A DNA stretch of 64,000 nt from positions 310,001 to 374,000 of the forward strand of contig JANCYW010000012.1 in NCBI GenBank assembly GCA_026184775.1, written 5' to 3'. The stretch's first letter is position 1. Each line of letters opens with the position of its first letter. This document shows positions 1-64,000 of this stretch, one piece after another. The notes below the pieces were generated by a model. The model had not been told where the DNA came from. It worked only from the letters and a program-made list of their open reading frames with translations, and did not search any database. The translations under genes were made by a program, and so were the position numbers. Origin of the DNA: Cyanidium caldarium (Eukaryota; Rhodophyta; Bangiophyceae; Cyanidiales; Cyanidiaceae).

Positions 1-1
1 T

Positions 2-235
2 GATGCGGGTAACGCGGCGGCCGGCGGCAACGGCCGCATGGCCGACGGCGCTGCGGATGGTGCGGCGACGCGAGAGCCGCCGGTCGGCTTTGGCGCGCTA
101 GTCAGCGCCAACAAGGATGGCAAGGGTGGCGGCGCGGCCGTCACTGAATCTCGGGGTAGCAGCAGCAGCAGTGAGGAGGATGGCGCGGAGGCGAAAAAGG
201 GCAAGCGCCGGCCATCCAAGAAAAAGAAACGGTAA
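2..235 (+). CDS. C-terminal end of an unknown protein (5' end outside window)
   Basis: The frame is open from the window edge to a stop at 233-235, so this is probably the tail of a longer gene. An in-frame ATG at 38 is more likely internal than a start. The visible 77 residues are Gly/Ala-rich, then contain PVGFGALV, a Ser run followed by acidic residues (SSSSSEEDGAE), and a very basic end (KKGKRRPSKKKKR) that could act as a nuclear or nucleolar signal. No domain can be recognised. A similar GFGALV followed by basic residues occurs in the SAP-domain protein at 17-19 kb. It converges on the zeta-carotene desaturase gene 117 bp away. Confidence 0.5.
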   Translation, partial: DAGNAAAGGNGRMADGAADGAATREPPVGFGALVSANKDGKGGGAAVTESRGSSSSSEEDGAEAKKGKRRPSKKKKR

Positions 236-352
236 ACGGGTTCGGAACGCTTTGTATCGGGGACGTGGTGCCACAAGGAGTCCGATCGAGGCGACCATGT
301 CGGTGTCCGTTGCATGCAGACGGGTGCCACTCCCAGAGGGGCATACGCTTCC

Positions 353-2206
353 TCACCCACTACGCGACCCGACGGTCGACACTCGCCGCTGCTCCTCCTC
401 CTCCTCCTCCTCCCCGCTCCTTTGCCGTTGTAGAGCATCCTCCACTGCCGCATACACCGCCAGGCGCCCGCTGCGCACCGCACCCTCTTGCGAGTCGATA
501 TAATCCTGCTGGGTGTAGCTGCCGGCCAGGTACAACCCCTGGATGGGCGAGCGTTGCTGCGGACGCAGGCGATCGGCGCCCGGTTCCTCCCGATACAGAC
601 TCTGCGCCAGTTTCACCACGTGACTCCACGTGCACTGCAGCGCGCGCGCGCTAGGAAACAGCCGATACACCTGCTGCAGCACCTCCGCAGCGATGGCCTC
701 GTTGCTCATCGGCATGTACCGGTCGGCGGGCGTCAACACGCACTGCAGCAGCGAGCCGGCGCCCTCGCGGTAATAATCCGCCGGCGAGGTGACCGCCAAG
801 TCGGCAAAACAGGAAAAGTCGGCATCGGCGCTGTAGAGCAAATTGTCGAGCCCGCGACCGCCGTGAACAGGTGGTTGCGGTTGCTTCACCGGGTCGCCGT
901 GGCGCAGCTCGGTCACCCAGCCGTCGAATCGCAGTTGCACTGTGGCCACCGGCACCGTCTTCAATTGGGTGATGTTGTCAAAGTAGCGATAACGTCGTCG
1001 CCAGACGTCCGGCATCAGCCGCTGCATGCCGGGCACATCCAACGCCGCAATCACCACATCAGCGGGTACGAACGGGTCGGCCGTCTCCGACGGCAGCCGA
1101 CGCAACACCACCCCGCGAATACGTTCGGCAGGCTCGGATGACGTGTTCGTCGCGGAGCTGTCCGCCACCTCGGTGACCAGTTCGCGTACCCCGCGGCGCA
1201 GCACCACCCGCCCGCCGCGTTGCTCAATGTACTCCACCATCGGCCGGAGCATGTACTCTCCCGGCGCGCCGATCAGCAAGCGCAACTGGCTGGCCTCGGT
1301 GCGCACCGCAAACAGCTGGAAGATGGTGAGCATGCAACGCGCGCTGATGGCGTCGCAGTCCAAAAAGCCCAGCGCATACGCAATGGGATTCCACAGCCGC
1401 TCCAAGCTATGCTGACTGCCGCCGTGTCGCCGGAACCACTCGCTGAAACTGATGTCGTCCAACGCACGCACCTGCTCCATCGCGCCGTCAAAGTCGAGCA
1501 GCGCGCGCACCACCGGCGAGGTGCCCAGCGCTACCGCATTGCGCAGTTTGTGCAGCAGCGGCAGCTGTTCGGTGGTGAAGAACGCCTTGAGGCCATTCCA
1601 GGGCGCGCCGATCCCGCCCAGCCGAAAGTCCAACTCGGTGACGCGGCCGCCGTCATTCACAAACATGTGCCGGTGCTCCTTGGGCAGAAAGTGGCGCTCC
1701 AGCACGCCCAGTTTGCGCATCACATCGAACAGATTGTAGTAGCAACCGAAAAAGACGTGCAAGCCCATCTCGATGTGGTTGCCAGCGGCATCTTGCCACG
1801 AACCGACCTTGCCGCCGTAGAAACCGCGCGCTTCGTACACTTGCACCGCGTAGCCGGCGTCGGCCAGCTCGATGGCGGCGGTGAGCCCGGCCAGCCCGGC
1901 GCCGATCACCACCGCGGTCGGTCGGCCGCCATCTTCCCTGCGCACCGGAGCGATGTGTCCGTGTGCGTCGCGCAACAGCTCGGTCGCCGAAGGCACCAGA
2001 CGAAACGCGTCCTGCTTTTCGCAGCAGAGCGAGAAGGGTGAAGGGCGTGATGGGCGGCAGACAGTGCGCGTCCATCGCCGAGGTGAAACCCGTCGTCTCA
2101 CTCCATAACATGAGGAGCGACCGCGACATTCCAGAATGCTGCTCCTCCTCCTCGGTGTCCTCACACTCTCCCCGCTCCCGGGCCATTGTAACACAAACGC
2201 CGCCAT
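353..2206 (-). CDS. ZDS: zeta-carotene desaturase (plastid carotenoid synthesis)
   Basis: FAD-dependent desaturase that converts zeta-carotene to lycopene, expected in the plastid. The dinucleotide-binding motif GAGLAG is near residues 102-107, followed by the family blocks [52 protein letters not shown] and [16 protein letters not shown], which separate ZDS from phytoene desaturase. Two in-frame ATGs exist, at 2251 and 2206. I prefer 2206 because the product then begins MAAFV, as in red-algal transit peptides, before about 85 basic, Ser-rich residues. The C-terminus carries a run of Glu encoded by a CTC repeat near 393-412. It is divergent from RTRAF with about 160 bp between starts. 617 aa, slightly longer than usual because of the presequence and tail. 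Confidence 0.93.
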
Positions 2207-2368
2207 CACCACGGCTCTCTCGCGGTGTTCCGGTGGGTCGCTGCGGTGCATCGACCCGCCTCGTCTCCGGCGCGCGATCCGCGGACGGGAAGCGCGCCGA
2301 GCCGTCGCGTGGCGCGTTGCGTCAGGCGTGAGTCGGAATCAGAGTCACGTCACCCGTTGACGCCCAAA

Positions 2369-3049
2369 ATGACCTGCGCCGAACCGTGGAGTCGGTTTGA
2401 GCAGTGGGCACTGTTGGCGTTGGAGTGTCCACTGGAGCTGAGACACACTGATAAGCTGCCACTGCTGGTGGCGTGGCTGGAGAGCGCGTGTGTGCGGGCG
2501 CTGGAACCGGAGGCGCGACAGGCACTGCAACGCGGAGAGGCCGGCGCCGCCGAGCGCTACTTACGGGACACGTTGCAGTGTCCATATGGATGGGACGAGG
2601 AGTGGCGACGGGCGTTGGACTGGTTGTTGGGCCGGGCGCTGATGCTGGCGGCGAAGGATCGCCGTGCCGCGCCGGACGCGGGCGCAGTGGCACCGGTGCA
2701 GGTGAAGTGGGAGGCCGACGAGATGCGCGAAGCGTTGGAGGCACTGCGGGAGGCGTTGCGAGTGCCGGCAGGGACACCGGCGCAACTGCTGCGCACCGCC
2801 GAGCAATACCTGGCCGCATGGGATGCCGCACCGGAAGGCAGGGCCGAGGCGGCCGACTCGGGCGAGGAGGATGCGTCCTCATCGCCTCCGACCGGCCTAG
2901 ATCCCGACGTCCTCCGTTTCACCTTGCGGCATGTATACGTGATGCAGTTGCGGGCGCTGCAACGGGAGATGAACAGCGTCCTGGCCGAACTGCAGCGCGA
3001 TACCGCGCAACCTCACGCTGAAGGACGTCTCGGTCGCACCGGTCGGTAG
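2369..3049 (+). CDS. RTRAF: RTRAF / CLE7-like protein (tRNA ligase complex subunit)
   Basis: Homologue of human RTRAF (C14orf166, hCLE, CGI-99), a subunit of the RTCB tRNA-splicing ligase complex that is also linked to RNA polymerase II and cap binding. The 226 residues match the family along their length: VAWLE, then a YLRD..CP block, RALDWLLGRAL, and the C-terminal MQLRALQREMN helix ending in RLGRTGR, close to RLGKVGR in animals. The first suitable ATG is at 2369 (AAAATGA). The frame is open upstream to 2225, but that part overlaps the ZDS promoter and is unlikely to be translated. An acidic, Ser-rich insertion (EEDASSS) lies before the last helix. The final codons are repeated just downstream (see the 3020-3122 repeat). 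Confidence 0.85.
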   Translation: MTCAEPWSRFEQWALLALECPLELRHTDKLPLLVAWLESACVRALEPEARQALQRGEAGAAERYLRDTLQCPYGWDEEWRRALDWLLGRALMLAAKDRRAAPDAGAVAPVQVKWEADEMREALEALREALRVPAGTPAQLLRTAEQYLAAWDAAPEGRAEAADSGEEDASSSPPTGLDPDVLRFTLRHVYVMQLRALQREMNSVLAELQRDTAQPHAEGRLGRTGR

Positions 3050-3122
3050 AGAGAAACGAGACTGTGCTCATACGCATCGTGGACTGCACGTCGAAGGGCG
3101 TCTCGGCCGCACCGGTCGGTAG
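3020..3122 (+). repeat. Imperfect 30-bp duplication of the RTRAF 3' end
   Basis: The last 30 bases of RTRAF (3020-3049, coding EGRLGRTGR and stop) recur at 3093-3122 with 28 of 30 bases identical. Both differences are at third codon positions (GGA/GGG and GGT/GGC), so the second copy would encode the same peptide and stop. The offset is 73 bp, so the two copies are in different frames on the genomic strand. No other ORF uses the second copy. Confidence 0.9.
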
Positions 3123-3142
3123 GCGTAAGTAAGCTCGCGCGC

Positions 3143-3940
3143 TTAGGCATCCCCCATCGCCGTCGTGGCGGATGAGGGCGCGTGGGTGGATTCGGCAGCT
3201 GGCAGGATGCGCACGCGCCGCCCCTCGATACGCAATCGTTGTGTCGCCCACAGTTCGATCGCTTGCGGCAACAGTCGACACTCTTCGGCAAACACCCGTG
3301 CCGCCAGCGTCTCCACCGTATCGTCCTCGTGCACGGCGACCGCTCTCTGTAAGATGATCGGCCCGTGATCGTACTCGTTATCAGCGAAATGCACCGTCAC
3401 CCCGGTCACCTTGGCGCCGTACGCCAGCACTGCCCGATGCACCCGCTCGCCGTAATACCCGCGGCCGCAAAACGACGGCATCAGCGCCGGATGAATATTC
3501 ATCACCCGATTCGCATACCGATCGGGTATATGATAGAAATGAATAAAACCCGCCAGCACCACCAGTTGCACCCGCTGCGCGTCCAGTTCCGCGCTCACCG
3601 CCTCGCTGAACGCGCGCACGTCCACGGGGGATCGCGGCGAGATGACCCGCACGGGCACCAGAAACCGTCGAGCTCGCTCAATCGCCCCGCATCCCTCCCG
3701 AGATGCTATCACCAGACATATCTGCACGAGGGTGCTGCTGGTGAAATGGCACAGAAGGTTCTCCAGCGACCGACCGCCGCCCGACACGAGCACCGCCGTG
3801 CGCAGCTGAGCCCTACATTGAAGTAGAGACGGGAGTGCCACGCGTCGAGAATGGCACGCAGGAGCAGCGAAGTGAAGAGGTCTTGGTCGAATGGATGCGG
3901 CCGGGACGGCTAGTCGTAGGGGAGGAGGGGCGGCGAACAT
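3143..3940 (-). CDS. PUR3: Phosphoribosylglycinamide formyltransferase (GAR transformylase, PurN type)
   Basis: Transfers a formyl group from 10-formyl-tetrahydrofolate to GAR in purine synthesis. The monofunctional PurN fold is clear: AVLVSGGGRSLENLL (phosphate loop), the catalytic NIHPALMPSF (Asn and His), and HFADNEYDHGPIILQ with the conserved Asp. An ATG at 3940 gives 265 aa and a presequence starting MFAAPPPLRL, Phe-led and rich in Ala, Pro and Arg, which suggests a plastid location as in plants. An upstream in-frame ATG at 4018 would add 26 Arg-rich residues. It ends 20 bp after the duplicated RTRAF tail and converges with RTRAF. Confidence 0.92.
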   Translation of the reverse strand: MFAAPPPLRLAVPAASIRPRPLHFAAPACHSRRVALPSLLQCRAQLRTAVLVSGGGRSLENLLCHFTSSTLVQICLVIASREGCGAIERARRFLVPVRVISPRSPVDVRAFSEAVSAELDAQRVQLVVLAGFIHFYHIPDRYANRVMNIHPALMPSFCGRGYYGERVHRAVLAYGAKVTGVTVHFADNEYDHGPIILQRAVAVHEDDTVETLAARVFAEECRLLPQAIELWATQRLRIEGRRVRILPAAESTHAPSSATTAMGDA

Positions 3941-4126
3941 GAGCCCGGCCCCAGGACGCTCTCGGGCGCGCGACACCTCGAGACGCACACCGAAAGGGCG
4001 CGTGCGCGCGCGCGCCATGCCGGGAGCCGGACACGGGAACGGACTCGATGCAAACGGGCGCTCGCGGAGTGGGATGTGCGTGCAACCGTTTCGGTCACAT
4101 CCACGTTGCTCTTTCTATTCACGCTT

Positions 4127-6586
4127 TTAATGATAGTGGGAGAGGGAGGGGCTGGTGGGCGGTGGCGGACTGACACTGGTGGTGCCGCGGGCAGCCAGCG
4201 GGGGCGCGCGCTCGAGGTCGTAATAGTCGATCAGGCCGCATTCCGCCGGCTGCGGCGATGGATGGGGGTCATCGGCGGTGCTGCAGTCGGTGACGGCCAG
4301 CATGCTGTCGGCAGCCGACAGCAGGTCAGTGAGTGGCGGTGGCGGGCTGAGTCGCAAGGAGCCGCTGGGGCGCCAACCGCCGAGTCGCAGCGGAGAGGCG
4401 TCATAGCTGGCGTGACCGCTGGCTGTGTTCAGAGTGCCGACCGGCGCCGAATGCAGCGACGAGCTCATCGCGCTCATCGGCGGCAGACGTTGGCCGAGCT
4501 CGCGCTGTGGTGACGCGTGCGGTGAGCCGCGGAACATGCACCAAGTGCCACCGGGCGAGCAGGCTCCGGGTTGCAGTTCGCGGCCGCGGCGCTGGTGTCG
4601 CGTCAGCGCTAGCACCTCCTCGTCGGCACCGATGTCGTCCGTCGCGAGAGCGGCGCCGTTCATGAGCGCTGTCGCCCCGGGCGGCGGCGTCGCCGTCTGC
4701 GGGCTGCGATACCGACGGGCGTGCGGCGACCCGGACGGCGTGTCCGCTTCGGCGCCCGCCCAACCCCGCAAAGGGCGCGGGCGCGGTTCCGACCGCGCCA
4801 ACCGCGACGGCAGCCGTCCAGCGGTTGCCGATAGTGAGTAAACCGAGCTTCGCCGAGCCGCTGCCGCCAAATACGTCGCCGGCGACAGGGGCGACGGCGA
4901 GCTGACCAGCGCACCGCCGGCCCACTCGTCCGACAGCGACGCGTCTAACAGATGGTGCACTTTCTCCTCATCGTGGTCGTCGTCATCATCGACGTCATCC
5001 GACTCGGCGTCCTCCGCATTGGCGACCTCCACGCCCTCGCGATGCGCTTTGGGCACCGCCGGTGAGGCGTCGGCGACGAGGCGGCGCGGTGGACGCGAGC
5101 GCCGCAACGCCGAGCGTGGTCCGCCCCGAGGCATCGACTCGGATGCCGGCGGTGGTGCGATACCCATTGCGTGCAGCAGATTGGCCGAGTGCGCCACATT
5201 CACCCGCTGGGGTGGCCAGGCGCGCCCCATGTTGCCGTCGGGCCATTGCGTCGGCGAGGACATTGCGGTTTGCCACGGGAAGATCGCCTGCCCGCCAGGC
5301 GGCGTGGAGGTGGCCGCCATCGCCAGCGTGGCTCTATCCGGTGAGGTGTTCAGACCGAGCATTCGCGGCGCCTTCATTCTCGCCCCGCCATCGACCGTGG
5401 CGCTCCAAAGCGGCGCCTGGTCGGCCAGCTCCATCGTCCGTGCCGCCGATCCCGAGCTCACCAGATAACACTCAATCGGGCCGTCGGTCGACTTGAGATA
5501 CATCTGGTAGCGCGCGCCGCCGCCGCCACCGTCGCCTCGCCCGGTGCCGCTCGATGGCGTCTCGGTGGGCACTTCCAGCGTGGTGCCGGCCGGCGCTCGA
5601 ATGGCGATCACCGTCTGATGCTGCAGAAACGGTAACGATAACAAATCCTCGTGCGTCACATACGCGTTCTGCAGCTTCTTGTCGGAGCGCACAAAGCTGC
5701 GCAATCGCTCCTGTAGCGTCTGAATCTCCTGATCCAGCAGGTGGTCCTCGCGCTCCAACCGGTGGATATCCTTCCACAACCTCACGATTTCCCGCTCGAT
5801 CTGGAACTTGCTCTCCCGACTCGTCGGCGTCTCGACATTGGCCGCAGCGGCCGTCGCCGCACCCTCCCCACTAGATGCCCACCGGGCACCGCTACTGCCG
5901 CTGCCGCTGGCCGTCGATGGCCGGCCCGTCGCACGTCGCTCACTCTCCAGCTGAATCGCGTCAATGCCGCGCCACCGAATGTTGTTCTTGCTCTGCTTCT
6001 CAATCACCCCAATGCCCTCCAGCACGTTGGTGATGTCGTAGATGCGCCGCTTCTGCACCGACAGCTGCTCGGCCGCGGCATTCAAGTCCAGCACCCCGTC
6101 GCGGGTGCCGTAGATGAGCTCGATGAACTTGGAGGTCAGCAGGCCGAGCGAGTTTTCTTGCCGCGAGCGGGCGGCACCTCTCGGCGAGCGCTGTGGATGG
6201 CCGTCGTCCACACCGCGCCAGCCACCGTGACTCGACGGGCGCGGCTCGGTGGCCGGCGGCGGCCGGTCCGGGGCATGCGCCGTGAGCGGCACAAACGGCA
6301 CCATGAAGCCGGAAGTGACCGGCGAGGTGACGTACTCCGCATCGTCGATATCGTCGTCCTCGGCGGCGCGTCGCTTCACCGGCGTGGTGCTGGTGGTGCG
6401 ATATCCGTCACGGCGACGGATAACGGTGCGCTGGCGCGTGGCGGCCCAGCCGTCTTGGTCGGTGGGTGGCGTCTCCGGGGTGCCGTCGGCGACGGGCGAC
6501 ACCGACAGCGCATCTGGCTCGGCTGTCGCTGGCGGCCCGAGCGCCGCACGAGCGCCGCTCGGCTTGGCACGCCGTACCCGCGGCAT
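4127..6586 (-). CDS. E2F: E2F-family transcription factor
   Basis: Cell-cycle transcription factor. A canonical E2F winged-helix DNA-binding domain lies at about residues 140-207: [12 protein letters not shown], then [18 protein letters not shown] and NNIRW, with the RRIYD recognition helix intact. It is followed by a leucine-zipper/coiled-coil (about 240-300) and a marked-box region ([21 protein letters not shown], then [18 protein letters not shown]) used for dimerisation with DP. The remaining 450 residues are low complexity, Pro/Ser-rich, with an acidic stretch ([13 protein letters not shown]). A clear C-terminal Rb-binding motif is not seen, although LIDYYDLE near the end is suggestive. 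The first ATG is at 6586; the frame extends to a GTG at 6601. 819 aa. Upstream DNA has E2F-type sites at 6933 and 7437. Confidence 0.93.
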
Positions 6587-6932
6587 CGGTGCCCCTATCA
6601 CTGGTCGCGCAGCGTCGGTCGGCTGTGTCTCGGATTGCGGGACGCCTCTGTCAAGGCGCCAGTGCGCAGCCGTTACGCCAGCGAGCGCGTCCCCGTCGGC
6701 GACGATCGCTCGCCGCGCTTGCTCCTCACCGAATCCGACTTTCGTCCCGCACGTTCGGGTCGCTGCCGCGCTAGGCGTGTGGTTCCGGGATGGCGATGGG
6801 ACGCACCAGCGTCAGAACCGTTACGCTCGGCGTACGCGTCCCCGTGACCGGCTGCGGCGCTTCGTCACGGTTGCACAGGTGTACCGCAGCGTTTCGGCCG
6901 AAACGTGTGCGCGGCCCCCGCCAGGACGCCGC

Positions 6933-6940
6933 TTTCCCGC
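6933..6940. promoter_or_regulatory. E2F-type site TTTCCCGC upstream of E2F
   Basis: Exact match to the classical E2F element TTTCCCGC, followed by GC, about 350 bp upstream of the first ATG (6586) of the minus-strand E2F gene. Binding is inferred from the motif only. Confidence 0.5.
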
Positions 6941-7436
6941 GCTCGCATCGGATTAGGGACCGTTCCTGTGGAGGGGATTGTCCGTAAGGGATCGAGGGAG
7001 AGGAAGCGAAGCGCACGGAGGGAAATGCAGCGAGCGGGCGAGGAGACAAGTGGGTGAACAGCGAGGTTCAGGGGATGCTGGGCAGGGAAGCGGAAGCATG
7101 AAGGAAGCATGGTGTTCGAGGTGAAGGGAGACGTGAGCCTTGTGACGATCGTGGGGCGACGGGCGAAAGAACCGCGTCCGATCGAGTTCACAGTACCTAC
7201 AGGCGCGTTCGAATGCCCCGGCACGAGCAGGCGCTCCGATCGCCCTGCCAGTGGCGCTCGAGTGGCGCGGGACAGACACAATCATCGTCAAAGAGGCGCA
7301 GCTGCACTTCGAAGGCCTCCAATGTTATGGACAACGTAGGCAAATCCATCAACACCCTCAGGCGCAATCCGTTCCGCGCCGGGTACAGGCGCTGTTGACG
7401 CAGTTTCGCTGTCCTGCGGGCTCCGCTTTCCCCAAA

Positions 7437-7449
7437 TTTTGGCGGGAAA
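7437..7449. promoter_or_regulatory. E2F-type site TTTTGGCGGGAAA
   Basis: A near-palindromic E2F element: TTTGGCGG on one strand and TTTCCCGCC on the other. It lies between the two E2F genes, about 850 bp upstream of the first one and 130 bp downstream of the stop of the second. It is the best E2F-like sequence I saw in the window. Confidence 0.5.
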
Positions 7450-7578
7450 TACCGGTCGGCAGAGGCATCGCGCCCGATCGCAACACCAGTTTCGATTTTT
7501 CTCTCCGCCACGATCAGCCCCTCCACTCGAAGGCACCGCCTCCATGCACACACTCCTCATCCTCTTTATCGATGGCGT

Positions 7579-9147
7579 TTATCGTTCCACAGCGGGTGTG
7601 TTGGCCACGGCACCGCGAAGAGGAGCGAGAGCCCGATAGGCAGACGTTAGGGGCACTTCCAACAGCTGCGCCGGACACGAGACCTGCAGCTGCCACTCGT
7701 TTTCCCGCGTGGAGGTCGGCAGGAGGTGTCGCGAGCGCACCCACTGCGCCACCAACAGCGGGCTCGCAGTTTCCCGTGAGGTGGATGGTGGTAATTGCAG
7801 TCGCAGCGCCAGCCACCGCCGCCGTTGTGGGGGTGTCGACGGAGAGTCGGTGCGTCGCAAACGCTTCACCAGATGCTGTGCCACCGGCGGGGTGGCCGCC
7901 TCGGTGCAGCCCGGCCGGACCATTGCCTGTTGCAACAGCTCGCGCAGCGTGTCCGAGGCGGCATCGATTTCCGCATCCAACCGCCGATGCGCGCGCCGCA
8001 CCTCTTGCAGCGCCGACTCGAGCGCCGCCCGCTCAGCGCGCGCACCGCTCTCGGCACTCAGCAGTTGGGTCGGCGTCAGACTGCGCAGACGCACGCGCAT
8101 GGTGCTGGTTTTGGAACCGTGGGCGGCATGACCGCGCTCCACCACCCCGATCGCCTCGAGCACGCCGATCACATCGTAGATGCGTCGCGGCGGCACGCGC
8201 AACTCGGCCGCGATGGCCGCGCAGGAATCCGGTGGGGCGTCACCGGGCGGTGTGCATGATGACGAGCATGCCTCTGCCGTCGCCAGCCGTGCCAGGAACC
8301 GCGCCGTCAGGTACCCGATACTGCGGTGATACCGCCCGGCGCCCTCCATCGCGGAGGCCGCGAGCGGCGCCGCCCGCGTCCTCCGCTTGCGGATGCGGTC
8401 GCGGCAAGCGCCAGCCACCGTCCCAGCGCGCGACGGATGAAAGTGCTTCAATAAAAACTCGGCATCGGTCATCAGGTCCGCGATGTCCACGCTCGCCTGT
8501 TGCACGTAGGGGTTGGAGGCGGACGCGCGTTCGGTGGTTGGTTGTGGCGGCGGCACTGTGCGCGTCGGTCGCGGCGCTTTCACCCGGTGTGAACGCACTG
8601 CTCGGAGTGCCGGCGTGTTCGGCAGCGAGGGCGACGCCGGCGCCACCGCCTCTCGCCGTATGGGCGACGGCTTGCGGGCACTCGTGTTCCGCCACCCCTC
8701 CATCCACTGCGCCTCGCTCACCGCGTCGCCCTCCGACGGGTGACGCTCTTCGGCTTCCGACCACGATAAGTGCTCCGGCAGCGCCACGTACCGAAACGCG
8801 CTCGGCGACAAGTAGGCCGTCTCCAGCGGTGAGCCCTGCACGCCGTCATCGAGCGCCTCCGCCGACAGCGCCAGCGGCGACCCGTACGGCGGCGGCAGGG
8901 CACCTCCCGGAGACGGGGCGTAATAACGGGCAACCGGAAGTGAACGACTGGCCTGATACAGGGGTGCGCGGCGACGGTACAGAAACGAGGCGTCATCGAC
9001 GGCCGGCTCGATGGGCAGCAGCGGCGCCGCCAGATCCGCCTCGGCGATGCGCACGTTCGACGGAGACGCCCCCACCGCGGCCGCACCCACGCTGCCCGGT
9101 TGACTTTCAGAGCCGCTCATGGCCCACGAGCTGTTGGACGCCTCCAT
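7579..9147 (-). CDS. Divergent E2F-family winged-helix protein
   Basis: The centre carries an E2F-like winged helix: SIGYLTARFLARL, then RRIYDVIGVLEAIGVVER. The first loop is expanded by about 14 Ser/Pro-rich residues and the wing is replaced by Lys/Arg-rich sequence (GSKTSTMRVRLRS). A predicted coiled coil follows (ESALQEVRRAHRRLDAEIDAASDTL) and then a beta-rich region that may be a degenerate marked box. RRIYD rather than RRRVYDALNV points to E2F, not DP. ATGs occur at 9240, 9147 and 9120. I use 9147 because an exact E2F site (9224-9231) lies inside the extra segment and is more likely promoter. 522 aa. It is tandem with E2F and is an old paralogue judging by its divergence. Confidence 0.8.
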   Translation of the reverse strand: MEASNSSWAMSGSESQPGSVGAAAVGASPSNVRIAEADLAAPLLPIEPAVDDASFLYRRRAPLYQASRSLPVARYYAPSPGGALPPPYGSPLALSAEALDDGVQGSPLETAYLSPSAFRYVALPEHLSWSEAEERHPSEGDAVSEAQWMEGWRNTSARKPSPIRREAVAPASPSLPNTPALRAVRSHRVKAPRPTRTVPPPQPTTERASASNPYVQQASVDIADLMTDAEFLLKHFHPSRAGTVAGACRDRIRKRRTRAAPLAASAMEGAGRYHRSIGYLTARFLARLATAEACSSSCTPPGDAPPDSCAAIAAELRVPPRRIYDVIGVLEAIGVVERGHAAHGSKTSTMRVRLRSLTPTQLLSAESGARAERAALESALQEVRRAHRRLDAEIDAASDTLRELLQQAMVRPGCTEAATPPVAQHLVKRLRRTDSPSTPPQRRRWLALRLQLPPSTSRETASPLLVAQWVRSRHLLPTSTRENEWQLQVSCPAQLLEVPLTSAYRALAPLRGAVANTPAVER

Positions 9148-9223
9148 AGTCAGTGCGAGATGTATCGTTCTCTGCCTCGCGGTCAGCAAGCCCAGTGCAG
9201 TGGGAGAGGGCGCGTCAAAAGTG

Positions 9224-9231
9224 GCGCGAAA
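9224..9231. promoter_or_regulatory. E2F-type site GCGCGAAA upstream of the second E2F gene
   Basis: Exact TTTCGCGC on the minus strand, 77 bp upstream of the ATG at 9147, in the context GGCGCGAAAAA. It suggests auto- or cross-regulation of the E2F pair. Confidence 0.5.
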
Positions 9232-9279
9232 AATTCGCATCGCTGTGTCGGACGCAGTCCTTTATTGTCTCATCATGCC

Positions 9280-9628
9280 TCATCTCCCTGCGAAACGCGG
9301 TTCACGGCGTTCGGTAAACGCCCGCAGACCCTCCTGGCGGTCGGCCGATTCGAACGTCTCCGAATAGAAGGCATTCTCCACCTCCAGCGCGTTGGCCATG
9401 GCGCCGGCGTCCATGCCGCAGTCGATGGCCTCCTTGGCCAGACGCAGCGCCATCGGGCTGCGTTTCAGCAGCGCCTCGGCCAGATGCATGGCTTCGGCCA
9501 GCGCCGCATTTTCGGTGCTATCCATCGACGGTACCGCGCGATGCACCAAGCCCATGGAGAGCGCCTCATCGCCGCGCACCTGTTTGCCCAGCAATATCAT
9601 CTCCTTGGCGCGAGCGACGCCAATGAGG

Positions 9629-9663
<35 letters not shown>

Positions 9664-10266
9664 AATACCCAGTCCGGTCTCCGGCAGCGCTAATGTCGCG
9701 TCGGCGGTGGCCACGCGCAAGTCGCACGCCAGGGCCAACTCCAGTCCGCCGCCCATGGCCGCCCCGTTCATTGCGGCGATGGTGACGCAGGGCATCTTGG
9801 CCAGTTGTGCAAACGTGTCGCGCAACCGTGCGGTGCTCTCGCGCTGCGCCTCGGTGCTCTGTTCGGCGCGCTCTTTCAGGTCGGCGCCAGCGCAAAACAC
9901 CCGCGGATGGTTGGAGGCGACGATGAGCACCGCGCAACCAATGGGCTGGGTCGACGCCAGATCCCGAATGGCCGTCAGGTGCTCGCGCAGCTCGTGCACC
10001 AACTGCGTGCCCAGCGCGTTGGCGCGCTCCGGTCGATTCAGGGTCAGCAGCGACAGGCGCGCCTGTGGCTGCGTCCACTGCACTCGGGTGCCACGAGAGA
10101 CCGATTCGGGAGTGGCGGCAGTGTCGGTAGTGAGCGGGCGTGTCGCCGAGAGCAAGGTGCCGCACGGAGTGAGTGTCCTGCCCCGGGTACCCTGCCAGTG
10201 GCTGGCCGGGAGACAAGGCGGTCGCAGCCGGATCCCCGGAGCGCTCCTGCCCGCCCACACGTTCAT
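9280..10266 (-). CDS. AUH: Methylglutaconyl-CoA hydratase (AUH type), mitochondrial
   Basis: Crotonase-family enzyme for the hydration of 3-methylglutaconyl-CoA to HMG-CoA in leucine breakdown. The AUH signature FCAGADLKERA is present, with the oxyanion-hole and catalytic region MGGGLELALACDLRVA, PETGLGILPGAGGTQRLPR and the C-terminal FTERREPRFAG. These features favour AUH over general enoyl-CoA hydratases. The first 55-60 residues are rich in Arg, Ser and Thr and lack acidic residues, as in a mitochondrial presequence. The start is the ATG at 10266. 328 aa. It is the first gene of the leucine block: MCCA lies upstream on the same strand, 286 bp away. It corresponds in function to bacterial LiuC. 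Confidence 0.9.
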
Positions 10267-10360
10267 GACGCTCAGTTAGCGCCACAGTACCCTGAATGAA
10301 CTACGCCTCCTCACCGCGAGACCTCATTGGGGTGAATCGGTGCCCTTGACACCGGCGCGT

Positions 10361-10371
10361 CCCCCCCCCCC
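10361..10371. repeat. Homopolymer C11
   Basis: Run of 11 C between AUH and MCCA. It is outside coding sequence and is a likely spot for length polymorphism or sequencing error. Confidence 0.9.
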
Positions 10372-10552
10372 TGACTCCGATTCTGTGCCACCATCCCCCG
10401 CGCCCTCGAAGCGCGACGACGATCTCTCCCGGCCGCCAGCGACAGCACCGCTGATGCGAGCACACGCATTCCCTCCCGCAGACGCGCATTCTCGCTTTCA
10501 TTTGCGTTTACCAGTCAGTTTGCATCATCCGTTCACACCTAGCGCTCCCCGT

Positions 10553-13051
10553 CTATTCTCGTTGAGATTCGACCTGCTCCTCCTGCAGCACCACCACGTC
10601 GGCACCGGCGGGCACAAAGGCGCCCGGCGTCGCTAGCGTCACTTGCGATACGACGCCCGCGAACGGGGCGCGCATGGTATGCTCCATCTTCATCGCCTCT
10701 ATGGCGGCCACGGCGTCGCCAGCCTTGACGCGCTGACCGACTTGCACGAACAGCTCCAACAGGCGGCCCGGCATCGGACTCTGTATGTGTCCGCGGGGCG
10801 CTCGCGCGGCCGCGGTCTCCGCGGATACAGGCGCACGCTGGTGCATCACGCCCTCGACGGCGGCTTCTTCCGGTCGGCGCTTGGCGGCATAGCGCTGCCA
10901 GAAGAAGGATAGCGGCGAGTGCACCAAAAAGTGGCGCTGGTCCACCCGCACGCGCCACCGCGGCCGGATCTCGGCATCAGCATCAGGCAGATGCGCATCA
11001 GGCTCTACGGTCCAGCTGGTGGGCACTCGACTGGCCACACCGTCCAGCGCCACCCGTCCATCCGCCAGGGCAGTGATCGGGAAGGTGTAGGGTGCAGGTG
11101 GTGACGACGGCGGCGGTGCCTCGTCAACATCCACCGCTTCACAGGCGACCGCCCAAGTCATGGCACTGCCTCGAGCCGTCTCCGCCGCACCCTCAGCGGG
11201 CAGCTCGGCGTCCGTGTTTCGTTCCCGCCGCAGTCGAACGCGCCAGAAGGTCCCTCCCGCGCTCCTCCCCTCCCGTAGCGTATCCGCCGACGGTCTCTCT
11301 ACCTCCGAATAGAACGCAGTATACTCGCCGTGCCCGTCGTTGGCGAATCCGGTCAGCGCTCCGTGTCGCTCGGTCAACTGCTGCAGTACTCGCCACGCCG
11401 CGATACCGGCGTCTTGCTCCTGACGGCGGGTCGCAGCACCGACCGCAAGCGGTTCGCGCCTCTCCGCCTCTTGCCGCAAACGCTCTAGAATGCGCGGTAT
11501 ACGCTGCTCCAACCAGGTGGTGCACACGCCCTCGCGCTGACCCGGCATGCCGTGCCGAAACTCTTCATCCCGCAACACCGCCCGCACAAAGGCCGCATTG
11601 GTGGCGATGCCGCCTACCCGCATCCGCGACAGCGTCTCATCGAGGCGCTCGATGGCCGCCGCCCGCCCGCCCGCCCGCACAATCACTTTGGCGATCATGG
11701 GGTCGTAGTCGAGCGACACCTGATCACGTACCCGTACGCCCACATCCACCCGCACGTCCTCGTTTAACCAGACGCGTTCGGGCGGCTCCCCGCCCACCAG
11801 AAAGGTGTGAATGCGCCCGCTTTGCGGCAGGAACTGGCCCTGCGCGTCCACCGCCTCCGCGTAGATGCGCGCCTCGATGGCATGCGCCTGGACACCGGGC
11901 GCCACCGAGCGCAGCACCACATCCTCCTGACGGCGCACCGGCAGCGGTTCCCCGGCGGCTACCCGCAACTGCCACTCCACCAGATCCACATCGTGCAGAC
12001 AGTGCTCTTCATGGGGGGCTACCGGCGCTCGCATCGCCACCGACATCTCGGTCACCGGGTGCTCCACTTGGAGGCGCGTGTTCATCTCCATAAACCAAAA
12101 CTCGTCGTGCTCTGCATCCAACAGAAACTCCACCGTGCCCGCGCCGGTGTACTGGACGGCCTCCGCGGCCTGCACCGCAGCGCGACCCATGCGCTGCCGC
12201 AGTGACTCGGTCAGCGCCGGCCCCGGCGCCTCTTCGATGATCTTCTGATGGCGTCGTTGCACCGAGCAATCGCGCTCGTACAAATGCACCACTCGATACC
12301 GCTCTCCCTCATCGCCGCCGCCGCCGCCGCCACCGCCGCCGAACACTTGAAACTCCACATGTCGCGCCTGCTCCACGTAGCGCTCCAACAACATGGCATC
12401 GTCGCCAAAGGCGTACTTGGCTTCGCGGCGCGCCGACGCCAGCGCTGCGGCAAACTCGTCCTCTCTGCGCACGATGCGCATACCCTTGCCGCCGCCGCCA
12501 TACACCGGTTTGATGATCAGCGGGAAGCCGACCTGCCGCTGCGCCGCCTGCTGCAGCTCGCGCTCCGAGTCGCCGGGGCGCGCGTGATACCCCGGCACCA
12601 CCGGCACGCCGGCCGACTGCATGGTCTCCCGGGCGCGCGCTTTCTCGCCCATAATTTCCATGGCCTGCGGCGACGGCCCGCACCAGCGCAAATTCACCTC
12701 CTGCAGCGCCGCCGCAAACTCGGCGCGCTCCGACAGAAACCCCCACCCGGGATGCACCGCCACCCGTGCGTCGGCCTCGGCCTTGCCCAACGCACCCGCC
12801 AACCGCCGCCGAAAGCGCTGCGCCGCCTCACACACCCCGGCCACGTTCAGGTACGGCAGCGACGGGCTCGGCGGCAGCGCCACCGCATAGTGCGCCGCAT
12901 CGGTGGCCAGCGTGCCACCTCGCAGCTCCGCCTCGGTGCACGCCACCGCCGTCCACAGCCCGAGCTGCTTGGCGGTGCGTATCACCCGCAGTGCCGGATC
13001 GCCCCGGTTGGCCACAAACACCGCGTCCAGCGCTATTTTGGCCGCCCTCAT
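10553..13051 (-). CDS. MCCA: Methylcrotonoyl-CoA carboxylase alpha (biotin) subunit, mitochondrial
   Basis: Carries the biotin-carboxylase and biotin-carrier parts of the enzyme that carboxylates 3-methylcrotonyl-CoA in leucine breakdown. Visible are the FVANRG start of the BC domain, the ATP-grasp loop YGGGGKGM, ERDCSVQRRHQKIIEEAPGP, EMNTRLQVEHPVTEM, and a C-terminal biotin site EAMKMEHT (Lys at about 788). MCCB next door supports the MCC rather than PCC assignment. Two insertions are odd: a Gly run after QVFG, and about 15 residues between EHPVTEM and DLVEWQ. The first in-frame ATG (13051) gives 832 aa with no presequence. The frame stays open, basic and free of acidic residues up to a TGA near 13243, but without an ATG, so the true 5' end is uncertain (see findings). 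Confidence 0.92.
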   Translation of the reverse strand: MRAAKIALDAVFVANRGDPALRVIRTAKQLGLWTAVACTEAELRGGTLATDAAHYAVALPPSPSLPYLNVAGVCEAAQRFRRRLAGALGKAEADARVAVHPGWGFLSERAEFAAALQEVNLRWCGPSPQAMEIMGEKARARETMQSAGVPVVPGYHARPGDSERELQQAAQRQVGFPLIIKPVYGGGGKGMRIVRREDEFAAALASARREAKYAFGDDAMLLERYVEQARHVEFQVFGGGGGGGGGDEGERYRVVHLYERDCSVQRRHQKIIEEAPGPALTESLRQRMGRAAVQAAEAVQYTGAGTVEFLLDAEHDEFWFMEMNTRLQVEHPVTEMSVAMRAPVAPHEEHCLHDVDLVEWQLRVAAGEPLPVRRQEDVVLRSVAPGVQAHAIEARIYAEAVDAQGQFLPQSGRIHTFLVGGEPPERVWLNEDVRVDVGVRVRDQVSLDYDPMIAKVIVRAGGRAAAIERLDETLSRMRVGGIATNAAFVRAVLRDEEFRHGMPGQREGVCTTWLEQRIPRILERLRQEAERREPLAVGAATRRQEQDAGIAAWRVLQQLTERHGALTGFANDGHGEYTAFYSEVERPSADTLREGRSAGGTFWRVRLRRERNTDAELPAEGAAETARGSAMTWAVACEAVDVDEAPPPSSPPAPYTFPITALADGRVALDGVASRVPTSWTVEPDAHLPDADAEIRPRWRVRVDQRHFLVHSPLSFFWQRYAAKRRPEEAAVEGVMHQRAPVSAETAAARAPRGHIQSPMPGRLLELFVQVGQRVKAGDAVAAIEAMKMEHTMRAPFAGVVSQVTLATPGAFVPAGADVVVLQEEQVESQRE

Positions 13052-13450
13052 CCTCGTCCACGACCACCACCAGCGCAAACGTCGGCGTGCATGCGCATGT
13101 CCGGCGGGAGAGGCAACGCGACACGGCGCGCGACGGGTCGGGAGGCCGAGGCAACGGGTGCAGAGGCGCACGAGGCAGGGGGCACATACAAGATGGCGAT
13201 GAGGGCAGAGAAAGAGACAGGCAGGGGTGCGTGAGAGAGATCACGGGGACAGGTTCGTGTTTGGAACGAGGTGTCTTGTAGTGGACTGTTGCACTGGGAG
13301 GTAAACACGCTCTGCCCAACGGTCTCCACCTGTCTCTCTGTCTCTCTTCTGGACCACCACGTTTCGACCGGCCTGGTGCGTCTGTCTCGGAGGTTGTCCG
13401 GTGGGGACTCTCTCACGCTTGCAGTCGGTCGTTGTAGGCACTCGCTTCCC
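13052..13450. promoter_or_regulatory. Shared divergent region between MCCA and IVD
   Basis: 399 bp separate the first in-frame ATG of MCCA (13051, minus) from the ATG of IVD (13451, plus). The two head-to-head genes act in consecutive steps of leucine catabolism, so this is a candidate bidirectional promoter. Part of it is probably the MCCA 5' coding end. I see no clear TATA box or E2F site. Confidence 0.5.
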
Positions 13451-14920
13451 ATGTGGCGACCGCTTCTTCACCTCGCTCGTCGCGCGCCATCTGCCCACTC
13501 GCTCAACCACTACCTCGTGCACACGCGTCTGCCTCGCTCGTCCCTGGCACTCCGTCGACGAGTCCACTCCGAACCGCTCGCGGAGACATCCGCCTGGTGG
13601 GGCGCACCGGGCACGGTCTACTACGACGGCGCCAGCACGCACGCCGATTCGATACTCACGCACGAGCACGGCGCTCTGGATGAGACGCGCCGGGCGTTGC
13701 GGGATGCGGTGCGGCGGTTTGCGCACGACCACGTCGCGCCGTACGCGGCGCTCATCGACGCCAGCAACCGCTTCCCCCGCGAGCAGCTGTGGCCGCGCCT
13801 CGGTGAGCTCGGGGCGCTCGGCGTGACTGCGTCGCCGGAACACGGCGGGCTCGGGCTCGGCTACACCGAACACTGTCTGGTGATGGAGGAGCTGAGTCGC
13901 GCTTCGGCCAGCGTGGGTCTGTCGTACGGTGCGCACTCCAATTTATGCGTGCAGCAGATCGAGCGACACGGCACCGCCGAGCAGAAACAGGCGGTGCTGC
14001 CGCGGCTGTGCCGTGGCGAGTGGGTGGGCGCGCTGGCCATGAGCGAGACCGGCGCCGGCTCCGATGTGCTCGGTAGTATGCGCACGGTGGCGCGACGGGA
14101 GCGTGTGGCCAGCGCCACCGCCTCAGCGGTTTCCGAACGGTGGGTGCTGAACGGCGGAAAGATGTGGATCACCAACGGGCCGGACGCCGATGCGCTGGTG
14201 GTGTATGCGCGCACTCCGGAACTGGACATGGCCGACAAACCCGCCTTCACCGCGTTTCTGGTGTGTCCGCGCGCGTTGGACGGCGCCGACGCCGGTCGCA
14301 GCGGATACCGCGTCGCCCAGAAACTGCACAAGCTGGGCATGCGCGGCAGCAACACTTGCGAGCTGCTGTTCGAGGACGTGCGGCTGCCGGCGTCGGCGGT
14401 GCTGGGCGAGCCGGGCCGCGGCGCACACGTGCTCATGTCGGGGCTGGATTCGGAGCGGCTGGTGCTGAGCGCTGGCCCACTCGGCATCATGCAGGCGTGT
14501 CTGGATGTGGTGTTGCCGTACGTGGCGCAGCGGCAGCAGTTCGGGCGGCCTATCGGCGAACTGCCGCTGATGCAGGCCAAGCTGGCCGATATGTACGCTA
14601 CGCTGAGCAGCTCGCGCGCTCACACCTACACCGTGGCGCTGGCGCTGGACACGGCCATGCGGGAGAGCGGTGCATCCGGTGCCGCGCGCCTGCGCACTTA
14701 CCGCCGCGACTGCGCGGCGGTCATCCTGCAGAACGCCGAGCGGGCCACTCAGGTCGCCCTGCAGGCCATCCAAGCGCTCGGCGGCAACGGGTACGTCGAC
14801 GAGTATCCCGCCGGGCGGCTGCTCCGCGATGCCAAACTGTACGAGATCGGCGCGGGCACCAGCGAAGTGCGGCGCATCCTCATCGGCCGCGAGCTGTACG
14901 AGACCGTGCGAAGCTCGTGA
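13451..14920 (+). CDS. IVD: Isovaleryl-CoA dehydrogenase, mitochondrial
   Basis: Acyl-CoA dehydrogenase that oxidises isovaleryl-CoA to 3-methylcrotonyl-CoA and passes electrons to ETF. IVD-specific blocks are strong: GLSYGAHSNLCVQQIERHG, GALAMSETGAGSDV, WITNGPDADALVVYA, KLGMRGSNTCELLFEDV and YEIGAGTSEVRRILIGRELY. The catalytic Glu expected for IVD lies in MSGLDSERLVL at about residue 335. The ATG at 13451 gives 489 aa with a basic presequence (MWRPLLHLARRAPS) typical of mitochondria. The frame is open upstream to 13271, but that part looks untranslated. It corresponds to bacterial LiuA. Its 3' end is 46 bp from that of MCCB. Confidence 0.95.
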   Translation: MWRPLLHLARRAPSAHSLNHYLVHTRLPRSSLALRRRVHSEPLAETSAWWGAPGTVYYDGASTHADSILTHEHGALDETRRALRDAVRRFAHDHVAPYAALIDASNRFPREQLWPRLGELGALGVTASPEHGGLGLGYTEHCLVMEELSRASASVGLSYGAHSNLCVQQIERHGTAEQKQAVLPRLCRGEWVGALAMSETGAGSDVLGSMRTVARRERVASATASAVSERWVLNGGKMWITNGPDADALVVYARTPELDMADKPAFTAFLVCPRALDGADAGRSGYRVAQKLHKLGMRGSNTCELLFEDVRLPASAVLGEPGRGAHVLMSGLDSERLVLSAGPLGIMQACLDVVLPYVAQRQQFGRPIGELPLMQAKLADMYATLSSSRAHTYTVALALDTAMRESGASGAARLRTYRRDCAAVILQNAERATQVALQAIQALGGNGYVDEYPAGRLLRDAKLYEIGAGTSEVRRILIGRELYETVRSS

Positions 14921-14966
14921 ATGGAGGAGGAGACGAAACGGTGCATACCATAACCGACGGTGCATC

Positions 14967-15390
14967 TCACATCCGGAACACGCCATACCGTCCCGAGAGC
15001 GCCTCCTCCGCATCCTCTCGCCGTCGTCCTCTTCGCTCTCCCTCGTTCGCCACGCAGACCGACAGCGCCACCCCGAGCACGTCGCGCAACTCCTCCGGCA
15101 ACACCACCCCGTCATCCCACAAATGCGCGCTGGAGAACCAGGCGCTGCTCTCGCGCTCGTACTGCTGCACCATATCCACCGGACGGCCGCGCTCCGCCGC
15201 CGCCGCCGCCTGCACCTGACGCAACACCTGCGCCGCCTGCTCCCCGCCCATCACCCCGATGCGCGCGCTGGGCAGCATGAACAGAAAACGCGGCGCATAC
15301 GCCCGCCCGCACATGCCGTAATTGCCGGCGCCGTAACTGCCGCCGACGACCACGCTCAGTTTGGGCACCGTGGCGCACGCCACCGCGTTC

Positions 15391-15421
<31 letters not shown>

Positions 15422-16739
15422 CCCACTCGGCCTGTCTGCCTACCATGAAACCGACCACGTTGTGCAGGAAGAGCAGCGGCACGTGCCGCTGTTCACACAG
15501 CTGGATAAAGTGGGCGCCCTTCTTGGCCGACTCGCCGAACAACACGCCCTGGTTGGCCACGATGCCCACTGCGTGGCCGTGAAGGTGCGCCCACCCGGTC
15601 ACCAGCGTGCTGCCGTAGCGCGGTTTGAACTCGTCCAGCTGCGAGTCGTCCACCAGCCGCGCCACCACCTGATACATGTCGATGGGGGCAGTGCTGGTGC
15701 TGGAGGCGGATTCGGTCGCGGCCGCCGGCAATATACCGCGCAATTCCCACGGGTCATACCGCGGTGCCGGGTGCGACTCGGTGGCGCCCGTCGCTGCGGA
15801 TAGACCCTCGGTCCTGTCTCCATCCAAATCCCTCACCATGCGGCGCACCAGCGCCAGCGCTTCGGCGTCGTCGTTGGCAAAATGGTCCGCCACGCCGCTC
15901 TTCCCAGTGTGCACTTCGGCGCCGCCCAGTTCGTCGGCGGTGACCGTCTCACCGATGGCCGCCTTCACCAGCGGCGGGCCGCCCAGAAAGATCGACCCGG
16001 TGCCCTGCACGATGGCGGTCTCGTCGGCCATGGCGGGCACGTACGCGCCACCGGCCGTGCAGCTGCCCATCACCGCCGCCAGCTGCGCGATACCGTCGCG
16101 GCTCATGCGCGCCTGGTTGTAGAAAATGCGCCCGAAATGCTCCCGATCCGGGAACACTCGGTGCTGCAGCGGCAGGTACGCGCCGCCCGAGTCCACCAAA
16201 TACACACACGGCAGGCGGCAGGCGGAGGCGATCTCTTGCGCCCGCAGATGCTTCTTGACGGTCATGGGAAAGTAGGTGCCACCTTTGACGGTGGCGTCGT
16301 TGGCCACCACCATGCACCAGCGGCCGGCGATGCGCCCGACGCCGGCCACCAACGATGCCCCCGGCGGCAGGGCCTGCTCGCTAGCATCGTCGTCGGTGGC
16401 GATCATGTATTCGCCGGCGCCGGCCAGCGCAGCCACCTCGAGAAACGGCGAGCCCGGGTCCAGCAGCGCGGCGACGCGCTCGCGCGCCGATAGTTTGCCG
16501 CGGGACCGGTGGCGGGCGATAGCCTCAGCGCGTCCATCGCCTCCAGCTTTTCCGAGTAGACGACGGAGGTGATCCGCCAGTCGAGCGTACGCTTGTTGGT
16601 TGTGCTGGTATTCAGGTGCGTGGCGGTCCACCGCCGTGCCCACCGACGCGTACCGCAGGGGAGAGCGAGGGCGGGGCAGAGGAGAGGCGCGGCGAATCTG
16701 CAGAGGCGCGCCGAGGCGCAGAAGCCTCAGCGCCCTCAT
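14967..16739 (-). CDS. MCCB: Methylcrotonoyl-CoA carboxylase beta subunit, mitochondrial
   Basis: Carboxyltransferase subunit that moves CO2 from biotin to 3-methylcrotonyl-CoA. Typical MCCB motifs are [89 protein letters not shown] and, in the second half, [21 protein letters not shown] and GGEQAAQVL. The first ATG at 16739 yields 590 aa with an Arg/Leu-rich presequence ([12 protein letters not shown]) for mitochondrial import. A GTG two codons upstream is ignored. It corresponds to bacterial LiuB. Converges on IVD with a 46-bp gap, so the 3' UTRs probably overlap. Confidence 0.95.
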
Positions 16740-17086
16740 TCGCACTCCGCAGTGCTTGCTGGTCCTCTATACGTGAGTGTGCGTTGACGTCCTCGACTCG
16801 TTGCTGTGACGAGTTGTACCTCGCGACGTTGGTCGCTAGCGCGGTGCAAAAACCTCCCGCCCCCGCCAGATGTTCCGCTCCTCCCCTCCGTTTTGCGCTG
16901 ATCGATGACGACGAGGCCGAAGGCACGCGCGCGTGTGCGTGTGCGTGTCGATCGGTCGGCACGAGGGCTATGAGGGGGCGTGCTCAGAGATGAACACGGT
17001 GATCGAAGGCAACTGTGGAAAGTGCTGGCACGGACTTCTTCTCGGTGGCGCTTGGCTTCATCCCTTTACGCCTGTTGCAGTGCATA
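16740..17086. other. Intergenic region upstream of MCCB
   Basis: 347 bp between MCCB and the SAP-domain gene. A bZIP/CRE-like TGACGTC lies at 16785-16791, about 46 bp above the MCCB start. It was not seen in the other leucine-gene promoters. No gene is supported here. Confidence 0.4.
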
Positions 17087-18931
17087 TTATCCCTGGTTGG
17101 TGGGGCGGCGGGGGCGCGGCGACGATGACTGGGTGCGCGATGGACGATCGCGCACGGTCGTGGTCGATGTCGTCGGTGTCGCCTGCTCTTGACGGTTGTG
17201 CCACAGTGCTTGCGCTTGCTCGACGAGCTGCGCTTTGCGACCGCTGTGGGGCGCGCCGTGTTGCTTGAGGTAGATTTTGAGGTCGGATACGCGGAGGGCG
17301 CTCCACTTGCGGCGGGCAGCGGCATCGGCGATACGCTGCAGCAGATCGGGGTCGATGGGGGTGCGCTCGCGTTTGACGAGGCCATCGGCCGGTTGTACCA
17401 TTTTGGAGGGCACGGCGGCCTCGCCGCCTCGTGCGGCCATCTTGCGCGTCGGCGCACTAGCCTTGGGCGCGCCTGTGTGAACATCCGGCGGCGGCGGCGA
17501 CGACGACGACGACGACGATTGTTCGGGGGCATCGAGGCGTACCTCCGCTCGCGACGGCAGCAGCGGTTTGGTGCCCTTCCCTTTCACGGGCGTCTTGGAA
17601 TGGCGTTGCACGAGCGCGCCGAAGCCTTTGGGCACGTCGCGCGCTATAGGCGCTGCTTGCGGCGTTGGCGGCGATTTGGTCGGCCCCGGCCCGGCGCGCG
17701 TGGCCGCTCTCCATAGATGGTTGGCGGTCGCCGAAGTGAGCGTCGGTGTCGGCGATGACGTGTTGGGCGCCGCCGGTTGCACGTACGGGTTTCCGGGTAT
17801 CGGAGTGGCAGCACCCGATGACAGCTTTGTCGTCGACGCCGCCGCTCCGGTGGTCATGCGAGGCGCATCCGTCTGAGCGCTGGCGGGAGTAGATGGTGGC
17901 CCCTTCGGTGGCGACTCCATCATGTGGGGAATCGTCGGCGCTGTGCTCCGCATCTCCGGTTTGGCGCTTGCAGCGGCGGCAGGCGCAGCAGCTGCTGCTG
18001 CTCGCTTGCCGGCGACGGACGGTGCATTGCCCGCCTCCTTCGCTCTGGACGGCAATTCGCCGGTGCTCGGTACAGGCTTTTGGTTGCCCGGCAACGCGCT
18101 TCCACTCCCGGTGGCTGCTGCGCTTGCGGTGGCCGGCGGTTGGTACGATTTGGTCATCTGCGGTTTCATGCCAGGCGACTTGGCAGCGACGCCGTAAGAG
18201 ACGGTCCCCTCGCCGGCAGTCGGGACGGAGTCGCGATCTTGCACCTGTCCCATCTGAACAGGCGTCTCAGCACTATCCAGCCTTGCCGTCGTCGCCGTCT
18301 CTGTCGTAAGGTTGCTCTTCGTCTCCACAACCTCGACCGTCGGCTTCTCCTCGTCGCGCGCGCTTCCCGGTTTGTCCACGCTGCCCATTTGGATTCCCGG
18401 CGCTGCCGTCGGCGTCTCCGGTTTCCCGGGCAACTCGCTGGCCACTGTCTCTCCGGCCGGCGGCAACGTCTCAGCAGGTACCTGAAACGATGCGGCGCGT
18501 TGCGCGGCCAGGCGCTCTTCCTCCAGAATTCGTGCCACCGCCTCCATATGCGAGCGGTCGTGCTGCGGCGAAGTCACGATGGCCCAGGTGTTGTCCAGCA
18601 CCGTCGAGGTCACGGGCGGCGCCGGCGGCAGTGGCTCCACCGGGGGCACTGGCGCCACATACGGTACCTGCTCCACTTGCTCGTCCATGGGTTGGGCCTG
18701 CGCGTCCCTCTGTCCTTCGAAACGCCGCTGCGCCTGCTCAAACATCCAACGCCGCCGCGCCGCGTTGCCGCCCAGCCACAGGCCGCCACTGCCGGCAATC
18801 TGCATGCGTAGCTCCGCGAGCCCCGTGGCCCCGTTCTGCGGTCCCACGCGTTGCTGCCACGCACGGCCGCCCCATCGCGACGCCCGCCCGTTCGACAACC
18901 CCCAGCCGCTATGCGTCACTACCACAAACAT
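17087..18931 (-). CDS. SAP-domain protein, probable nuclear/chromatin protein
   Basis: Not recognised as a named family. The only clear domain is a C-terminal SAP motif at about residues 542-581 (LRVSDLKIYLKQHGAPHSGRKAQLVE), a DNA-binding helix-turn-helix seen in chromatin and repair proteins. The N-terminus is Gly/Trp-rich (MFVVVTHSGWGLSN) with a short helical segment (MFEQAQRRFEGQRDAQAQ). Most of the middle is disordered Pro/Ala/Thr/Ser sequence. PKGFGALVQRHSKTPVKGKG and a Ser run encoded by a CGA repeat (about 17497-17518) precede the SAP domain. The ATG at 18931 gives 614 aa. Two E2F-type sites lie 26 and 106 bp upstream, which hints at S-phase expression. Confidence 0.75.
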   Translation of the reverse strand: MFVVVTHSGWGLSNGRASRWGGRAWQQRVGPQNGATGLAELRMQIAGSGGLWLGGNAARRRWMFEQAQRRFEGQRDAQAQPMDEQVEQVPYVAPVPPVEPLPPAPPVTSTVLDNTWAIVTSPQHDRSHMEAVARILEEERLAAQRAASFQVPAETLPPAGETVASELPGKPETPTAAPGIQMGSVDKPGSARDEEKPTVEVVETKSNLTTETATTARLDSAETPVQMGQVQDRDSVPTAGEGTVSYGVAAKSPGMKPQMTKSYQPPATASAAATGSGSALPGNQKPVPSTGELPSRAKEAGNAPSVAGKRAAAAAAPAAAASAKPEMRSTAPTIPHMMESPPKGPPSTPASAQTDAPRMTTGAAASTTKLSSGAATPIPGNPYVQPAAPNTSSPTPTLTSATANHLWRAATRAGPGPTKSPPTPQAAPIARDVPKGFGALVQRHSKTPVKGKGTKPLLPSRAEVRLDAPEQSSSSSSSPPPPDVHTGAPKASAPTRKMAARGGEAAVPSKMVQPADGLVKRERTPIDPDLLQRIADAAARRKWSALRVSDLKIYLKQHGAPHSGRKAQLVEQAQALWHNRQEQATPTTSTTTVRDRPSRTQSSSPRPRRPTNQG

Positions 18932-18956
18932 ATCTACAGGCGAATGAGTGTCGTGC

Positions 18957-18964
18957 CCGCCAAA
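18957..18964. promoter_or_regulatory. E2F-type site CCGCCAAA near the SAP gene start
   Basis: TTTGGCGG on the minus strand, 26 bp upstream of the ATG at 18931. It matches TTTSGCGS. Confidence 0.45.
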
Positions 18965-19036
18965 ACGCTCTCAGTAGCAGGCGCCGCGCCCAGCCAAAAG
19001 GCGTGGCCAATGCGAGTCGCCCGCGTACACGCCCGC

Positions 19037-19044
19037 GCGCCAAA
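19037..19044. promoter_or_regulatory. E2F-type site GCGCCAAA upstream of the SAP gene
   Basis: TTTGGCGC on the minus strand, about 106 bp upstream of the ATG at 18931, in the context GCGCGCCAAAA. It is the second site in the same promoter. Confidence 0.5.
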
Positions 19045-19384
19045 ATCGACACGAGTCGGATGCGCGGCCTCTCTGCGTGTCCGATTCGCGGTTTTTGCAC
19101 GATGCCCCAATTTCTTAGGGACGAACAAGGGACACCGACGAAGCGCAAGAAAATCTGCTGCCGAGACGCCGCGAGCACGTTGCGGAGCGTGCAACCACCA
19201 CGAAGCGGGTGGTGTGCCGCCCCGTCGACTGGACGGATCCGACCGTCCGATGACGCCGCAGAGACGGCACCTGATGCAGTGTTGGTAGAGCCGTCGGAAA
19301 CAGGTCCCCGTTTCTCCAGTTAGACTGACTCTGGTGGCTTGCGCCTCGGCACGCGCCGGCCAGCCGGCGGACCCTGCACCACCC

Positions 19385-19621
19385 ATGCCCACCTCCTCGC
19401 TGGTGCGCAACGCTGCTGGCTGGTCGTTTGCCGGAGTCGTCTTTTACTGGTTTGTGTACCGACCCGGACAGGCGGAGCGGCAACAGGCGGCACGGAGGGC
19501 GGCGCGAGAGCGATCCGACCTGGTGCTTATCGGCGGCCAGGACAAGCACGGCAAGGCGCGGGCGCGACCGTCGTCACCCGCCGAAACTGCGCCTTCCACT
19601 GACTCTGGCGGAGATGAATAA
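19385..19621 (+). CDS. Small single-pass membrane protein, unknown
   Basis: 78 residues from the ATG at 19385. One hydrophobic span (AAGWSFAGVVFYWFVY, about residues 10-25) is followed by a basic amphipathic helix (RPGQAERQQAARRAARERSD) and a polar, acidic C-terminus. The architecture resembles small accessory subunits or assembly factors of organelle inner membranes, but I cannot name it. It is convergent with organellar uS15, 129 bp away. A chance ORF is possible, though the membrane span next to a basic helix is not typical of shadow frames here. Confidence 0.5.
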   Translation: MPTSSLVRNAAGWSFAGVVFYWFVYRPGQAERQQAARRAARERSDLVLIGGQDKHGKARARPSSPAETAPSTDSGGDE

Positions 19622-19750
19622 TGGGAGGGAACGGCCGGGCACGTTGCCTCGGCTAGGAGAGCGCGGGCAGCCGCATCGTTGTCGGCCGCCCCACCGGCAC
19701 CAGCGCCCCTGTACAACCTCCGCGTTCACCCTATCACTGTGGTTCACGTG

Positions 19751-20479
19751 TTAGGCGCCGCCCTTGGCGGCACCCGTGTTCCCCATCTTGGCGCCTCGGC
19801 CGTGCCGCCCGCCCGCCTCCTGTAGTGAGCCGGCGCGAATGCCCAAGTGCGCGGTGACCGTGGTGAACCGATCCGGCCGAGTGCGAAACAGGTATCGCAA
19901 CAGCTTGCGCCGCTGCGCCGACAGCATCTCCACCGCTCGCTTCGTGCGCATATCCTTTCGGTGCTGTTGTAAATGTCGTGTCAAACACGCCATGCGCTCC
20001 GTCAACAGCGCCACCTGCACTTCCGCTGAACCAGTGTCCAGCAAATGTCGTTGAAATTGTCGCAGCGCCGCCTGTCGCCGCAACTCATTCCTATCCTCCT
20101 GCGTGCCATTCTCTAACGACAGTGCCCGCTGGACCGGTTCGGGCAGTGCCGCAAACTCCTCCGCCGACAGTCGCAGCACGTTGTTGCCCGTGGGCGGAGC
20201 CGATTCGCCGGCCGCCTCCTTGCCCGCCTCGGACTGCCCAGCAAGGGCGGCAGCAGCAGCAGCAGCGTCGGCGCGACTCGGTAGCGCCGACGCAGAACGT
20301 GCCCACTGACAAGCGAGCGTCAACCGCGGCAACACCGAGACGACCGTGCGGAACATGGGCCAGAAAGGAATACCAACGCGGTCATCCGGGCTGGACGGAG
20401 GCAGTGCCTGCCAGGGGAGCGGACGCCGCGCAAATCCGTCGAGGATCGCGTCTGTCCACTTTGTCGCAAAATAGTTCAT
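19751..20479 (-). CDS. Organellar ribosomal protein uS15
   Basis: Small-subunit ribosomal protein that binds 16S-type rRNA. The uS15 domain is clear in the C-terminal half: RQFQRHLLDTGSAEVQVALLTERM, LTRHLQQHRKDMRTKRAVEML and QRRKLLRYLFRTRPDRF. The N-terminal extension of over 100 residues indicates import into an organelle. ATGs at 20479 (242 aa) and 20356 are both possible; the second begins MFRTVVSVLPRLTLACQWARS, a good presequence. Mitochondrion or plastid cannot be decided from sequence alone. Divergent from the BASS transporter gene. Confidence 0.88.
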   Translation of the reverse strand: MNYFATKWTDAILDGFARRPLPWQALPPSSPDDRVGIPFWPMFRTVVSVLPRLTLACQWARSASALPSRADAAAAAAALAGQSEAGKEAAGESAPPTGNNVLRLSAEEFAALPEPVQRALSLENGTQEDRNELRRQAALRQFQRHLLDTGSAEVQVALLTERMACLTRHLQQHRKDMRTKRAVEMLSAQRRKLLRYLFRTRPDRFTTVTAHLGIRAGSLQEAGGRHGRGAKMGNTGAAKGGA

Positions 20480-20831
20480 TTCAAAATCATCCGCTGCGGT
20501 TCAAACCGCCGAGATCGCCAACCTCGCGGAGCAGCGGCGTGCGGATGCGCTCGCCGGGGCCCTCCGCGGCACCGGGGTCCGTTACGGGCGACGGGGCGAC
20601 AGCGAGTACGCGCGTCGGCGGTTCTCGAGTTTGCGCGCACGCACGTCCACGGGCTGGTGCGTGGCTGGGGCGCTTACCGAGCACAGCGTATCGGTCCGGG
20701 TGCGTTGTCGTCGCGGACGAGTCGAGCGGCGCGACACAGCAACAGGCGGGTGGGGAACGGGGGCGCGACGAATTTCAAATTTTGTGAGCGACGACACCGG
20801 CACTGCGGGTTAGGCGGCGGCCGCACGGGTC
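20480..20831. other. Divergent intergenic region, uS15 / BASS transporter
   Basis: 352 bp with no supported gene. It probably contains both promoters; no clear element was seen. Confidence 0.4.
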
Positions 20832-22535
20832 ATGCAGTGTTGTAGGATGAGTACGCGTGGGACGTCGTTTGTGTCGGGTGGGGTTTGGGGTGGTGGGAGT
20901 GGCCGGCGCGTGCTCTGTGGCAAGTCGGCCAGCGCTTGGTGCACAGGGGAGCGTGGCCGCTGGGCGGACGCGGCCGTCCGGCGGCAACGGCAGGTGGTGC
21001 CCGGCGGGCGGTGCTGGGCTTCGCCGCGCTCGCCGTTGACGGGACGCAGCGTGCATATGCGGGCGGCGAGCGCCGGCGTGGGCGGCATGGTGTCGGCGGC
21101 TTCGTTGGCGGTGCAGGTACGTCGCCTGGCGGCGTTGTTTGTGGACTTGTTCCCGGTATGGTGTATGGCGGCATCGTATGCCGCGTTGAAGCGCCCAGAG
21201 ATATTTCTGCGTTCAGCATTCTTCTCGGCACCGAATGGCGTCAGCATCGGCCTGTCGCTGATTATGTTATCCATGGGCGCCACCATGACCTGGGCGGATG
21301 TAGGGCGTTGCATCGGTTGGCGTTCCGAGGAGGTGGCGGAGCGCGAGCCCGAGCCAGTGGCCACCACCACCTCGGTCATGGTGCGCCGCGCAGTGTTGCT
21401 GAACCTGGTGGTGTGTTTCGTGGTGATGCCGTTAGTCGCCTACCTGTTGGCGTCGACGGTTATGACGTCGCCGCGGCTGCTGTCGTCGCTGCTGGGCACG
21501 CAGGCCAAGGCGCGCGCCGGCTCGGCGGCTACGACGGCGGCGGCCAACAAGGCGCTGCGGTCGTCGATCATCACGGGCATGGTGTTGCTGGGATCGGTGT
21601 CGGGAGGGCAGGCCAGCAACCTCTGCACCTACATCGCCGGCGGAGATGTGGCGCTGTCGGTGGCCATGACCACCGTGACGACGTTGTTGGTGACGGTGGC
21701 GTTGCCGCTGGTCACCAAATTGTTGCTGGGCGCGGCGGTGCCGGTGGATGCGTTCAAGTTGGCGGCGTCGACGGCGCGCGTGGTGCTGGCGCCCGTGGCC
21801 ATCGGTGTCGCCGTCAACACGTTCGTGTTGCGCACGGCGACGGCGCGGATGGCAGTGCGGCCGTGGCTGCCGGTGATTGGCATTCTGGCGACGCTTTACA
21901 CCATTGCGGCGGCGCTGTCGCCAGTGTCGGCTACCGTGCTGTCGGCGGTGGGCGAAGTGCCCATCGTGCTGGCGGTGATCGGCTTCCACATTGTGGGCGG
22001 CTTGTTAGGCTACTACGCCGCCAAGGAAATGCCGGGCATGCGGCGCAACGAGCTGACTGCGCGCACCGTCTCCATCGAGGCCATGTTCAAGTCGCCGGCG
22101 TTGAGCTTTTTGCTGGCTAGCAAACATTTCGACGGCACCTGGGTGTTGGTGCCGTCGGCCATCAGTTTGGTGGTGTTAGCACCGTTGGCAGCCGCCTACT
22201 CGGTGGTGCTGCGTCGGATGGGCTCGAGCCCGCTGTCGTCCACGCTGGGAACGGCGCCCAGCTTGCCGACTATGCGGCCGTTTGCGAGCAATCCGGTCAG
22301 GCGGCCGTCGGTGCGCTCTGATGCGCTCACCGTGGGCACCAAGCGTGTGCGCCCGCAGCCGGCCACGGCATCGCCGATGGTGGCCGCGCCGCCTCGCATT
22401 CTGCATCCGCGCGTGTTGGTGTTCTTTCGGGGCGCGCCCAACCCGGTCACGGTGATGAAGCCAGACTTGCGAGCGTTTCTGCTGAAGATGCGCAAGATGA
22501 GGGGCATGCAAGTAGAGAAAATCGAGGAGATATGA
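20832..22535 (+). CDS. Bile acid:sodium symporter (BASS) family transporter
   Basis: Polytopic membrane carrier of the BASS/SBF family, whose plastid members move pyruvate, 2-keto acids or glucosinolate precursors with Na+. The family core is visible: IGLSLIMLSMGATMTW, then SVSGGQASNLCTYIAGGDVALSVAMTTVTTLL with the unwound-helix Na+ site, and EAMFKSPALSFLLASKHF near the end of the membrane domain. About 95 N-terminal residues are Gly/Arg/Ser-rich and could target the plastid envelope. A C-terminal extension of about 90 residues, Pro-rich and then basic (FLLKMRKMRG), is unusual for the family. ATG at 20832; another at 20847. The substrate cannot be told from sequence. 567 aa. Confidence 0.88.
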   Translation: MQCCRMSTRGTSFVSGGVWGGGSGRRVLCGKSASAWCTGERGRWADAAVRRQRQVVPGGRCWASPRSPLTGRSVHMRAASAGVGGMVSAASLAVQVRRLAALFVDLFPVWCMAASYAALKRPEIFLRSAFFSAPNGVSIGLSLIMLSMGATMTWADVGRCIGWRSEEVAEREPEPVATTTSVMVRRAVLLNLVVCFVVMPLVAYLLASTVMTSPRLLSSLLGTQAKARAGSAATTAAANKALRSSIITGMVLLGSVSGGQASNLCTYIAGGDVALSVAMTTVTTLLVTVALPLVTKLLLGAAVPVDAFKLAASTARVVLAPVAIGVAVNTFVLRTATARMAVRPWLPVIGILATLYTIAAALSPVSATVLSAVGEVPIVLAVIGFHIVGGLLGYYAAKEMPGMRRNELTARTVSIEAMFKSPALSFLLASKHFDGTWVLVPSAISLVVLAPLAAAYSVVLRRMGSSPLSSTLGTAPSLPTMRPFASNPVRRPSVRSDALTVGTKRVRPQPATASPMVAAPPRILHPRVLVFFRGAPNPVTVMKPDLRAFLLKMRKMRGMQVEKIEEI

Positions 22536-22875
22536 GGAGAAAGGGGTGCGCGCGGGCGACCGACCGTCGAGGCGGTGAGGCCATTGAGAGGAAGGATAGG
22601 GGCATATGCGACCGGACGGTATCGCTCCCTACGGATACTGCGCCTTCCGTTCGAGGTACAGTGGGCGTGGCTGTGGGGCGCGCGGGACTCGCTGCCTGTG
22701 CGCGCGGCGTACTCGTCTGGGTGACGGAAGGGTAAAAGTCTTTTGTGTTAGTACACTTGCCTGCGGGTCCTGTTCTTCTCATGGGCACCCGCGTTCACGG
22801 GACGCACGCTTTCCGTGGGTGCGACGCAAGGAAACTCGGTGAAGCTTTTGGAAGTTGACGGGCGTTTTTCGTCCG
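22536..22875. other. Intergenic region upstream of the GH15-like gene
   Basis: 340 bp between two plus-strand genes. No ORF or motif that I can support. Confidence 0.4.
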
Positions 22876-25317
22876 ATGCGATTTGTCCCCGCGGCGATCC
22901 GTCGAAGCGCGCACACCGAGCAACGAGATGTGCACGCTTTCCCGCCTCACGTCGGAAACAAAATGCGACGGCGATCTTCACCGCAAATCAAACAGCCCCA
23001 TCACGGACTGTATCGATTCTTTGGCATCCATGGCCTCTCCCTCTATTCTGGCGTCCTCATCGCCTTTCTCTTCCTGGCGTGGCACACCGCCCGCCACCGA
23101 CCGATCACGCTCTTCTTTCCCTACTTGCCTCTCCCGGCACGCACTCCCTCGCTTTGCGAGTCGCCGGCGCCACGCGACGGCATACCGGCAGTCATCCTCA
23201 CCAACTGGGAGGATCAGGTGATCACCCTGGCCATCGAGCGCGACTGCCCGGACACGCCCCGGCCGGATCGCCTCCCGGGCATCACCTCCTATCGGCTGTT
23301 TGGCGAGGATCTGGTAGGCGGCGCCAGCAGCGTCTCCAGCGATACCGTGGCGCTCCGGCCGGTCCATTGTTCGGACGCTGTCACGTCCGATCGCTGCACC
23401 TACGGCCCGGTGGTGACGCTATCATCGCGCGGTTTCAGCTGCACTCGCCACGGTTCTTGCACTGCCACCTACGACTCGTCAGAGTGGACGCTCAACGTCA
23501 CCTACCGCTTCCCGCCGCAACAGCCGTTCTACCTCACCGAGGTGCAGGTGGCCGCTCCCCCCGGCATCACCGCAGTGTCCCTCCTCTCCCTGCTCATCAC
23601 CGAGGCGTTGGCCACGCGACTGGGCGGCGCGCCAGTGCTCTGTCAGCCGAACGTGGAGTACGATGCCGCTGCAGAGGTGTACGTGGCCGACACCACCGCC
23701 TGCGGCGGGTACTACTTGGCATCGGGCACCTGGAACCAGTCAGCGGTGAGCGGTTACGCGGTGCTGCCCGAGGACGCCGCCTTACGTGATTACTTTGCCG
23801 CCGGCCGCCCGCTGCACAACGTTACGGAGGCGGTGTTGCGTCGCGCCGGCATCGCCGTCGAGATGCAGATGCCGCTCATCGATACCGCCGCCACGGTCAC
23901 GGCGCCGGTGCATTGGTTTCGGGCACTGGGGCGCACCCGCGCCGAAGTGATGGCCGCTGTCCGACGCGCCCACGGCACCATCCAGGACGCCGACTCCCGT
24001 CCGTCGGTACTCGACTGGCAGGCACATACTCGTGACGCCTATGAAACGTGGTTGGCGCGCGGCCCGGCTCCGGATCGGTGTCCGGACGGCGATACCACCG
24101 ACAGCGGCTGTCTGGATGCGGACGCCCTCCGCCTTTACGAGCACTCGTTGGTGCTGATGAAAAACTCGCAGAACCCCTACTCGGGCGCGCTGGTCAGCTC
24201 GTTCCACCCACTCTACGGTTACAAGCAGTGGATGCGCGACGCCGCCCTGCTCACCACCATCTTCACCGAGTTGAACTACACCGACGAGGCGCGCCAGTGG
24301 CTGCAGTGGGCCTCGCGGCTGGAGTTGCGTCCGGTGGCGGCCGGCGGCGGCTATCACACCTGCTACGATGCGTGGACCGGGCAGGTGGCCGATTTCGTCG
24401 AGCCGCAATACGATGCCTCGTTCGCCTACCTGTTGGCAGCGTCGCGGTACGCGTTGCGCACCGACAACGACTCGCTGTGGTATTATCCGTACGGCCGCTC
24501 GCGAATGCAGTCGCTGCAGGAGTGGCTGTTGCGGTCGCGCGAGGCGGACGGCCTGGTGCCGCCCGACTATTCCATCTGGGAAGAGTCCAGCGACCCGGTG
24601 AGCGGACGCGCCCTGCCGCCCAAGTACTACGCGTTCACGCAGGCGATGGCGTACGCGGCGGCGGTGGCGGCGGCGCAGGTAGCGCGGCGCTTCCAACATG
24701 ACGATGCGCGCGCGGACGCCTTGATGCAACGGGCGGCGGAGATACGCGCGGCGGTGAATCGGTGGTTCTGGGACGACCGCCGCGGCTACTATGCGCGCGC
24801 CGTGGAGCGGATGGATGTATGGCCGGCGCCAGACGTTCCGGTGGTGGACGCCCGTTTGGACGCTTCGGCACTGTTCGTCTGCCTGTTCGGAATGCAACAA
24901 CACCCCGGACAGTGTCAGCGGCACGTGGAAGCGTCGCGCCAACGCCTCCAAACCTGCGGCGACGGGGTGATGCGGTATCGCCACGACGCCTACTTTCACG
25001 ACGGCGTCTTCTCGCCGTGTGGCCGCGAGGCCACCGCGCGCTCTCCGCCCTGGGGTGTGTGCACCGCCTTTCAGCTGTGGGCCGACCTGCTGCACGGCCG
25101 TCGCGATGCGGCACTGCGGCGGCTGCAGTGGCTGGTGCGGCATGCCGCCCGCGGCCACATGCCGGTGGGTGAGGCCAACGACCCGGTGACGGGCGTCGGC
25201 CTGCAGGCCAGCTCGCCGGACATTTACGAGTACGCCGGCGTGTACGCGCTGTCGGTGTTGCTGGTGCAGCGTCGGGCGTGGTTTTGGAATCCGCTGGCCA
25301 ACCTCACCGACGCCTAG
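22876..25317 (+). CDS. Membrane-anchored glucoamylase-like (GH15-type) glycosidase
   Basis: Probable secretory-pathway glycoside hydrolase with an (alpha/alpha)6 barrel. GH15-like motifs are YGYKQWMRDAALL, VEPQYDASFAYLLA, LVPPDYSIWEESSDP (candidate general acid Glu) and a late GEANDPVTGVGLQASSPDIYEYAGVYAL that may hold the second Glu. A single hydrophobic span (GLSLYSGVLIAFLFLAW) near the N-terminus, after basic residues, predicts a type II anchor. The lumenal part has several NxS/T sites and many Cys. The first ATG, at 22876, gives 813 aa; an ATG at 22963 gives a shorter cytosolic tail. Starch, glycan or trehalose-like substrates are possible. It ends 50 bp from the TAF1 stop. Confidence 0.75.
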   Translation: MRFVPAAIRRSAHTEQRDVHAFPPHVGNKMRRRSSPQIKQPHHGLYRFFGIHGLSLYSGVLIAFLFLAWHTARHRPITLFFPYLPLPARTPSLCESPAPRDGIPAVILTNWEDQVITLAIERDCPDTPRPDRLPGITSYRLFGEDLVGGASSVSSDTVALRPVHCSDAVTSDRCTYGPVVTLSSRGFSCTRHGSCTATYDSSEWTLNVTYRFPPQQPFYLTEVQVAAPPGITAVSLLSLLITEALATRLGGAPVLCQPNVEYDAAAEVYVADTTACGGYYLASGTWNQSAVSGYAVLPEDAALRDYFAAGRPLHNVTEAVLRRAGIAVEMQMPLIDTAATVTAPVHWFRALGRTRAEVMAAVRRAHGTIQDADSRPSVLDWQAHTRDAYETWLARGPAPDRCPDGDTTDSGCLDADALRLYEHSLVLMKNSQNPYSGALVSSFHPLYGYKQWMRDAALLTTIFTELNYTDEARQWLQWASRLELRPVAAGGGYHTCYDAWTGQVADFVEPQYDASFAYLLAASRYALRTDNDSLWYYPYGRSRMQSLQEWLLRSREADGLVPPDYSIWEESSDPVSGRALPPKYYAFTQAMAYAAAVAAAQVARRFQHDDARADALMQRAAEIRAAVNRWFWDDRRGYYARAVERMDVWPAPDVPVVDARLDASALFVCLFGMQQHPGQCQRHVEASRQRLQTCGDGVMRYRHDAYFHDGVFSPCGREATARSPPWGVCTAFQLWADLLHGRRDAALRRLQWLVRHAARGHMPVGEANDPVTGVGLQASSPDIYEYAGVYALSVLLVQRRAWFWNPLANLTDA

Positions 25318-25367
25318 AATGGTGTGAAAATGGATTGGTGATAGAATCTTCACTGTACAGGGGCGGG

Positions 25368-28300
25368 TTACGGAAGGCACTTGTCTCCCTGTCCTACTTC
25401 ACCTTCTCCTCTTCCGGACGCTGCGGCATCGGCATCTTTCCGTAGCGCCTCATCGATATCCAGTTGTCGGTGGGCGATCTCCTCCTCGGCGGCCTCCACC
25501 AGGTACTCGGCGTGTTGCACCACCCAGTGCGCTTCCGGGCGGGTGTGATAGCGGCGGGCATTGTCGGCGATGAGCCGCATGTCGTGCAGGAACTCTTCGG
25601 CGGAGGCGTATGCCACATCGTCGCATTTGCGGCGTACTCTCTGCAAGTACATCTGCTTGGCCAGCGGGATGCGCTTCTTGTAGGCGGCGTCGAGCACCGG
25701 GGCGGCAAAATCGATGCCGCCGGTGTTGACCAGTTTGGCGGGGGCGCTCTGGGCGTTGGGTGGTGGCGGCTCGCCCGGTCGCACGCGCTGCACGCGGATG
25801 TAGGGCGTGCTGGCCACAACCACGCCTTCGGCTTCGCGCACGCGCTCCTCCACTTCGCGGAGGATGTTGTTGAGGCGCACTTTGCCGCTGCTGCGTTTGC
25901 TGACGCGCGGTTTGGCGCTGCGATGCCGTTTCAGCGGCGGCATCGATAGCGGCGACTCAGTCGGCGAGCGGCCGGTCGAGGATGCGTGAGTGCTGCCCGA
26001 CGGCGGCGGCGGTTCGCCAGGCGCATCGCCGCCGCCGTCGGTGGTGGCGGTGGAGGGCGTGCGGCCTGGTCGCCGGCGGCGGGGTATTTTCCCGGAAGCA
26101 GCAGACGCTGCGGATGATGGCGGCGACGGCTGCGATGTGGGCGAGGCCACGCGCGCCTCCTCCGCCGCACCGACGCCCACACGAATGGTCAGCTTGGCCG
26201 GCGCGGTGACGGCGGGCGTGTCAACGGATTCGCGCTTCCCGCGACCGTCCAGCAGCGGTAAACGCAGCTTCGGCGGCAACGGCGGAGAAATCGACGAGGG
26301 CAGAATCGTCGGCGCCACGTCGCCACCCTCCGTCGCCATTGCGCCGTTCATCCCACTCTCTATCTCCCGCTTCGCCGTCTCCGCGGGCCGCCACGTGCCC
26401 CACACGTTGAGACGCCGCGACGCCTCCGCCAGTTCATCCAGCCGCTCCTGCAGACGCTCCTCGGCGGTGCCTTTCTTGCCGGCCTTGCGACTCTGGGTCA
26501 TGCTCTTGGCGGCGAAACCGACGCCGCCACCCATACTCACCCGCAGCGCCTCCTCGCGCGCTTGCCGCTGCTGTCGGTACGCGGCCATCTCCGCCGGATC
26601 CTCGATGTAGCGCACTTGCTCCACCCCGTCCACTTTGCGGGTGATCTTCAGGCGCCGTTTCAGCACGTAACCGCGGCCGGGTCGCGCCGACGACGCGTGT
26701 GTGCTCGCCGCCGACGAATCGGCGGCACGCGGCGACGGGTGCGCCCCGCGCAACAGCCGCAGCAGCTCGCGCCGCTCCTCGGCCTCGTCGTCCACGCCAG
26801 CGCGCCCACTGCGCAGACCAGCGGCAGCAGCAGCCCGACTGGCCACGCTCTCCGCCGGGAACCCGTCGCGCAACCGCTGCAGCTGCCTTTCCAGCGACAT
26901 CCCGCCCGTGGTCTGCAAGTGCTGATCGATCAGTCGCTGAATCTGCACTGACAGCGGGATCAGCGGTCGTTGTCGCGCCCGATCCAGCGCGATCTGCCTC
27001 AACACTCGCACCCGCTGCTCCGGCTGCTCCAGCGCTGCCCGCTGTGCGGCATTGGGCGTGCAGGCAAACTGCAGCCGCAGAAAGCGCAGCGCGTCGTCGC
27101 GCGTCATGGTGCGCAGCCGGTCGTCCACGGTGGCCTCCCCGCGCAAGATATCCATCGCCAGCACGCCCGAATGGAGCACGCTGCGTAGCTCGTACTGCAG
27201 CGCTTTCTGCGCGCGTACCAACGCGTCGGCTCGCACCCAACGCGTCTTGCCCAGCTCGGCACGCATGTACAGGGCGATGTCGCGGCCGCGCGCGCCCAGT
27301 TCGGCCTTTTCGGCCGCGCCCACAATATTGCCCTGCATGGACGGGCTGGAGAAGATGGTGATACCGCGCGCGCACAGCTCCTCCCAGCCGACCTCCATCG
27401 ACTCGAACGCGCACGTCTCCTCGGGGGTGATCAAGCGCAACAGGGCCGCTTCGCGCCGCGGCCACTCCTCTTCGACAAAGTGGCGGCGGGCGACGTACCG
27501 ATTGCGCACGTTGTCGCATGCCTCGCGCAGCACGTTGGAGATGGCCGTCTCCGGGTACACCCGCCGCCGCGGAAAGCGCTGCACGAGCTCGGTGCGCTCG
27601 ACGCCGTGCTCGCCGCGCCGAACCACCTCGCGCAGTACTTGCAGCTCGATAAAGTGCCTCACAAAGCGTTTCATGCGGTCGCTGTTGGGTATCATCACTT
27701 TGGGTTTGTTGCGCGGCTCCAGACATCCCACTGCCACCAGCCGGTCGATGGCGGTCACGTGGGCGGTGCCGCGCTCGGTGCACACCACCAAAAAATCGGT
27801 GCTCGGGGCGTCGCGCACGTCCACCGGGGCCGCGAAACAGGTCGACTCGAACACCGTCACGATGTGCCCGGCGCGCACATCGCCGCAGCTGAGCGGCGGC
27901 AGTTCGTCCGAAGCCAGTGCGACCAGGTGCGAATCGCCCAGCTCGCGGTCGTCGGCCTCCAGGCCGCGTCGCGTGTACGGCAACAGGCGCCCGGCCATGC
28001 CCGGTAGGTGTACCAGTAGCGGCGCTCGCTCCAGCGGGTACTCGAACAGATATATCGCGCCCGGATCTTTGCGCGATGTCGGCGACAGGTCCGTCCACGT
28101 CTTGGGCAGCCAGTTGCGCAGTTCGTGCGGCGGCCGGTGGGCATCTTTGCGGCGGCGCACCGGCTGCAGCTCGATGGGGCCGCGCAGTGACTGCCGCCAC
28201 ATCCACGGCAGTACGTTCGGCCGGTGGAACAACTGCGGTTCGTTGTAGCCGTAACACCAAGCGCCAGTGTATGCTTGGCGCGCTTTCATGGCGTGCCGCA

Positions 28301-29966
28301 AGTTGGCCATCGCCTCAGCGCGAGCGCTGCGGCGTCGCTGTTTGGCCAACTCGATGCCGTAATAGCGGTCGTTGGAGGCATTCCGCAACAGCGCGTCGAC
28401 GCGGCCGATATGCAGCGGGTACGGCAGCGCCAAGCATGGCGCCGGAGCTCGCGCGTCGTCGATGCGAAACAGGAGGCGCTGCGGATCGTTCTCGTCAAAG
28501 TACAGCGCCGTCAGCTGCAGTTGCAACGCGTGGAGATCGGTGGCGGAGCGCTGAACGCTGCTGGTGGTGGTGGTGGTGGTGGTGAGCGCATCCGAGTGCG
28601 AACGCTGCTTACCGCCGTCGTCATCGTCGTCGAAGCGGATGCTCGCGATCCAGTGCCCGACATCGAGAAGCGCATTGCGATGGAAATCCTGCAGCAACCG
28701 CTCGGTAGGTGTGGGATACGGGTGCCGCTGCCGGTCGCCGTCGCTGTTATCATCCCAGTGGATATCCTCTTCCCATTCTACTTGCTCGCACAAGGCGTTG
28801 TTGCGAATATCAGCAACGGCCGTCGAGGCGGGTGCGCGCCATCCGTCGGCCGACAGCGGCGCCAGCGGCGGACGCTCCGGAGGCGACGACCGCGTCCATG
28901 GCACCGGCGCTGAGGTTTCGGGTGTTCTCGCTGCCCGTTGCCGCTGCCGCCACCGTCGCCGATCGCCTCCTCGCAACGCCACCACCTGCAGTGCATCCTC
29001 CCAGTCTTGAAGCACCAGGCGCGCGTATGGGTACTGACCGAGAACGCCATCGTCCGGCCGCTGAAATTCGCTCTCCTCCTCTAGCTCCAGGCCGTCGACG
29101 CCCTTGTCGCCGTCCTCGGCCTTGCTGCGCCACACAATCCGCCGGCGCCCGTGGAGATGCAGCGGCAGGCGGCGCTGCTCCGGCACCAGAAAACGGGTGA
29201 AGCGCACGAGGCCCGTCTCGGTGACCGGCGGCAGGATGAAGGGAATCGATCCAGTGTTCGGAGCGGCCGGTGTTGTCGTTGTTGTTGCTGGCGGGGGAGC
29301 GACCGCCGCCTCGCCGCCGATCTCGTCGTACTCATCCTCCAGTGGTGGCTGTTGTCGCTGCTGTAGGGGCCACTGCGCCTGAGTTTCGGCTTCCGGCACC
29401 GATGCCCTACCAGCCACCGCGATTTGCGCGAGGCGCTCTCGCTCTCCCTCGCTCAGGTCGTCGTCGAATATCTCGGTCTCGTCGTAGTAGTCTGCCGCCG
29501 CCGCACCGCGACCCTCCTCCTTGTGTCGCCCTCGTCGAGCAGCGGGCGCCTGGGCCGACTTTCGACCCAGTTCGTCACTGTCCAACTGCCGGCTTTCCAT
29601 CACTGCCGCCGCACGTCCCCCGTTGGCACGATCCGAATCGCTGTCGCTGGCCGCAGTGCCATCCGTCTCCAGCTGCCGCTCCCGCTGTCGCCGCAGCTCC
29701 GCGGTGAACTCGTCCGCCACCGTCAACGCATCGCCGTCAGCGTCCGATTCGGGCAGCGCCACTTGGTGCACCACGTACCGTAGGTGCGCCTTGGCGTCGC
29801 GGTCCAGGTAGTCGGCCTCGAGGCGGCCGCGGCGGTCCACGTTCCCAAACAGGAACCCACTCAGACCCACGTCCTCCGCCTCGAGCGAGCCGTCATCCAT
29901 CTCGCGGCCGTCCGCATCACCTGTGCCGGCGCCTGCCGAACCGTTAGGTGCCTGCCACTGCACCAT
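25368..29966 (-). CDS. TAF1: TFIID subunit TAF1
   Basis: Largest scaffold subunit of TFIID for RNA polymerase II initiation. The N-terminus has the TAF1 hallmark LSGFLFGNVDRRGRLEADYLD (about residues 35-55). The central DUF3591 domain is extensive, with RPNVLPWMWRQSLRGPIELQP, GAIYLFEYPLERAPLLVHLPGMAGRLLPYTRR, the winged-helix region, and FLRLQFACTPNAAQRAALEQ. RLKITRKVDGVEQVRYIEDP follows, and a single bromodomain-like module sits near the C-terminus (about 1420-1500). The zinc knuckle usually found before the bromodomains was not seen. I place the start at the ATG at 29966 (1,532 aa). The frame stays open to 30755 but there it overlaps MRM1. A Thr run is encoded by a GGT repeat at 28562-28584. 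Confidence 0.9.
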   Translation of the reverse strand: MVQWQAPNGSAGAGTGDADGREMDDGSLEAEDVGLSGFLFGNVDRRGRLEADYLDRDAKAHLRYVVHQVALPESDADGDALTVADEFTAELRRQRERQLETDGTAASDSDSDRANGGRAAAVMESRQLDSDELGRKSAQAPAARRGRHKEEGRGAAAADYYDETEIFDDDLSEGERERLAQIAVAGRASVPEAETQAQWPLQQRQQPPLEDEYDEIGGEAAVAPPPATTTTTPAAPNTGSIPFILPPVTETGLVRFTRFLVPEQRRLPLHLHGRRRIVWRSKAEDGDKGVDGLELEEESEFQRPDDGVLGQYPYARLVLQDWEDALQVVALRGGDRRRWRQRQRAARTPETSAPVPWTRSSPPERPPLAPLSADGWRAPASTAVADIRNNALCEQVEWEEDIHWDDNSDGDRQRHPYPTPTERLLQDFHRNALLDVGHWIASIRFDDDDDGGKQRSHSDALTTTTTTTSSVQRSATDLHALQLQLTALYFDENDPQRLLFRIDDARAPAPCLALPYPLHIGRVDALLRNASNDRYYGIELAKQRRRSARAEAMANLRHAMKARQAYTGAWCYGYNEPQLFHRPNVLPWMWRQSLRGPIELQPVRRRKDAHRPPHELRNWLPKTWTDLSPTSRKDPGAIYLFEYPLERAPLLVHLPGMAGRLLPYTRRGLEADDRELGDSHLVALASDELPPLSCGDVRAGHIVTVFESTCFAAPVDVRDAPSTDFLVVCTERGTAHVTAIDRLVAVGCLEPRNKPKVMIPNSDRMKRFVRHFIELQVLREVVRRGEHGVERTELVQRFPRRRVYPETAISNVLREACDNVRNRYVARRHFVEEEWPRREAALLRLITPEETCAFESMEVGWEELCARGITIFSSPSMQGNIVGAAEKAELGARGRDIALYMRAELGKTRWVRADALVRAQKALQYELRSVLHSGVLAMDILRGEATVDDRLRTMTRDDALRFLRLQFACTPNAAQRAALEQPEQRVRVLRQIALDRARQRPLIPLSVQIQRLIDQHLQTTGGMSLERQLQRLRDGFPAESVASRAAAAAGLRSGRAGVDDEAEERRELLRLLRGAHPSPRAADSSAASTHASSARPGRGYVLKRRLKITRKVDGVEQVRYIEDPAEMAAYRQQRQAREEALRVSMGGGVGFAAKSMTQSRKAGKKGTAEERLQERLDELAEASRRLNVWGTWRPAETAKREIESGMNGAMATEGGDVAPTILPSSISPPLPPKLRLPLLDGRGKRESVDTPAVTAPAKLTIRVGVGAAEEARVASPTSQPSPPSSAASAASGKIPRRRRPGRTPSTATTDGGGDAPGEPPPPSGSTHASSTGRSPTESPLSMPPLKRHRSAKPRVSKRSSGKVRLNNILREVEERVREAEGVVVASTPYIRVQRVRPGEPPPPNAQSAPAKLVNTGGIDFAAPVLDAAYKKRIPLAKQMYLQRVRRKCDDVAYASAEEFLHDMRLIADNARRYHTRPEAHWVVQHAEYLVEAAEEEIAHRQLDIDEALRKDADAAASGRGEGEVGQGDKCLP

Positions 29967-30080
29967 GTGGCACAGCACCCGGGCAGGGCACGTCCCGCGC
30001 AAGCCGAGAACGACAGCGTCCGGGCGAGTTGCGCACACCGGTCGAGCGGAGACGATATCGGGTCGGGAGAGCGTCCGGCG

Positions 30081-31427
30081 ATGGGAGGGTGCATGGGCTC
30101 CGAGGCAACCTTTGTGGGGGGCGGCTTGATCGGGCACACCTGGCGATGTGCGCGAGGAGTACGTTGGGCGTCCCGGGGCGGTGTTATCGGGAGAAGAGGA
30201 GGACGGGAGACTGGCGACGATGGGCGCCCGGCCGACGGAGCGGGTGCCCGTTCGGAGGGCGAACGGCGGAGATGGAATAGGGCTAACGTCCCAAATCCTA
30301 ATGCGCGCGTCCGTGCGTCTCTCCGAGCTGACGGTGGCGAGCGGGCGCGGCGGTTTGGCCGCGACGCGGAGTGGCGCCGCGGTGTGGACGCGGTCAGTGA
30401 TCCTTGGCTCCGCGATTCCCCGCACGGCAGTGCTGACCGGCAGACGTTTGCGTACAGACGCCCACCAGAGACGACGGAGCTCACTCCGCTGCAAGAGAAA
30501 CTGCGCTCCGGGCACGAGTTTCTGTACGGCATCGCGCCGGTGTTGGCGGCGTTGCGGGCGCAACGTCGAGCGCACCTTTACGAGTTGTTTGTACAGGAAA
30601 GCGGCGAGGGTGGCGCCGGTGGAAGCGACACCCGACGGCGCGATGCCAAGCGTGCTGCAGCGCGTGCCATCATGCGCCAGGCGGAGTCGATCGGACTGGC
30701 CGTGACTACCAAGCCCAAGGGCGACCTGAACACGCTCTGTGGCAATCGACCGCATCAGGGCTTTGTGCTGGAGTGTGATGCACTAGCGACGGTGCCGCTG
30801 CTGCCGCTGGACGAATTCGATGCGCAGGCGCGGGCGGCGCGCGAGACAGCGGCAGCCGATGGGGTCGGCGCGCGCTTGCATCCGTGTTGGTTGGCGTTGG
30901 ACGAGATATGGGATCCGCAGAACCTGGGCGCGTTGCTACGCTCGGCGTATTTTCTGGGCTGCGATGGCGTCATGCTTAGCAGTCGCAACTCCGCCGGTTT
31001 GACGGCCACCGTGAGCAAGGCCAGTAGCGGGGCCATGGAGGTGATGCCGGTGTATGCGGTGAGCAACATGCCCAAATTCCTGCAGGCACTGCATGCCGAC
31101 AAGGGCTGGACGACGCTCGCGGCCACCGCGCCGACGGCCGCCGAGGCTGCCGCGAAGAGGCGGGAGGCGAGTGACAGCGTGGAAGTCGGTATCGTCGGCC
31201 CGCCGGTCCATCGGTGCAGCGAGTTGCACTTGAACGCGCCGACCATTCTGGTACTGGGCAATGAAGGGCACGGTCTGCGCACCACGGTCATACAGTCGTG
31301 CAGTGAGCACGTGAGCATCGAGTGCGGTCTAGCGGAGATGCGCTCGGCGGATCTATCGGCGGTGGACTCGCTCAACGTGAGCGTCGCCGCCGGCATCCTG
31401 CTGCATCGCCTCCTATTTGGCCGATGA
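30081..31427 (+). CDS. MRM1: rRNA 2'-O-methyltransferase, MRM1 type (SpoU/TrmH family)
   Basis: SPOUT methyltransferase expected to 2'-O-methylate a guanosine in organellar large-subunit rRNA. The N-terminal substrate-binding domain (GHEFLYGIAPVLAALRA, NRPHQGFVLEC) and C-terminal knot motifs are clear: DPQNLGALLRSAYFLGCDGV, SKASSGAMEVMPVY, TILVLGNEGHGLR and SLNVSVAAGILLH. The ATG at 30081 gives 448 aa with a long Arg-rich N-terminus that could direct mitochondrial import; an ATG at 30096 is an alternative. It is divergent from TAF1 with 114 bp between starts. The frame stays open to 29784, which would overlap TAF1 coding sequence and is rejected. Confidence 0.9.
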   Translation: MGGCMGSEATFVGGGLIGHTWRCARGVRWASRGGVIGRRGGRETGDDGRPADGAGARSEGERRRWNRANVPNPNARVRASLRADGGERARRFGRDAEWRRGVDAVSDPWLRDSPHGSADRQTFAYRRPPETTELTPLQEKLRSGHEFLYGIAPVLAALRAQRRAHLYELFVQESGEGGAGGSDTRRRDAKRAAARAIMRQAESIGLAVTTKPKGDLNTLCGNRPHQGFVLECDALATVPLLPLDEFDAQARAARETAAADGVGARLHPCWLALDEIWDPQNLGALLRSAYFLGCDGVMLSSRNSAGLTATVSKASSGAMEVMPVYAVSNMPKFLQALHADKGWTTLAATAPTAAEAAAKRREASDSVEVGIVGPPVHRCSELHLNAPTILVLGNEGHGLRTTVIQSCSEHVSIECGLAEMRSADLSAVDSLNVSVAAGILLHRLLFGR

Positions 31428-31870
31428 GACTCTGTTTAAGGGGACGGTCGCCAGTGACGAACACATGGGCGAGAAGCGTCACCGGAACCGCGGCATGCGG
31501 GAGCCGCGGACGTCGGAACGCGGGGCACGGCGCATGTGGCTCTGGGTTCCCCGTTCTTCTATGAGATTCCATAAACTTCCACGTTCCGATTCGATGCCCA
31601 GCGAAGCGGGCAGAAAGAGCCGTTTCCCTGAGAGTCGATTCCCGACCAATTTTGTCGCAGAATGTCCATCGTATCGCCGGCGCTGGTGCGGTCGGCCGCT
31701 GCCCGGCGCTCCAGGGCCGCGGCGGGACGCGCAGGCCATGGACTGGGCTTGCGCGGCGACGGATCGTGGAACAGTGAATCGAGCACCGCGCGCACCAGCG
31801 CATCGACGCCACGGAGCGATAGCGACAATCGTATACGCAGCGCAAGCGACTTTCTGATTGGCAGCCAGTC
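31428..31870. other. EF-1alpha upstream region
   Basis: 443 bp between MRM1 and EF-1alpha. It must contain the promoter of a highly expressed gene. I see no unambiguous TATA box and no supported ORF. Confidence 0.4.
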
Positions 31871-33220
31871 ATGGGCAAGGAAAAGCAGCACGTTTCGGTG
31901 GTGGTCATCGGCCACGTGGATTCGGGCAAGTCGACCACCACTGGACACTTGATCTTCAAGTGCGGCGGCATCGACAAGCGTACGCTGGAAAAGTTCGAGA
32001 AGGAGGCGGCGGAGATGGGCAAGGGATCGTTCAAATACGCGTGGGTGCTGGACAAGCTCAAGGCGGAGCGCGAGCGAGGCATCACCATCGATATCGCGCT
32101 GTGGAAGTTCGAGACCGAGAAGTACTACTTTACGATTATTGACGCGCCAGGCCACCGCGACTTTATCAAGAACATGATCACCGGCACGTCACAGGCGGAT
32201 CTGGCTATCCTGGTGGTGGCGTCTCCACCGGGCGAGTTCGAGGCGGGTATCTCCGCGAACGGGCAGACGCGCGAGCACGCGCTGCTGGCGTTCACGTTGG
32301 GCGTGAGGCAGATGATCGTGGCCGTCAACAAGATGGACGACAAGAACGTGAACTGGGCGCAGTCACGTTACGACGAGATCAGCAAGGAGTTGAACCTGTA
32401 CTTGAAAAAGGTTGGTTACAACCCGGACAAGGTGCCGAAGATCCCGGTGTCGGGCTGGACGGGCGACAACCTGTTTGAGCGAGTGCCCGCCGACCACGTG
32501 CTGGGCAAGTGGTACAAGGGCCCGTGTCTGCTGGAGGCGCTGGATGCGATCGAGGCGCCGAAGCGCCCCACCGACAAGCCGCTGCGCTTGCCGCTGCAGG
32601 ATGTGTACAAGATCGGCGGCATCGGTACGGTGCCGGTCGGCCGCGTGGAGACCGGCACCATCAAGCCAGGCATGGTGGTGACGTTTGCGCCCACTGGCCT
32701 CACCACGGAGGTCAAGTCGGTGGAGATGCACCACGAGCAGCTGCCCGAGGCCGGTCCCGGCGACAACGTCGGCTTCAACGTGAAGAACGTGAGCGTGAAG
32801 GAGTTGAAGCGCGGTTTCGTGGCCGGCGACAGCAAGAACGACCCGCCCAAGGGCTGCGCCGACTTCAAGGCGCAGGTGATCATCCTGAACCACCCGGGCG
32901 AGATCCACGCCGGCTACGCGCCGGTGTTGGATTGCCACACCGCGCACATCGCCTGCAAGTTCTCGGAGCTGCTGGAGAAGATCGATCGGCGGACCGGCAA
33001 GAAGCTCGAGGACAACCCCGAGAAGGTCAAATCGGGCGATGCGTGCATGGTGCGAATGGTGCCGTCCAAACCGATGTGCGTGGAGGTGTTCAGCGAGTAC
33101 CCGCCGCTAGGGCGGTTCGCGGTGCGTGACATGCGTCAGACCGTGGCCGTGGGGGTCATCAAGGAAGTCAACAAGAAGGAAGCGGAGGGCAAAGTGACCA
33201 AGTCGGCTGCCAAGAAGTGA
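31871..33220 (+). CDS. EEF1A: Translation elongation factor EF-1alpha (eEF1A)
   Basis: GTPase that delivers aminoacyl-tRNA to the cytosolic ribosome. All G motifs are intact: GHVDSGKST (14-21), DAPGH (91-95) and NKMD (153-156), followed by the two beta-barrel domains. At 449 residues it has standard eukaryotic length, starts [10 protein letters not shown] and ends in a Lys-rich tail. Conservation is much higher than for any neighbour, and the frame is strongly biased to codons ending in G or C. A single complete copy with no intron. The encoded protein is a useful phylogenetic marker for naming the organism. Confidence 0.99.
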
Positions 33221-33253
33221 GCGCCACCACAGGGATCTGTACAAGGGCAAGTG

Positions 33254-33277
33254 TGGCGGCGGCGGCGGCGGCGGCGG
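33254..33277. repeat. (GGC)n microsatellite downstream of EF-1alpha
   Basis: About eight GGC units, 33 bp after the EF-1alpha stop, probably within its 3' UTR. Confidence 0.85.
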
Positions 33278-33455
33278 GCGCGACCGGTAAAACCGGGCGC
33301 CCGACGAGTGTCGGACGTCCTCCGAGGATACGGATAAAAAGACTTTTTTTCTGTGCCTGACGGAATGCAGGAGGAGGGAGCATACACTGTACTCCGGTCG
33401 AGTCGTCAGTGGAGTCGGCGCGCCCCGCCCAGCATGGGCGCGCCTCCCTCCCCCA

Positions 33456-33707
33456 CTACTCCGCATCGCGCCACAAACTGCCGGAGGGGTGGATGACCAC
33501 TGTCGACGAGTGCTGCAATCGCAGCGGCAGGTCTTGTAGTGGCGGTTTGGAGTCGTCCAACAGGGGCACCGGGGCCGTTCGATTGTCGGGATGGACTGCC
33601 GTGGGTGCATCTTTGCCGCTGGCGGTAGAGGCGGTTGAAGCGGGTGCTGCTCGATGGAGTGGATCTTCCTCCGTGACCATGCGTTCAGACTGACTGGTGG
33701 GATTCAT
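33456..33707 (-). CDS. Possible small protein, unknown
   Basis: An 83-residue ORF from the ATG at 33707. The second half (NRTAPVPLLDDSKPPLQDLPLRLQH, then SSTVVIHPSGSLWRDAE) has a mixed composition unlike the Arg/Pro-rich shadow frames of this window. No domain or family is recognised. It sits alone between EF-1alpha and UBE2H. It could be a genuine short protein or chance. Confidence 0.35.
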   Translation of the reverse strand: MNPTSQSERMVTEEDPLHRAAPASTASTASGKDAPTAVHPDNRTAPVPLLDDSKPPLQDLPLRLQHSSTVVIHPSGSLWRDAE

Positions 33708-34050
33708 GTCGACGCCTAGCAGTGATTCACCACCACCTCGTGTCTGCAGGCGTTCTCGCCGTCGTCCGGCGCGCACCACTCCCCCGGCCGTCGCCTCGTC
33801 GGTATCCGTTCAACGTTTTAGGAACAGTGGCCCGACAGCGAGCTGTCGGGCGGGAATAGAAACCACAGCGCATGCTATGTGCTCTTCATTCAGCTTGAGG
33901 CTAGTGACTCAGTCAGCGTGCGCTTGCCTGCGAACGTCGACGGGCTGGTTGGATACCGGTCTCTCCGTCCTACCGCTCCCTGCCCGCCGCTGCGGACGCC
34001 GCATTCTCTCCATACACACACACACACACTCCTCCCGGCTGTCCCCGATG
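33708..34050. other. Region 3' of UBE2H
   Basis: 343 bp containing an AC dinucleotide repeat at 34014-34029. No supported gene. Confidence 0.4.
34014..34029. repeat. (AC)8 microsatellite
   Basis: Eight AC units, 22 bp beyond the UBE2H stop and probably in its 3' UTR. Confidence 0.9.
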
Positions 34051-34815
34051 CTATGCCTGGTGCGCTCCGTTCCGCGTGCCGTTGGCGGCCAACTTGCCGC
34101 CCACCAGCTCCATGCGATGCTCACCAGCCGCCCGCTGCGCTTCCTGCTGCTGCTGCTGCCTGTCCTCGTCATCGCTGTCGCTAAGCGACGCCAGGTCGCT
34201 GCCGTCATCGTCGTCGCGAGCGGCAGCCGCGGCAGCACCGGTGGACGTGGCTGCCGCTGCGACCGCCGTCGCCCGGGAGCGCATCGATGCCTGCGCGGGC
34301 GTCTCGCGCGCGGCCTCTTCCATCGCCGTCGACAGGCGATTTCGCGAGCACGCCGGATAGTCCTCTTCGCGCGCATACTTGTTGACAAACTCGCGCACCT
34401 TCTGCTGAAAACGCAGCGGCTCGCGCAACTGCAGCGCCGCCGCCTCGCCATTCAGCGGATCCTGGCTGTTCGGGTACGTCAGCAGCTGCGGCAGAAACAC
34501 CTCGAAAACGTTGAGCAGGTCAAACATCGGTGACCACGTCTGGTTGATCACATCCAGACACACCGAGCCGCTCATCTGGTCGATGTTGGGGTGATAAATG
34601 GCATTCACAAAACCAATGCTGGGCGACTTGTACGGGTACGCCTCGGGCAGCTCGACATGCACTTTCCACACGCCGCCTTCGTATGGCGTATCGCGCGGTC
34701 CGCGGAACTTGACGTAGAACTCGGCGGCCGAGTCCTCGTTGGCCATCTCCACCTCGTAGTCGGCCATGAGCAGCTTCATCAGATCCATCTCGCGGCGTTT
34801 GCCCGGTGACGACAT
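34051..34815 (-). CDS. UBE2H: Ubiquitin-conjugating enzyme E2 H (UBE2H/Ubc8)
   Basis: E2 enzyme that partners the GID/CTLH E3 ligase in yeast and animals. The UBC fold is nearly colinear with human UBE2[47 protein letters not shown], then [18 protein letters not shown] with active-site Cys86, and [19 protein letters not shown]. After residue 155 comes an unconserved Ala/Thr-rich segment, then an acidic patch (DDDDGSD, SDSDDED), which fits the acidic tails of UBE2H, followed by a Gln run. The start is the ATG at 34815. 254 aa, longer than the human 183 only because of the tail. Confidence 0.95.
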
Positions 34816-35656
34816 TTCGGCGGAATTCGACTGGGTGAAGGTGGCGTTGACAGGCTAGTGGATGAGCTTGTCCGCCGCGCCCCGTCCAATTCTCGGTGCC
34901 GTTTGCGAGCAGCAGCGTCCAGAGCGTCCGGCCACACCGCGCGGAGACCGTTCCCGAGCCACTCGCTCCACTACCTAAATGGCTCGAAATGGCCGCGTCC
35001 GCCGCTGCGTAAACACACCAACACCCGCGCCCACCTCTACTGTCGTCCTCGTCACCGCCCCGAATCCTGTTCCCGCGCGCGCGTGCACTGCCCGCCACCT
35101 GCACCGCACGTCCAACGTCACCTCGGCTCCCGGCCTACGTCCACGCCTCCCAACGCCGAGTAGACACGCGCACGCTCCACCGTCACACTCGCACTCACTC
35201 CACGGCGCACAGCGGTCGCCACCAACCGGAGTGTGCTCGCGACACACACCCTGCACGCGAAACTCGCACCGTTCAGCGGTTACGCTGTGGTTGGGAAGAG
35301 GCGGTTTCGCCAACCTCGTTACCCGGACCGACCGCAGCCAGCACGCGCTGTTACCCAATCATGCGTGCGCGATCCGTAAGGGAATCGGTGCGTTATTGGA
35401 AAAGATGAGCGCGAATCCGAGATTGTCGGCGGCGTGAGGCAATCGGTGCGTTATTGGAAAAGATGAGCGCGAATCCGAGATTGTCGGCGGCGTGAGGCAA
35501 TCGCGCGCGCGAGATGGCCGAAACGTTTCGTCGCGCGGTCGGACACGGCGGTGCATCTCGGTGCGCGCAGCGAGCACCGGCCATCCGTGAGGAGGTGTGC
35601 TCTGACGTCAGTGTCGCCGATAGCGAGCAGACAAGAGTGCCAGTGAAGCGAAGGAG
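34816..35656. other. Long intergenic region between UBE2H and the SulP gene
   Basis: 841 bp, one of the longest gaps in the window. It contains the perfect 58-bp tandem duplication at 35383-35498. Short ORFs here are Arg/Thr-rich and look like noise. Confidence 0.6.
35383..35498. repeat. Perfect tandem duplication of a 58-bp unit
   Basis: Two identical head-to-tail copies, 35383-35440 and 35441-35498, each starting AATCGGTGCGTTATTGG and ending GGCGGCGTGAGGC. The first five bases of a third copy (AATCG) follow. It lies about 160-270 bp upstream of the first SulP ATG. Complete identity means a recent duplication, concerted maintenance or an assembly error. Confidence 0.95.
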
Positions 35657-37819
35657 ATGGTGCGCGCGCTGCAACTGCCGGATATACGTTCGTCTTGCGC
35701 TCTCTCGCGTGAAGAATGCTTGCACCTCGGTGAGCGCGCACCGACGACGTCGGCGGTGAATCGACGCATGCTCCGCACGCACCCTCAAACGCTCTCTCAT
35801 TCTCTGGGCTTTCTCATGAACCATTCATTCTCCGCTCTCTCCAACGCTCGCCCATCACACCACCGCACGCGCCGGTTCTCGCGTTCCGCACCTCTCCGTC
35901 TACCGAACCGCCGCCGCCGACTCCATCTCTACAACTCCACCGCCGAGCCCGACGGTTCGCAACCCAATCTCTGGTCACGTGTGCGTGCACTGAAACCCGG
36001 CGAACGGGGCACGTTCCCGCTGCTGGCGCCGCGCGAGGAAATCGGTCGCTATTTCGTGGGCGAGCGACGCATCCTCGACGAGCGCACCGCCCGCTACCCT
36101 TTCCGCTCCACCGTGGAAGAACTGCTAGCCGGCGGTACCGTGGCCGTCGCCCTCCTGCCCACCAGCATGGCGTATGCGCTGGCGCTCGGGTTGCACCCGA
36201 TGGTCGGCGTGACCGCCACCGCCTGCATGGCCGCCGTGGCCGGCGCGCTGGGCGGGCGCCCCGGCATGATCAGCGGCGCATCGGGCGCGCTGCTGGTGAC
36301 ATTGGTGCCGGTGGCACGCCAGTGTGGTCCGGCCGGCATGGCGGCGGCTGTGATCGGTGCCGGCGTCCTGCAGGTGCTCTTCGGTTACTTTCGCCTAGGC
36401 AAGTTTATTCGGCTCATCTCGTACCCGACGTTTCTGGGGTTCGTCTGCGGCATGGCGGCGCTGATCGCGCAGAACCAACTGTACGCCTTTCGGGTGCTGA
36501 ATGCCGCCGAGACGACTTTGGCGGACAGCGCTGCTGGTACTGGTGCTGCTGCTGCTGCTACCTGGTTGCGTGGCGTGCCGCTGGCGCAGGCGCTGGTGGT
36601 GGCCGCGGTGGCCGCGCTAGTGACCCATTTCTGGCCGCACGCGGTGAACCGAGTGGAGCAGGCGCTGGGCAAGGCGACGCGCCTTACCGACGCTTTGCGT
36701 CTGCTGCCGTCGCCGCTGGTGGGCATGGCGGTGGCCACGGCCGTAGCCCGCGCCGCCCATCTGTCGTTGCGCACCGTCGGGGACACGCTGCGCCAGTGGT
36801 CGGTGTCGACCCCGCTGGCCGCGGCGGCCGCGGCGGCATCCCGCCCGGCATCGCTCAGCGTGGCGCACGCGCCGATGCTGTTGGGCGCGGCGGTGGCTCT
36901 GGCGCTCATTGGCCTGCTGGAATCGCTGCTGACCATGTCGGTGGTGGACGAGATCACCCAGTCACGCGGGAGCACGCGGCGCGAGTGCATCGCGCAGGGC
37001 CTCGGCAACGGAGTGGTTGGCGCGTTGAGCGGCATCGGCGGGTGCGCGCTGCTGGGCGCATCGGTGCTGAACATGAAAGCCGGCGGTCGCGGTCGCCTGT
37101 CGGCGCTCACCGCGGCGCTCCTTTTGTGGCTGTCGACGCGCGGTGCGCTGGGGGCGTTCTACAGCGTGCCCGTCGCCGCCATCGCCGGCGTGATGCTGCT
37201 GGTGGCGGTGGGCACGTTCGAGTGGAGCGCGTTCCGTTGGCTGCCCAACATACCGCGCGCCGATGCCATCAATCTGGTGGGCGTGGCCGCGGTCACCGTG
37301 TTCACCCGCAACGTGGCCGTGGCGGTGCTGGCCGGCGTGTTGTTCTCGGCGTTGGTGTTCGCCTACAAGGCGTCGCGGCGCATCTCCGTGCAAACCTACC
37401 TGTCGCAAGAGCCGGACAGCGCCGGATGGAAGGGATATCGCGTCGAGGGACCGCTCTTTTTCGGCACCGCTGATCGCTTCGGCCGCCTCTTCGCGCCCGA
37501 ACAGGACCGCCGCGACGGCCACTCGCATGTCATCATCGACCTGGCGGAGAGCCGCATCTGGGATGCGAGCGCGCTCGAGGCACTCGACAGCCTCGCCAAA
37601 CGCTACAAAGCGCTTAACATCAAGCTGCACTTGCGACATGTGTCCATGGATTCGGCGCGCCTGTTGCAAGAGGCGCGTGACAATATCGACGACAACGTGG
37701 TGGCCGAGAGCGGCACCTACTACTTTGAACGGGTGATGGCCGATTATCCGGCCAACGACAGCCGTGAAGTGGAGCACGAACTGCGCCGCATGGAGAAGCG
37801 CGAAGGGCAATCGCCGTAA
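35657..37819 (+). CDS. SulP/SLC26 anion transporter with STAS domain
   Basis: Membrane anion carrier. The SulP signature region is LLPTSMAYALALGLHPMVGVTA, followed by GRPGMISGASGALLVTLVPVA, SYPTFLGFVCGMAALIAQ, a conserved GLLESLLTMSVVDEIT and SGIGGCALLGASVLNMKAGGRGRLS. A STAS domain covers about the last 150 residues (HVIIDLAESRIWDASALEALDSL). These motifs resemble bacterial SulP proteins more than plant SULTR sulfate carriers, so sulfate, bicarbonate or another anion are all possible. ATGs occur at 35657, 35768 and 35816. The last two give Ser/His/Arg-rich presequences, so plastid envelope targeting is plausible. 720 aa from the first ATG. Confidence 0.88.
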   Translation: MVRALQLPDIRSSCALSREECLHLGERAPTTSAVNRRMLRTHPQTLSHSLGFLMNHSFSALSNARPSHHRTRRFSRSAPLRLPNRRRRLHLYNSTAEPDGSQPNLWSRVRALKPGERGTFPLLAPREEIGRYFVGERRILDERTARYPFRSTVEELLAGGTVAVALLPTSMAYALALGLHPMVGVTATACMAAVAGALGGRPGMISGASGALLVTLVPVARQCGPAGMAAAVIGAGVLQVLFGYFRLGKFIRLISYPTFLGFVCGMAALIAQNQLYAFRVLNAAETTLADSAAGTGAAAAATWLRGVPLAQALVVAAVAALVTHFWPHAVNRVEQALGKATRLTDALRLLPSPLVGMAVATAVARAAHLSLRTVGDTLRQWSVSTPLAAAAAAASRPASLSVAHAPMLLGAAVALALIGLLESLLTMSVVDEITQSRGSTRRECIAQGLGNGVVGALSGIGGCALLGASVLNMKAGGRGRLSALTAALLLWLSTRGALGAFYSVPVAAIAGVMLLVAVGTFEWSAFRWLPNIPRADAINLVGVAAVTVFTRNVAVAVLAGVLFSALVFAYKASRRISVQTYLSQEPDSAGWKGYRVEGPLFFGTADRFGRLFAPEQDRRDGHSHVIIDLAESRIWDASALEALDSLAKRYKALNIKLHLRHVSMDSARLLQEARDNIDDNVVAESGTYYFERVMADYPANDSREVEHELRRMEKREGQSP

Positions 37820-37863
37820 AGGGGTAACCACATTCGGTGCGCTCCCTGCTGACTCCTCCCCGC

Positions 37864-39075
37864 TTACCACAGCTTGTTGAGGATCTCCATCGCCACCTCG
37901 ATGGCGATCAGCGCCACGATGGCGCGCTCCACGCGGTGCGTCGACTCGCTGGTGAGCTCACTGTTAAGCAGCGCCAACGAGTCCTTCACAATGTCCATGC
38001 GCTTGTCCAGCAGGCGAGCACGCTTCTGCAGATCCACCATCTGTACGCACTGGTTGTACACCGGTTCGCGGTTGGAGTACTCCCAGAACATGTCCGGCGT
38101 GTCCAAAATGTCCGACAGCAAAGCCACCGAGTACTTGGCTATCAGCAGCTGCCCGATGCGCCGTTTGATGTCGCCAGAGGCGACGGTCTGAAAGCGACCA
38201 TGCAGCGCCAACTCCTCCGGCAGTCGACGCGTGTCCTGCACCAATCGATCGATGCCAAACTCGAACACCAGCAGCTTGGCGCTCTGCGCCAACCCGAACG
38301 ACACCGCCACCAGGCTGAGGGTGTCGGCGTAGTCTTGCAGGTAAATGCAGTCGTTGCGAAATGTGACCGGCGGGTGGTACGGCGGGAACGGCGGCGCCGG
38401 CGAGGTGCCCGCAGCGGGACGTTCCTGGTCGGCGCTCTCGGTGTCCGGCCGCAGGTGCGCCGCCTCGGATGCACCGGTGAGCGCCGCCCCGCCGGCGGAT
38501 TCCGGCGTGCTGTCGCGCGCGATGAAAAACTCAAATTCGTGGTCAAACTCCTCCAGCGCCACCGCCGACACGTACCCTGGCTGGGTATCGCAGCGTCGAG
38601 CGATGCGCAACAGTTCGCACCGCGCCTCCTCGTGCACGTCCCAGAACACCGACGCGCCCGACTCGAAGAAGAACGCGTGTCCAGTCGGCGGCGGGGTCGG
38701 ATGCGGCTGCTCGTCCGGCGCGGCCGCAACACCCACCCGAAAATGCAGCACGTCATTGGCATACTGAGTGGTGTCGATGGCGGTGATGAGCGGCATCGCC
38801 GCCAACACATCGCGCAGCTCGCTCAGGCGATACCCCGACGCCAGACAGTACGCTGCACACACGTGCGCCGCTGCCGGTTCAGGTGCCGTGCGCCCCTTGA
38901 TCTTGCGCTGTTTGTGTACTCGCATGGTCGGCGACGGCGTCGGCGGCGGCGGTAGCACCCGCGCACCCACCGAATCTGCCGAGGACGCCGTCGCGTCGGG
39001 CCGGGGAGGTGCAGCGGCCTCCTTGGAAGCAACGCCCTCCCTAGCGCCCTCGTTCGAGGCCGATGAAGCGGCCAT
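37864..39075 (-). CDS. RMD1/RMND1-type DUF155 protein
   Basis: Member of the RMD1/SIF2/RMND1 family (DUF155), proteins with a C-terminal membrane anchor linked to mitochondrial translation or spindle functions in other eukaryotes. Family blocks include CAAYCLASGYRLSELRDVL, FFFESGASVFWDVHEEA, DCIYLQDYADTLSLVAVSFGLAQSAKLLVFE, RIGQLLIAKYSVALLSDILDTPDMFWEY and LDKRMDIVKDSLALLNSEL. The protein ends in a hydrophobic helix (AIVALIAIEVAMEILNKLW). The start is taken as the ATG at 39075, giving 403 aa. The frame continues upstream to 39705 but there it overlaps the AMBRA1-like gene. The N-terminal 50 residues are Ala/Pro-rich. Confidence 0.9.
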   Translation of the reverse strand: MAASSASNEGAREGVASKEAAAPPRPDATASSADSVGARVLPPPPTPSPTMRVHKQRKIKGRTAPEPAAAHVCAAYCLASGYRLSELRDVLAAMPLITAIDTTQYANDVLHFRVGVAAAPDEQPHPTPPPTGHAFFFESGASVFWDVHEEARCELLRIARRCDTQPGYVSAVALEEFDHEFEFFIARDSTPESAGGAALTGASEAAHLRPDTESADQERPAAGTSPAPPFPPYHPPVTFRNDCIYLQDYADTLSLVAVSFGLAQSAKLLVFEFGIDRLVQDTRRLPEELALHGRFQTVASGDIKRRIGQLLIAKYSVALLSDILDTPDMFWEYSNREPVYNQCVQMVDLQKRARLLDKRMDIVKDSLALLNSELTSESTHRVERAIVALIAIEVAMEILNKLW

Positions 39076-39496
39076 CAAGCGCCTCCCGTTTTCATAAGGT
39101 GTCTCCACACACGATTCCGGTGCCTCAAGTCGCGTTGGCCACGCTCTGGCCAGCGTCCCGATCGGTGGCCACCGATCGGAGAGCGCTCCCCGCCACAGAC
39201 CTCCGCGTGCCCTCGTCACCAGCCCGCCGCGGAATTCCCGCACCCATTCACCTCGCGCAACACCTCTCACTTGGTGCCATAACACCCGATGCACCCAACG
39301 CACTGCCCGGTGCATGCAAACGGTCTGCCCGACGACAACCGCCCTCGCATCGTCTGCGACTCGCGCCCCCCCTCCATCCCGAGGGTTCCCCCGTTCCGCG
39401 CGCGCGGTCACAAGCGCGCCGCGCACCGTGAAGCATGTCTCCCGGACGGGAGACAGTCCACGCCCAGAGCGACCGGCGGACACGCAGGAGAGACGT
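39076..39496. other. Intergenic region upstream of the DUF155 gene
   Basis: 421 bp between two minus-strand genes. No supported ORF or motif. Confidence 0.4.
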
Positions 39497-41185
39497 TTAC
39501 CACACGCACCGGATATCGCCGCGCTGGGTGCCGTAGACGATACCGGCGGCGACACTGAGGTTGCCGTGTCGGTTGGGAAGAAAGAGGGCGCAGTTGACTT
39601 CGTCCGGCAGTTGGTCGTCGTCTGCCGGCGGAGGCGTGCAGAGCGTGCGGGAAATGCCTGTGGCGGTGGCGGTGGTGTCGATGACCCGAACGCACCACAT
39701 GGCACCGGTGTACCGATCTATGCGGTACAGCTCAAAGACTGGGAATGCGGTGCCATCCGCGGCCCGATATCGGTCGAGCGGGTCGCGAAAACTGTATCCG
39801 GCCAGCAGATGCAGATATCGCGGCGATTCGGCACCGCCGTCGGTGTCGGCTGCCTGGCTGGCCAGGGAGAGGCGCAAATTGGTGAGCGCGCGACACCGGG
39901 GCGCATCCAGCGGTGCGCTGGCGCACGCGCTCAGCTCGGGCGCTGTCCCGGCTTCTTTTCTGCTTGCCCTCCCGGGCAAGGCAGTGGGGTACATTCCAGG
40001 CGGTCCGGGCGCCGACCGGCGCCATTCATACAACACCAGATGTGCCGATGACGCGTCATCGCCCCCGACACGGTCCACGACGTGCTCCGACGGCGATGGC
40101 GAGTGCGTGCAGCGACACACCGCCAGAAAGTGCCCGCCGTCGGACACCGCCACTCCAGCCTCGTTGTAGGCGATCACCTGCGGTATGCGGGCCAGCAGTG
40201 TCGCTGCGGGCGCTCCATCGGCATCCTCCATGCGCGGTGTGGGCGACGTCTCGCCGACCAGCGGATAGGCGTAGAATCGAGCGTCCAGGGTGAACGGCAC
40301 GGTCGCCGCACCGCTGCCCGGCGCCGCCGCCCCAGTGCGGGGCGTGGGCGGCGGAGTGGCCGGCGATCGCACGCCCACCATCATCCACCCGCCCGAGCGC
40401 GGGATGCGTATCAGGTGGATGGGTTGGTCGACGCGCAAACACAGACGAGTGTTGGCAGAGCGATCGGCGACAGCGGTGGTGGCGGTGGCCCCTGCTGGGA
40501 GCGGCATCGTCACCGCTCCATCGCTCACCGTCGCCGTCGGCGCTGCGCGAACTGCATCCTGCACGGCCCCCTGCTCCACCGCATCTGCCCGCCACGTCCA
40601 TGCCAACACCCGGTCGCGCGCCGCCAACAATACCTGCTCGCCGCCCGGGTCAAACACGACACAACTGATGCTGATCGGTGTCGGCGTCGGTGATCGCTCG
40701 GTGCCGGGCTGCACCACCCACAGGCGGGCCACGCATACCGGCCCACGCCACACACGGCATTCGCCGCCCAGACAACCGCTCACCACCACCTCTCGGTCGT
40801 GCGGGTGATAGCGCACGCTCCATGGAGTGCGTGGGTGCCCGCGCAGCTCGTGCCGCAGCCGCCACGCGCTTGCCGGAGGGGCAGACACCCGAAGTGGCAG
40901 CTGCGCTCCCCCACCCTCGGTATCGACCACCGCAGCCGTACGCTCGAAGACGCGCACCGAGTGATCCCCGTGCGTCGACGCAAAGCGCGTCCCACAACCC
41001 GACAGACTCATAGCTATCGTGCTGCGCACCGCGTCTCGTGACTGACCGTCCAAGTCGAGCGCCACCGCTTCGGTAACCGCATGGCCGCCCGCCTGCAACA
41101 CCGCGCGCTCCCACTCGGACAGCGTCGGCGTCCACGCTCGCGCTCTGGCGCTACACTCTCGCTCCCGCACCTCACGCACCAACAT
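39497..41185 (-). CDS. AMBRA1-like WD-repeat protein
   Basis: Beta-propeller protein of the AMBRA1 (DCAF3) type, which in animals is a CUL4-DDB1 substrate receptor acting in autophagy and cyclin D turnover. The N-terminal WD block matches well: STIAMSLSGCGTRFASTHGDHSVRVF, HELRGHPRTPWSVRYHPHDREVVVSGCLGGECRVWRG and CVVFDPGGEQVLLAARDRVLAW. The C-terminal part returns to propeller-like strands (YLHLLAGYSFRD, then EVNCALFLPN and AAGIVYGTQRGDIRCVW), as in plant AMBRA1-like proteins. The long central region of the human protein is absent. ATG at 41185; 562 aa. Divergent from adenylate kinase, 241 bp apart. Confidence 0.75.
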   Translation of the reverse strand: MLVREVRERECSARARAWTPTLSEWERAVLQAGGHAVTEAVALDLDGQSRDAVRSTIAMSLSGCGTRFASTHGDHSVRVFERTAAVVDTEGGGAQLPLRVSAPPASAWRLRHELRGHPRTPWSVRYHPHDREVVVSGCLGGECRVWRGPVCVARLWVVQPGTERSPTPTPISISCVVFDPGGEQVLLAARDRVLAWTWRADAVEQGAVQDAVRAAPTATVSDGAVTMPLPAGATATTAVADRSANTRLCLRVDQPIHLIRIPRSGGWMMVGVRSPATPPPTPRTGAAAPGSGAATVPFTLDARFYAYPLVGETSPTPRMEDADGAPAATLLARIPQVIAYNEAGVAVSDGGHFLAVCRCTHSPSPSEHVVDRVGGDDASSAHLVLYEWRRSAPGPPGMYPTALPGRASRKEAGTAPELSACASAPLDAPRCRALTNLRLSLASQAADTDGGAESPRYLHLLAGYSFRDPLDRYRAADGTAFPVFELYRIDRYTGAMWCVRVIDTTATATGISRTLCTPPPADDDQLPDEVNCALFLPNRHGNLSVAAGIVYGTQRGDIRCVW

Positions 41186-41382
41186 TCATCGCTTCCGTAC
41201 ACGATCAGGTCGGGCCATGGATTGTCCAGACCCGTTGTGTTGGCGGTCGCCGACAGCAACACGGTCCCGCCAACCTCTCACCGTCCGCCCAGCGCAGGTG
41301 TCTTGTCGCCGCCGCGTTCGTCGCTGCTTCGACGCGGCCAACGCGTTTCCGGTGGTTGGGCGGCCCGGTGCTGCAACTCGGT

Positions 41383-41403
41383 GAGAGAGAGAGAGAGAGA
41401 GAG
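41383..41403. repeat. (GA)n microsatellite in the adenylate kinase leader
   Basis: About ten GA units ending 23 bp before the adenylate kinase ATG, so probably in the 5' UTR or core promoter. Confidence 0.9.
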
Positions 41404-41426
41404 CAGCGCGAGGGCTCGCGACGATC

Positions 41427-42293
41427 ATGTCACCCGCATCCGAGGCGCTGGGAGAGGTGTCCACCGAGGAGCTGGTGCAAGAACTGGAACGGCGGTTAGG
41501 ACTGGACGGCGGCGGTGGACAGGGCGGTGCGGCCGCTCCCGGCGCGCACCGTCCCGAAGCGGTGCAACGAAGAGGCGTCATCCTGATCGGACCGCCGGGA
41601 AGCGGCAAGGGCACTCAGGCGCCGCTGATGAAGGACAAGCTGTGTTATTGCCAGTTATCCACCGGTGATATGCTGCGCGCGGCGGTGGCCTCCGGCAGCG
41701 AGCTGGGTCGCGAGGCCAAGAAAGTGATGGACGCGGGCGGTCTGGTGAGCGACTCGGTGGTGCTGGGGCTGGTGCGAGAGAACCTGCGACGACCTGAGTG
41801 TGCAAAGGGATTCATTCTGGACGGCTTTCCGCGCACACTGCAACAGGCGCAGATGCTGGATGCGTTGGTGGGTGAGGAGCCGGGCACCTCGCTGACGGCG
41901 GTGCTCAACTTTGCCGTGGACGACGAGCAGCTGGTGAAGCGCATCACCGGCCGCCTGTTTCATCCTACCAGCGGTCGCTCGTACCACACCGAGTTCAACC
42001 CGCCGCAGCAGCCGATGCGCGATGATGTCACCGGCGAGCCGCTGGTGCAGCGGTCGGACGACAACGAGGAGACGTTGCAGAAGCGGCTGGCGGCGTTTCA
42101 CGAGAGCACTCGCCCGGTTCTGGACTATTACCGACAGCGCGGCATCCTGTTCCAGATCGATGCCGGTCAGGAGATCGACAAGGTGCGCCAGCAGTGGAGT
42201 CGGGCGCTGGGCGTGGAGACCGCAGAGCCAGCCGCAGCACCGTCGACGCACGCCGCACGAGACGAGGCGCCGGTGCAAGCAGCGAATCCATAG
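41427..42293 (+). CDS. ADK: Adenylate kinase (long form, AK2-like)
   Basis: Interconverts ATP plus AMP and two ADP. The P-loop [10 protein letters not shown] is at 55-63, followed by [18 protein letters not shown] (AMP binding), [14 protein letters not shown] and a full LID domain ([19 protein letters not shown], then [22 protein letters not shown]). The LID has no zinc Cys cluster, as in eukaryotic cytosolic or intermembrane-space enzymes. A 45-residue N-terminal extension is acidic and then Gly-rich, so it does not look like an organelle presequence. The C-terminus adds an Ala/Pro-rich tail. ATG at 41427; 288 aa. Divergent from the AMBRA1-like gene. Confidence 0.95.
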
Positions 42294-42403
42294 GTAAATG
42301 GAAGGAGCAGGTAGGTTGCGCGCACGCAAGACGCGACTGCATATCGTGACTGCTGGCGTACCTCGGTAGCCACATCAACACGCATCGCATCTCTTCCCTT
42401 CTC

Positions 42404-43855
42404 TCAGGGCAGCTGCTCGCACCAGGCGATGCCGTGGTAGGCGACGCGCTCCCGTTGCGCATCGCTGACGTGGGCTAGCACGGCGCGCTTCTTGGTGGCC
42501 ACGCCCAGTCGTCCCAGGCTGATCATATCCCGCGGGTGCAGGACGGTGCGCGCCTCCAGCACGATGATGCAGAGGCCGGCGTGAAAGAGGCACGGATCGT
42601 GGGCGTACGCCAAAAAGTCCGCCCCGAATTTGTTGCCGTTGGTCAAGTAAAACCCGCGTCGCCACAGATCCCGAAACACCACAAACTGACTGGAGCGCAG
42701 GGTGCTCTGCCAGGCGGGTGAACGGCGCAACTCGGTCGCCCGTAATACTTTTGCGCGCCGCGCATCCAGCGGTTCGTACGGGGCGCGCTCTCGTCGCACC
42801 CGCACGTGGTACGGCCGCGGCGACCGCTCGGCAGCCTGGCGAGACGAAGAGGAACGGGTGCATTGGGATGCAGTAGAGGACTCAGTCGCGTCGGGCGGCA
42901 TGGGCGATGTGGCGTTCGTCCCGTGCTTCCCAAACGTCCACGGCCGCAAGATCGCCGTCCAAACGTGGGCGATGCCGGCCAGCGGCCGCCCGAGCGCAGG
43001 CAACCACCCCACTGTCCACCGCCACCGCCACCACCACCGCGGTAGCCACTGCGCTTGGCCGTCGGCGTTACCGACGCGTTGTCTTTTGGGAGCGCCTCCG
43101 CCTCCATCCACTCCAACCTCCTGCCCGGCATCGGCCCGGGCTCCCTCTCGCCTGCGTCGTCTCCGCAGACGCATCTCCTCCTCGGCCATAAAGCGCAACC
43201 GCCGCATCTCCGTCTGGCGCTCTTCCTGCTGTCGCTGCTCGGCTGCCGCCGCCTCCCGCTCCGCCATAAACACCTGCACGTGCGCGTCGTCCACCGCCGC
43301 GTAGGCGTCTGCCGGCCGCGGGTGCAACTGCAAGAACCCCGCCAGCACCCCCGCGGCCACCTCGTACCGGCTCAGCGCCAGCGGCAACGACAGAAACTGA
43401 TTCTGACTGGCGTGATTCGACGCGCAACCGACCCACTCGCCCATGATGCGGTGCTGAGTTCGCAGTCGTTCGGCGGCCGCGGCGCTCCACACGTAGAAAG
43501 CGTCCGGACCGGCCTCTATCACCGGGATCGCCGCCTCTTCCTCTTGCGGCGACTCCGGGTTGTCATGTTGTTCGATGCGCTCCAATTCGTCGGGAATGGG
43601 TGGGAAAAGAGGTGGATCGGAGGAGGGTCTGCGCTGGGGCGCCGAGCAACACCACCTGGAGAGACGACGTGACGGCGCACGGAACCGCCGTGGTGAGCCG
43701 CGGGCGAGGGGACCGCGCGGACGAATCGGCCCAAGGCGCGCATGAACGTGGGCAAGCAGGAGACGGCCGCGAATGGTCCACCAGATACGACGGGAGCACA
43801 GGTAATACATGATAGATAGGTGCGGCTGAGCATGCAGCACAGCGCTGTGCTTCAT
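42404..43855 (-). CDS. SEN34: tRNA-splicing endonuclease subunit SEN34
   Basis: Catalytic subunit that cuts the 3' splice site of pre-tRNA introns. The nuclease domain is at the C-terminus: FVVFRDLWRRGFYLTNGNKFGADFLAYAHDPCLFHAG with the catalytic Tyr and His, then the Lys in RLGVATKKRAVLAHV. The N-terminal SEN34 domain is also present (AFYVWSAAAAERLRTQHRIMGEWVG, then NQFLSLPLALSRYEVAAGVL). They are joined by a charged coiled coil (EREAAAAEQRQQEERQTEMRR) and a long basic linker. About 110 residues precede the first domain and are basic, which could tether the enzyme to mitochondria as in yeast. ATG at 43855 (483 aa); another at 43810. Confidence 0.88.
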   Translation of the reverse strand: MKHSAVLHAQPHLSIMYYLCSRRIWWTIRGRLLLAHVHARLGPIRPRGPLARGSPRRFRAPSRRLSRWCCSAPQRRPSSDPPLFPPIPDELERIEQHDNPESPQEEEAAIPVIEAGPDAFYVWSAAAAERLRTQHRIMGEWVGCASNHASQNQFLSLPLALSRYEVAAGVLAGFLQLHPRPADAYAAVDDAHVQVFMAEREAAAAEQRQQEERQTEMRRLRFMAEEEMRLRRRRRREGARADAGQEVGVDGGGGAPKRQRVGNADGQAQWLPRWWWRWRWTVGWLPALGRPLAGIAHVWTAILRPWTFGKHGTNATSPMPPDATESSTASQCTRSSSSRQAAERSPRPYHVRVRRERAPYEPLDARRAKVLRATELRRSPAWQSTLRSSQFVVFRDLWRRGFYLTNGNKFGADFLAYAHDPCLFHAGLCIIVLEARTVLHPRDMISLGRLGVATKKRAVLAHVSDAQRERVAYHGIAWCEQLP

Positions 43856-43917
43856 GCACTTGGCTCTCCATCTTTCTCCCGCCGTACTCACATTCTCTAC
43901 TTTGCTTCACTGGCCGC

Positions 43918-44613
43918 TCACAGCTCGTTCTTGTCTGCGCGCGGTGCCGTGAGCTCGCCGCAGTCCACGATCATCACCCTCTTCTTCGGTGTGCCAGCGG
44001 GCGTGCCCACTTGCTCCAGCTGCTGCAGCACCTGCAGCGACGCGTCATCCAGCACACGACCGAACACCACGTGCTTGCCGTCCAGCCAGGGCGCCTCCTT
44101 GAAGAGGATGAAAAACTGCGACGAGCCGGTGTGCGGGCCGGCATTGGCCATCGACAGGTATCCGCGGCCGACGTGCTTCACCTTGAAGTTCTCGTCGGGC
44201 ATGCGCGGTTTGCCGTCGGCGCACACTCCGCCCATGCCGTTGCCCAGGGTGGTGTCGCCCATTTGCGCCATGAAGCCGGGTATGATGCGGTGGCTCGGGG
44301 TGTCGCGGTACCCGCGGCCGCGCCCTTGCGCATCGCCCACACCCTCATTCCGCGCCAGCTTTAAAAAGTTTTGCACCGTGCGCGGCACCGCGTTACCGAA
44401 CAGTCCCACTTGGACGCGCCCGATCCGCTTGCCGTCGACGGCAAACTCCAGGTACGCCCGGTGCGTGATCACCTCCCAGCGGTGGGTCGCGGCGACGGCC
44501 GCCGAGGCCGCCTCCACGTTGAGAGACAGAGCGCAACGCCATGAAAGATAGGGATAAACGAGAGCCAGAAGGAGGAGGATCCGCACGAGAGAGGAGGCGG
44601 CTTGTCGCGACAT
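43918..44613 (-). CDS. ER cyclophilin (peptidyl-prolyl isomerase B type)
   Basis: Cyclophilin of the secretory pathway. The ATG at 44613 gives 231 aa with a signal peptide (SSLVRILLLLALVYPYLSW) and a mature cyclophilin domain: SHRIIPGFMAQMGD, NEN-like DENFKVKH, GYLSMANAGPHTGSSQFFI with the active-site Gln, and WLDGKHVVFGRVL. The active-site Arg is in HRIIPGF. The last four residues are KNEL, a variant of the ER-retrieval signal KDEL. The frame continues above the ATG to 44775 but has no targeting logic there. It follows MCM3 in the same direction. Confidence 0.93.
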   Translation of the reverse strand: MSRQAASSLVRILLLLALVYPYLSWRCALSLNVEAASAAVAATHRWEVITHRAYLEFAVDGKRIGRVQVGLFGNAVPRTVQNFLKLARNEGVGDAQGRGRGYRDTPSHRIIPGFMAQMGDTTLGNGMGGVCADGKPRMPDENFKVKHVGRGYLSMANAGPHTGSSQFFILFKEAPWLDGKHVVFGRVLDDASLQVLQQLEQVGTPAGTPKKRVMIVDCGELTAPRADKNEL

Positions 44614-44787
44614 CGGCCGACGTCGCCGAGTGGTCGTTGCACAGTTTCGAATACCGAAACCGTGCCGGAGGTCTTCACGGCAACAAGGCGCCCGACTGGG
44701 CGCGCGGTTTTCAGTCGCATTCGTTCGCTGTCTATAGATGGCACGTGATGCGATGCGCATGGCCAGTTCGGTCACAGTCCGACGCTC

Positions 44788-47475
44788 CTATATTCGAAAG
44801 ATGACCCGGTCGCGGTAGAGCACTTGTCCGGCGTCCTCAAGCTGCTGCAGCACGCGCTCGATATCCTCCAGTGCCAGGGTGCTGTCGTCGAGACGGGCAA
44901 TCAGCTCCTCGAGGGTGGCGGATTCTCGGCGCTCGGTGGCGGTGATCGACTCGATGGCGCTGCGCACGCGGGCGACGAGCATCGCCTCGGCGGTCTCGCG
45001 GTCCAGCAGTGGTGCGATCGGCGTGCTCGGTGGTTCCGTGGCCGACGGGCGGTCCTCGTCGACGGGGGGCGGCTCGTCGGCTTCGGGCATCTCCTCCTCC
45101 GCTGCGGACTCGGCAGCCGCGGTGTCCCCGGACGGACGACGGCGCATGCGCAGGCGGCGTGCACGACGCGACAGGGCAGCGTCACCATCGTCTGCGGTCG
45201 CCTGCGAATCCGTCTCCGACTCCCCGTCGTCATCGAAAGCGTACGGATCACCGGATGCCGTTTGCCGCGGGCGTCGATGGCGTTTGCGGGCGCTCGACGA
45301 TCGAGCCGGAGTGCGCTGCTCGGCGGTGTCGCTGCGTCGCGGCGTCCGTGCAGCCGCCGTGGCCAGCGTGGCTGTCGCCGGCCGCAGACGCTCGGCGCGT
45401 GCCTCATTGTACAGCGCAAAGTTCAAAATATCGAACGCGGCGCATGCATCCAGCGTCTCCACTTCCAGGCTCAGTCGCGACTTGGCATGCGCGGTGGCCA
45501 ACCGGATCATCGTCTCCAGTTGCCGCGCAGTGATCGGCAACGTGCGGGTGTCGTCCTTGGCGCGTAGATCCCGATATCGCGCCGCCACATACTCGGCGGC
45601 TTCGGGCGTCAACGTCGGCCGCAGCCGCTTGGCGTACTGGATGAACTTTTGCAGGAACGGCACCGACAGCACACGATGCGACGCATCGCCGGCGGCGCGG
45701 CTCACCACTTGCTGGCGCACAAACACCGGCGCTGACTCCGCATCCGCCGCTTCATCGTCATCGTCCTCTTCGTCGCTGTCCCAACTGCCGGCTCGCGCGG
45801 CCAATTCGCGCTGCTGTGCGGCGCGGTCGGCCTCGTCCTCCGGGTCGTCCAGCATCTCCGCATCGGCGCCCTCGTCGCCGCCCCGCCGGAAGCGATGCAC
45901 GTCCAACACATGCGCGGCAATCTGCTCGTCGCGCTCCCGGGAGATGGTGTCCAGCACAATGAACAACACGTCGAAACGCGACAGCAGCGAGTCGGGCAGG
46001 GCGATGTTGTCGGCCGGCTTGCGGCGTCGATCGTACGCGCCGTACACCGGGTTGGCAGCGGCAATCACCGAGCAGCGCGCATTCAGGGTGGTGTGGATGC
46101 CCGCTTTGGCGATGGTGACCGTCTGCTGCTCCATGGCCTCGTGAATGGCCACGCGGTCGGCGTCACTCATCTTGTCAAACTCGTCGATGCACACGATGCC
46201 GCGGTCGGCCAGCACCATGGCGCCCGCCTCCAGGTGGCGCTCGCCGGTGTCGGCATCGGCCACGACAGCGGCCGTGAGGCCGACGCCCGATGAACCGCGG
46301 CCGGTGGTGGAGATCGCCAGCGGCGCCACGTTCAACACAAAACGCAGCAGCTGCGACTTGGCGGTGGATGGATCGCCCACCAGCAGCATGTTGATGTCGC
46401 CGCGCAAGTGCGTACCGTTGGGCAAATTCTTCTCCACACCGCCCAGCAACAGCAAGAGCAGCGCCTTTTTGATGAGCGCGTGGCCGCAGATCGACGGCGC
46501 CAACGAGGCCGCCAACAAGTCGGTGCCGCCGGGCGTGTGCGCAATGTGGCGAATGTTGGCCAGGTCGCGCTCAGTGTACTTGATGCGGCTCTGGGTGTCG
46601 TTCAGCAGCACCACGTGGTTCACCACGATTTTGGTGCCAAAGTGCACCGAATTCTTGCCACCCACCGCGCGGTACGTACCGATTGCCCGCACGCGCGCTC
46701 CGGGCTTGCACGCGTCCACCAGGTCCGCCTCGAACACCAGGTCCACGGTGCGCGGCAATTGTCCGGCGGGTGTGCGCTCCGGCATCTCCTGCAGGCTGGC
46801 GCTCTGGTAGTCACGGTACGACGACAGGCCGAATTCGGTCTCCATCGGGTTGCCGTCGTCGTCTTTGGTAGGGTAGAGCGCCGGCGTCGGCCAGCGGCTG
46901 GCGTCGGCATCCAGCGTGATGCCGTCGCGGTAGTCGCGCACTTTCATCTGTCCGGTGGCGGGCACATAGTGCACCGACTGAATGACCTTGGGTCGCACGG
47001 CAGATACGCGCGTCACAATGCCCTCCACGCACACCATGCGCCCGAGCCACTCGGCGCGCAGACCGCGCGGGGACACTCGCCGCGTGCCGAATGCCCCGTC
47101 GAATCCGAGGTAAAAGCGTTTGAGCTCTTTGTTGACGGCCTCGTGGGCGAGGTTGGGCAGGCGCGCCAACATCATCGTGGCCAGCGCCGCCTCGCACTCG
47201 GCCAGAAAACGCACTGGCTCATCCAGGAGGCGCGCTGCCAGTGGCGCGTCCTCTGCCCTCAAGTGATCCACCGAAACCACCAGCCGCCGCTGCCCGCCCG
47301 CTGTCATCGCCTCCAACTGCTCCTGCAAGTAGACAGCGTCGGGCCCCTCCGACTCCAGAAACTGGATGAAGCTCTGACGTACCCGGTTCAACTCGATGCG
47401 GCTCGAGTCCTCGGGCACCATCGCCCGCGGCTCCAGAGACGTAGCCGCGGCCGCTGGGAACGCATCTCCCTCCAT
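44788..47475 (-). CDS. MCM3: DNA replication licensing factor MCM3
   Basis: Subunit of the MCM2-7 replicative helicase. MCM3 is indicated by the N-terminal block EGIVTRVSAVRPKVIQSVHY without a zinc finger, YPTKDDDGNPMETEFGLS, QEMPERTPAGQLPRTVD, and GGVEKNLPNGTHLRGDIN. The AAA+ core is complete: Walker A GDPSTAKS (367-374), Walker B CIDEFDKMS (about 429-437), sensor 1 AAANPVYG and arginine finger SRFD (499-502). The C-terminal part has acidic and Ser-rich linkers and a helical end. 895 aa, ATG at 47475. It is divergent from NPL4, and the 321-bp gap contains a cluster of E2F-type sites, as expected for an S-phase gene. Confidence 0.97.
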   Translation of the reverse strand: MEGDAFPAAAATSLEPRAMVPEDSSRIELNRVRQSFIQFLESEGPDAVYLQEQLEAMTAGGQRRLVVSVDHLRAEDAPLAARLLDEPVRFLAECEAALATMMLARLPNLAHEAVNKELKRFYLGFDGAFGTRRVSPRGLRAEWLGRMVCVEGIVTRVSAVRPKVIQSVHYVPATGQMKVRDYRDGITLDADASRWPTPALYPTKDDDGNPMETEFGLSSYRDYQSASLQEMPERTPAGQLPRTVDLVFEADLVDACKPGARVRAIGTYRAVGGKNSVHFGTKIVVNHVVLLNDTQSRIKYTERDLANIRHIAHTPGGTDLLAASLAPSICGHALIKKALLLLLLGGVEKNLPNGTHLRGDINMLLVGDPSTAKSQLLRFVLNVAPLAISTTGRGSSGVGLTAAVVADADTGERHLEAGAMVLADRGIVCIDEFDKMSDADRVAIHEAMEQQTVTIAKAGIHTTLNARCSVIAAANPVYGAYDRRRKPADNIALPDSLLSRFDVLFIVLDTISRERDEQIAAHVLDVHRFRRGGDEGADAEMLDDPEDEADRAAQQRELAARAGSWDSDEEDDDDEAADAESAPVFVRQQVVSRAAGDASHRVLSVPFLQKFIQYAKRLRPTLTPEAAEYVAARYRDLRAKDDTRTLPITARQLETMIRLATAHAKSRLSLEVETLDACAAFDILNFALYNEARAERLRPATATLATAAARTPRRSDTAEQRTPARSSSARKRHRRPRQTASGDPYAFDDDGESETDSQATADDGDAALSRRARRLRMRRRPSGDTAAAESAAEEEMPEADEPPPVDEDRPSATEPPSTPIAPLLDRETAEAMLVARVRSAIESITATERRESATLEELIARLDDSTLALEDIERVLQQLEDAGQVLYRDRVIFRI

Positions 47476-47796
47476 GGGAGAATAAGAGTGTGGATGGGCG
47501 GGGAGAGTGCCGCAATACCGGAATTCGAAAGAGATGAAGCTTGAGCGTCAAAAGATCAACCCGGAGAGTGAGTGCCGGAATGCAACACACCCCGTCCAGA
47601 GTGCTGCCACGCGTCCCTCTGTCCTGACACGGCCGCTTTCCCGCCTTGCCGCGGCGCAACGGCCGCTTCCGATCCCGATGGGATGCCGCGTTCCCGCCAA
47701 TTTCGCGCCACGCGCCGAAATGCGCGATCGCACTCGGAATACGGTTTCGGGGATGGCGTCCAAAGGCGGTGGTCGTCCTGAGCGGGGTGAGCGCTC
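47476..47796. other. Divergent MCM3/NPL4 intergenic region
   Basis: 321 bp with no gene. A 30-bp cluster of E2F-like sequences lies at 47691-47720. Confidence 0.6.
47691..47720. promoter_or_regulatory. Cluster of E2F-type sites in the MCM3 promoter
   Basis: TTCCCGCC (47691-47698), TTTCGCGCC (47701-47709) and GCGCCGAAA (47712-47720) lie within 30 bp, about 220-245 bp upstream of the MCM3 ATG. TTTCGCGC is an exact TTTSGCGS match. MCM genes are classic E2F targets in plants and animals. Confidence 0.6.
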
Positions 47797-49200
47797 ATGT
47801 TGATTCGCCTGCGCAAGGAGGACGGGAGTGTGGTGCGACTGGAGGTGTCGGAGATTGCCACGGTGGGAGAGTTGCGGGATGAAATCCTTCGGAGAGGCCT
47901 CTCCAACAACCTGGACTTGGTGTTGTCGCGGGACGCCCGCGGCAGCGATCCAACGGCGCGTCTGGAAGACGCCAGCGCGATGCTGTCGGCGTACGGGCTG
48001 CATCACGGCGATATGGTGTATATTGCGCGAGAGGACTGGGTGTGTGGAGAAATGCAGCAGGGCGGCACGTGGACGGGAACTGCTGTGGAGGAGGCGGACG
48101 CCGCCGCCCTGGAGGCGCCTCCGCCGCGGTTGGTGGGCGGTTCGCAGCGCGGCCTCTTCACCGAGGCGGAGTATGCCGAGGCGCGTGCCGCTTACCGAAA
48201 TTACGTCGAGGCGTCACGCAAACAGAAGCAGCACGAGCTGTTGGAGCGAAGGGGTCTGGGCGGTCGGCGCGGGATGACGGTGGATTTTCTGGAGTGGCTG
48301 GATGCGCAGCGGCCGGTGCTCAAGTCGCAGGACGACTCGCCTTGCTCGCAGTGTGCCATGGATCTTACCGCTTGCGACGCGTTCCAGTCGTATTTGGCGC
48401 GCGTGCACGACTCGCAGATGCGCTACGGCATTCTGTACGGTACCGTTGCCGCCGACAGCGGTCTGGTGAAGGTGGACACCATCTTCGAGCCGCCGCAGCA
48501 GGGCGACCGCGACGTTTATCTGCCCGCAGAGGGCGCTGCGGCCGCCACGGCGGTGGCCGATAAGCTGGCCGAATACCTGGGCCTGGTGCGGGTGGGCTGG
48601 ATCTTTTCGCACCACGCGGAGCGCCGCGATTACGTCATGAGCGACCGCGACGTGGCCATGGCGGCGCACCTCCACCTGCAGACCGAACAGTGCGGTCAAC
48701 GGTTTGCAACGGCAGCGCCATTCTTTGTGACCATTGCGGTGGCGATCCAGTCCAACGGCCAGCGCCACTTTGAGGCTTACCAGCTGTCGGAGCAATGCCT
48801 GCAGATGGCGCGCGCCGGTTTGCTGATCCCGATGAACGACAACGGCCGGATGCGCACGCTGGACGAAGTGCGGGTGGAGGCCGCCAACACCACCGTCATC
48901 GAAACCGACTTTTTCCTGGTGGTGGTGCCCATCGTGGAGTACACCAGCTGGCTGCGCACCGCGTTCCCGGTCGAGCATCGCGACATCGAGCCGCAGACTG
49001 CGGAGGCGGTGGCGCGGACGATTGCCAGCGGCCGTGGCAAGTTCACCGAGCGCCTCGCCGACTTTCATTTGCTGCTGTTCCTGTCTCGGATTTTGGATAT
49101 GGACCGCGACATGCCCGCACTGGTCAACGCGGTGGTGGAGCGACGCGAGCTGGAGCCGACCGAGCAGGGCTATCAGGTGCTGATTGAGAGCCTCCACTGA
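47797..49200 (+). CDS. NPL4: NPL4, cofactor of CDC48/p97
   Basis: Ubiquitin-binding adaptor that works with UFD1 and CDC48 in ER-associated and chromatin-associated degradation. The N-terminus is a ubiquitin-like (UBX-like) fold (MLIRLRKEDGSVVRLEVSE). The MPN/NPL4 region follows: RYGILYGTVAADSGLVKVDTIFEPPQQGDRDVYL, and LGLVRVGWIFSHHAERRDYVMS. The C-terminal NPL4 domain is complete (FEAYQLSEQCLQMARAGLL, then DFFLVVVPIVEY). A pair of Cys (CSQC) marks a possible remnant of a zinc finger. ATG at 47797; 467 aa, a little shorter than yeast and animal proteins. Its promoter faces MCM3. Confidence 0.9.
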   Translation: MLIRLRKEDGSVVRLEVSEIATVGELRDEILRRGLSNNLDLVLSRDARGSDPTARLEDASAMLSAYGLHHGDMVYIAREDWVCGEMQQGGTWTGTAVEEADAAALEAPPPRLVGGSQRGLFTEAEYAEARAAYRNYVEASRKQKQHELLERRGLGGRRGMTVDFLEWLDAQRPVLKSQDDSPCSQCAMDLTACDAFQSYLARVHDSQMRYGILYGTVAADSGLVKVDTIFEPPQQGDRDVYLPAEGAAAATAVADKLAEYLGLVRVGWIFSHHAERRDYVMSDRDVAMAAHLHLQTEQCGQRFATAAPFFVTIAVAIQSNGQRHFEAYQLSEQCLQMARAGLLIPMNDNGRMRTLDEVRVEAANTTVIETDFFLVVVPIVEYTSWLRTAFPVEHRDIEPQTAEAVARTIASGRGKFTERLADFHLLLFLSRILDMDRDMPALVNAVVERRELEPTEQGYQVLIESLH

Positions 49201-49385
49201 GCGGAGCGCGAGCGGTGGCGTGGCGGGAAATGCGGTGTGTACCGGGTGCAGCGCGGCGGCCGGAGGTGCCGGTAAAGATTGCGGAGGCGCGAAACGGCCT
49301 GCCGGTGGGATGCGCTCCGACGAGAGATGCACCCGTCAGCGGCGCGGCCGCTTCCCCCTTGGGCGAACGCGACATCCGTTCCCTC

Positions 49386-50384
49386 TCACCACACCAGCTC
49401 CCGGATGCAGCGATAGTAGTCCGGCGCCAGGTACTGCTCCAGTTCGTTGGCGGTGACCCAGGCGTAGTCGTCGGCTGCCGATTTCCGCACGCCGCGTATG
49501 CTGCCGAAAATGAGCACCGCGCGGTAGAAGAAAATTTTGATGCCCTGCACGCCGTGCTGCTTTTGGAACGCCTCCGAGTAGATGTGCTTGAAGTGGGCGA
49601 GCGGTGCGTTGCCCAGAAAGTGTGCCTCGAATGGGTCGTCGTCGTCGCCGGTATCTTCGGTCTCGATCTCCAGCACGCTGTCCAGGGCGCGCTCGGCAAA
49701 GTGCCGGAACGGTACCAGGTCCGGCGCCGGGGCATCGTCTCCCGTGGAAGGCGAGGAGGCCGCGGCGGTCACCTCGATGTTACGCTGCGGGAATTGCCAG
49801 ATGCTGCGCGCGTCACCCAACTGTCGTTGCACGATCAGGTACAGCCGTTGGTCCAGCTTGCGCCGCAGCGACCGGCGATCGTCAGCCAAGTCCGCCTCGG
49901 TGATTCGCGGCGCCAGCTCGAAGGGTTTCTTGCCCGTCTGAGCGCCAAGCGGCATCCCGGACGCTGTGCCATCGTTCGGTTGGCCCACCGCAGCGCCGCC
50001 GCTGCCGTCTCGCGGAGGTGATGCCGCAGGTGCCCCATGCTCCTCGGCGCCCTTGCCGACGTTGAAAAACTCGGGCGGCAGCTCGCGTGCCTGGGCGTTC
50101 GCCAAACGGACGCTCAGCGCTTCGAAAGCCGCCTCTTCTGGCTTTGGCTCGGGTATGATGATCGGCAGCCGCTCCAAAACGGTCGCGGCCACCATTCGAA
50201 ACGGCAGCCCGCTTTCCGCGGTTCTTCGGTCAGCGGTCGTCGACGGCCGCGGCTCCGCTGCCGCTGCCAAGAAGCGTTGACACTGCCTCCAGCGGGCGTG
50301 ACCGACGTGAGTGTCTTGCACTCGATCCAAGAATGGGCGCACGTTGACGCCGCACCGCAGTCGATGCCCCAGCCTTGCGAGCAT
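49386..50384 (-). CDS. MRPL46: Mitochondrial ribosomal protein mL46
   Basis: Mitoribosomal large-subunit protein with a Nudix-like fold. The family pattern is RITEADLADDRRSLRRKLDQRLYLIVQRQ, followed by WQFPQ, FLGNAPLAHFKHIYSEAF and a C-terminal WVTANELEQYLAPDYYRCIRELV. A Pro/Gly-rich insertion lies between the N-terminal segment (ATVLERLPIIIPEP) and the main domain. The first 50 residues are basic, with Arg, His and few acidic residues, consistent with mitochondrial import. ATG at 50384; 332 aa. Divergent from the CCT-domain gene. Confidence 0.85.
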   Translation of the reverse strand: MLARLGHRLRCGVNVRPFLDRVQDTHVGHARWRQCQRFLAAAAEPRPSTTADRRTAESGLPFRMVAATVLERLPIIIPEPKPEEAAFEALSVRLANAQARELPPEFFNVGKGAEEHGAPAASPPRDGSGGAAVGQPNDGTASGMPLGAQTGKKPFELAPRITEADLADDRRSLRRKLDQRLYLIVQRQLGDARSIWQFPQRNIEVTAAASSPSTGDDAPAPDLVPFRHFAERALDSVLEIETEDTGDDDDPFEAHFLGNAPLAHFKHIYSEAFQKQHGVQGIKIFFYRAVLIFGSIRGVRKSAADDYAWVTANELEQYLAPDYYRCIRELVW

Positions 50385-50896
50385 TTCGGCGAACAGAAGC
50401 GGGTAAACACAGGGGGGCGAAGCGCGAAGCCGCCATCTGCGACGGTCTCAAGGGCTGCGCCGCCGTGAGCAGCGCGTGAAATGGCGATGAGCGCAGGGGA
50501 ACTGGATGGATAGGAGCAGAACAGGGGGAGAAGAGAGGGCGACCGGCGCGCTTCACCCAGCGACGTTGTGCGACGACAGGATTGCCCGAGAAATTGTTTG
50601 AACTGGACAGATCGGCGCCATCGTTCTATCTTACACCTTTGCCCTCGCTTCCAATCCAGCGATTCTTCGCGTACAATTCCTCGTACATCTCCCACGGTGA
50701 GCACCCCTGCATACCCCCTTCGGCCTCTCCTACTCGCCGTCTGCCCGTCTACCGTCCGCGTGGTGTGATATCCGCACCGAACGTTTCAAACCGACGCGCC
50801 CCAAAAGAAACCAAAAATCGAAATCGCAGCGAGTCGGTTTCCTCTTCGCAGTGCACGGGGATTTGAAGCGGAGCGTGAACCAAATCGGTGCCGTCC
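50385..50896. other. Divergent intergenic region, mL46 / CCT-domain gene
   Basis: 512 bp with no gene that can be supported. Confidence 0.4.
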
Positions 50897-52006
50897 ATGG
50901 AGGACACCAGCAGAGACTTGAAGGAGGACGCTGTCAGCATGGAGGACAGCATTCTGGATATGTTGGCACTGCATCGGAGTGATGGGTGGCTCGGTGAGGA
51001 GTGGGGGCACGGCGCGGCGGCGAGCCGGGCGGCTCCGACGGCGGCGGGTGCTGCCCGCGAGGAGACGTTGTGGTGGGCGGCGTCAGTTAGCTCGCGAGAG
51101 GTGAACGACGCTTTACGAGAGCTAGGTGTGGATGAGGTACGCATACCGCTGCACTGTGTGGTGCCGGAGTGGGCGCTGCAAGTGCCGCCGGCGCGCGCCG
51201 ATCGCTCGCGTCCGTCCGATGTCTTCGGCGATGAGGAAGAGGTCGACACCCTACCGCCGCCTTTCATGCAGGCGCCCGATGCCAGCGTCAGCCTGGCCGC
51301 CAAACCGACATCCCATCGATCGTCGGCGTCGTCGGTGACCTCCTCCAATGCTTCTTCGCGCGCCGACGCCCGCCGCGCCGCCGTCGAGGACGTCTCTGCC
51401 GGCCGTGCGCCCACGCAGCACCAGTTGCGCAGCGCGACGCGCCGCCGTGGCGCTGCTCCTCGTTCGCTGGACACGCGCTCGCAACGCGCTGCACTGGCGC
51501 TCTCTTCGCCCATAACCCCAGCGGGCGAGATGCCGACCGCCACCTCTGCCGCTGCCTGCGCCGCGTGCACAGCCGCCTCGAGTCCCGCCCACCTCTCGGA
51601 GAGGGCGCCCGCCGGACCGCTCGCGCCCCGTGTCCAACCATTGTTCGACGCCACTTCCATCGGCGTTCTGCCAGCCGCAGCGGCTACGGCGATCGTCCGA
51701 CCCGCGCATTTCTGCGGGCATCACGCCACGATCACCGATGCAGCGCTGCTCTATTCACAACCCACGCCACACCTGGTCTGGTCGTCCATGGGGCTGTCGG
51801 CCGAGGTCATGCGGCGGTATGAACGGCGGCAACAGGCACTGCGGCGATATCGGTGGAAAAAGTCCCGCCGCCACCTCTTTGACGGCGCCCGGTACAAGTC
51901 ACGGGCCAAGCAGACGCTGGCGGCCGCGCGAGAGCGCATCGGTGGCCGCTTCGCCCCGGTTCGCCGCACCGGCTCGCCATCGACCCAGCGGCGATCGCTG
52001 CCATAA
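50897..52006 (+). CDS. CCT-domain protein (putative transcriptional regulator)
   Basis: A CCT-like motif (CONSTANS, CO-like, TOC1) lies near the C-terminus: RRQQALRRYRWKKSRRHL, then ARYKSRAKQTLAAARERIGGRF, keeping the basic residues and the KxR...R spacing. In plants this motif binds DNA with NF-Y subunits and occurs in light and clock regulators. The first 60 residues are acidic and helical (DAVSMEDSILDMLALHR) and could be an activation or interaction region. The middle is disordered Ser/Ala/Pro sequence. There is no B-box or receiver domain. The first ATG is 50897 (369 aa); a GTG at 50888 is ignored. The exact target genes cannot be inferred. Confidence 0.7.
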   Translation: MEDTSRDLKEDAVSMEDSILDMLALHRSDGWLGEEWGHGAAASRAAPTAAGAAREETLWWAASVSSREVNDALRELGVDEVRIPLHCVVPEWALQVPPARADRSRPSDVFGDEEEVDTLPPPFMQAPDASVSLAAKPTSHRSSASSVTSSNASSRADARRAAVEDVSAGRAPTQHQLRSATRRRGAAPRSLDTRSQRAALALSSPITPAGEMPTATSAAACAACTAASSPAHLSERAPAGPLAPRVQPLFDATSIGVLPAAAATAIVRPAHFCGHHATITDAALLYSQPTPHLVWSSMGLSAEVMRRYERRQQALRRYRWKKSRRHLFDGARYKSRAKQTLAAARERIGGRFAPVRRTGSPSTQRRSLP

Positions 52007-52137
52007 CCTCGCGGCGGAAATGGTGCTCACGCTCATCCTCATTGTCATCTTCGCTACAACGGGCACCGCTTCCGTCCGAGTACCCCATCCACTTCCGCCC
52101 CGACAGCGAATCCGCCTCTTTTTGCTCCCCGTGACCC

Positions 52138-53307
52138 TCAGCTCGGGGTGCCTTTGAGCACTTTATCGCGCAGGGTGCGTATGGTGGTCAGGAAGTTGCC
52201 CAGAAAAGTGATCAACACCAGCACCCCGCCCAAGAGCGCCTGCAACACCCTGGGGTACCGTAGGTACACCTGCAGCGCCCGCACGCCCGTCCACAGCTGC
52301 AGGCCGTGCCCGATCAGGATGAACGGCAGCAGGGTATACATGCTGGTGCCCCAGTGCAGCTGCGCCGAGGAGTCGGTGTTGGCCACGTCCAGTTCACCGG
52401 CCTTGCCCAGCGAGCGCAGCGTGTAGAGGCGCGCCATCTGGTACCGCGCCTGCATAATCTGCAACAACGACAAGTACAGCCCGAGGAAGTGAATCTCGCC
52501 GCGGAAATCGGCATACGCCTCGCCGTCCGGCCAGGTGAGCACCACCGTGGCCAGCGCCAAACTCAGAAAGTGATGCAGGCGCCACCACTGTCGTATATTG
52601 GAGCCGTTCACCACCAAGATATTTTCCCGCAGCGCCAGGGTGCTGTAATAGTAGGCAATAAACAGCTGCAGCAGCAGAGACGGCCACCGCGACGACGTCC
52701 ACACCAGGCACACCAGCGAGGCCACCACCAACATGGGTGCGGTCTGCTGCTTGAAGTGCTCGTACTCCTGCTTGTAGGAGAGGCGAGTGCGCTTGTCCAA
52801 GAAGCGCACATTCACCGACCCGACGAACAGGCGCACAAACAGACCGCCGTAGCGCGGCAGCGTCGCCGAGACCCGGTTGCGCAGGAACGCGTCCGCTTCG
52901 TCCACCTCCGGCGGTAGCGACAGGCGGCGGTCGTCGGCGGAGGAGGCTTGCGCTTCTCGCTGTACCGGCAACGTCTTGCGATAGTCCACCAACCGTTTGC
53001 GCTGCTTCGCCGCGGCCTGCTCCAACTGCAGCTGCAGCCGGGAGAAGCGCTCGCTCTGCTCCAGATACTCTGCCAGCTGCGTTTGCAGCGCTTTGTGCTC
53101 GGTGGCGATTTCGGCTAGCAGCGACGCCCGCTCCAACGCGTCAGCACCACCCCGAGGTGACTTGCTGTCTGCCTCAGCGCGTTGTCGCGTTTTCGTCGTG
53201 GTAACCGCATCGCCCCCGCCAGCCGCGGCCGCGGCAGTGTGATGAAGGTCCACCGGCTGCCCACGGTTGGCCCGGCTCGCCGACGAAGCGCCCACCTCCA
53301 CCACCAT
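52138..53307 (-). CDS. TMEM120: TMEM120/TMPIT-family membrane protein
   Basis: Polytopic membrane protein of the TMEM120 family, of the nuclear envelope or ER in animals, with a fold related to fatty-acid elongases. A coiled coil (about residues 60-110) precedes the membrane domain, as in the family. Conserved blocks are LFVRLFVGSVNVRFLDKRTRLSYKQEYEHFK, YYYSTLALRENILVVNGSNIRQWWRLHHFLS, TWPDGEAYADFR and LLPFILIGHGLQLW, with LGNFLTTIRTL near the end. Six membrane spans are likely. ATG at 53307; 389 aa. The biochemical role is unsettled. Divergent from the DUF3593 gene, 61 bp between first ATGs. Confidence 0.92.
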   Translation of the reverse strand: MVVEVGASSASRANRGQPVDLHHTAAAAAGGGDAVTTTKTRQRAEADSKSPRGGADALERASLLAEIATEHKALQTQLAEYLEQSERFSRLQLQLEQAAAKQRKRLVDYRKTLPVQREAQASSADDRRLSLPPEVDEADAFLRNRVSATLPRYGGLFVRLFVGSVNVRFLDKRTRLSYKQEYEHFKQQTAPMLVVASLVCLVWTSSRWPSLLLQLFIAYYYSTLALRENILVVNGSNIRQWWRLHHFLSLALATVVLTWPDGEAYADFRGEIHFLGLYLSLLQIMQARYQMARLYTLRSLGKAGELDVANTDSSAQLHWGTSMYTLLPFILIGHGLQLWTGVRALQVYLRYPRVLQALLGGVLVLITFLGNFLTTIRTLRDKVLKGTPS

Positions 53308-53368
53308 GACGCACCGTCGTCGCCCGTCCCAAAGCGAAGGGATGACACCCAGTCACCCGTAGAAAAGT

Positions 53369-54220
53369 ATGGCGGGGCGGCGTATCGAAGCGACGAGCAG
53401 CGCTTGCGGCGACCGGTGGCGTTTGCCAAAGCGTTGCCCTGCCGGGACGCACACCGCAGCCCGAAGCGTGTGCGCATCATTCGCCTCCGAAAAGTGCCGT
53501 GGTCGTCGCCGAGAGAGGGAGCGAGTCGGCGTCGAGAGAGAGGCCACGCGCGCACCGGAAGGCAGGGAAGGTGCGATGGGGTTGGCGAGTGCATCTGGTG
53601 GCTCCGGACGGGTGGGCGATGCGTCTGTGAGGAGTTGCGACGGGCGCGAAAGCGTTCGAGCCGGCCTGGCGTTCACGCCGTCATGGAGCGGCGGGCTGCG
53701 GAACGGCTTCCAGCGCCTGGACACGACAGGCACCATTTGCATTCTCCCGCGCGGCCTCAGTGATGAATGTTCCGGCACCAGTAGCAGTTTCCGAGGGAGA
53801 CCGGCGAGCGGTTCACCAGCAGTGTCGGTGGCTCGGCGGCTGCGTCGGGAGCGACGACCGCAGCAGACGCTCCGCTGTCTGGTGCCGACGCTGCCCTCGT
53901 GGGAGACGCTCCGCGATCCGACCACCATCAGCACGTTGCTCTTCCAGCTGTCGGCGATTCCGTACGTCGCTGCATTGTACTATATGTGGAAATCGCCGGG
54001 GCCGTTTCCACGGCTGGTGAAGCTCGGCTTCACCTACTTGCTGGTGTTTGTTGGCGGCACTATTATAACCGGCGTGATCGCCAAGCAAAAGTACGGCGCA
54101 CTGCTTGCGAATGTGGACTACTTGCACGGCACCGCGGAGACGCTGCTGTGCATTACCAATCTGTTCCTTATTGTCGGCTTGCAGCGGGCGATTGATGCCA
54201 AGAGGCGCGAGAAATCGTAG
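53369..54220 (+). CDS. DUF3593-like plastid membrane protein
   Basis: The C-terminal 100 residues match the DUF3593 pattern of cyanobacteria and plastid-bearing eukaryotes: LLFQLSAIPYVAALYYMWKS, LGFTYLLVFVGGTIITGVIAKQKYG, and LANVDYLHGTAETLLCITNLFLIVGLQRAI, making three membrane spans. The long N-terminus (about 180 residues) is rich in Arg, Ser and Gly, as expected for a plastid transit peptide. Function is unknown. The first ATG (53369) is only 61 bp from the TMEM120 start; an ATG at 53576 is an alternative that gives a shorter leader. The family assignment is from memory of its motifs. Confidence 0.7.
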   Translation: MAGRRIEATSSACGDRWRLPKRCPAGTHTAARSVCASFASEKCRGRRRERERVGVEREATRAPEGREGAMGLASASGGSGRVGDASVRSCDGRESVRAGLAFTPSWSGGLRNGFQRLDTTGTICILPRGLSDECSGTSSSFRGRPASGSPAVSVARRLRRERRPQQTLRCLVPTLPSWETLRDPTTISTLLFQLSAIPYVAALYYMWKSPGPFPRLVKLGFTYLLVFVGGTIITGVIAKQKYGALLANVDYLHGTAETLLCITNLFLIVGLQRAIDAKRREKS

Positions 54221-54740
54221 CAACCGACTGCATGCAGCCCGGCGAACGGGCGCATCTGGTGACGGATGCTTCCGTGGAGTCGACACGGAAAGATATGCGC
54301 AGGATGGGTGAGGGCGCGGAGAAACGCACGGAGACACGACAGTGGCGCGACGTGCGCGTGGCGGACGTGTCGCAGGGGAGGAGAGTAAAGCGCGCTCGTG
54401 CATGATTGCGTTCGGTGGACGCTTGCTGGTGGCCGCGCGATTTTGACGGTGAACATCGCCGTCGACCCGCTCGTACACAAACGGTGATGCTATCGAGCGC
54501 GGCATCGGAACGTCGGAACGTCACGCGCAATTGTGTCACGAAATCTCCGCGCCTCCCTCTATATGAGACAAGCCTGCACACTGCCGGCGAGCTCCCAAAC
54601 GGAGCGCCTGCCCGAGCACCAACGCGTTCGGGCGGGCGTACGCCACGGGTGTTCCCCTTACTCGTTCGTCCTGCCGCTTCGTGTTCGTGAATCCCTGCGC
54701 CGCGCTCCGACGTGAATTCACCCGCTCCCTTCTGTCCATT
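54221..54740. other. Intergenic region downstream of the DUF3593 gene
   Basis: 520 bp without a convincing gene on either strand. Confidence 0.4.
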
Positions 54741-55307
54741 ATGCTGGCGTTCCTTACTCCTTCCTACGCGCTGCGTACGACGCACGCCGGCGGCGCGGCG
54801 CGCCGTGCACGTGTTTGCGCACCGCGGCGCCTGCAGGTGGCCGCGCAGCTGCAGGCCGAGCCGCAGCCAGGCGAGCCGGGCTACCGCCCTAACGTCGCCG
54901 GCGGGCGCTCTGGAAAGGGCAAAGGGGAGGGTGCAGCGCCCAAGACGGGCAGCTCGCAGGCAGTGCCGGAGGCGGCCAAGCAAGCGATCCGTGCGCCCAT
55001 GGCGGCGGTGGGCCGGCCCAAGATAACGCCCAAGACCAAGTCGTACGAGATGGAGGAGCCGCAGGCGCCGAAAGTGAGCTCGTTTGCGGAGGCCCGTGCC
55101 AAAATGTCGGGCGCGGGCACCGGCACATCGGCGGTGTCCACGGCGTCGCCCAAGGCCATTCCGGGGCCACAGGGGCGCCGCTCCAGCGTCGACAGCGGCC
55201 TGGTGCCCAAGTTCCCCGGACTGCCGGATTATCTGCAGCCGCTGCCGGAGGATACGCGCGAGCAGCGGGAGAAGCTGCGTATGCGCATTCCGACGGGCCG
55301 TAAGTAA
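54741..55307 (+). CDS. Probable plastid-targeted low-complexity protein, unknown
   Basis: 188 residues from the ATG at 54741. It starts MLAFLTPSYALRTTHAGGAA and continues with Arg/Ala-rich sequence to about residue 40, which resembles a red-algal transit peptide (early Phe, no acidic residues). The mature part is disordered and rich in Gly, Pro, Lys and Ala. The conserved-looking end, VPKFPGLPDYLQPLPEDTRE and then KLRMRIPTGRK, could be a partner-binding tail. No family is recognised. A GTG upstream at 54681 is ignored. The composition differs from shadow frames, so a real gene is likely. Confidence 0.6.
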   Translation: MLAFLTPSYALRTTHAGGAARRARVCAPRRLQVAAQLQAEPQPGEPGYRPNVAGGRSGKGKGEGAAPKTGSSQAVPEAAKQAIRAPMAAVGRPKITPKTKSYEMEEPQAPKVSSFAEARAKMSGAGTGTSAVSTASPKAIPGPQGRRSSVDSGLVPKFPGLPDYLQPLPEDTREQREKLRMRIPTGRK

Positions 55308-55902
55308 ATCGCAGCCGTGGCGAGGGTCAAGTCAACGATGCGCGCAGGTGACACGGTCGCACTGCCGCCCCCGCCGGCGCCTGTCTACTGGCAATACGCA
55401 TGAAGAACGATACCAGCGCGAAAGCCCAAAGCGCAAGTTGGAAGTGTTGAGAGCGTCGAGTACACCCGGAGAAAGGGACGGCGGCGGCGTAAAGTGGTCT
55501 CCATCGTTGCAGCAACTGCGAAAGCGTCCTGGAGAGCGATCCACCGACCGTGTAGGGTGTACTGCCTGGTGAACACGCCGTACACTCCACCAGTCTGCCC
55601 TCCGACTCTTCCCGCCATACACCACACCGCTGGGTGTTCCCCTGGCTTGCTGTTATCCCGTTCCGTGGTGCTCTCCACTCCTTCCCCGCATTCTGTTCAC
55701 GGACGCATCGGCGCCAGGACATGGTCTCCGCAGCGCTTTCAGGTCTGCGTTCCCCACGCGCTCCTCCCTGCGTCGTGAGCGACTAGACGGACGAATAGCG
55801 CAGTCACACTGAGGCGCCGACGGCCACCACACCTGCACACACACAGAGCTGCACCCCTCTCTCCACCCACCACGCTCTGAGTTGTTCACTGCCTGCCTGC
55901 TC
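55308..55902. other. Intergenic region between two unknown small genes
   Basis: 595 bp. Short ORFs here lack any recognisable domain and I do not annotate them. Confidence 0.4.
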
Positions 55903-56247
55903 ATGAACACCGACGACAGCATCTACCGCGACGCCAAGCCACCGCCGCCGGGCAAGGCGGAGGTGTTCGACTTTGGCACGCGGTACGCTGACTACTTCAG
56001 CCACCCGTACCAATTTGTGGGCATCAACGACCCGGACTATGCACAAGCGCCGACGCTGTGGATAATGCGGGAGAAGCCGCGGCCGTTCCGCCGTCGGGGA
56101 CGGCATCCCGACGAGGAGTACACCTTTACTTTTCGGATGGTGGAGCTGAACGGGACGGGCATGTTTTTCGACCTGTTGCGGCGCGGCAAGATTGAAATGG
56201 AGGTGACGCCGGATCTGTCCTATGTGGTGCGACGGCGCGGTCGTTAA
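55903..56247 (+). CDS. Small conserved-looking protein, unknown
   Basis: 114 residues from the ATG at 55903. The sequence is well mixed and globular-looking, rich in aromatic residues: VFDFGTRYADYFSHPYQFVG, TLWIMREKPRPFRRRGRHPDEEY, then FRMVELNGTGMFFDLLRRGKIEMEV. There is no signal peptide or membrane span. I do not recognise the family. Its TAA stop overlaps the TAA stop of RAD21 on the other strand within a shared TTAA at 56244-56247. Good amino-acid balance makes it a better candidate than other small frames here. Confidence 0.65.
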   Translation: MNTDDSIYRDAKPPPPGKAEVFDFGTRYADYFSHPYQFVGINDPDYAQAPTLWIMREKPRPFRRRGRHPDEEYTFTFRMVELNGTGMFFDLLRRGKIEMEVTPDLSYVVRRRGR

Positions 56248-58145
56248 GTGGCTGTGAGCAGCCGGCGCAGACGGATCTCGCCGTACGGTTCGGGTTGGTG
56301 CACCGCGAGCTGGGCGCGCGACGCCAGCGCTAGCACGCTGGTGAAGAGGCGGGCGGCGTGGGCTACGCGCGACACGGCGTGGTGGTCGTCTGGCGCGACG
56401 GGCGTGAGGGTGGCGAGGCACGCACGGAAGGACGCATCGTGGGGCGCTGGTGGCGCCGCCTGGAGCAGGTGGTCGGTGTAGATGCGCCAGGCCACCGCCG
56501 GGCGTTCGGCGGGGAATAGCACCCGCGGTCGGTGGCGCGATGGCGGGGTGCCTGATGCGAGCGCCGGCACATCATCGTGCCACGGTGTATCCGCGGTGTC
56601 GCCAGCAGTAGCGCGGCCGCCGGAGCTGCCGGCCGCATCCGACAGGCGGGGCAGCGGCGGGCGGGCGGCTACAGCGTGTGGCGCGAGGCTCGTTTCGGCC
56701 GAGCGATCGGATGATACCGAGCGCATGGCCGCCGAGAGAGCGCCGGGCGTGGCCAGATCATGCGGCGCTGCCGACGTGCCCGTGGCGGCGAGAGCGCGCG
56801 TCCGTTCCGGCTCGCTGGCGCTGCCGAATGCGCGTTGCGTGCGGTCGGTTGACGTGCCGGACACTGGCGACGTTGCCGAGGCGGGGGAGGTGTGTGTGAG
56901 GCGGCTGCCGGCAAGCGCCGTCGGCTCCTGCACCAGCATATGGATATAGACGGAGCGCAGGGGGTTGGGGTGCTGCAACGGCAACGGGAAGATGCCCCAT
57001 CGCAGCAGCGGTTCCACCGTGGTCGGTGCGCACGGCGGTGGCACCCGATGTCGACGACCGAGCGCCATCGCGTACACTTCCGGCCAGGCGGGTGAGGCGG
57101 TTCTGGCCCACAGCGCGGTGCGGGTGGAGCGCACGATATCGCGCGTGTCGTGCAGCATGTGGCGCAGTTTGCGCGCTTCGATCTCCGTGCATCCGGTCCG
57201 GTCGACCATGTGATGCATGCGTTTGTAGCCGCGCGGGCGTAACGGGGTGGCGGTGATGGTGGTGGATTTGGCGGCTGCGACTGGCACGGGGGGAACGGGG
57301 CTATGCGGCAGGGATGTGGTGGCGACAGCGCCGGTCGGCAGGCGCGGTGCCGGCGACACGGCGCTGCCAGGCGAGGCACCGTCGCTGGAGAGCAGCGGGC
57401 TCAGAGGCGGCGCCAGTGCCGGCGGCGTCGGAGATGATGACGAGGGCATTGCAGGTGTCGCTGTGCGTAGTGCCGGCTCATCCAGGGTGATACTGCGATC
57501 GTCGGTGACGCGAAACGTGCGCTGCCGGCGGAGGTGCGGCGTGCTCGCATTCTCGGCGGCCGCCGTTCCCGCTGACGAAAGCAGCGGTGAGGGCGCACCA
57601 GCGGCAGGCAGCAGCTCACTCCCGTGGGCCAGCGCCAGGAACACATCGACCGCTACTGCGCTGGAGCACGCCTCATCACTGGCGTGCGCCCAACACCCGA
57701 AGATGCTGTTCACATCGGCGTCGAAGGTGAGCCCGCGCAATGTACCCTGGCATCGCCTGGTCGCCCAGCAACCGATGTCTGGTTTGGCGGGGGCATCCGT
57801 CATCAGGTGGCGCTCCGAATCGGCGTCCGGCACCCGCATCGTCGTGGTCGCTGGATGATGCATACCATGACGCCCGGCGGGCGCCCCGGCGGCGATGTCG
57901 CTGGCCATCTGATACGCCAGCGCTGCCTTGCGCCCATACAACCGCGCAATGCCGCACAACAGAAACGCCTGCAGGCGGAGCGAATACATACCAGCTGTTT
58001 CGAAACGCACCAGCTCGTGGCATAGCGCGTCGATGCTGACCAGCTCCACTGCGCGCCGCGGCAGACGCTCCGCGCCCATGGTGGACGCCAACCACACTTT
58101 GGCCAGTGGGCCACGCCTAGCCAACATATCCGCCGGATAAAACAT
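56244..58145 (-). CDS. RAD21: Cohesin kleisin subunit RAD21/SCC1 (or REC8)
   Basis: Alpha-kleisin that closes the SMC1-SMC3 ring. The N-terminal Rad21/Rec8 domain is clear: MFYPADMLARRGPLAKVWLAST, then LRLQAFLLCGIARLYGRKAALAYQM. The C-terminal winged helix that binds SMC1 is at the end (ARLFTSVLALASRAQLAVHQPEPYGEIRLRRL). Between them lie more than 400 low-complexity residues. Mitotic RAD21 and meiotic REC8 cannot be separated from sequence alone. The ATG at 58145 starts with the family MFY; the frame continues to 58709 but overlaps PUS1 there. 633 aa. An exact E2F site lies 77 bp upstream. Shares its stop tetranucleotide with the plus-strand neighbour. Confidence 0.88.
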   Translation of the reverse strand: MFYPADMLARRGPLAKVWLASTMGAERLPRRAVELVSIDALCHELVRFETAGMYSLRLQAFLLCGIARLYGRKAALAYQMASDIAAGAPAGRHGMHHPATTTMRVPDADSERHLMTDAPAKPDIGCWATRRCQGTLRGLTFDADVNSIFGCWAHASDEACSSAVAVDVFLALAHGSELLPAAGAPSPLLSSAGTAAAENASTPHLRRQRTFRVTDDRSITLDEPALRTATPAMPSSSSPTPPALAPPLSPLLSSDGASPGSAVSPAPRLPTGAVATTSLPHSPVPPVPVAAAKSTTITATPLRPRGYKRMHHMVDRTGCTEIEARKLRHMLHDTRDIVRSTRTALWARTASPAWPEVYAMALGRRHRVPPPCAPTTVEPLLRWGIFPLPLQHPNPLRSVYIHMLVQEPTALAGSRLTHTSPASATSPVSGTSTDRTQRAFGSASEPERTRALAATGTSAAPHDLATPGALSAAMRSVSSDRSAETSLAPHAVAARPPLPRLSDAAGSSGGRATAGDTADTPWHDDVPALASGTPPSRHRPRVLFPAERPAVAWRIYTDHLLQAAPPAPHDASFRACLATLTPVAPDDHHAVSRVAHAARLFTSVLALASRAQLAVHQPEPYGEIRLRRLLTAT

Positions 58146-58221
58146 GCTACAGAATGCCAGGAGGAGAGCGTGCAGGGAGGGATGTGCTGCTCGACAACCG
58201 CGCAGAGATGCCGACCGGTTG

Positions 58222-58229
58222 GCGCGAAA
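58222..58229. promoter_or_regulatory. E2F-type site GCGCGAAA in the RAD21/PUS1 divergent promoter
   Basis: Exact TTTCGCGC on the minus strand, in the context GGCGCGAAAA, 77 bp upstream of the RAD21 ATG and 170 bp upstream of the PUS1 ATG. The same element and spacing occur above the second E2F gene. Confidence 0.55.
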
Positions 58230-58398
58230 ACTACTCGCCCGTCGCACCATTTCCGATTCGCAGCGCGAAGGGAATTCCCGGAACCGTATAAGGGACGATT
58301 CCCTCTCCTCCGGCCGATCGGCCGCTGCGGTCTGACGGCGTTGCGGCCGTCTGTCGGACCGGGCATCGGCCACCGACCGGTGTGACTCGGATGAGGGC

Positions 58399-60402
58399 AT
58401 GGTGGAGCGTTGCCTGGGGTGTTTTGTGTCCAGTGCGGTGACGGGTTGGTGGACAAGTGTGCGTGCTGGCGTGTTGTGCGGTCGGAGACGGTGGTTGTCG
58501 CCGCCGCTGGTGGTGGTGAGGCGGCGGCTGACCGTCGGTCGGGGCATCGGTCGCCGAGTCCGGGCCGCAGCTAGCGCTGACCGCGTTGCCGAGCGCGCTG
58601 GGCCCGCCATGGAGAATGGAACATGCGAGAAGGGAGAGCTCGATGCCCGTATGGAGGACAATGTCGGCGGGCGATTCCACCGACCAGAGGCGGCTGTCAA
58701 GCGCAGCAAGCGGAATGTGGCGTTGTGGTTCGGTTACGTGGGCACCGAGTACCGCGGATCGCAGGTGAACCTGGCGGTGCCGGCCGCCGAGGGTCAGGCG
58801 TCTGAATCTGTCGCCCTCACCCCGCCGTCGTCGGATCACAACGGCACCGATGCGGCGGCCCGAATGCGGGCGCTGGCTACCGATACCGTGGAGGCGCAGC
58901 TGGGGCGAGCCTTCTACCACGGCGGTACGGTGAGCGACGCCAACGCCTTTGACTGGAACAAAATGCACTGGTCGCGTGCCTCACGCACCGACAAGGGCGT
59001 GCACGCGGCGGCGAATGTCATGTCGGCCAAGCTGTTGCTCGATCACGAGACCGACCTGACCTCCACGAACGAACTGAGCGACGCGTGGCTGCAGCGGCTG
59101 AACGAGCAGTTGCCGCCGAGCATCCGCATACTGGGTGGTCGACGCGCCAGCAAGCATTTTCGAGCGCGCTACTGCTGCAGCATGCGCGAATACGAGTACC
59201 TGATACCGCGGTGGGTGCTGGCCGGTAACGAGGACGTCTTCTTGGAGGTGCTGCGGCTGTTCGAGGGCACGCACCGCTTTCACAATTTTAGCGGACGAGA
59301 GCGCAAGCGATCCAGTGGGTGGTTTATCAAGCACGGGCGCACGTTACCGGATGAGGAGGAAGGAGAGGAGGGGGAGGAGGGGGATGACGAAGGGGACGGG
59401 CAGCACCGAGGCCGCGTCGCGAACGAGAACGGCGCGGCCTCGGTGCATGGCGAGGCGCTGCCCGCATATCAGCACGCCCGAGAGGCCATCCAAGAGGTGC
59501 ACAGCGAAACGACGGCAGACGGCGCATCGCCTCCGGTGCAGCACAATGATGCGCACAGTTTTGAGGTCGGCGAGCCGGAGCACCGCCCCAACGTCACCCA
59601 GGTGGCGTATCCGGTGGCGCACCCCGAACGACTCCGCAGCAGCTACTATATGCGCACGCTGTTCTCGTTCGCGATGGAGGCGTGTCCGGCACCGGACGCC
59701 GCTGCATCCTCGGCCGCGCCGCCGTATTGGATTGTGCGCGTGATCGGGCAGTCGTTTGTGCTGCACCAGATACGGTTGATGCTGGGTGCGGCGGTATCGG
59801 TAGCGCGCGGCCTGCTGCCGCTGGAGGCGGTGCGCGCCTCTCTGAACGGGCCGTTCCGCGTACAATATCGGCGCGTGCCCGGCAGCGGGTTGCTGCTGGC
59901 GCGAGCGACTTTTTGGGATGCCAAGGCCGAGCGGTACCGCCTGGAGAGCACGGCGACGATTGAGCGGCGCGTCGACGCCTTCAAGCGCAACGTGCTCTAT
60001 CCGCACATCTACCCGCTGACCGATCAGGAGTGGCGCGTGCATCTGGACGAGCAGGCTGGCGGGCAGGTCGCGTATCAGAACGTGCAAACGCTGTTGCGCC
60101 AGTACGATCGCTGGCGCACACGGATGGAGCAGGCGGCGCGCGAGCGAATGGCGCGCGCCCCGGCGGCCCCGGCGTCCATGAAAGCGGAACCGCGCGGCAC
60201 GCGATCGATGCTGCCGCGGGGATTGCAGACGGCGCTCGCGCTACGACATCGCCTGCTGCCCGGCCCGCAGCTGTGCCACGTGCGCCATCAGCTATGGGGC
60301 GCGGTGGCGGACGGCCGCCTGCCGTCGCGTCCATCCCTCGACGAATGCATGGCCTACTACGAGCAACACCTGCGAGACGCAGAGGAGGCGGCGCGATCGT
60401 AG
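58399..60402 (+). CDS. PUS1: tRNA pseudouridine synthase, PUS1 type
   Basis: TruA-family enzyme that makes pseudouridine in tRNA. The catalytic Asp is in RASRTDKGVHAA (Asp198). Other family blocks are NVALWFGYVGTEYRGSQ, LNEQLPPSIRILGGRRASKHFRARYCCSMREYEYLIP, THRFHNFSG and VRVIGQSFVLHQIRLMLGAAV. This pattern matches eukaryotic PUS1/PUS2. An acidic Glu/Gly-rich insertion (about 315-330) and a Pro-rich C-terminal tail are extra. The first 70 residues are Arg- and Val-rich with little acid, resembling an organelle presequence. A second ATG at 58609 starts MENGTCEKGE, so dual targeting from two starts is possible, as known for human PUS1. 667 aa. Confidence 0.92.
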   Translation: MVERCLGCFVSSAVTGWWTSVRAGVLCGRRRWLSPPLVVVRRRLTVGRGIGRRVRAAASADRVAERAGPAMENGTCEKGELDARMEDNVGGRFHRPEAAVKRSKRNVALWFGYVGTEYRGSQVNLAVPAAEGQASESVALTPPSSDHNGTDAAARMRALATDTVEAQLGRAFYHGGTVSDANAFDWNKMHWSRASRTDKGVHAAANVMSAKLLLDHETDLTSTNELSDAWLQRLNEQLPPSIRILGGRRASKHFRARYCCSMREYEYLIPRWVLAGNEDVFLEVLRLFEGTHRFHNFSGRERKRSSGWFIKHGRTLPDEEEGEEGEEGDDEGDGQHRGRVANENGAASVHGEALPAYQHAREAIQEVHSETTADGASPPVQHNDAHSFEVGEPEHRPNVTQVAYPVAHPERLRSSYYMRTLFSFAMEACPAPDAAASSAAPPYWIVRVIGQSFVLHQIRLMLGAAVSVARGLLPLEAVRASLNGPFRVQYRRVPGSGLLLARATFWDAKAERYRLESTATIERRVDAFKRNVLYPHIYPLTDQEWRVHLDEQAGGQVAYQNVQTLLRQYDRWRTRMEQAARERMARAPAAPASMKAEPRGTRSMLPRGLQTALALRHRLLPGPQLCHVRHQLWGAVADGRLPSRPSLDECMAYYEQHLRDAEEAARS

Positions 60403-60480
60403 AGGCGACACCACGGACGCCATTTACGGAGGGCGTGTGGAGAGCGCCGGTCGCCGACGGACATCACCCCGCGACACCTC

Positions 60481-61509
60481 TCACAACTTCCACACGTGTG
60501 CCTCGCGGTATCCGAGCGCTTTCAGTGCGCCGCTCAGCTCGCCCTGTTTGCGGTCCTTGGTCTTGGGTCCACTCACGGCCTCCATCATGCCCGGCGGGCC
60601 GCACACCAACACGAACGGATCGCGCTCGGGCGGCGGCAGCACCCGCTGCAGGTACTCGCGCGTCACGAGGCCGTGCGTGATGTTCGGCGCTGGCACCAGC
60701 GGCGCCTCTTTCACCACATACTGTATCTGCAGGTAGCCGTCACTGGACTCGGCCAGTGCTTCAATGTCTTGTCGCATCAGGATCTCCAGTTCGGAGTTGT
60801 TGGCGAAGACGAGCAACAGTCGCGCCGGCAACCGCCGCTCGTCGCCCTCCCGCCGCCGTCGCACCAGATCTTGTATCAGCTGATAGCACGGAGTCACCCC
60901 GGTGCCGCCCGCGATGAGCACCACGTCGCGGCCGGCGTGCTCGCCCGCTGTCATGCGGTACTGCTCGAAGGGGCCTTTCATCTCTACGATGTCGCCGGGC
61001 CGCAGCTCGTGCAAGCGCGGCGACAGTTTGCCGCCGGCGTACTCGCGTATCACAAACGCCAGCGAGCCGTCACTAAACCGCGGCGTAATCGGGTTGTACG
61101 GCCGCACCGCCACCTCGTCGCTGGCCTCGTCCACGCGCGCCCGCAACATCACACACGATATCGGCGGCACCTCCACGGGCGTCGACGTGGCCACCGTGAT
61201 GCCCTCGGCGGCGTCCTGCACCGGCTCGAAGAGGAACCGTCTGGCAGTGGTCGATTCCATACTGGTCTGCACCAACTTCCACGTGGTCCACTCGTTGACG
61301 CTCAACACCGTCTTGTCGCCGCCCAGTCGTCGGTTCAGCGACTGCGCCTGCGCCGACGCCCACGAGAGCCCCGGAAGAGGCAGCCACCGCCGCCAACGTT
61401 CCCGATGTGGGGATGAAGCGGTGGACGCGTCGTGCGATGCGTGATGCAGCCACCAAGCAGCCGCCAGTCCGGTCCCGGCCCCGCCAATGAGTGCTCGACT
61501 CCGTGACAT
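60481..61509 (-). CDS. NADH-cytochrome b5 reductase, mitochondrial (MCR1-like)
   Basis: FAD/NADH oxidoreductase of the ferredoxin-reductase fold. Visible are the FAD motif VRPYNPITP, the GPFEQYRM block, the NADH motif IAGGTGVTPCYQLI and the C-terminal VCGPPGMMEAVSG. A hydrophobic span near the N-terminus (ALIGGAGTGLAAAWWLHHA) after a short basic start resembles the MCR1-type mitochondrial anchor. ATG at 61509 (342 aa); an upstream GTG-initiated extension is ignored. It probably supplies electrons to cytochrome b5 or similar acceptors. Convergent with PUS1, 78 bp apart. Confidence 0.9.
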   Translation of the reverse strand: MSRSRALIGGAGTGLAAAWWLHHASHDASTASSPHRERWRRWLPLPGLSWASAQAQSLNRRLGGDKTVLSVNEWTTWKLVQTSMESTTARRFLFEPVQDAAEGITVATSTPVEVPPISCVMLRARVDEASDEVAVRPYNPITPRFSDGSLAFVIREYAGGKLSPRLHELRPGDIVEMKGPFEQYRMTAGEHAGRDVVLIAGGTGVTPCYQLIQDLVRRRREGDERRLPARLLLVFANNSELEILMRQDIEALAESSDGYLQIQYVVKEAPLVPAPNITHGLVTREYLQRVLPPPERDPFVLVCGPPGMMEAVSGPKTKDRKQGELSGALKALGYREAHVWKL

Positions 61510-61815
61510 GATGATCCCCGACGAGGAGAACGAGAGGCGGAACCGCGACGATCGCCTCTGCCTAGCCCGTCGACACGCCCGGCTGCAAGATCGGACGGCA
61601 CTGAGCGCAGTGCAACTGCAGTCGCGCTGTGCTCGGTGTCTCTGCGGGTCTCTTCGGCGGCGGACGTTCGTCGCTGCAGCGCGACGGCAACGTTCGTCCG
61701 ACGCATCGCGGTCGGGCGGGCGGGCAGCGATGCGGCACAGCGGGTGTAGAAAATGGGATGGAGGGAGAGGATATGCACACACAAGAGTCTGCACACATAG
61801 ATATGCTTTCGATGC
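61510..61815. other. Intergenic region upstream of the cytochrome-b5 reductase gene
   Basis: 306 bp between two minus-strand genes. No supported feature. Confidence 0.4.
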
Positions 61816-64000
61816 TTACGTTACGGTACCGGAAAACTCATAACCGTTCCGTTCATCCCGTGAGCGCTGCTGGGCGGCCTGCTTCGCGGCGCGCCGCTGC
61901 GGCCGGGTGCGCGCCAGACGCAACTCCAGCTTGGTGAGCGCTTTGCCGAGGCGGGCGATCTTTTCGTGATCCCGTCGCTGTTGCCGCCGGAAATCGCGCC
62001 GGAGGATCTCCTCGCGCTCGACGCTCTCTGCGGCGGCCATTTTGGCGGCGATGAGCTGTTGCAGCAGGTCGCCGTTCTCGGCGGTGGCGCGCATCAACGC
62101 CTGGCGCTGCGTCTGGCTCTCGGCGAGCACGGCGTCATGTGCCCGTTGCCCATGGGCGGCCGTCTGAGCGGTGCTTGCGGCGACGCCATCGGTGATTTGT
62201 TTGCGTAATGTGGCCGCCTGTTGCTGTGCGTCTTTCATAGCGTGTTCGGCGGTCGCGCGCAGTTGCGTGTGCAGGCGGCGCAGCGCCTGCGCCCGTTGAT
62301 GGCACGCCTGCAACGACGACCACGCCGCCGCAGTAATGACCGGCGATGCGGAGGCAGTATCGCCTGCTGTTGGCTGTGGCGACTTGTTCTCCCTCTCTCG
62401 GATCGTTTGCAGACACTGGCCCAACTCGGTCAGTTGAGCAGCGGTCGTTTGGTGTTGCTCCACCGCGACCGTTTTCAGACAGTGCACTTGATCGTGCTGG
62501 ATGCGCACCGCCTGCAACAGCGTCATCAGCGCGTGCCGCTGCATGCGAGCGCCCGGTAAATGCCTCTCCCCGACGTCGCTTCGCGAGGAGGAGGCGGCCA
62601 ACGCGGCCAATACCGATGCTCGCAGCGCTTGCCACTCGACGGTGAACTGATCTCGCGTCTGCTGCACATTGCGCCGCCCGACATCCAGCTGCTCCGTGCG
62701 CATGGCCCGAATCTCGTCGCGCATCTCAGACAGCGACGAATGCAGCTGCGCCAAACACCGCCGCCCATGCTGCAACAGCTGCGCGACACACTGCATCTGC
62801 CGCTCCAGCACCGACGCTCCCGCCGGCACCAAGCTGCCGACGGCCGCTGCGCGTCCTGCATCCGAACCGAGTCCATCGGCCGACTCGAGGGTGAGGGCGA
62901 TGGCTGGCGGCGGTTCTGCGGTGAATCCGCTTTCGGGTGCCGCCAGCCATCGCCCTAGCGCTTGCACTTGGCGGTGCCATTGTCGTGCCAACGACACGCT
63001 GCGCGCGACCGACTCCACCAGGTGGGCCACAGCGGTGCTCAGCTGCGACCACGGCTGCACCACCGCTTGCAACGCGTCCACGTGCGCGAGCATGCGCAAA
63101 TCGGGTATCGAGCACGTCTGCCGTGTTGCCGTGGCGAGCACCGTGCCACCTGCGCCTGCCCCCTCCTCATCGGTTGCCAGCCGCACCATGGCGGCCGTGC
63201 TTTGGAGAGCGCCGGCGATCACCTGGGCCGCCTGCGACGCCTCCTCATGCTTGGCCTGTGTGCGATCGGCCAGCTCCAAAAAGTGCTTCGACTGCTGCTC
63301 CGCCTTCCACAGCTCCTGTCGCAACTGGGTGTTCTCGCGGCGCAGGCGCACCAGCAGCGGATGCAGCGACAAGTCCGGCGTCATCTCCGCATTCACGACT
63401 GGCGCTTTGGCGGCGACATCGGACGCCTCCTCCACGACGGTGCCGGGCATCGCCACCTGGGCCGAGGCAGCCGTCGCGACAACCGCCACACCTTCGTCGA
63501 CGGCGGCCGCGGTGACCGCTGGCGGTGTCGGCACCTCTGCCTCCGCCTCCGAGTCGGACCACACCGACGATTGCACGCTCAGCTCGCTCAGTTCGGAACC
63601 ACCGTACGACGAAGTGCTGCCGCCGTGTGCGGACGCAGACGGCCCCAGCCATGACAGCCGCACCTGAGCCTCGATCTGGACCCCGCCGCTCAGCGCAAAG
63701 GTATGCGCCAGGGAGATGCCGCTGCCCAGCTCGCCCAAAAAGTCCACCACGTTGAAGTGCACCTTGGCCAACGCTTTCGACGCCAGTATCGGCGTCCTCG
63801 CCGCACCGCTGCCGCCGCCCAGCCTGTCTGCGGCCACCAGCCGCAGCTTGGCGTCTTTGGCATCGAACGAACCGCTCCCTTTCGGGCGGTACAGCGTACA
63901 CAGCACCGAGAGCGTCTCGTTCACCGACGTTGCGTTTTGCGGACTGCCGCGATCGGGCGCTCGGAACGGCGCACTGCTGGAGGCGCGCACACCGCGCTGC
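61816..64000 (-). CDS. NT-C2 domain and coiled-coil protein (5' end outside window)
   Basis: The frame is open to the window edge, so the N-terminus is missing. The first visible part is an N-terminal C2-type (NT-C2/EEIG1) domain: SVLCTLYRPKGSGSFDAKDAKLRL, then KVHFNVVDFLGELGSGISLAHTFALSGG and IEAQVRLSWLG. It is followed by an acidic Ser-rich linker (ELSELSVQSSVWSDSEAEAE) and about 500 residues of helical, probably coiled-coil sequence ending in a basic tail. NT-C2 proteins with long coiled coils act at membranes and on organelle positioning or actin in plants and animals (PMI1, EHBP1 relatives), so a membrane-cytoskeleton role is plausible but unproven. At least 728 aa. Confidence 0.75.
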   Translation of the reverse strand, partial: QRGVRASSSAPFRAPDRGSPQNATSVNETLSVLCTLYRPKGSGSFDAKDAKLRLVAADRLGGGSGAARTPILASKALAKVHFNVVDFLGELGSGISLAHTFALSGGVQIEAQVRLSWLGPSASAHGGSTSSYGGSELSELSVQSSVWSDSEAEAEVPTPPAVTAAAVDEGVAVVATAASAQVAMPGTVVEEASDVAAKAPVVNAEMTPDLSLHPLLVRLRRENTQLRQELWKAEQQSKHFLELADRTQAKHEEASQAAQVIAGALQSTAAMVRLATDEEGAGAGGTVLATATRQTCSIPDLRMLAHVDALQAVVQPWSQLSTAVAHLVESVARSVSLARQWHRQVQALGRWLAAPESGFTAEPPPAIALTLESADGLGSDAGRAAAVGSLVPAGASVLERQMQCVAQLLQHGRRCLAQLHSSLSEMRDEIRAMRTEQLDVGRRNVQQTRDQFTVEWQALRASVLAALAASSSRSDVGERHLPGARMQRHALMTLLQAVRIQHDQVHCLKTVAVEQHQTTAAQLTELGQCLQTIRERENKSPQPTAGDTASASPVITAAAWSSLQACHQRAQALRRLHTQLRATAEHAMKDAQQQAATLRKQITDGVAASTAQTAAHGQRAHDAVLAESQTQRQALMRATAENGDLLQQLIAAKMAAAESVEREEILRRDFRRQQRRDHEKIARLGKALTKLELRLARTRPQRRAAKQAAQQRSRDERNGYEFSGTVT

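What the first reader, a model, noticed from the sequence alone, without database searches (positions are those of the whole stretch)
9280..16739. Eukaryotic leucine-degradation gene cluster (AUH, MCCA, IVD, MCCB)
Four adjacent genes with no other gene between them encode three consecutive mitochondrial steps from isovaleryl-CoA to HMG-CoA. They correspond to bacterial liuA, B, C and D; liuE (HMG-CoA lyase) is not in the window. An ivd-mccA-mccB cluster is known in Aspergillus, but in plants these genes are generally dispersed, and I know of no description from red algae. All four have or probably have mitochondrial presequences and eukaryotic-style motifs, so this looks like an assembled nuclear metabolic cluster rather than a fresh bacterial operon. 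Orientation is mixed (minus, minus, plus, minus), so it is not one transcript.
Basis: partly seen in the sequence, partly recalled or inferred. Interest (0 to 1): 0.85.

Follow-up and report, generated by a model that had tools for sequence, protein, structure and literature searches.

The report
Leucine-breakdown gene cluster in red alga
Four neighbouring genes in the tiny nuclear genome of a hot-spring red alga encode the three enzymes that carry leucine breakdown from isovaleryl-CoA to HMG-CoA, a kind of gene grouping known from Aspergillus fungi, here found in an unrelated photosynthetic lineage.

Summary
Within 7.46 kb lie AUH (-), MCCA (-), IVD (+) and MCCB (-), each one open frame, with no other gene seen between them. 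The host matches Cyanidium caldarium 063 E5, a telomere-to-telomere assembly, so misassembly is unlikely. Other branched-chain genes of the genome are scattered: BCKDH E1-alpha C19, HMG-CoA lyase C18, propionyl-CoA carboxylase C16 and C7, another acyl-CoA dehydrogenase C3. Four given genes adjoin by chance at about 2e-10. In another cyanidiophyte, MCCA relative P0122 and MCCB relative P0002 report the same longest contig, 20,764 bases, which suggests, without proving, linkage kept for 0.3-0.5 billion years. Codon use is native. For each gene the cyanidiophyte rows form one clade, but eukaryotic or old bacterial origin is unresolved. One claim fails: MCCA shows no N-terminal presequence, here or in relatives. 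Weakest point: AUH is tied with another enoyl-CoA hydratase. The closest known system is the Aspergillus ivdA-mccA-mccB cluster. A new member of a known kind, with AUH added.

The parts
9280..10266 (-). AUH: probable 3-methylglutaconyl-CoA hydratase, 328 aa; first 45 residues have 6 Arg/Lys and no Asp/Glu
   Evidence: ECH_1 E 1.3e-62; human AUH 4.6e-55; clade with P0242-P0244, SH-aLRT 100; N-terminus
10553..13051 (-). MCCA: 3-methylcrotonyl-CoA carboxylase alpha (biotin carboxylase + biotinyl domain, EAMKMEH), 832 aa, no presequence, poorly conserved middle region
   Evidence: clade with P0122-P0124, SH-aLRT 100
13052..13450 (.). 399-bp divergent intergenic region, the presumed two-way promoter of MCCA and IVD; no in-frame upstream ATG for MCCA
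13451..14920 (+). IVD: isovaleryl-CoA dehydrogenase, 489 aa, Arg-rich presequence-like N-terminus, motifs GLDSERLVL and YEIGAGTSE
14967..16739 (-). MCCB: 3-methylcrotonyl-CoA carboxylase beta, 590 aa, Arg-rich presequence-like N-terminus; convergent with IVD, 46 bp apart

Best explanation
This is a real eukaryotic metabolic gene cluster: the leucine-specific middle of the pathway (IVD, both MCC subunits, AUH), nuclear-encoded in Cyanidium caldarium. Shown by sequence: the enzymes (AUH less firmly), their order, and the scattering of the other branched-chain genes looked for. Inferred: they act in mitochondria, turning isovaleryl-CoA into HMG-CoA, which the unlinked HMG-CoA lyase splits into acetyl-CoA and acetoacetate, so that leucine from protein turnover can be burned in the dark or under starvation. 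Inferred: the genes stay together because co-inheritance and shared chromatin or the shared MCCA/IVD promoter help balanced expression and avoid build-up of toxic acyl-CoAs. The MCCA-MCCB link probably predates the split of Cyanidium from Cyanidioschyzon-type algae.
For: Enzyme identity by Pfam, PDB sequence matches and motifs. Four-gene contiguity, chance about 2e-10 for four given genes (gene number 4,870 from PMC13353863). The other branched-chain genes found lie elsewhere: BCKDH E1-alpha C19, HMG-CoA lyase C18, propionyl-CoA carboxylase beta C7 and alpha C16, another acyl-CoA dehydrogenase C3; by my own reading of the sequences, HIBCH-like C20 and ECHS1-like C4. Native codon use and GC3. 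Presequence-like N-termini on three of four. MCCA P0122 and MCCB P0002 share longest-contig length 20,764 and sources. HMG-CoA reductase was not found in the genome, which leaves the lyase for HMG-CoA.
Against: No expression data. No 8-mer is shared by the three promoter regions, against a mean of 1.09 in 300 random window triples, so no common regulatory site is seen. MCCA lacks a presequence, which leaves its mitochondrial place unshown. AUH is tied with a non-AUH crotonase and no NCBIfam cut-off is reached for it. The AUH relative of Cyanidiococcus lies on a 540,805-base contig (CCYA12G3261) and no listed AUH or IVD row carries the 20,764 length, so linkage of all four elsewhere is unshown. 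No CoA-transferase family match (SCOT) was found, so use of acetoacetate is unclear.
Confidence: 0.8

Rival explanations
1. The cluster came in as one block from a bacterial liu-type operon in an ancestor of these algae and was later rearranged and fitted with presequences.
For: Bacterial MCCB genes can sit beside MCCA or IVD (13 and 14 of 80 loci).
Against: No bacterial donor clade appears for any of the four in these trees. Holding cyanidiophytes with other eukaryotes is not rejected for MCCB (p 0.326) or IVD (p 0.281), nor cyanidiophyte AUH with Galdieria AUH (p 0.152). Strands are mixed, codon use is native. The main text of the eLife HGT survey has no 'isovaleryl', 'methylcrotonyl', 'acyl-CoA dehydrogenase' or 'enoyl-CoA hydratase' (term search; supplements not read).
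Confidence: 0.15
2. The neighbourhood is an accident of genome shrinkage: dispersed genes fell together and linkage has no functional meaning.
For: The genome is extremely compact (mean intergenic 319.7 bp, PMC9812998 passage). Gaps here are ordinary for the window (median 183 bp among 33 ORFs), strands are mixed, and no shared promoter word is seen.
Against: Compactness does not raise the chance that four genes of one pathway are neighbours (about 2e-10 for four given genes). MCCA-MCCB linkage seems kept in another lineage.
Confidence: 0.08
3. One or more of the four work in another pathway (for example AUH as a general enoyl-CoA hydratase), so the set is not a leucine cluster.
For: The AUH match is the weakest: human AUH 190.6 bits and entry 3kqf, an enoyl-CoA hydratase/isomerase family protein, 195.1 bits are tied, and no NCBIfam cut-off is reached.
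Against: Other enoyl-CoA hydratase-type genes exist elsewhere in the genome (four more family matches); several relatives carry the JGI name methylglutaconyl-CoA hydratase; the neighbours are pathway partners.
Confidence: 0.05

Closest known systems
Aspergillus leucine-catabolic cluster (A. nidulans mccB AN4687, ivdA AN4688, mccA AN4690; A. terreus MCC ATEG_06573 and 06576, IVD ATEG_06574)
   Same: Eukaryotic, nuclear, IVD and both MCC subunits close together, with the IVD locus number between the two MCC numbers (passages of PMC4117967, and PMC7842363)
   Different: Here AUH is adjacent too, no gene lies between the three (one or two locus numbers are skipped in Aspergillus), and the host is a photosynthetic red alga. 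No named hit among the 120 listed for MCCA or for MCCB is fungal
Bacterial liu operon (liuABCDE; names recalled)
   Same: Same enzymes next to each other
   Different: In the 23 of 80 bacterial loci here with a second pathway gene, all lie on one strand; here strands are mixed, the lyase is on another chromosome, and three proteins have presequence-like N-termini
Dispersed leucine-degradation genes of plants and animals (recalled)
   Same: Same mitochondrial enzymes
   Different: Genes unlinked there, adjacent here

Membership tests
3-methylcrotonyl-CoA carboxylase (alpha and beta) | Beta subunit closer to MCC than to PCC/GCC | tested here: met
   566-614 bits to the eight best rows (five named MCC beta; AccD1 and 9tps bear PCC-type names), 404 to geranyl-CoA carboxylase, 226 or less to other PCC beta rows; the genome's own PCC beta scores 632 to PCC
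3-methylcrotonyl-CoA carboxylase (alpha and beta) | Alpha subunit with biotin carboxylase and biotinyl Lys motif | tested here: met
3-methylcrotonyl-CoA carboxylase (alpha and beta) | BT domain of alpha that docks on beta (role recalled) | tested here: inconclusive
   PF21139 is not listed for P0121-P0124 nor for the window MCCA, but it is also missing from other rows such as P0155, P0227 and P0229; most of residues 533-750 has pLDDT under 50
Isovaleryl-CoA dehydrogenase | IVD-type catalytic motif (Glu in GLDxERLVL, YEIGAGTSE; role recalled) | tested here: met
3-methylglutaconyl-CoA hydratase (AUH) | Closer to AUH than to other crotonases | tested here: inconclusive
   191 bits to AUH, 131-153 to rows named mitochondrial ECH, but 195 to 3kqf and 183 to 5jbw
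Eukaryotic metabolic gene cluster | Adjacent non-homologous genes of one pathway | tested here: met
Eukaryotic metabolic gene cluster | Co-expression | not testable with these tools
   No expression data
Eukaryotic metabolic gene cluster | Linkage conserved in relatives | tested here: inconclusive
Bacterial liu operon | Co-directional genes on one transcript | tested here: not met
   IVD lies on the opposite strand

The most novel reading that the evidence does not exclude
The cluster is an ancient, selected feature of Cyanidiales and Cyanidioschyzonales, and its MCC alpha subunit has permanently lost its cleavable presequence, reaching mitochondria by an internal signal or carried in by MCCB, with linkage helping the balanced synthesis that such joint import would need.
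Probability: 0.1. Interest if true: 0.7.

Novelty: new member of a known kind. Interest (0 to 1): 0.45.

Why it matters
A cluster for leucine breakdown is known from Aspergillus, but none in red algae turned up in my ten paper searches (open-licence papers only). A second case in a genome of 4,870 predicted genes, in a group with haploid clones and transformation methods (PMC13353863 passages), would let one test whether linkage, shared promoters or avoidance of toxic intermediates keeps such clusters. That leucine breakdown is kept in one of the smallest free-living eukaryote genomes also suggests that it matters to a photosynthetic cell (its trophic mode is recalled, not checked).

Tried and rejected
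Recent bacterial transfer or contamination: rejected by native GC and codon use in a 20-contig nuclear genome. Hidden genes between the four: no tRNA or Rfam family in the window, gaps of 46-399 bp. Hidden presequence exon for MCCA: no in-frame ATG in the 399 bp upstream, two 5'-splice-like words, no branch-like word by patterns I recalled for Cyanidioschyzon introns; an out-of-frame ATG at 13187 opens an Arg-rich frame (seen in the letters), so a non-consensus intron is not excluded. Shared promoter word: none of 8 bases or more. Gene trees for a single donor: placement unresolved; MCCA is useless for this because of its stem of 1.52 and joined long branches. MCCA fold: the central region is too uncertain to say whether it is a BT domain, and few rows span it. 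Linkage of IVD or AUH in relatives: the joined query gave none; only 120 of 7,999 scored rows are listed and the IVD part was 144 residues, so absence is not shown. Genome searches are six-frame; each gene was sought with one Pfam family. The magnaporthe IVD paper (PMC6426774, term search) has no word beginning with 'cluster'.
Full report
What is there. The window lies at 310,001-374,000 of contig C12 in a genome of 8,787,356 bases and 20 contigs. Its size, contig number and 63-69% GC match Cyanidium caldarium 063 E5 as tabulated in PMC13353863: 8.79 Mb, 65.7% GC, 20 of 20 telomere-to-telomere contigs, 4,870 genes, 44 introns (passages). The naming of the organism is therefore an inference. 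Four uninterrupted ORFs fill 9280-16739: AUH (328 aa, minus), MCCA (832 aa, minus), IVD (489 aa, plus), MCCB (590 aa, minus), with gaps of 286, 399 and 46 bp. No tRNA and no Rfam family was found in the window.

Is the grouping more than chance? Four given genes being neighbours among 4,870 has a probability near 2e-10; even a thousand pathways of that size would leave it below one in a million. The same genome gives an internal contrast. HMG-CoA lyase is on C18, BCKDH E1-alpha on C19, propionyl-CoA carboxylase beta on C7 (632 bits to PCC beta) and alpha on C16 (542 bits to human PCC alpha, 432 to human MCC alpha), another acyl-CoA dehydrogenase on C3. By my reading of the sequences, an ECHS1-like gene is on C4 and a HIBCH-like one on C20. 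So, among the genes looked for, only the leucine-specific steps between isovaleryl-CoA and HMG-CoA are clustered, and HMG-CoA lyase is left out.

Is it conserved? In the searches of 5.8 billion proteins the best MCCA relatives are P0121 (95%, contig 140,150), P0122 (44%, contig 20,764), P0123 and P0124, the last named as Cyanidioschyzon merolae 10D. The best MCCB relatives are P0002 (61%, contig 20,764), P0003 and P0004. I did not see that contig. The joined AUH/IVD query found AUH relatives P0242-P0244, P0243 being CCYA12G3261 of Cyanidiococcus on a 540,805-base contig, and IVD relatives P0303 and P0310, none with length 20,764. The split of Cyanidium from Cyanidioschyzon-type algae is put at about 0.3 billion years (PMC13353863, passage) or c. 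500 million years (PMC13062707, passage).

Where did the genes come from? For each gene the cyanidiophyte rows form one clade: MCCB 99 and 98, MCCA 100, AUH 100 (SH-aLRT of quick trees) and IVD 100/100. Their deep placement is not settled. In the free trees they do not join the other eukaryotes. Holding them together with other eukaryotes is not rejected for MCCB (p 0.326) or IVD (p 0.281), nor is cyanidiophyte AUH with Galdieria phlegrea AUH (p 0.152). MCCA has a stem of 1.52 changes per column and cannot be placed. Eukaryote sampling was thin: 2 to 6 rows per tree. Codon use and GC3 (0.79-0.84) are like those of the neighbours. Among 80 bacterial loci fetched with MCCB, 23 held MCCA and/or IVD above my score limits, always on the MCCB strand; HMG-CoA lyase passed in 1 and AUH in 0 (many loci are cut by contig ends). 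The algal locus has IVD on the other strand. A fresh operon transfer is therefore out, an ancient one is not.

How it would work. MCCA and IVD diverge from a 399-bp gap that probably holds a two-way promoter; IVD and MCCB converge 46 bp apart; AUH follows MCCA after 286 bp. So at least three transcripts are needed. No word of 8 bases is common to the three promoter regions, while 300 random window triples share 1.09 on average. Presequence-like N-termini are seen on AUH, IVD and MCCB (no predictor was run), which points to mitochondria. HMG-CoA reductase was not found and HMG-CoA synthase was, no CoA-transferase family match was found, and three thiolase-like frames were. HMG-CoA from leucine thus most likely goes to the lyase; what becomes of acetoacetate is open. 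These genome searches are six-frame and blind to introns, which matters little with 44 introns.

The odd MCCA. The window protein, P0121, P0123 and P0124 start within a few residues of the shared IALDAVF(V/I)ANRGD, straight at the biotin carboxylase domain; P0122 has a longer start that does not align. In the window the frame has no earlier ATG back to a stop at 13241, and no consensus intron stands out. Its middle region, where other MCC alphas carry the BT domain, is not recognised by Pfam in these rows, though the same is true of some plant, green-algal and bacterial rows, and it is modelled with pLDDT mostly under 50. How MCCA enters mitochondria is the most interesting loose end.

Comparison. 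Aspergillus nidulans has mccB (AN4687), ivdA (AN4688) and mccA (AN4690) clustered, and A. terreus has MCC ATEG_06573 and 06576 around IVD ATEG_06574 (passages in PMC4117967, and PMC7842363). The algal cluster has the same inner order, IVD between the two MCC genes, which by chance happens one time in three, plus AUH. No paper on such a cluster in red algae turned up in searches; only open-licence papers are held, I saw listings and term passages, and supplements were not read. I file it as a new member of a known kind, eukaryotic catabolic gene clusters.

Noticed in passing
window 4127-6586 and 7579-9240 (both -): Two E2F-family genes side by side next to the cluster; the nearer one, with a weak E2F_TDP match (2.5e-8), starts 39 bp beyond the AUH stop codon.
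   Followed up: partly
L089 and L109 (G000 C17, frames of 1,193 aa): Enoyl-CoA hydratase and thiolase C-terminal matches about 3 kb apart lie in frames of the same length, suggesting one trifunctional beta-oxidation fusion protein.
   Followed up: no
L107 (G000 C7:261343-262395): HMG-CoA synthase is present while HMG-CoA reductase and a CoA-transferase were not found, so its role is unclear.
   Followed up: no
window 10553-13051: MCC alpha lacks a presequence and has a very long stem branch in cyanidiophytes.
   Followed up: partly
P0003 and P0310: MCCB row P0003 and IVD row P0310 branch just outside the other cyanidiophyte rows and come from unnamed sources; perhaps an unsampled lineage of the class.
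   Followed up: no
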